Source: an uncultured archaeon
Lineage (GTDB): Archaea; Thermoproteota; Nitrososphaeria; Nitrososphaerales; CALBXV01
Direction: 5' to 3'
Assembly (NCBI GenBank): GCA_937890045.1
Contig: CALBXV010000427.1
Location: forward strand, 1-15,943
Length of the DNA: 15,943 nucleotides
Shown piece after piece: positions 1 through 15,943 of this stretch. Both the position numbers and the translations under genes were made by a program. The notes below the pieces were generated by a model. The model was not told the DNA's origin. It made no database searches and worked only from the letters and a program-made list of their open reading frames with translations. How positions within the stretch are numbered: the first letter of the stretch is position 1; each line of letters opens with the position of its first letter.

Positions 1-369
1 TGGTTCTAAAATCTTTGCAGATTTAGCAGTATTCTTGCCCATTCTGCCATCCACCTTAATCTTTACCTTGTTTTTGTGATTACAGGCTTTCTGAAGGATA
101 GTAGCTGCCCTCCTTGTACCCATATTGACTGCCATATCGAAATATATAGCCCATAGGTCGTTTGGAAGCATATGCACCTTGGATGGAATCCAATATTTGT
201 CATAATAGAGCTTCGCAGCATGCTGCTTAGTCAATTTCTTAATGTTCTCATCGGGAAATGCCTTCTTGGAGATACCATACTTGGTCTCACCACCCGGATC
301 ATCCGGATCATTCACATACCCACCCTCATGCTTAAAGACTTCCTTAATTACCTGATCGAAAGATGTCAC
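1..369 (-). CDS. GH108-family endolysin (N-acetylmuramidase), C-terminus cut by window edge
   Basis: This is a partial gene of which the first 123 codons are visible. It should cleave the glycan backbone of host peptidoglycan at lysis. The N-terminus carries the family signature, with HEGGY at residues 14-18 (Glu15 the likely catalytic acid) followed by NDPDDPGGETKYGIS at 20-34. From about residue 72 the text FDMAVNMG, a later LQKA, and DGRMGKNT match the predicted peptidoglycan-binding domain that follows GH108 catalytic domains. I chose the GTG at 369 because the protein then begins VTSFDQVIKEVFKHEGG, the usual family start, and a GGAGGGAG motif lies 9-15 bases upstream. An in-frame ATG at 426 would add 19 residues. 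The gene overlaps the end of the preceding small gene by 26 bases. No holin or signal peptide is visible at this start. Confidence 0.9.
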   Translation of the reverse strand, partial: MTSFDQVIKEVFKHEGGYVNDPDDPGGETKYGISKKAFPDENIKKLTKQHAAKLYYDKYWIPSKVHMLPNDLWAIYFDMAVNMGTRRAATILQKACNHKNKVKIKVDGRMGKNTAKSAKILEP

Positions 370-493
370 GTCTTTTACGCTCCCTCCGTATTTTATTTCG
401 CCTAATCTGAGCGGGAGTACGCCCATACTTATCCAAATCATGATCCTTAGCCCTTTTATCATCTTTCCTGCGTTTTGCAGCCCTATTCACCAT
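344..493 (-). CDS. Small very basic protein (49 aa), HNH-leader-like
   Basis: This 49-residue protein is unusually rich in Arg and Lys. Its ATG lies inside the end of the zinc-finger gene (11-base overlap) and its stop lies inside the endolysin gene, so it is probably translated by coupling. The central stretch KYGRTPAQIRRNKIRRERKR resembles the segment that precedes the catalytic core in some small phage HNH proteins, but the His-Asn-His core and the Cys pairs are absent. It could be a nucleic-acid-binding peptide, a decayed HNH gene, or a by-product of overlap. The SD is weak. Function is unknown and it is only moderately likely to be a real gene. Confidence 0.5.
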   Translation of the reverse strand: MVNRAAKRRKDDKRAKDHDLDKYGRTPAQIRRNKIRRERKRRDIFRSGN

Positions 494-647
494 CTTCTTC
501 GTCTTTCTCGTCTATTCCAGCCTCTGGATTGCCCTTTGTACGGTGATTTTCATCAATTAACTGCTCTTCAAAGCAATTCTGGCAGATATACACCTCATCA
601 AAGTTTAAAGGCTTGTCACATTCAAAACATAAATTAGGGAGTGGCAT
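483..647 (-). CDS. Small zinc-ribbon-like protein (54 aa)
   Basis: The start is MPLPNLCFECDKPLNFDEVYICQNC in two pieces: Cys7-x2-Cys10 and Cys22-x2-Cys25. This spacing is typical of a four-cysteine zinc knuckle that sits near the N-terminus, followed by an acidic tail that ends in DEKDEEDGE. A good Shine-Dalgarno, GGAGAAAAGTAATG, precedes the ATG. The gene overlaps the preceding gene by 14 bases and the next by 11, as expected inside a compact minus-strand operon. The acidic tail and zinc knuckle suggest a protein or nucleic-acid adaptor. No specific function can be assigned. Confidence 0.7.
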   Translation of the reverse strand: MPLPNLCFECDKPLNFDEVYICQNCFEEQLIDENHRTKGNPEAGIDEKDEEDGE

Positions 648-834
648 TACTTTTCTCCTTCTCCGACCTTATATACTCATAATACCAAGTAGTCACAGCA
701 TTGTACAAGTCTTCTCTCCTCTTCGTCCTGTAAAAACCGGAGATCGCAGCTACATCCGACCATAACTTGCCGGTATTTAAACTGTTATCGTCATTCAAAT
801 ACTTTGAGAAGTCATAGTTACTCACTATATTCAA
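634..834 (-). CDS. Hypothetical small protein (about 63-66 aa), first gene of the lysis-side operon
   Basis: This is a soluble, mixed-charge protein that I do not recognise. The longest frame begins at a TTG (834), directly after a TGA. A GTG at 825 (VSNYDFSKYLNDDNS) is an equally plausible start and gives 63 residues. Neither has a strong SD. The C-terminal half is rich in Tyr, Trp and charged residues (YNAVTTWYYEYIRSEKEK). It is the promoter-proximal gene of the minus-strand set that reaches the endolysin, and a promoter candidate lies about 65-90 bases upstream. Confidence 0.6.
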   Translation of the reverse strand: MNIVSNYDFSKYLNDDNSLNTGKLWSDVAAISGFYRTKRREDLYNAVTTWYYEYIRSEKEKSNATP

Positions 835-896
835 TCACAGTTGGTGCATCAATAGTGAGAAAAGACATCTCATACCCAAAACAACTAACATAAATA

Positions 897-925
897 AATT
901 TATAACCAAAATATTTAAAAGTCAA
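897..925 (-). promoter_or_regulatory. Sigma70-type promoter candidate for the minus-strand lysis-side operon
   Basis: On the minus strand a TTGACT (920-925) is followed after exactly 17 bases by TAAATT (897-902). A TATAAA at a 15-base spacing is the alternative -10. The spacer is very AT-rich. Transcription would begin near 888-890 and run into the genes at 834 and below. Confidence 0.55.
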
Positions 926-953
926 CAAAAAAATATTCTGAGGTTATCTTCCA

Positions 954-974
954 TACCTGTTACCTGTTACCTGT
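954..974. repeat. Three tandem copies of TACCTGT
   Basis: Three perfect 7-base copies lie head to tail (954-960, 961-967, 968-974; ACAGGTA on the other strand), about 30 bases upstream of the minus-strand -35 box. A 7-base period is less than one helical turn, so the copies would present on different faces of the helix. They could be a regulatory binding cluster or simple slippage. Confidence 0.6.
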
Positions 975-1049
975 TTCCATCTAAAGTAACCGTTTAAGAA
1001 GCAACTAGGCTCGTACCCCTTTCCAAAAAATATATGTAGAATGGGTGTA

Positions 1050-1058
1050 TGGGATAAT
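1050..1058 (+). promoter_or_regulatory. Extended -10 promoter candidate for the folded RNA
   Basis: TGGGATAAT contains a TGn extension followed by GATAAT (5 of 6 match to TATAAT). It would start transcription near 1064-1066, which coincides with the first base-paired nucleotide of the RNA candidate at 1063. No convincing -35 box is seen, which extended -10 promoters can tolerate. Confidence 0.35.
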
Positions 1059-1062
1059 ACTT

Positions 1063-1399
1063 GCACACCACCCCGCTGAATTTCACTCCTTGGGGTCACA
1101 ACTACGTTGAATCCCCATTCGTTTGATTCACCGAGCTGTGCACTCTCACGAGTAAGGTGCTGAAGCACTGTTCTCGTGATCCCACCTTATGCATAGTACT
1201 AAGCATAGAAGCTATGCGTAGCTACTGCGTAGTGTAAGCACACACTATACATAAGCTGGTCTCACTTGCCACGGCTTACTCGCTCTTTTAGCAGGCTCGG
1301 TTGAATCATAAGACCACTCAAGGGATTCATCGTAGTCTCTTAGTTGTAGTCCCATCTGTGTGTCCCCAATGAGTGCTCTTCAGCGGGGTGTATGTGTGC
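1063..1399 (+). ncRNA. Large multi-helix structured RNA candidate (about 337 nt)
   Basis: Nested inverted repeats zip the region into one long branched structure. P1 is 1063-1080 with 1379-1399 (18 pairs, three-base bulge). P2 is 1084-1095 with 1364-1375 (11 of 12). P3 is 1101-1115 with 1322-1336 (14 of 15). P4 is 1124-1136 with 1295-1308 (one bulge). The apical part holds hairpins 1146-1152/1173-1179 and 1157-1160/1165-1168, then a cloverleaf closed by 1186-1197/1244-1255 with small hairpins at 1203-1217, 1222-1232 and 1232-1243. Two further complementary pairs cross these (1149-1156 with 1275-1282; 1257-1262 with 1311-1316), suggesting pseudoknots or switching. Strand is tentative: the extended -10 favours plus, while one C-A mismatch in the cloverleaf stem would be a G-U pair on minus. 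I could not match it to tmRNA, RNase P, tRNA or a group I intron. GOLLD/ROOL-type ornate phage RNAs are an analogy only. Confidence 0.7.
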
Positions 1400-1442
1400 G
1401 TCCCCCACGACTACCCAAGCGTACGTCAGTAGAGTAATACCT

Positions 1443-1459
1443 TACGTTTATTAAACGTA
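1443..1459. promoter_or_regulatory. 17-bp palindrome upstream of the first plus-strand gene
   Basis: TACGTTTA, one central T, then TAAACGTA form perfect 8-base arms. It lies 58 bases before the start codon at 1517, a position suited to a repressor operator. As RNA it would give a small AT-rich hairpin. Confidence 0.5.
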
Positions 1460-1516
1460 TGTATTATTGGTATGTTTGGTCATTCAATCACTCATAACAT
1501 AATAAAGGAGAATATT

Positions 1517-1939
1517 ATGAGTAATTCAGTAAGTCCTCTGTTCAGTGTTGTTAATACCTTATTGGTGGGACCTGTGCGTGTAGAAACGCCTAATCCATCA
1601 GGTGGTGTTACCATCACAGAGGAGATAAAGCCCATTCTCGGTGAAGATGGAAAGCGTCAATACAGTAAGAACAACAATATCCGGTTAACATGTGATAACG
1701 ATCCGGACTTTGTGTTTCCTTCGGTTATTAAGCTTTCCATCCTCAAGACGCTCGTGAAAGGGACGCAAGTACAGCTTACCGAAGTTAATTATGTTAAGCA
1801 TAATCGCGATGGTAAGGTTGCGGAGGTTTCACGACCGAAAGACGAGAATGGCAAGCTGAGAGGATACAGCTCACTGGTGTATATGCCTGAGTATGTACGA
1901 CCTCCCGGTAAAGCTTGTCCTGCTCTCAGCAAAGGATAA
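1517..1939 (+). CDS. Hypothetical phage protein (140 aa)
   Basis: I do not recognise this protein. The start at 1517 is preferred over an in-frame ATG at 1472 because AAAGGAG sits at the proper distance upstream. The sequence looks beta-rich and soluble, with Gly/Pro turns (VETPNPSGGVTITEEI) and a strand-like run at about residues 73-92 (SILKTLVKGTQVQLTEVNYV) that could belong to an OB-like barrel. That is a guess from pattern only. It has two Cys and no membrane segment. A 21-base stretch inside it (1745-1765) recurs exactly in an intergenic hairpin loop at 3219-3239. Its last 85 bases are enclosed by a 17-base inverted repeat. Its base composition is more GC-rich than the genes after 5000. 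Confidence 0.8.
   Translation: MSNSVSPLFSVVNTLLVGPVRVETPNPSGGVTITEEIKPILGEDGKRQYSKNNNIRLTCDNDPDFVFPSVIKLSILKTLVKGTQVQLTEVNYVKHNRDGKVAEVSRPKDENGKLRGYSSLVYMPEYVRPPGKACPALSKG
1745..1770 (+). repeat. Copy 1 of a 26-base repeat (inside the 140-aa gene)
   Basis: Positions 1745-1765 are identical to 3219-3239, and with one mismatch the match extends to 26 bases (25 of 26, ending AAGT in both). Here it is translated as K-T-L-V-K-G-T-Q-V within the 1517 gene. Confidence 0.85.
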
Positions 1940-1955
1940 GCTGTATCATCTCAGC
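1855..1955 (+). repeat. Inverted repeat spanning the end of the 140-aa gene
   Basis: Positions 1855-1871 and 1939-1955 are complementary at 16 of 17 bases, with one G-A mismatch. The loop of about 67 bases contains the last codons of the gene, and the stop codon abuts the 3' arm. A second pairing, CCTGCT (1919-1924) with AGCAGG (1951-1956), is mutually exclusive with it. This may fold the 3' end of the transcript. Confidence 0.55.
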
Positions 1956-2002
1956 AGGATTATCGGAGGGTCTGGTAAGGACCGTCATGATCGGTAGTCC
2001 AA

Positions 2003-2108
2003 AATAATCAATGAACAACATCAGCACATAATGCGATTAAATAACACTTGGAATAACAACTAATAACCGCCAAGTACAGCATTATGTGTAGTTCATTGGT
2101 TATTTTTT
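2003..2108 (+). ncRNA. Three-stem RNA element ending in a U-run (terminator-like)
   Basis: Outer stem 2003-2016 pairs with 2091-2104 over 14 bases, including one position that is a U-G wobble only on the plus strand. An inner stem, CACATAATGC (2025-2034) with GCATTATGTG (2079-2088), is perfect, and ACTTGG (2046-2051) pairs with CCAAGT (2070-2075). Six T's at 2103-2108 overlap the end of the outer stem. This looks like an oversized intrinsic terminator, or a stable RNA with its own terminator. With 1940-2002 it fills the gap between the genes at 1517 and 2147. Confidence 0.65.
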
Positions 2109-2146
2109 CATTACGCTTTAGAGTCTCATAATAGGAAGGAGAAATT

Positions 2147-2284
2147 ATGGATAATTGTCCATTTAAGCGTAGATATGAGTTAATAAAGTGGCATAACAGC
2201 TACTTTGGGAACTCAAGAGGTAATAAGTTCACTAAATCACAGTTATTGGCAATCTGGTACAAAATAGCCAAAAGGAGAAAGTAA
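2147..2284 (+). CDS. Hypothetical small basic protein (45 aa)
   Basis: The ATG follows an excellent SD (AGGAAGGAGAAATT). The peptide starts MDNCPFKRRYELIKWHNSYF and ends in IAKRRK. It is strongly basic and probably helical, with one Cys and several aromatic residues. It ends three bases before the next gene, so the two are likely co-translated. Function is unknown; binding to nucleic acid would suit its charge. Confidence 0.65.
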   Translation: MDNCPFKRRYELIKWHNSYFGNSRGNKFTKSQLLAIWYKIAKRRK

Positions 2285-2287
2285 AAG

Positions 2288-2812
2288 ATGATTGAACTAA
2301 TAGGGACAGTCATTGTTACTCAGATAGCATTTGTTGTCTGGGGATTTATAATTTGGGATATATGCAAGCGTAGGCTTGCAAAAGCGGAACGGGAGAGAGC
2401 CAATATAGTCTCATCCAGTATAAATATTAATAAGAGTCATATCATCACTTTAGACGAGCTTGAGGACAGAGTACTTGAGCTTATAAGATCACTCTCTAAA
2501 GTGAAGCATTCATTGCCTCATTGCGATGATTGTAAAGACCTTATAAAGTATCCTTACGATTGTGAAGTTTATGTCGTAGAAGATACTTTTCATGAAAGAG
2601 AACGAGGTATTGGCAAGACCAGGCTATTCTGTTCCAAAGAATGTTCAGAAGAATATCAAAGGAACTGGGATAGTAATGAACAAATGCGAGATCATTTTGA
2701 TTCTGTAAAGTTTGCGAATGATGTCAATTATTCTATGTGGTCTCAATTCCGGGAAGCATTAGCATACAAACCTACTAATATCAAAGGAGGTGAGCCTAAT
2801 GGCACGTTCTAA
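2288..2812 (+). CDS. Membrane-anchored four-cysteine zinc-finger protein (174 aa)
   Basis: An N-terminal hydrophobic segment (about residues 4-24, ending WGFIIWDI) followed by the basic CKRRLAKAERER looks like a signal anchor with the rest of the protein in the cytoplasm. A helical, coiled-coil-like stretch follows (about 54-73, LDELEDRVLELIRSLSKVKH). After it come CDDC and, about 55 residues later, CSKEC, giving a likely zinc-binding Cys-x2-Cys and Cys-x3-Cys treble-clef-like module. The SD (AAAAGGAGAAAG) is good. The last 14 bases overlap the next gene. I do not recognise a family. The layout suggests a membrane-tethered adaptor, but that is inference. Confidence 0.75.
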   Translation: MIELIGTVIVTQIAFVVWGFIIWDICKRRLAKAERERANIVSSSININKSHIITLDELEDRVLELIRSLSKVKHSLPHCDDCKDLIKYPYDCEVYVVEDTFHERERGIGKTRLFCSKECSEEYQRNWDSNEQMRDHFDSVKFANDVNYSMWSQFREALAYKPTNIKGGEPNGTF

Positions 2813-3041
2813 ACATCATAAGAAGAATATCAGCGATAGTGAGTGGAATAAGCGTAAAAACAAAAGGAAGTTTAACGCAAAGAGAGTAGAGGCTGAAAGG
2901 CACCTACAGGACAAGATTGCGAAACTTCACGAAAGACGCTATAGAAACCCACTCACATCACCGGTTGTAACCAAACAGTCATTCACTCAGAAGATATTGG
3001 CACGTTTGGGACTCAACAAATCCAGAAGAGGGAATATGTAA
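2799..3041 (+). CDS. Hypothetical highly basic protein (80 aa)
   Basis: The start at 2799 is set by the strong AAAGGAGG at 2784-2790; a GTG at 2790 overlaps that SD and is less likely. The protein begins MARSKHHKKNISDSEWNKRK and stays Lys/Arg/His-rich to the end (KSRRGNM), with a central helix (AKRVEAERHLQDKIAKLHERR). No cysteine motif or membrane segment is present. It is probably a nucleic-acid-binding or RNA-associated protein by charge alone. Its start overlaps the zinc-finger gene by 14 bases. A structured intergenic region follows. Confidence 0.7.
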   Translation: MARSKHHKKNISDSEWNKRKNKRKFNAKRVEAERHLQDKIAKLHERRYRNPLTSPVVTKQSFTQKILARLGLNKSRRGNM

Positions 3042-3100
3042 ACTATGATTAGATTGCGTAAATAGCGGCAATAAGGACCCGCGAGTAATCTATTCACAAT

Positions 3101-3191
3101 ATATACTCATAGAGGTAATCCATAAGGTTTTAAGGTGAGTTCAGAAGGGTGATTAGGTTCACACAACAGAGACTCCAACCTATGAGTATAT
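3101..3191 (+). ncRNA. Stem-closed RNA element A in the 3042-3334 gap
   Basis: ATATACTCATAG (3101-3112) pairs perfectly with CTATGAGTATAT (3180-3191), closing a loop of 67 bases in which GTGA and TCAC can form a small inner stem. Just upstream GATTA (3049-3053) can pair with TAATC (3086-3090). No U-run follows, so this is not a simple terminator. Confidence 0.55.
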
Positions 3192-3199
3192 TCCTTGAT

Positions 3200-3284
3200 A
3201 GTAGCTCACATCAGTACAAAGACGCTCGTGAAAGGGACGAAAGTCATTCATGATGCCAACGCCAATTGTACTGATTGAGCTACT
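3200..3284 (+). ncRNA. Long hairpin RNA element B, displaying the repeated 26-mer in its loop
   Basis: AGTAGCTCA (3200-3208) plus ATCAGTACAA (3210-3219) pair with TTGTACTGAT (3266-3275) plus TGAGCTACT (3276-3284): 19 pairs with one bulged C. The apical loop starts with the sequence shared with the 1517 gene, in which GAC/GTC and CGT/ACG can form small helices around GAAAGGG. It lies 50 bases upstream of the gene at 3335 and could act as a leader or RNase III site. Confidence 0.65.
3219..3244 (+). repeat. Copy 2 of the 26-base repeat (noncoding, in a hairpin loop)
   Basis: Identical to 1745-1765 over 21 bases and 25 of 26 to 1770. It is not in a plausible reading frame here and forms the apical loop of the 3200-3284 hairpin. 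Confidence 0.85.
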
Positions 3285-3334
3285 TATCAGGATATTTCTT
3301 TTCACTCCAACTTAATAATAAAAAGGAGAAAGCG

Positions 3335-3508
3335 ATGAATATTAGCAAATTCATCATTGAGTTCATCTATATGATAGGTGGACCACTTGTTGTTAATAAG
3401 CAACAAGGATTTCACTTGAAGAACGGTATGAGAATACTGTTTAGTGATACGAAGTTAACAAAAAACGCAACACTTGTACTGCAAAGACATTACAAGAAAG
3501 GAAGGTAA
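3335..3508 (+). CDS. Hypothetical small protein (57 aa)
   Basis: The ATG at 3335 follows AAAAAGGAGAAAGCG, so this start is preferred over the longer frame, which would run through the hairpin at 3200-3284. The N-terminal part is hydrophobic (ISKFIIEFIYMIGGPLVV) and could be a short membrane or interface helix; the C-terminal part is basic (RHYKKGR). It ends two bases before the coiled-coil gene. No family is recognised. Confidence 0.65.
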   Translation: MNISKFIIEFIYMIGGPLVVNKQQGFHLKNGMRILFSDTKLTKNATLVLQRHYKKGR

Positions 3509-3510
3509 TC

Positions 3511-4050
3511 ATGGCTGGAAACGGAAGATCAGGTAGGAAACCATACAAAAATACAGCAATTCATAAAGCTAATATGAAAATAAAAAAGTTAGAAAAGAAT
3601 GTAGAGCAATTAGCAACTATGATTGGTAAAAGTGATACAAACATATACAAACTAGAAACTGAAATGAAGAAAAATGATCTTAATATACAAACTGTAGATG
3701 TTTGCCGGCAAGATGCTGAAAGCGATCTACTTCATAAGAATCGTAAAAGTGATGCAAACATATATAAGCTAGAAGAGCTAGTAAGTGATTTAGGCTCTAT
3801 GGTCGGTCAGTGTTTTGATCGAATTGACCGATATGGTAATATGCAGAGAAAACTCTCTGAAGACATAGAGAACCTATTTGAAATGGTCGGCTCTAGTAAA
3901 AAGCAACCAAGACGTAGAAGACGTAGTTATTTTAGTCTTATACGATCTTTATTGTATTCCCGCAAGACACGTAGAGGTGTAAGGGCTGTAGCAATCTATT
4001 GCACTGTCATCTTTGCAGGTGCTTATGCTCTTTCATTGTTGTTACAATGA
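3511..4050 (+). CDS. Tail-anchored coiled-coil protein (179 aa)
   Basis: The start follows AAAGGAAGGTAATC. After a basic N-terminus the protein is a long helix with heptad-like hydrophobic spacing (about residues 20-130). Two near-identical segments, KSDTNIYKLE (about 40-49) and KSDANIYKLE (about 79-88), indicate an internal duplication. A strongly basic patch, PRRRRRS, and a second basic stretch, RKTRRGVR, precede a C-terminal hydrophobic helix (VAIYCTVIFAGAYALSLLLQ), so the protein is probably anchored by its C-terminus with the coiled coil in the cytoplasm. It overlaps the next membrane gene by ATGA. Function is unknown; a membrane-bound scaffold or a host-envelope-interacting early protein would fit. 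Confidence 0.75.
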   Translation: MAGNGRSGRKPYKNTAIHKANMKIKKLEKNVEQLATMIGKSDTNIYKLETEMKKNDLNIQTVDVCRQDAESDLLHKNRKSDANIYKLEELVSDLGSMVGQCFDRIDRYGNMQRKLSEDIENLFEMVGSSKKQPRRRRRSYFSLIRSLLYSRKTRRGVRAVAIYCTVIFAGAYALSLLLQ

Positions 4051-4208
4051 GGAGTCTGCTGTACCGGTTAATAAAGGCAAATGGTGATGATGATACATTA
4101 GGAACAAGGTTATTTTACATCTTTTTGATGTTTGCGGTAGTCTATCTTAGTGCTCATATAATTTATTATTTATTAGTAAATCATGATTATCATTTGATAG
4201 AATTGTAA
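4047..4208 (+). CDS. Small single-pass membrane protein (53 aa)
   Basis: The ATG overlaps the stop of the coiled-coil gene (ATGA), so translation is probably coupled; there is no separate good SD. The peptide starts MRSLLYRLIKANGDDDTLG and continues with one hydrophobic helix (about residues 23-45, LFYIFLMFAVVYLSAHIIYYLL). The two adjacent membrane proteins may act together. A holin role is possible by size, but the gene lies far from the endolysin and on the opposite strand, so I do not assign it. Confidence 0.65.
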   Translation: MRSLLYRLIKANGDDDTLGTRLFYIFLMFAVVYLSAHIIYYLLVNHDYHLIEL

Positions 4209-4213
4209 TCGGG

Positions 4214-4281
4214 TGAGTCTGTCGAAGTTGATGACTTCGGGATAATTTTGCGGTACTATGAACCAAACCGTGACAGACTCA
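4214..4281 (+). ncRNA. Three-way-junction RNA element
   Basis: TGAGTCTGTC (4214-4223) pairs perfectly with GACAGACTCA (4272-4281). Inside are GAAGT/ACTTC (4224-4228/4234-4238) and CGGT/ACCG (4251-4254/4267-4270). It begins six bases after the stop at 4208. Together with the next three elements it fills the 387-base gap 4209-4595, in which I see no convincing gene. Confidence 0.6.
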
Positions 4282-4292
4282 TTAAATATAAG

Positions 4293-4433
4293 GGGCGAAG
4301 TTGATAATGGTTTTTTCCATTAGTCACGTGGAGCAGATGCATATTTCTGCAATGACAAAGTATGGCAGCTGTTTACGCTTGTCATTTACACGCTGTAGAA
4401 CTCCTTCGGGAACTGCTTGCTTCGCCCATTTTT
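4293..4433 (+). ncRNA. Multi-hairpin RNA element closed by GGGCGAAG/CTTCGCCC and ended by ATTTTTA
   Basis: GGGCGAAG (4293-4300) pairs with CTTCGCCC (4420-4427), followed directly by ATTTTTATT. Inside are TAATGG-T6-CCATTA (4305-4322), GCAGA/TCTGC (4333-4337/4346-4350), a perfect ATGACAA/TTGTCAT pair, and CC-TTCG-GG, a classic UUCG tetraloop hairpin. This is compatible with a small RNA that carries its own terminator. Confidence 0.6.
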
Positions 4434-4439
4434 ATTTAC

Positions 4440-4518
4440 GGGATATCACCTATCCACTCTCTCCTTGCAGGTTTACACACCTGTCCTTTCACAGAAAAGG
4501 TAGTGATATCCCATTTTT
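4440..4518 (+). terminator. Terminator-like three-way junction closed by GGGATATCAC/GTGATATCCC
   Basis: GGGATATCAC (4440-4449) pairs perfectly with GTGATATCCC (4503-4512), extended by two more pairs across a bulge and followed by ATTTTTATT. Two hairpins lie inside: CAGGT/ACCTG near 4470-4483, and CCTTT/AAAGG (4484-4488/4496-4500). Its 3' sequence CCCATTTTTATT is the same as that of the preceding element. Confidence 0.65.
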
Positions 4519-4532
4519 ATTAACAACGAGCA

Positions 4533-4578
4533 AGCGTGACAAAATTAAGTGAGTTAGGGTTGTAAAGCCTGTCACGCT
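4533..4578 (+). promoter_or_regulatory. 9-bp hairpin in the leader of the 4596 gene
   Basis: AGCGTGACA (4533-4541) pairs perfectly with TGTCACGCT (4570-4578) around an open loop of 28 bases. The stem ends ten bases before the SD (GAGG) of the following gene, a position suited to processing or translational control. Confidence 0.5.
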
Positions 4579-4595
4579 ATAACTTAGAGGTAGAT

Positions 4596-4841
4596 ATGTC
4601 TAAAAAAAAGAAAACAGGACCCAAATCACGTGGTGGTATGGGTAATAAGTATAGATATGTTAAAGGTTTTAATGTACCAAAGAATTTCCCCAATGATGCT
4701 GCATCAGCTAAAGAGAGAGAAATATTATTTAGAGCTAATGGGCACGGGTGGGGAGTCAAGTATCGAGTAGATGCTTGTAATATCCCACATTATTGGGTAG
4801 TATCAAAGAAATTAAAGGTCAAAGGAATAGTATTAACTTAG
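4596..4841 (+). CDS. Hypothetical basic protein (81 aa)
   Basis: The ATG follows TTAGAGGTAGAT. The N-terminus is very basic (MSKKKKTGPKSRGG), and a more ordered part follows (about 19-81) with VKYRVDACNIPHYWVVSKKLKVKGI. Basic N-terminal tails of this kind are common in nucleic-acid-binding phage proteins. No family is recognised. It is isolated between two structured intergenic regions, and its stop codon lies within the closing stem of the next RNA element, so translation to the end would disturb that fold. Confidence 0.7.
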   Translation: MSKKKKTGPKSRGGMGNKYRYVKGFNVPKNFPNDAASAKEREILFRANGHGWGVKYRVDACNIPHYWVVSKKLKVKGIVLT

Positions 4842-4947
4842 GTGGACTATATTCACGAACTTAACGTAAAGGAGGTCCAAGTTTATTTATCGCTTGGAAT
4901 CCCCTGATTAGGAACGTGGGGTGTCCCGCAACACATAGTTCACCTAA
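4838..4947 (+). ncRNA. Structured RNA element starting at the stop of the 81-aa gene
   Basis: Positions 4838-4850 (TTAGGTGGACTAT) pair with 4935-4947 (ATAGTTCACCTAA): 13 pairs including one G-U that is valid only on the plus strand. Inner helices are TCCAAG/CTTGGA (4876-4881/4893-4898) and CCCC/GGGG (4901-4904/4918-4921). An AAAGGAGG at 4868-4875 is not followed by a start codon and reading frame, so it may be a decoy or a paired segment. Confidence 0.55.
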
Positions 4948-4951
4948 CAAT

Positions 4952-5002
4952 TGAGAAAGTTAGGGCTAAAACCACCATACCTTATAAGCGTGGTCTTTCT
5001 CA
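4952..5002 (+). promoter_or_regulatory. Stacked hairpin in the leader of the 5024 gene
   Basis: TGAGAAAG (4952-4959) pairs with CTTTCTCA (4995-5002), and ACCAC (4971-4975) with GTGGT (4990-4994), leaving an 11-base bulge on one side. The helix ends eight bases before AAGGAG, the SD of the next gene. Confidence 0.55.
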
Positions 5003-5023
5003 TATATTTAAGGAGACAATATT

Positions 5024-5461
5024 ATGATACTTGGTGATAATGAATGGAGATTTCTCAAATATAAACTACCAGTTAGACTTTTTGCTGAATCTGCAGAGGA
5101 TAAAGCTAATTGGACAAGACATAAGAATATTAAATATACATCACGTAGTGTATATGCATGGTATCATCTAGTATTGCTCGTAATAAACTTCAAAGCATCT
5201 CACCCAGAAATACAATACAAGAAGAAATGTAGGCAAGTGACTTATTTAGTAACAAGGAGGCAACTTATGAGTGGCAGTCAAGACGAAATATCAGATAATG
5301 CATTAATTGATTTTTATCAATCAATGATAGATAATGGGAAAGTACAACCAGATGGAACAGCTTTCAAACGGATGCAGTTTCTTCAAAAACGTGTAATAAG
5401 TAAAAAATATAAGAAGTTTGTAATAGAACTCAAAAGCAGCAATGGTGCTGCAATCAGTTAA
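5024..5461 (+). CDS. Hypothetical protein (145 aa) with a second internal start
   Basis: The start has a good SD (AAGGAGACAATATT). The protein is basic and mostly helical, with aromatic-rich YAWYHLVLLVINF at about 45-56 and Lys/Arg runs later. I do not recognise it. At 5254-5260 a strong AAGGAGG lies six bases before an in-frame ATG (5267), so a 64-residue product (MSGSQDEISDNALIDFYQ onward) is probably also made. The two halves differ in character, and the frame could be two ancestral genes joined by loss of a stop codon. It immediately precedes the ubiquitin-like gene and may belong to the same unit. Confidence 0.7.
   Translation: MILGDNEWRFLKYKLPVRLFAESAEDKANWTRHKNIKYTSRSVYAWYHLVLLVINFKASHPEIQYKKKCRQVTYLVTRRQLMSGSQDEISDNALIDFYQSMIDNGKVQPDGTAFKRMQFLQKRVISKKYKKFVIELKSSNGAAIS
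5254..5269 (+). promoter_or_regulatory. Strong internal RBS and in-frame ATG
   Basis: AAGGAGG, a six-base spacer and ATG, in frame within the 145-aa gene. It is better spaced than many true starts in this window and predicts a nested 64-aa product ending at 5461. Confidence 0.55.
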
Positions 5462-5485
5462 CCCACAAAAGAGGAGAAAGTAAAT

Positions 5486-5698
5486 ATGGCAAACGTACAA
5501 GTCATCAGCTTTCACAATGGTGGACAGGTTCTTGATGTAAAAGATGTCGAGACCGTGGCAGATGTAGCACAGAAGCTAGAACTGTCAATGGAGAATGTAG
5601 TAATAAGTGTTAATGACACTTCCGCTACTGCCGGCACTCAGCTTACTGCTGGAGCTGTAGTCCAGTTTCAAAAACAATCCGTTAAGTCAGGATTGTAA
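5486..5698 (+). CDS. Ubiquitin-like protein, ThiS/MoaD-like beta-grasp (70 aa)
   Basis: The predicted role is the modifier of a ubiquitin-like conjugation system. Residues 23-66 follow the ThiS/MoaD pattern: TVADVAQKLEL (first helix), ENVVISVND (strand), then a loop and LTAGAVVQFQK (the turn and last strand before the tail). The length fits a single beta-grasp fold. The C-terminus is VKSGL, so one extra residue follows Gly69; the downstream JAB protease could remove it to expose a C-terminal glycine for activation. There is no di-glycine. The SD is AGAGGAGAAAGTAAAT. The gene ends one base before the E2-like gene. The four-gene context (Ubl, E2, JAB, E1) is what lifts this above a simple sulfur carrier; no thiamine or molybdopterin genes are nearby. 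Confidence 0.75.
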   Translation: MANVQVISFHNGGQVLDVKDVETVADVAQKLELSMENVVISVNDTSATAGTQLTAGAVVQFQKQSVKSGL

Positions 5699-5699
5699 A

Positions 5700-7709
5700 G
5701 TGACTCGCGGGAAAGAGAGGGAATCAACTAGGGTTCCCTCTCTAGGAACGGAGTTTACGATAAAAGCATCTAATAATAATGTAATTAATGCACTATATAG
5801 ATATATTGATCCTAATGACAGTGTTGACTTTAATAGAATAGAGACATTTATAAGAAATAATTTCTCAGTATTTAATCCTTATAAGCATGATAGACATGGA
5901 TCACTAGTAATTAGTAGAAATCTTGCAGAAAGAATCGAACATTTTACTAGTTTATCCAGACAGATAAATATGTTAATTAAACAAGGTGTAGAATTTTATA
6001 GGGACCAGAAGATTAATGCTCAAGCAAACAACTGGATTGTTCGTATAGTTACTCCAATATTAAAAAGTAGTACTAAAGTAGAGTTAGAAACTCTTTATTT
6101 ATCTACTGTGAGTTGGAAGGAATTAAAAGCAGCAGATGAAACACCTACAAAACTAAATGAACGTTTTATCAATATTAAACCTACTCAAGAAGAATCAATT
6201 TATAGATATCAATATGGTTATCATCCTCATATAAATACTAGTGGACAACCTTGTTTTGGAGCATATATGATTAGATTAAATGATTATGCTGTACAAGGTA
6301 GTATCGTAGGATATTTTAGTACTCTAAGACAATGGGCTAATACTAGTAATTCTAGAGATGCATTCTGGAATCTTCCGGGATTAATTCGAGATGTATCTGG
6401 TAGAACAATGGCTATTAAAAAGAAACGTCATAATCCAGAAGAACCATATATGTATAGGAAAATAAGTTACATATTACCTATAAAAGTATTATTGCAAATG
6501 AAAGATGCTTGGCAATATCCATTTGAAGGTAATAATTATTATAATCACATAAGAGAGGGCATAGGTCGTACACGTATAGCTACTAATTCTTTCAGAGAAT
6601 TAGGAAGATACTATGTTAATAAATATAACCGAAATCCACAGAGATTTAAATATAATGAAGAAGAAGTATTAGATAGAACAAGAGCATATAGCATATTGTA
6701 TGCACTTATTAGAAACTATTTAATTGATTCTGTAGAACATAAACAAGAACTGAGAACAAATATAGATAATTTTCATAGAGATTATTTCCCACTTAATCGT
6801 TCAAATTTTGCGACAGCATTTCAAAGTACATTAAATAAAAATGTAGAGCCAAATAGTAAAATGTTTGATCATTTAAAAGGCTCTGTAGATGAGCTTGGTG
6901 ATGTAGTAAGAACATTTGTTATGGAAGCAAGAAATGCTCTAAGAAATAATTCATATAAATTTTATGATACTTTTAATAAAATAATGGAATATGGTTGGTT
7001 CAGATATAAAAATATTAACAGTCAATTTACTGAAGAGATGAATGTGTATACACATTATTATCTTGCAGCTATGTATATAAAGAATATGAAAGATGATTAT
7101 TATCTTACAAAAGTATTACATATGCAAGACCTATTCAAAATCAAACATTGGTTTAGTTTAAGTGAAATAAATGATTTTTATAAAAGACTTATGGGGTATA
7201 AACCTGCGGGGAAAACACGTTTCTTAAAAAAAATGAGAGAAGAAGTAATTCCTGCTATTTATTCTTATAGTGAATATGAAGATGTACTAATTAATGAATA
7301 TTGGGACATAGAACCAAGATTAGGTCATAGGTTAGAAAGTCAACGAACACTTTGGGGTGAAACAGATATTGAAAAACTTAGAGCAAATAAGATAGCTGAG
7401 TTAAAATATTCTTGTGAAATAGAAGATATATTTAAAGAGTTTAATGAAATGGTAATGCATTATCAAGTATATGAAGAAAGTGATATAGCTAAACTTCAGG
7501 ATTACATGGAATATGTAGTGATGAATATGCTATATGAATGGACATCCCATACCTTTAACGTAAAAGCAAAGGAGGCAAACTATGCCATCGAAGCAAGACG
7601 CAAAGTCCAAAAAGGTTTCAAAAAGTTCGAAACCAAAGAAGGAAAAGAAAGGACTAATAATATCGCAGAAGATGCATCAGAAAGTACAGTACCTGCTATC
7701 TCGGTTTAA
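5700..7709 (+). CDS. Large protein with E2-like (ubiquitin-conjugating) catalytic motif (669 aa)
   Basis: Residues 175-185 read HPHINTSGQPC, matching the eukaryotic E2 signature (for example HPNINSNGSIC) in the HP, I-N, Gly and Cys positions and in the exact His-to-Cys spacing of ten. Cys185 is the candidate Ubl-accepting residue. It is preceded by strand-like text (RFINIKP...IYRYQYGY) and followed by VQGSIVGYFSTLRQW, where E2s have a helix. His177 replaces the usual Asn of HPN. The E2-like part would cover about 80-230; the remaining 430 residues look mainly helical, charged and unrecognised, and could select a target or do the work of an E3. The start is GTG with AGGA upstream; a 10-bp perfect hairpin lies at codons 5-15. 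The last 43 codons overlap the JAB gene. The gene is strongly AT-rich. Confidence 0.75.
   Translation: MTRGKERESTRVPSLGTEFTIKASNNNVINALYRYIDPNDSVDFNRIETFIRNNFSVFNPYKHDRHGSLVISRNLAERIEHFTSLSRQINMLIKQGVEFYRDQKINAQANNWIVRIVTPILKSSTKVELETLYLSTVSWKELKAADETPTKLNERFINIKPTQEESIYRYQYGYHPHINTSGQPCFGAYMIRLNDYAVQGSIVGYFSTLRQWANTSNSRDAFWNLPGLIRDVSGRTMAIKKKRHNPEEPYMYRKISYILPIKVLLQMKDAWQYPFEGNNYYNHIREGIGRTRIATNSFRELGRYYVNKYNRNPQRFKYNEEEVLDRTRAYSILYALIRNYLIDSVEHKQELRTNIDNFHRDYFPLNRSNFATAFQSTLNKNVEPNSKMFDHLKGSVDELGDVVRTFVMEARNALRNNSYKFYDTFNKIMEYGWFRYKNINSQFTEEMNVYTHYYLAAMYIKNMKDDYYLTKVLHMQDLFKIKHWFSLSEINDFYKRLMGYKPAGKTRFLKKMREEVIPAIYSYSEYEDVLINEYWDIEPRLGHRLESQRTLWGETDIEKLRANKIAELKYSCEIEDIFKEFNEMVMHYQVYEESDIAKLQDYMEYVVMNMLYEWTSHTFNVKAKEANYAIEARRKVQKGFKKFETKEGKERTNNIAEDASESTVPAISV
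5714..5743 (+). promoter_or_regulatory. Strong hairpin just inside the E2-like gene
   Basis: AGAGAGGGAA (5714-5723) pairs perfectly with TTCCCTCTCT (5734-5743) around a ten-base loop, beginning 14 bases after the start of the GTG codon. There is no U-run, so it is not a terminator. It could limit E2 translation relative to the Ubl or mark an RNA cleavage site. Confidence 0.6.
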
Positions 7710-8466
7710 ATCTCGCGAATGGTCGGGACCAGCATGGTATAGATGTACAAATAATAAAGATGGTTTTCCTATTTATTGGGAGCTGATATACTTCTTAGCT
7801 ATTGATCTTGGTCATGGTGCAGCTACAGAATATAAAGGTGAAGATGTTAGTAAAACTATTTTCAAAATATACTCAGCAAATAAAAAGTGGTTAAAAGATA
7901 CTTACATAGGAATGATACATAGTCATCACAGTATGAGTGCATATCATAGCGGTACAGATGAAGCTACGTTGGTAGACATGTGTCCAGACCAGGGATTCTA
8001 CGGTAGTCTTGTAGTATCATCTAAAGTTGGTGAGGCTGCTGCATTTGCATTCAGTTATAAAGACCAATTTAAAAATATATTAATTCATACAATAGATGAT
8101 GATGATATAAAATATATTAAACCAAACGTACCTAAGGAGTTTATAGCAGAAGCTAATCATATTAAAACAAAAGCTGATGCAGCAACACCATCATGGCAAA
8201 AGAAAACAAATGGTACTGCAATGACTTCATATTATCCTAATCAAACTACTTTTGATTGGAGATATAATGGTGAATGGAGAAAAGCTAAGGTACAACCTAA
8301 AGATGATTATGCTGATATTACTGTAAAAGAATATATGGAAATGGAAGCTATTATAGAAGCACTTGAGGAAGGAAGTATGTTCTATGGTGAAGCTAACCAG
8401 CTATTTAAAACAAGATGGAATATGGGTATTCATGAGTTTTATGAAATTCCACCACTAGGATCATGA
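7582..8466 (+). CDS. JAB/JAMM-type metalloprotease, predicted Ubl-processing or deconjugating enzyme (294 aa)
   Basis: The JAMM signature is complete. Glu46 in REWSGP is the distal catalytic acid. His113 and His115, a seven-residue spacer, Ser123 and Asp126 form the zinc site (H-x-H-x7-S-x2-D, read as HSHHSMSAYHSGTD). Such enzymes cleave after the C-terminal glycine of ubiquitin-like proteins, either to mature the Ubl or to remove it from targets. A basic Lys-rich tail (residues 1-23) precedes the domain, and an uncharacterised C-terminal part of about 100 residues follows. The start is fixed by AAAGGAGG at 7568-7575, although this places the first 128 bases inside the preceding gene in another frame. 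It overlaps the E1 gene by ATGA. This is the most secure assignment in the operon together with E1. Confidence 0.87.
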   Translation: MPSKQDAKSKKVSKSSKPKKEKKGLIISQKMHQKVQYLLSRFKSREWSGPAWYRCTNNKDGFPIYWELIYFLAIDLGHGAATEYKGEDVSKTIFKIYSANKKWLKDTYIGMIHSHHSMSAYHSGTDEATLVDMCPDQGFYGSLVVSSKVGEAAAFAFSYKDQFKNILIHTIDDDDIKYIKPNVPKEFIAEANHIKTKADAATPSWQKKTNGTAMTSYYPNQTTFDWRYNGEWRKAKVQPKDDYADITVKEYMEMEAIIEALEEGSMFYGEANQLFKTRWNMGIHEFYEIPPLGS

Positions 8467-9191
8467 GTAATACTAGATTCCTAAGAAACAAAGACCTTAT
8501 TGACCAGCGACAGTTAAATTTAATAACTGTCGTTGGTGCAGGGGGGATAGGGTCAGCAGTAATACAATTATTAGCTGTAATGGGATTTAAACGTATTCAT
8601 ATTTATGATCCCGATAATATGGACCATCATAATTTATCTACAACATTATATCCAGCATCTCAAGTAGGTTCACCAAAAGTTTTGGCAGCCTCAGCATTGG
8701 CAAGACAGTATAATCCTGCTATAACAACTGTTGCATCACGTTATAAGTTTGATTCAAATCAAGAAATGACCCCAAAAATAATAGTATGTATAGATAATAT
8801 GGAAGACAGACTAGCAATTTATGATCGTTGGAGAATGGAGAATAAAGATTCTAAAGGATATTTTATAGATGGTAGAATGGATGCATTAGCATTCGAAGTA
8901 GTAACAATGACTAAAAGAGATGCACCTATTGACTATTATGAACACTGGACTTCCAGTGCTAATATAGAGGACGCACCTTGTACCATGAAACATACCATAT
9001 TTACTGCAAATCTTGTGGCTGGTATGATGGTTAATCAGGTGTTTTGTTTATCAGGTAATAGAGGTTATCATAAGTATATATGGATGGATTTATTGACAAA
9101 TAATCTTCGTAAGGAAGGTTTTAGAATAAATTCCATAGGAAAATATCTAGATCATACTTATATTAACCCTACCATAACTGAGGAGAAATAA
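8463..9191 (+). CDS. ThiF/E1-like Ubl-activating enzyme (242 aa)
   Basis: The Rossmann adenylation domain is clear. The nucleotide loop GAGGIG is at 25-30; the acidic motif YDPDNMDHHNLST at 48-60 has Asp49, Asp51 and Asn57; GSPK at 69-72 carries the conserved Lys; CIDNMEDR at 109-116 carries the Mg-binding Asp111. It should adenylate the C-terminus of the Ubl and, if Cys173 (in APCTMKHTIF) acts as in other E1s, take it as a thioester before passing it to the E2-like protein. It lacks the paired CxxC zinc motifs of many ThiF/MoeB proteins and a rhodanese domain. Translation is coupled to JAB (ATGA) with a weak SD. A 13-bp hairpin lies near its 5' end. Confidence 0.88.
   Translation: MSNTRFLRNKDLIDQRQLNLITVVGAGGIGSAVIQLLAVMGFKRIHIYDPDNMDHHNLSTTLYPASQVGSPKVLAASALARQYNPAITTVASRYKFDSNQEMTPKIIVCIDNMEDRLAIYDRWRMENKDSKGYFIDGRMDALAFEVVTMTKRDAPIDYYEHWTSSANIEDAPCTMKHTIFTANLVAGMMVNQVFCLSGNRGYHKYIWMDLLTNNLRKEGFRINSIGKYLDHTYINPTITEEK
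8504..8536 (+). promoter_or_regulatory. 13-bp hairpin near the 5' end of the E1 gene
   Basis: CCAGCGACAGTTA (8504-8516) pairs with TAACTGTCGTTGG (8524-8536), with one G-U wobble and a seven-base loop. It begins 41 bases after the start of the ATG and has no U-run. Confidence 0.6.
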
Positions 9192-9193
9192 CA

Positions 9194-9415
9194 ATGGTAG
9201 ATGAAAGAGAGACCCTTAGTTCTATAATGGGCTATTTAGGACAAATGTCCACTAGTTTAGTAGAATTAAGTAATACTATGCAAGGTTTTGCCGAAATGTT
9301 GATAAAACTTGAAGCAACAATGCAAAATAGCCCCTACCTCGCAAAGAAAACAACAGAAGCCAGTGAGATTGAGAGACTTGAAGCTCTCAAGGAACTGGCT
9401 GGGAGAACAGCATGA
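9194..9415 (+). CDS. Hypothetical small helical protein (73 aa)
   Basis: A good SD (GAGGAGAAATAAC) precedes the ATG. Residues 6-50 have regular spacing of Leu, Met and Ile (for example LGQMSTSLVELSNTMQGFAEML), as in an amphipathic helix or short coiled coil; the C-terminal part is charged (EIERLEALKELAGR). It lies two bases after the E1 gene and overlaps the annealing-protein gene by ATGA, linking the conjugation operon to the replication genes. It might be a partner of either group; there is no direct evidence. Confidence 0.65.
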   Translation: MVDERETLSSIMGYLGQMSTSLVELSNTMQGFAEMLIKLEATMQNSPYLAKKTTEASEIERLEALKELAGRTA

Positions 9416-9846
9416 CTAACAATACAATCACAGACTTCGCTAAATTCGTAGGACCTATCAAAACTATAGATATACATGGTAAACCATATGTCACAGTTCC
9501 TGAACGCTTACGAGCATTTCATAATTTATATCATAATGGTAGAATAGAAACAGAACTTATACATGGAGAAGGTGGCCATTATATAATGAAAACTACAGTT
9601 ACTCCTGATGTGGAAAACCCTGATAGATATTTCACTGGTTTTGCACATGAGGATGAATCTAAAAGTCAAATCAATAGAACAAGTGCTATAGAAAACTGTG
9701 AAACTTCGGCAACTGGTAGAGCACTAGGATTGCTTGGACTAGGTAGTGAATCTAGTATTGCATCAGCCGAGGAAGTACAAAATGCAATACATCAACAAGG
9801 AAGTCAGAGTAAACATCTATCTTCCATAAAAGAGGAATCTAAATAA
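9412..9846 (+). CDS. Erf/Rad52-like single-strand annealing protein (144 aa)
   Basis: The region ENCETSATGRALGLLGLG followed by IASAEEVQNAI (about residues 96-127) is the hallmark of a group of short phage proteins taken to be ssDNA annealing proteins. The preceding half has the expected beta-strand pattern (RIETELIHGEGGHYIMKTTVTP). The predicted role is to anneal complementary single strands during recombination-dependent phage replication. It starts by ATGA overlap with the small helical gene and ends by TAATG overlap with the putative SSB gene, consistent with one replication operon. The exact family (Erf, Sak or another) cannot be settled by eye. Confidence 0.65.
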   Translation: MTNNTITDFAKFVGPIKTIDIHGKPYVTVPERLRAFHNLYHNGRIETELIHGEGGHYIMKTTVTPDVENPDRYFTGFAHEDESKSQINRTSAIENCETSATGRALGLLGLGSESSIASAEEVQNAIHQQGSQSKHLSSIKEESK

Positions 9847-10490
9847 TGCCTTATAGACCAGAACAAAAACAGTCCTTTAAGAATGGTGATACTCCACCTT
9901 GGCTAGGTTACCAAAATACTAAAATCTTATCATTTAAAGATGAGTCTGATAAGTATGATTGGGCAGATGTATATCTAGTTATAGAAATGCAAACAGCGGG
10001 AAGTGAATTTCCTGTTAGAATGCGTATCAATGGATCATTTGAACGTGATGAAGAAGGTTTTATCATGAACAATTCACTGCTAAAAAAGTTTTATAGTATC
10101 GCTGATGCTGTAGGATTTGGTGGTGGATTTGATAAGGCTGGAGACTGGGTAACTAAATCAGATGAAGGAATAGAAGACATAGCTAAATTTCTGAACAACA
10201 ATTATACTGACAATTCTGGTTCAGAAATATATCCATATACTATCTATGTTTATAAAACAAAGGTAATGGATAAGCAGTCCAACGAAGAAAAGGTATGGAC
10301 AAGAGTAGTTGAACGAATGGCTAAATCTGACAATCAAAAACAGATGAAGAGTCTAGAGAGCTATGTTAAATGGGCTAAAGATAATGATGTTATTAAAGAA
10401 CATGTTCCAGAGGAAAATACAACACCGGAACCTTGGGATAAGGCATCGGCACCTTCTGTAAAGACTGTTAACAGTTATAAGGTAGGTTAA
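9846..10490 (+). CDS. Putative ssDNA-binding protein (214 aa)
   Basis: The position between the annealing protein and the primase-helicase, the beta-rich middle (YDWADVYLVIEMQTAG, FPVRMRINGSFERDE) and the disordered Pro/Glu-containing tail (EENTTPEPWDKA) suggest an OB-fold ssDNA-binding protein, but there is no diagnostic motif. The final residues are not an acidic tip like that of E. coli SSB. A Gly-rich GFGGGFDKAG stretch lies near residue 90. SD AGAGGA lies upstream; the start overlaps the previous stop by one base. It could instead be another replication accessory protein. Confidence 0.4.
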   Translation: MPYRPEQKQSFKNGDTPPWLGYQNTKILSFKDESDKYDWADVYLVIEMQTAGSEFPVRMRINGSFERDEEGFIMNNSLLKKFYSIADAVGFGGGFDKAGDWVTKSDEGIEDIAKFLNNNYTDNSGSEIYPYTIYVYKTKVMDKQSNEEKVWTRVVERMAKSDNQKQMKSLESYVKWAKDNDVIKEHVPEENTTPEPWDKASAPSVKTVNSYKVG

Positions 10491-12292
10491 TGTTTGTCGA
10501 GTTAGCACTTAGGAGTCCTGCATCAAGAGGCTCCTTAGTGAATCTCGATGATCTAGAACAAGCAGTAACGGTACATGGGAAGAATATTCCTGTGTATCGT
10601 TCTGTATATTTATATGATAGGACAGGTTACGATTATGTGGAATTACATAAAAGTGTCAAAGGGTATACAGGTTGGAGAGGGATTGATTATCTTCCTATAG
10701 ATATAGATAAAGTTCATAACTCTAGTCCTATTGTATCAGGTAAGAAAACTGTTGCAAAGGCAAGAGAGGTAAATAAAAAATTATTAGAGTTAGGTCTAGA
10801 TGATACTTCATATTGTATATTTTTTAGTGGAACAGGATTTCATTTTATCATGCCTGGCTCACTATTCGGATTCGAAAATCATCAGGGAGCAGGGTTACCA
10901 TACATTGTAAAGAGAACAATGTCAAAGCTCTTACCTGAGGCAGATATGTCAATTTATTCAAGGTCTGCTTTATATAGATGTGCAGCTACTAAGAACTATA
11001 AAACACAACTTTATAAAACATATATCACAAGTGAAGAATTAGACACTCTAACCTATGCTAAGATTGCAGAGAAGAGTAGGAAATGGGACATCAATGATTT
11101 CCATACATTCCCATCAGAAGAGCAATCACATAAGTTTGAGAAGTATGTAACATTTGATTCACCCAGTGTAAAATCATTTTTTAATAAAAGTAATCACACA
11201 AATGTTGTACCATGTATTCAAGATATGTATAACAACCCACCAGCTGAAGGAAACCGGCACAATACTTTAATGAGGATCGTTTCTCACTTCAGAAGAAATG
11301 GGATTCCTATTAATGCAACAATAGCAGCTATGGAAGAATGGAATAAGGGTGGGGACAGAATCAAAGATTCTGAACTTCTTGTATCTATTAACGATGTATA
11401 CACAAAAGGTTATCAATATGGGTGCATGGATAGTATGATGATGACCTATTGTCAACCTCATTGTGTATATTTTAAAAGAAAGGATTATCTTATGGATATA
11501 TTGAATGTCAGTGATCTACAAGCAATGTTAGATACTAGATTGGAAAGAGATTTCTCAGGTGTAAGTATAGATTTATCAAAACTTTTTGGCTTAATAGGAA
11601 TAGAATCTGTTATATATCCGGGAGAACTAGTAACAATAGTAGGACCAACCGGTGTAAATAAAACAACTCTTGCTCAGAATATATCTTTAGCATATAATGC
11701 AGCTGAAGATAAAATAGAAGAAGAATTACAAATACCAACATTGTACTTATCATTAGAATTAGCACCATGGCTTATGCATAGAAGAAATCTTCAAATTGTT
11801 GCTGACGTAGATACAAATACTATATCAAAAGAGAATAAAAAGATATATGATCAATTTAAAAATCAAGTAGCTCATATAAAGATTCAAACTCTTAGTCCAA
11901 CTGTAGAGCAAATAAGAAAAAAGGTTCAAAAAATGTCACCTGCTTGCATAGTGATAGACTATATTGATTTAGTGGAACCACCAAGTCATGCAAGAGGTGA
12001 ATACGAATCAATCAGAAATATATCTCATGCTTTAAGTAATTTAGCAGTGAATTATGATCTAATCATTATCCAGCTAAGTCAAACTTCAAGACAATACTCC
12101 AGAAGTGGCGAATTAGACCTCTATGCCGGTAAAGGAAGTGGAGCAATAGAAAATGCCTCACGGAAACTAATGGTATTAGAAGGTGAATCAAAAACAAGAG
12201 AAAGGAGGCTGAAAATGGTTAAGAGTACAGATGGCGAACTATGGGATGTAAAACTGAACTTTAATGATTCATTCAGATTGAAAAGAATATGA
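10490..12292 (+). CDS. Primase-helicase fusion: AEP primase plus DnaB/Twinkle-like helicase (600 aa)
   Basis: The N-terminal part is an archaeo-eukaryotic-type primase: PIDIDK (Asp71, Asp73), the second motif SGTGFHF (His118), and PEADMSIYSRSALYRC (about 149-164, third acidic and Arg). A helical domain follows (NRHNTLMRIVSHFRRNG, about 255-271), then a Cys cluster at 312, 321 and 325. The C-terminal part is a RecA-like helicase with Walker A GPTGVNKT (385-392), Walker B ACIVIDYIDL (485-494, Asp490) and LSQTSR (529-534). It should unwind the replication fork and prime DNA synthesis. An unusual Asn390 replaces the usual Gly before the Walker Lys. An imperfect hairpin lies near the start. The gene overlaps the one before it (TAATG) and the one after it (ATGA). 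Confidence 0.87.
   Translation: MFVELALRSPASRGSLVNLDDLEQAVTVHGKNIPVYRSVYLYDRTGYDYVELHKSVKGYTGWRGIDYLPIDIDKVHNSSPIVSGKKTVAKAREVNKKLLELGLDDTSYCIFFSGTGFHFIMPGSLFGFENHQGAGLPYIVKRTMSKLLPEADMSIYSRSALYRCAATKNYKTQLYKTYITSEELDTLTYAKIAEKSRKWDINDFHTFPSEEQSHKFEKYVTFDSPSVKSFFNKSNHTNVVPCIQDMYNNPPAEGNRHNTLMRIVSHFRRNGIPINATIAAMEEWNKGGDRIKDSELLVSINDVYTKGYQYGCMDSMMMTYCQPHCVYFKRKDYLMDILNVSDLQAMLDTRLERDFSGVSIDLSKLFGLIGIESVIYPGELVTIVGPTGVNKTTLAQNISLAYNAAEDKIEEELQIPTLYLSLELAPWLMHRRNLQIVADVDTNTISKENKKIYDQFKNQVAHIKIQTLSPTVEQIRKKVQKMSPACIVIDYIDLVEPPSHARGEYESIRNISHALSNLAVNYDLIIIQLSQTSRQYSRSGELDLYAGKGSGAIENASRKLMVLEGESKTRERRLKMVKSTDGELWDVKLNFNDSFRLKRI
10506..10540 (+). promoter_or_regulatory. Imperfect hairpin near the 5' end of the primase-helicase gene
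   Basis: CACTTAGGAG (10506-10515) pairs with CTCCTTAGTG (10531-10540) at 9 of 10 positions, starting 16 bases after the start of the ATG. Confidence 0.4.
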
Positions 12293-12495
12293 ATCATCAG
12301 TACCTGCTAGATATCCATCTATTCAATATGGAAACCGAACCAAAAAGTGGTATAGATATTGTACTATTATCATTTATAAAATTCGGAATAGAAATAAGTC
12401 AAGGTGTTTATCCTAGCAAGTATGACACTATACTTTTTAATTTTGGTATATGGAAATTATACTTTGCATTTCAAATCATGCTAGATCGGAGGTAG
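12289..12495 (+). CDS. Hypothetical protein (68 aa)
   Basis: It starts by ATGA overlap with the primase-helicase stop and ends one base before the next gene. There is no good SD, so translation would be coupled. The sequence is aromatic-rich (FNFGIWKLYFAFQIM) with an amphipathic, strand-like pattern. It has no motif I recognise and no clear membrane segment. Confidence 0.5.
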   Translation: MNHQYLLDIHLFNMETEPKSGIDIVLLSFIKFGIEISQGVYPSKYDTILFNFGIWKLYFAFQIMLDRR

Positions 12496-12496
12496 A

Positions 12497-12796
12497 ATGA
12501 CCTATTACAATACAAATCATGAGCAGGGGAATGTGCTAGATAGAAGTAGAAGAAAAGCACGAAACCAAGAAGAGGTTATATTTGACCTATTTAATAAATT
12601 TCCTGATAAAGAGTTTACACCATTTGAAGTACAATTTAAACTTAATCTTATGTGCCCTATTACTAGTGTTAGAAGAGCAATGTCTAATCTTACTAAAGAA
12701 CATAAACTAGAAAAAAGTAGTAAACAAAAATTAGGTAAATACGGTAAGTTAAATCATACTTGGCATTTAGCTAGCTGGCTTAAAGCAGATTATTAA
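12497..12796 (+). CDS. Winged-helix-like DNA-binding protein (99 aa)
   Basis: SD GGAGGTAGA lies directly upstream. The protein reads as an N-terminal basic tail (SRRKARNQEE), a helix (EEVIFDLFNKF), a second helix (TPFEVQFKL), a recognition-type helix (ITSVRRAMSNLTKEHKL) and a beta-wing with polar turn (KYGKLNHTWHL). This order fits a winged helix-turn-helix of the kind used by small phage regulators. It may control the early or middle genes. No family name can be given; a turn-rich structural fold is the alternative. Confidence 0.6.
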   Translation: MTYYNTNHEQGNVLDRSRRKARNQEEVIFDLFNKFPDKEFTPFEVQFKLNLMCPITSVRRAMSNLTKEHKLEKSSKQKLGKYGKLNHTWHLASWLKADY

Positions 12797-12830
12797 AAGG
12801 AGGATATAGGTTTTTTGATGTTGTTCCCCT

Positions 12831-13280
12831 ATGTCTACAATGCAATATAATCAAGGAGACTTTAGAGAAAAGCTAGTTAATGTTCACGGTAGGCACTGGC
12901 ATAAAGCATGGCTTAGATTGTCACGTAAAGCATCTTCTTTGAAACAAGCTCTGAAAAAAAGGTCGGAAATGCATCAAGTACTTTTTGAAATAGAGCTTGT
13001 CGATATAAAGAAGATGTTTTACGAAGTCTACGGTGAAAAATGTAAGTACTGTGATAGAATATTAAGTGTTTCTACAATGGTATGCGACCATATAATTCCA
13101 TTATCTAAGAATGGAGAATCAACACCAAAGAATTTACAGATCATATGTAAACAGTGTAATACACGTAAGGGACCATTAAAAGAGAAAGACTTTTGCCTTA
13201 TATTGGATTGGGTAAAAGAACAGACAAAGGAAATCCAAGCTTATGTATTGAAAAAATTAGCCAAAGGAGGCAAATATTAA
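12831..13280 (+). CDS. HNH endonuclease (149 aa)
   Basis: The HNH module is clear: CKYC at the first zinc site, CDHIIPLSKNG with the catalytic DH pair, PKNLQIIC with the Asn, and CKQCNTRKG closing the second zinc site (about residues 71-114). It nicks or cuts DNA; the gene could be free-standing or mobile. The N-terminal 50 residues are basic and helical. The start is odd: the strong AAAGGAGG (12796-12803) lies 27 bases upstream, and an ATG at 12818 in another frame opens a ten-codon frame (MLFPYVYNAI) across this start. The next ATG (12840) is an alternative. It ends by TAATG overlap with the next gene. Confidence 0.85.
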   Translation: MSTMQYNQGDFREKLVNVHGRHWHKAWLRLSRKASSLKQALKKRSEMHQVLFEIELVDIKKMFYEVYGEKCKYCDRILSVSTMVCDHIIPLSKNGESTPKNLQIICKQCNTRKGPLKEKDFCLILDWVKEQTKEIQAYVLKKLAKGGKY

Positions 13281-13513
13281 TGAGAGAAATAAAGGAACCT
13301 TGTCCTAAATGTGGTAAAAATCTTATAGAAGCAGAAATTAAAAATGGCACCGACAATTCTTTACCTGCTGTAATGTGTGAAGAAGAATGTGGATTTGTAG
13401 ATAATTTAATTGAAGAGGGACAATATCTTTACACCCTACTTGGTTGGGATGTAGATGTAGACGAAAATGGTCCATTCATAGTAAACAAGGAGGCAACATG
13501 GCAAAAAAGATAA
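13280..13513 (+). CDS. Zinc-ribbon protein (77 aa)
   Basis: SD CAAAGGAGGCAAATATTA precedes the ATG at 13280, which overlaps the HNH stop. Cys8 and Cys11 (CPKC) and Cys33 and Cys37 (CEEEC) form a likely zinc ribbon in the first half; the second half is acidic (GWDVDVDENGPF). The last 16 bases overlap the next gene. This style of small zinc-ribbon protein is common beside phage nucleases and replication genes. No function can be assigned. Confidence 0.7.
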   Translation: MREIKEPCPKCGKNLIEAEIKNGTDNSLPAVMCEEECGFVDNLIEEGQYLYTLLGWDVDVDENGPFIVNKEATWQKR

Positions 13514-13713
13514 CATATGATCCACCATTATTAAATACAATAGCAGAAAATATTATTAATAATAAAAAACCTTTCATACAGAAATTACAAGAACAACTAA
13601 AAGATGCAGAACATATTATAAAAGCTATTATAATACGTAAGGACTATGTTATCCCCACATATGTCGCTAAGATGTCTGAGGAATATGGGGATAAATACGA
13701 ATTGGAGATATAG
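13498..13713 (+). CDS. Hypothetical small protein (71 aa)
   Basis: The ATG at 13498 follows AAGGAGGCAAC, so this start is preferred over the longer frame opening at 13444. The protein is basic at first (MAKKITYDPP), then helical with Ile/Leu/Lys repeats (FIQKLQEQLKDAEHIIKAIIIRKDY), perhaps a dimerising helix, with an acidic end. It is not recognised. It overlaps the zinc-ribbon gene by 16 bases and ends two bases before the next gene. Confidence 0.65.
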   Translation: MAKKITYDPPLLNTIAENIINNKKPFIQKLQEQLKDAEHIIKAIIIRKDYVIPTYVAKMSEEYGDKYELEI

Positions 13714-13715
13714 CT

Positions 13716-14117
13716 ATGAGCAGATTTGATCTAAAAGACGATATTAAAAAGGTAAGAGTCTCAGAAAAAGAACACAATCTCATGATAGAATTATTATATA
13801 ATGAAATACGAACACTAGTACAAGAATGCAATGACGCAACTATACCAGAAGAGAAAGACTTTTATGGTAAAGAAAAATCACTGGCTATATTACTACTGAG
13901 AAAAATACTACCTGATGAACCCGGTGGAGCTATGAATAGAGCTAAACGTATAATTGATAATTCAGAAAGCAGATTATTTTTAAATCTAATAGAAGATACA
14001 AAGAATCAAGTAAAACCATTTAATACCTTAGACAATGATCCTATAAATGATGCAATAAGAAAGGAAACAGACTCAAGAATAGGACAGGCAGGCTGTCGAG
14101 GAGGTGAATGTGATTAA
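13716..14117 (+). CDS. Hypothetical helical protein (133 aa)
   Basis: The start has GGAGATATAGCT upstream. The protein is helical and soluble (VSEKEHNLMIELLYNEIRT, KEKSLAILLLRKILP) and ends in a short Cys/Gly tail (GCRGGECD). No known motif is visible. The stop lies within the first codons of the next gene, whose SD is inside this coding end, so the two are coupled. Confidence 0.65.
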   Translation: MSRFDLKDDIKKVRVSEKEHNLMIELLYNEIRTLVQECNDATIPEEKDFYGKEKSLAILLLRKILPDEPGGAMNRAKRIIDNSESRLFLNLIEDTKNQVKPFNTLDNDPINDAIRKETDSRIGQAGCRGGECD

Positions 14118-14331
14118 AGAAAAGATATCTCGAACACCTAAAGTTGCTAAAAAAAGTTGTTCAAATTATACTAGAGATGATAAATGTGCAGGCTTTATGT
14201 TTCATTTTAATAAAGAATTAGGAGCGTTAGTAACATTTGTTGATCCAGCTTTTGCAGGTAAACCTTGTGTTATAGAGGATGGCTGTGACTTTTTTGAGGA
14301 TGTTGTTGTTCAAGGAATAACAGAGAGGTAA
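14110..14331 (+). CDS. Small four-cysteine protein (73 aa)
   Basis: The start is the GTG at 14110, five bases after GAGGAGG; a GTG at 14104 overlaps that SD. Four Cys (KSCSNYTRDDKC and GKPCVIEDGC) could bind zinc or a cluster, though the 7- and 5-residue gaps are not a standard ribbon. A hydrophobic strand region (LGALVTFVDPAF) lies between the two pairs. It is the last plus-strand gene before the terminator, and its stop lies in the terminator loop. Confidence 0.65.
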   Translation: MIKEKISRTPKVAKKSCSNYTRDDKCAGFMFHFNKELGALVTFVDPAFAGKPCVIEDGCDFFEDVVVQGITER

Positions 14332-14355
14332 AACTCTTTGTTATTCTTTTTTTTT
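14319..14355 (+). terminator. Intrinsic terminator closing the plus-strand genes
   Basis: AACAGAGAG (14319-14327) pairs with CTCTTTGTT (14334-14342), including one G-U that is valid only on the plus strand, with a six-base loop that contains most of the last stop codon. Nine T's follow at 14347-14355. It separates the plus-strand genes from the convergent late gene. Confidence 0.85.
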
Positions 14356-14382
14356 AAAAGGTATTATTATAGGAAGGGCTAA

Positions 14383-15943
14383 TTAGCCTCCCGGCTTTAA
14401 ACGCTCCTGCTCCTGCATAGCTTTAAAATATTTCCCAAACTGCATATAAGGTATACCGGTAGTTTTCTCTACTGTTCTCATCGGATTTTCTATAATCCCA
14501 CCGGGTCCTACGACATCTCTCATTAACCTACCAAATGGAAACATAGTCCATATATAATAGTCAGCTAACCTACTGTAATCGTCCGTTACCATGGCTTTAA
14601 ACATGGGAGGTAACAATCGCAAAGCAGGAGGAGTAATTATTTGCAAAGGTTGAAATGGATAAGGATAAGCACCAAAGAATGCACGTTCCCGCTCTTTATC
14701 ATCACCGAACATCAGGTCAGCTGTGTCTTGGAACCAGTTCCATGGTGCCGGTAAGGCATTCTCAAAGATAGAATACATGAATATATTACTTAGTCCTAAC
14801 ATAAACATATCAGCAATAGCTAATCGCTTAAATGCCTCAAACTGTTGCGTACCTTCTTTCCATCCATAAATATGAGCTTGCTCTACAATCTGCCTTCTAA
14901 ATCTAACAGAGTTCCATGCCCAGATTTGGAAACGTGTCATCACTTTCCCAAGTTGACTATTAGCAAAAGCAGGTCTATAAGGTGCACTATACAAGAACTG
15001 AGTAGCCTTAACGCCCTTCTTAGCCATCTCTACTAAGGTTTGGTTATCAAACTCAGGAGTAAGATTACCAAACTTTTCTCTTGCTTGGAGATAGTGAGCC
15101 ATGAATGCATCCCTTCTCAAAAACCTCTCCGGCACCCGCATAAACGATGCAGCCTTATTAAATGCACTCTCCGTGATTCCATGTTTCTGTGCAATCCGGT
15201 ATAAATTCCTATCCGGTAAGTTCGGGTCCTTCTTAATAGCACCTATTGCCTCACGAACAGCTTTTTGCATATTGGCACTTTTAATATTGGGATTCATATC
15301 AGCTTCAAAGATTAAGAACTCTTCTATTATGCCAAGACTTTTGACCCAATCGTTTACATCTTCCATGCTTTTCCAATTCTTATTCACATGGAGTCTCAAA
15401 TATTTTATACTCTTTGCATTCTTATAATGCTCCCAGCCGGTACTAATCAAAGTATGTACACTACCACCATAAAGGTTAGCAACGGTACTCTTGGGATGAG
15501 CAAGTAACGTAGCCAGCTGATACTTAGCTTCCATCTGCCCCAACTTTTTCAAGGTATTAAAGTCCACATCCTTCAAAGTTTTTAAATCTTCGTCTGTTAA
15601 AGAACCGGTAATTGGTATCCCAGCTAATTTTTGCACACCTTTTCTTAGTCCCAGCATTTCCCTAGCCTTATTAAGTCTGCGAGCTACCATATTATCAGCA
15701 AACCAAGCATAAGCAGTACCTTTTATATTCATCTGTGGATTATCTAGGACATACTTGGGTATATTAGTAGGATTCCCACCAGCCTGTTCATGATAGAGGT
15801 AAAGAAACTCAGACCACAAATCAGTTAGTTCTCTTCCTAGCCTTTTATTTGCAGAATTTTTATGATTCTTAAATTGATATATAGCATCCCTACCTGAGAC
15901 GTCTGCTATCTGCTGATGAAAAGTATTGATAACATTTTTTACA
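14383..15943 (-). CDS. Large late/virion-associated protein, N-terminus beyond the window (at least 519 aa)
   Basis: The frame stays open to the right edge (first full codon at 15940-15942), so the TTG at 15819 is not the real start. The protein is mostly helical and basic, with features of large phage polyvalent or virion-interior proteins: a hydrophobic stretch (about MFMLGLSNIFMYSIF), then an aromatic/Pro-rich part (GAYPYPFQPLQIITPPALRLLPP) and a C-terminal GIIENPMRTVEKTTGIPYMQ. I cannot assign an enzyme motif. It lies on the opposite strand to the early genes, like the endolysin, and is more GC-rich than they are, which fits a late gene. Possible roles include an ejection or internal virion protein. 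Confidence 0.7.
   Translation of the reverse strand, partial: VKNVINTFHQQIADVSGRDAIYQFKNHKNSANKRLGRELTDLWSEFLYLYHEQAGGNPTNIPKYVLDNPQMNIKGTAYAWFADNMVARRLNKAREMLGLRKGVQKLAGIPITGSLTDEDLKTLKDVDFNTLKKLGQMEAKYQLATLLAHPKSTVANLYGGSVHTLISTGWEHYKNAKSIKYLRLHVNKNWKSMEDVNDWVKSLGIIEEFLIFEADMNPNIKSANMQKAVREAIGAIKKDPNLPDRNLYRIAQKHGITESAFNKAASFMRVPERFLRRDAFMAHYLQAREKFGNLTPEFDNQTLVEMAKKGVKATQFLYSAPYRPAFANSQLGKVMTRFQIWAWNSVRFRRQIVEQAHIYGWKEGTQQFEAFKRLAIADMFMLGLSNIFMYSIFENALPAPWNWFQDTADLMFGDDKERERAFFGAYPYPFQPLQIITPPALRLLPPMFKAMVTDDYSRLADYYIWTMFPFGRLMRDVVGPGGIIENPMRTVEKTTGIPYMQFGKYFKAMQEQERLKPGG

Follow-up and report, generated by a model that had tools for sequence, protein, structure and literature searches.

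A putative ubiquitin-like conjugation cascade encoded beside the replication genes of ocean and gut phages

Introduction

The best-studied bacterial operons for ubiquitin-like proteins (Ubls), Bil and CBASS, defend cells against phages. A further cassette that also has E2-like and Ubl members, PRTRC, is plasmid-borne. Bil encodes a Ubl, an E2, a JAB/JAMM peptidase and an E1 in one operon, and the peptidase exposes the Ubl glycine, according to the accessible part of its description (PMC11354881). In CBASS type II, likewise from the accessible text, the E1-E2 fusion Cap2 conjugates the CD-NTase by E1, E2 and JAB chemistry (PMC10449767). Bacterial operons with E1, E2, JAB and Ubl components were sorted into types 6a to 6e by Iyer, Burroughs and Aravind in 2006 (PMC1779556, in part). 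The archaeon Caldiarchaeum subterraneum has an operon for ubiquitin, E1 and E2, and its Rpn11 JAMM peptidase trims the ubiquitin precursor and strips substrates (PMC6043591, in part).

Here we describe a set that is owned as a whole by phages, four genes for a Ubl, an E2-like protein, a JAB/JAMM peptidase and an E1-like enzyme packed together in a marine phage, in the window, i.e. the whole stretch of 15,943 nucleotides that was analysed. The set probably constitutes a complete and reversible Ubl cascade, likely tagging phage or host proteins of phage DNA replication and recombination. No account of a phage-borne Ubl-E2-JAB-E1 set was found in the literature, of which subscription papers were partly outside coverage, so that this is no proof of absence.

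The phage set shares its toolkit of Ubl, E2, JAB/JAMM and E1 with Bil, but Bil is a host defence whereas the phage set is found in phage genomes. In the accessible Bil text (PMC11354881), BilA consists of two consecutive Ubl domains, whereas the phage Ubl is a single-domain protein of 70 aa; the CEHH motif of BilB comprises a Cys, a Glu at +6, a His at +8 and a His at +13, whereas the window protein has Ile, Leu and Val at these places after Cys185, and its conserved His residues lie before the Cys; and BilD combines an inactive and an active adenylation domain with a Cys domain, whereas the phage E1 has 242 aa and a single ThiF match. The likeness to CBASS type II, as far as described in the text available, lies in the E1/E2/JAB chemistry and in Cap2 being among the PDB matches of the E1 profile; the phage E2 and E1 genes are, however, separate, and Pfam found no CD-NTase among ten window proteins. 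Type 6d is similar in its stand-alone Ubl with a C-terminal Gly and its separate E2, JAB and E1, but its E2 has a downstream instead of an upstream His and its JAB carries a JAB-N domain, while types 6a, 6b, 6c and 6e rely on fusions or other partners, unlike the phage set (PMC1779556, accessible part). The PRTRC models were matched weakly by the phage E1 (PRTRC_ThiF, 7.5e-10, 38.6 bits, NCBIfam cut-off 144.75) and JAB (PRTRC_A, 0.045, 13.3 bits, cut-off 101.8) and by none of the E2 or Ubl members scanned. Bil, CBASS, PRTRC and the types 6a to 6e were therefore all rejected as the identity of the phage set, in which the defining features of each are absent. The Caldiarchaeum operon differs in having E3s and a Gly-Gly end and in being archaeal, not viral (PMC6043591, in part). 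Phage-borne Ubl and JAB are also found in lambda as tail genes I and K, but there the cluster of Ubl, JAB and TAPJ belongs to tail assembly, and the accessible text names no E1 or E2 (PMC1779556).

Results

All four genes lie on the plus strand. The Ubl gene (5486..5698) is separated by one base (5699) from the gene of the 669-aa E2-like protein (5700..7709), which starts with GTG and was delimited from the ORF list, relatives and AlphaFold2 models. The reading frames of the E2-like protein and of the 294-aa JAB peptidase (7582..8466) overlap by 128 bases (7582..7709), as seen in the ORF coordinates and the loci survey, and the JAB gene is joined to that of the 242-aa E1-like enzyme (8463..9191) by an ATGA at 8463-8466. 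The preliminary description had reported these four ORFs with the same three junctions, and all were recovered where it had placed them. The packed run continues on the plus strand with two small genes for proteins of 73 and 144 aa (9194..9846), the latter matching phrog_11717 (function unknown), a gene for a 214-aa protein (9846..10490) and one for a 600-aa primase/DnaB-like helicase (10490..12292), which matched DnaB_C (2.5e-17) and PriCT_1 (2.1e-5) in Pfam as well as phrog_19 and phrog_16345. Promoter-like sites in the window showed no excess over shuffled sequences (45 versus 41.8 expected), and of the seven terminator-like sites (2.7 in shuffles) five were on the opposite strand; because of these counts, no operon boundary is claimed.

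The 70-aa Ubl is a ThiS/ubiquitin-like modifier ending in KSG-L. It scored 22.5 bits against Pfam ThiS, exactly at the cut-off of 22.5, whereas the NCBIfam ThiS cut-off was not reached; seven of 25 Ubl members matched ThiS at E 0.1 or better, and the best PDB matches of the Ubl profile were SAMP2, PF1061 and ThiS (E 0.007-0.011). These scores point to a beta-grasp domain ending in glycine, which is to be regarded as a borderline assignment. Ser68-Gly69 (codons 5687..5692) is the predicted activated end, and Leu70 behind it would need trimming. Since the members of Ubl alignment A2 had been selected by Ser-Gly, its invariance there is partly a matter of choice; an independent recount with a profile from which the C-terminus had been cut off gave 65 distinct Ubls, all of which carry Ser-Gly at the C-terminus; in 43 a single residue follows it. 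All 29 homologues fetched, from 58 found, ended in Ser-Gly plus zero to three residues. Among the matches listed, with a Chitinophaga (L205) and a Heimdallarchaeota locus (L206) counted in, Ser-Gly stood no more than 12 residues from the Ubl end in 66 of 69; the Chitinophaga Ubl ends in KSELGRK, without Ser-Gly. A Lys or Arg precedes the Ser-Gly in 19 of 25 marine-type Ubls and in 10 of 11 of the crAss/Flavobacterium type. Tailed Ser-Gly ends need a peptidase and the JAB gene adjoins, which was counted in favour of a cascade.

The E2-like protein gave no significant UBC match in Pfam, NCBIfam or PDB profile searches with alignments A1, A5 and A6, nor did five crAss-type E2s scanned, so that the assignment rests on the structure model and the motif. 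The model of residues 28-235 (approximately; 5781..6404, plus strand) resembled UBC/UEV folds in all 50 matches listed, with modest Z scores of 5.1 or lower, and Foldseek searches of the PDB with the E2-like models yielded no match at E 0.001 or better. The motif HPHINTSGQPC spans residues 175-185; His175-Pro176-His177 (6222..6230, plus strand) is aligned as the counterpart of the E2 HPN motif, and Cys185 (6252..6254, plus strand) is the predicted thioester cysteine. Alignments A1 and A6 had been selected by the HPH...C pattern, and its invariance in them is thus partly by choice, but an unbiased recount of ORFs located solely by their position before JAB found the pattern in 78 of 78 phage ORFs among the matches listed, each with the Cys 9-11 residues downstream of the first His. 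In the window protein the spacing is ten residues, as in UbcH5. A UBC fold with an active-site Cys behind an HPN-like motif is therefore predicted from the model. The remainder of the protein (6405..7706, plus strand) is mostly helical in the AlphaFold2 models; no fold is claimed for it because confidence in the whole-protein model was poor at about residues 230-333 and 468-545.

The JAB peptidase scored just below the Pfam Prok-JAB cut-off (1.1e-4, 22.5 bits, cut-off 25), but its residues E46, H113, H115, S123 and D126 were invariant among 25 chosen relatives, and they make up the E...HxH...S..D zinc motif of JAB/JAMM peptidases. The E1-like enzyme matched Pfam ThiF strongly (2.7e-21, 76 bits, cut-off 28), and its profile matched UBA5 (8.6e-14), NEDD8 and SUMO E1s, MoeB, ThiF, Cap2 and BubCD in the PDB. 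Residues G25, G27, S31, K72, D111, R116 and C173 were invariant in 25 chosen relatives, and the enzyme has the features of a Rossmann-type ThiF/E1 adenylation domain (GxGGxGS, here GAGGIGS at 25-31, with a catalytic Asp and conserved Arg and Lys). The surroundings of Cys173 (PCTMKHT), the predicted Ubl-carrying cysteine, resemble the PxCT motif of E1s. The full JAMM motif and the adenylation domain of the preliminary description were thus borne out as more than chance resemblances, and a UBC fold around Cys185, whose failure in structure prediction was to count against it, agreed with the model; of the profile matches it had proposed, ThiF was strong and ThiS exactly at its cut-off, whereas Prok-JAB fell short and a UBC-type Pfam match was not obtained.

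The ThiS match as the best Pfam match of the Ubl and the ThiF match (8.1e-15, below cut-off) as the best NCBIfam match of the E1 would also suit a sulfur carrier, in which the Ubl, with E1 and JAB, serves a thio-cofactor, cysteine or tRNA-thiolation pathway in the manner of ThiS/MoaD. As the main reading this was rejected because the E2-like HPH...C ORF, which has no place in sulfur transfer, precedes JAB in all of the 78 testable phage loci; nor did Pfam find a rhodanese or sulfurtransferase among ten window proteins, and we regard this explanation as very improbable.

Scans of IMG/VR gave 302 stretches with an E1 relative and 356 with a JAB relative. The matches listed (80 per E1 or JAB scan) comprised 194 loci, including the window and the Chitinophaga and Heimdallarchaeota loci, and were reduced to 123 by removing exact duplicates judged by the JAB or E1 end, kinship being otherwise unthinned. 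Among these matches, and leaving aside the two non-phage loci, JAB lay within 1.2 kb of E1 in all 103 phage loci long enough to judge, the Ubl was detected by HMM in 68 of 68 testable loci, and the E2-like and JAB frames overlapped in 77 of 78 with an identical frame relation in all. With the two loci added, the counts were 104/104 for JAB, 79/80 for E2 and 68/69 for the Ubl. In phage locus L073, a gene for a Sak4-like annealing protein occupies the slot of the two small genes of the window, and the portal, terminase and capsid genes lie on the strand opposite to the Ubl set. This arrangement, with the set among replication and recombination genes, speaks against a cascade acting on virion proteins during assembly, for which the Ubl and JAB genes of lambda-type tail clusters could be cited (PMC1779556, accessible part) but which we consider hardly probable.

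Linkage was also examined from the primase-helicase. E1 was found upstream in 46 of 46 and JAB in 38 of 38 testable contigs among the best 80 of 512 relatives, with kinship unthinned and a query alignment built from E1-bearing loci; on this basis the module looks core in the marine group. Anti-defence genes are usually accessory, and an accessory gene of this kind is disfavoured by the primase-anchored result, although it would fit the patchy distribution among crAss-like phages, many of which are without such an E1. A counter-defence role, in which the cascade tags, strips or competes with host components of Bil or CBASS type, has in its favour that bacterial Ubl systems oppose phages (Bil acting on the tail fibre, PMC12948488; CBASS conjugation, PMC10449767; both as far as accessible) and that host tags would be removable by a JAB. 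Removal alone, however, needs no complete set of Ubl, E1 and E2, and one place and one order are kept in both the marine group and the crAss-type loci; we therefore hold this role to be improbable. Near-fixed retention at one locus disfavours counter-defence, and of the two roles raised in the preliminary description the favoured one is a putative modification of proteins at the time of replication.

Somewhat less improbable, though still unlikely, is a takeover of the host, in which tags on host proteins would divert or shut down the cell at an early stage of infection and the location would simply reflect early expression. In favour of this, the set shares a packed run with replication genes, a class that is usually expressed early. 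Values of dN/dS for the four genes ranged from 0 to 0.44 across three comparisons; that of the E2-like gene was the highest in two (0.38 and 0.44) and 0.22 in the third, versus 0.24 for JAB, and since the primase showed only 0.09-0.11, the higher E2 value might suit a part that follows host targets. The retention beside the primase, however, is no less in keeping with a core phage process, and no host target can be named.

A divergent version of the set, with gene order and active sites kept, was found in Crassvirales (crAss001, DAC15) and in Flavobacterium phages. In crAss001, whose four proteins of the set are gp79-gp76, and in its annotated kin the order is primase, Ubl, E2, JAB, E1, one further gene, uracil-DNA glycosylase and nuclease genes; the replication link is thus retained in this second phage group. 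IMG/VR loci located by the crAss-type E2 contained JAB in 67 of 68, E1 in 64 of 64 and the Ubl in 75 of 78 cases, and the E2 and JAB frames overlapped in 11 of 12 loci of the crAss/Flavobacterium type. All 11 Ubls of this type carried Ser-Gly, followed by a long extension in ten and by two residues in cr106. Relatives without linkage of the four genes had been named beforehand as evidence against the set; none was seen among the testable marine-type phage loci, whereas such an E1 is missing from many crAss-like phages. The view that the phage itself owns the four genes, next to those for replication, held in the profile searches, the structure prediction and the neighbourhood survey.

Discussion

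Many phages from the ocean and the gut have the same set beside their replication genes, and it therefore likely tags proteins while phage DNA is copied. The conjugation chemistry is well supported by the anatomy of the four proteins; each catalytic step, the substrates and the role in replication are inferred. In the proposed cascade, the JAB peptidase would trim the Ubl behind Ser-Gly, and the E1 would adenylate the exposed glycine and then likely load the Ubl onto its Cys173. Cys185 of the E2-like protein would accept the Ubl for transfer to a target lysine, the long helical region of that protein probably standing in for a separate E3 in target choice, and the tag could later be removed by the JAB peptidase.

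More tentatively, and with somewhat less than even confidence, two distant groups, namely ocean phages whose portal is P22-like and the Crassvirales/Flavobacterium phages, may run a full Ubl cascade as a fixed part of replication and recombination. Such a cascade would parallel, in viruses, the control of replication by ubiquitin and SUMO in eukaryotes, with the ligase function inside a giant E2 and a modifier ending in Ser-Gly. The set is kept at one place near replication genes also in phages with named hosts (crAss001 and DAC15, which have laboratory Bacteroides hosts, and FpV4). If the cascade works, it would offer a tractable case of Ubl control in phage DNA replication, and viral E1, E2 and JAMM lineages would join the question of the origin of ubiquitin signalling.

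Beyond these groups, the jumbo Xanthomonas phage PhiXhv-12 has a ThiF, but no JAMM or HxH...C pattern was found in seven other neighbouring genes of this one record. Plasmids gave a single match (E 0.01). An E1 relative was confirmed in none of 45 pattern stretches from GTDB genomes, a scan that can miss such relatives, because one of two loci found by the GTDB JAB scan, that of Chitinophaga, does carry one. The copies in crAss001, DAC15 and FpV4 are annotated as thiamine biosynthesis protein, metalloprotease or hypothetical protein, and a working cascade would allow several genes of crAss-like gut phages that are so far unknown to be named.

The four-gene module and its surroundings

ORF calling in the window agreed exactly with the preliminary description, which had claimed four consecutive plus-strand ORFs and their spacing (Ubl, 5486-5698; E2-like, 5700-7709; JAB, 7582-8466; E1, 8463-9191). 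In the Pfam search the fourth ORF matched ThiF at 2.7e-21, the first matched ThiS at 22.5 bits, which is exactly the cut-off, and the third reached 22.5 bits with Prok-JAB, slightly under the cut-off of 25 bits; no relevant family was found for the E2-like ORF. The packed gene run extended past E1, where a two-base gap was followed by genes of 73, 144, 214 and 600 aa, each overlapping the next by one or four bases. Family matches identified the 600-aa product as a primase/DnaB-like helicase. The nearest virus record (G001) had 25% of the window's sampled words in common.

The two small genes at 9194-9846 (73 and 144 aa) have counterparts of 74 and 128 aa in the related locus L015; in the relative L073 their slot holds the gene of a Sak4-like annealing protein (288 aa), suggestive of a gene swap at this place. 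Both ends of the window carry minus-strand genes (1-462 and 14383-15942), one reading by eye like a phage lysozyme and the other encoding a long protein without a clear family match.

Linkage and spread of the module

For the linkage survey, 194 loci were pooled, including the window and the loci of Chitinophaga (L205) and Heimdallarchaeota (L206), and 123 were left after removal of exact duplicates; loci with enough upstream sequence served as denominators. JAB lay at most 1.2 kb from E1 in 104/104 testable loci, an E2-like ORF of more than 250 aa preceded JAB in 79/80, and the Ubl was found by HMM in 68/69. For phages only, i.e. without L205 and L206, the figures were 103/103, 78/78 and 68/68. 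All 79 E2-like ORFs showed HPH or HSH followed by C, the 78 of phages always HPH.

Since the survey loci had been found by E1 or JAB, the test was repeated starting from the primase-helicase, with the best 80 of its 512 relatives. E1 was present upstream in 46/46 and JAB in 38/38 testable loci; judging by these 80, the closer relatives of the window seem to have the module as a core locus. The Ubl was found by HMM in 19/23. Two of the four misses contained a different Ubl-like ORF in place of the usual one (L263:1237-1521 and L272:1271-1558), ending in SGNKRGGKV plus one residue and perhaps a swapped modifier.

Searching IMG/VR with the E1 sequence gave 61 loci, while the E1 and JAB profiles gave 302 and 356 confirmed stretches, of which the best 80 each were taken on. 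Among GTDB genomes the E1 profile yielded 0 confirmed relatives in 45 pattern stretches; with the JAB profile two loci were found, and one of them holds an E1 relative. Within the IMG/VR and GTDB scans, the marine-type (window-like) module was thus seen in no contigs other than viral ones. One relative on a 54-kb contig carried portal, terminase and capsid genes. Its portal best matched P22-like phages (about 22% identity). Its terminase had 794 matching records of varied kinds, and the 25 matches listed included no crAss-like phage. Four loci (L055, L056, L057 and L058) had an additional ORF of 142-143 aa between JAB and E1.

A second, divergent phage group

E1 matched 78 records of GenBank phages with at most 34% identity, comprising Bacteroides and uncultured crAss-like phages, Flavobacterium psychrophilum phages, three Xanthomonas phages and one Erwinia phage. 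The detailed reading covered 11 named crAss/Flavobacterium-type loci, together with Fpv1 and a single Xanthomonas phage. The order in crAss001 was primase gp80, gp79, gp78, gp77, gp76 (E1) and gp75, followed by uracil-DNA glycosylase and nuclease genes. Residues 1-90 of gp79 were Ubl-like, ending in KKIKSG before a long extension; gp78 carried an HSH...C motif and gp77 a JAMM motif. Ser-Gly was invariant across 11 phage Ubls of this type, and the cr106 Ubl ended in KKIKSGKF, two residues beyond it. In cr106_1, an HNH endonuclease gene (L211:1605-2808) splits the Ubl from the C-terminal extension that it has in other crAss-like phages.

Profile comparison of both E2 kinds aligned HPHIS...PCLG with HSHVS...PCTG (E 5e-4, at a probability of only 31%). 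The second-type E2 profile found 79 loci in IMG/VR; JAB was adjacent in 67/68 testable loci, E1 was present in 64/64 and Ubl in 75/78, and the HxH...C pattern, as written for the search, in 73/79. Matching GenBank records numbered 45 for the crAss001 E2 and 78 for E1 (four of them jumbo phages) versus 138 for the primase; by this measure the set is absent from some crAss-like phages.

The E2 and JAB frames overlapped in 77/78 marine-type loci with one constant frame relation (window 7582-7709) and in 11/12 crAss/Flavobacterium-type loci with the same relation (length 2 modulo 3), the exceptions being L033 and, as annotated, phage DAC15. Translational coupling is possible in both groups.

In Flavobacterium phage Fpv1 (L217:3620-5912) the JAB gene consisted of two ORFs, broken near the JAMM motif by a minus-strand gene resembling, by eye, a homing endonuclease, whereas the FpV4 copy was uninterrupted. 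In Xanthomonas phage PhiXhv-12 (228 kb), a ThiF gene (L207:6860-7543) adjoined topoisomerase and ligase genes, and the neighbour genes read showed no JAB or E2-like motif.

Known systems and proposed working of the cascade

The toolkit of Ubl, E2, JAB and E1 is known, but this assembly is none of the described types testable here. It differs from Bil (PMC11354881) in how many Ubl domains there are, in the motif of E2 and in the architecture of E1, and from types 6a-6e (2006, PMC1779556) in fusions, partners or E2 histidine; PRTRC models were matched only weakly, by its E1 and JAB. For phages, the portion of PMC1779556 consulted describes Ubl and JAB in tail clusters. By term search, the main text of the crAss001 paper mentions neither thiamine, ThiF nor metalloprotease, and that of the 2021 crAss-like phage survey neither ubiquitin, ThiF, JAB nor metalloprotease. 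No description of a phage Ubl-E2-JAB-E1 set was found in the literature searched, which took in a minority of subscription papers.

Among the precedents, BilC frees the glycine of BilA, with which BilD forms a thioester (PMC11354881), and CsRpn11, which also cleaves conjugates, trims the CsUb precursor exactly after Gly-Gly (PMC6043591). By analogy with BilC, BilD and CsRpn11, JAB would trim the Ubl after Ser-Gly, E1 would activate the glycine, C185 of E2 would carry the activated Ubl and a lysine of the target would receive it. Such conjugation chemistry is very probable for the four-gene set. Because no E3 was recognisable, the C-terminal region of E2 is a candidate target selector. A target in replication or recombination is suggested tentatively, at somewhat less than even chances, by where the module lies: in both phage groups, distant from each other, it accompanies genes for primase, helicase, annealing protein or nucleases.

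A copy and a possible relative in cellular genomes

In a Heimdallarchaeota MAG (L206:3487-5449 of the 7.9-kb contig JACZSS010000101.1), JAB faced two ORFs head to head, one Ubl-like on the minus strand and one E2-like that carries, by eye, HPDVSSDGLPCLS; no E1 was found on the contig by plus-strand HMM search and in the ORF list. With this gene group, the phage module may have a relative in the Asgard archaea. In the chromosome of Chitinophaga sp. YR573 (L205:6497-9514), a Ubl-like ORF, an E2-like ORF with HSH...C, JAB and ThiF lay downstream of a primase-like gene. The Ubl-like ORF ended in QQKSELGRK and was without the Ser-Gly invariant in the 11 phage Ubls. The bacterial chromosome here holds a prophage-like copy of the module of crAss/Flavobacterium type.
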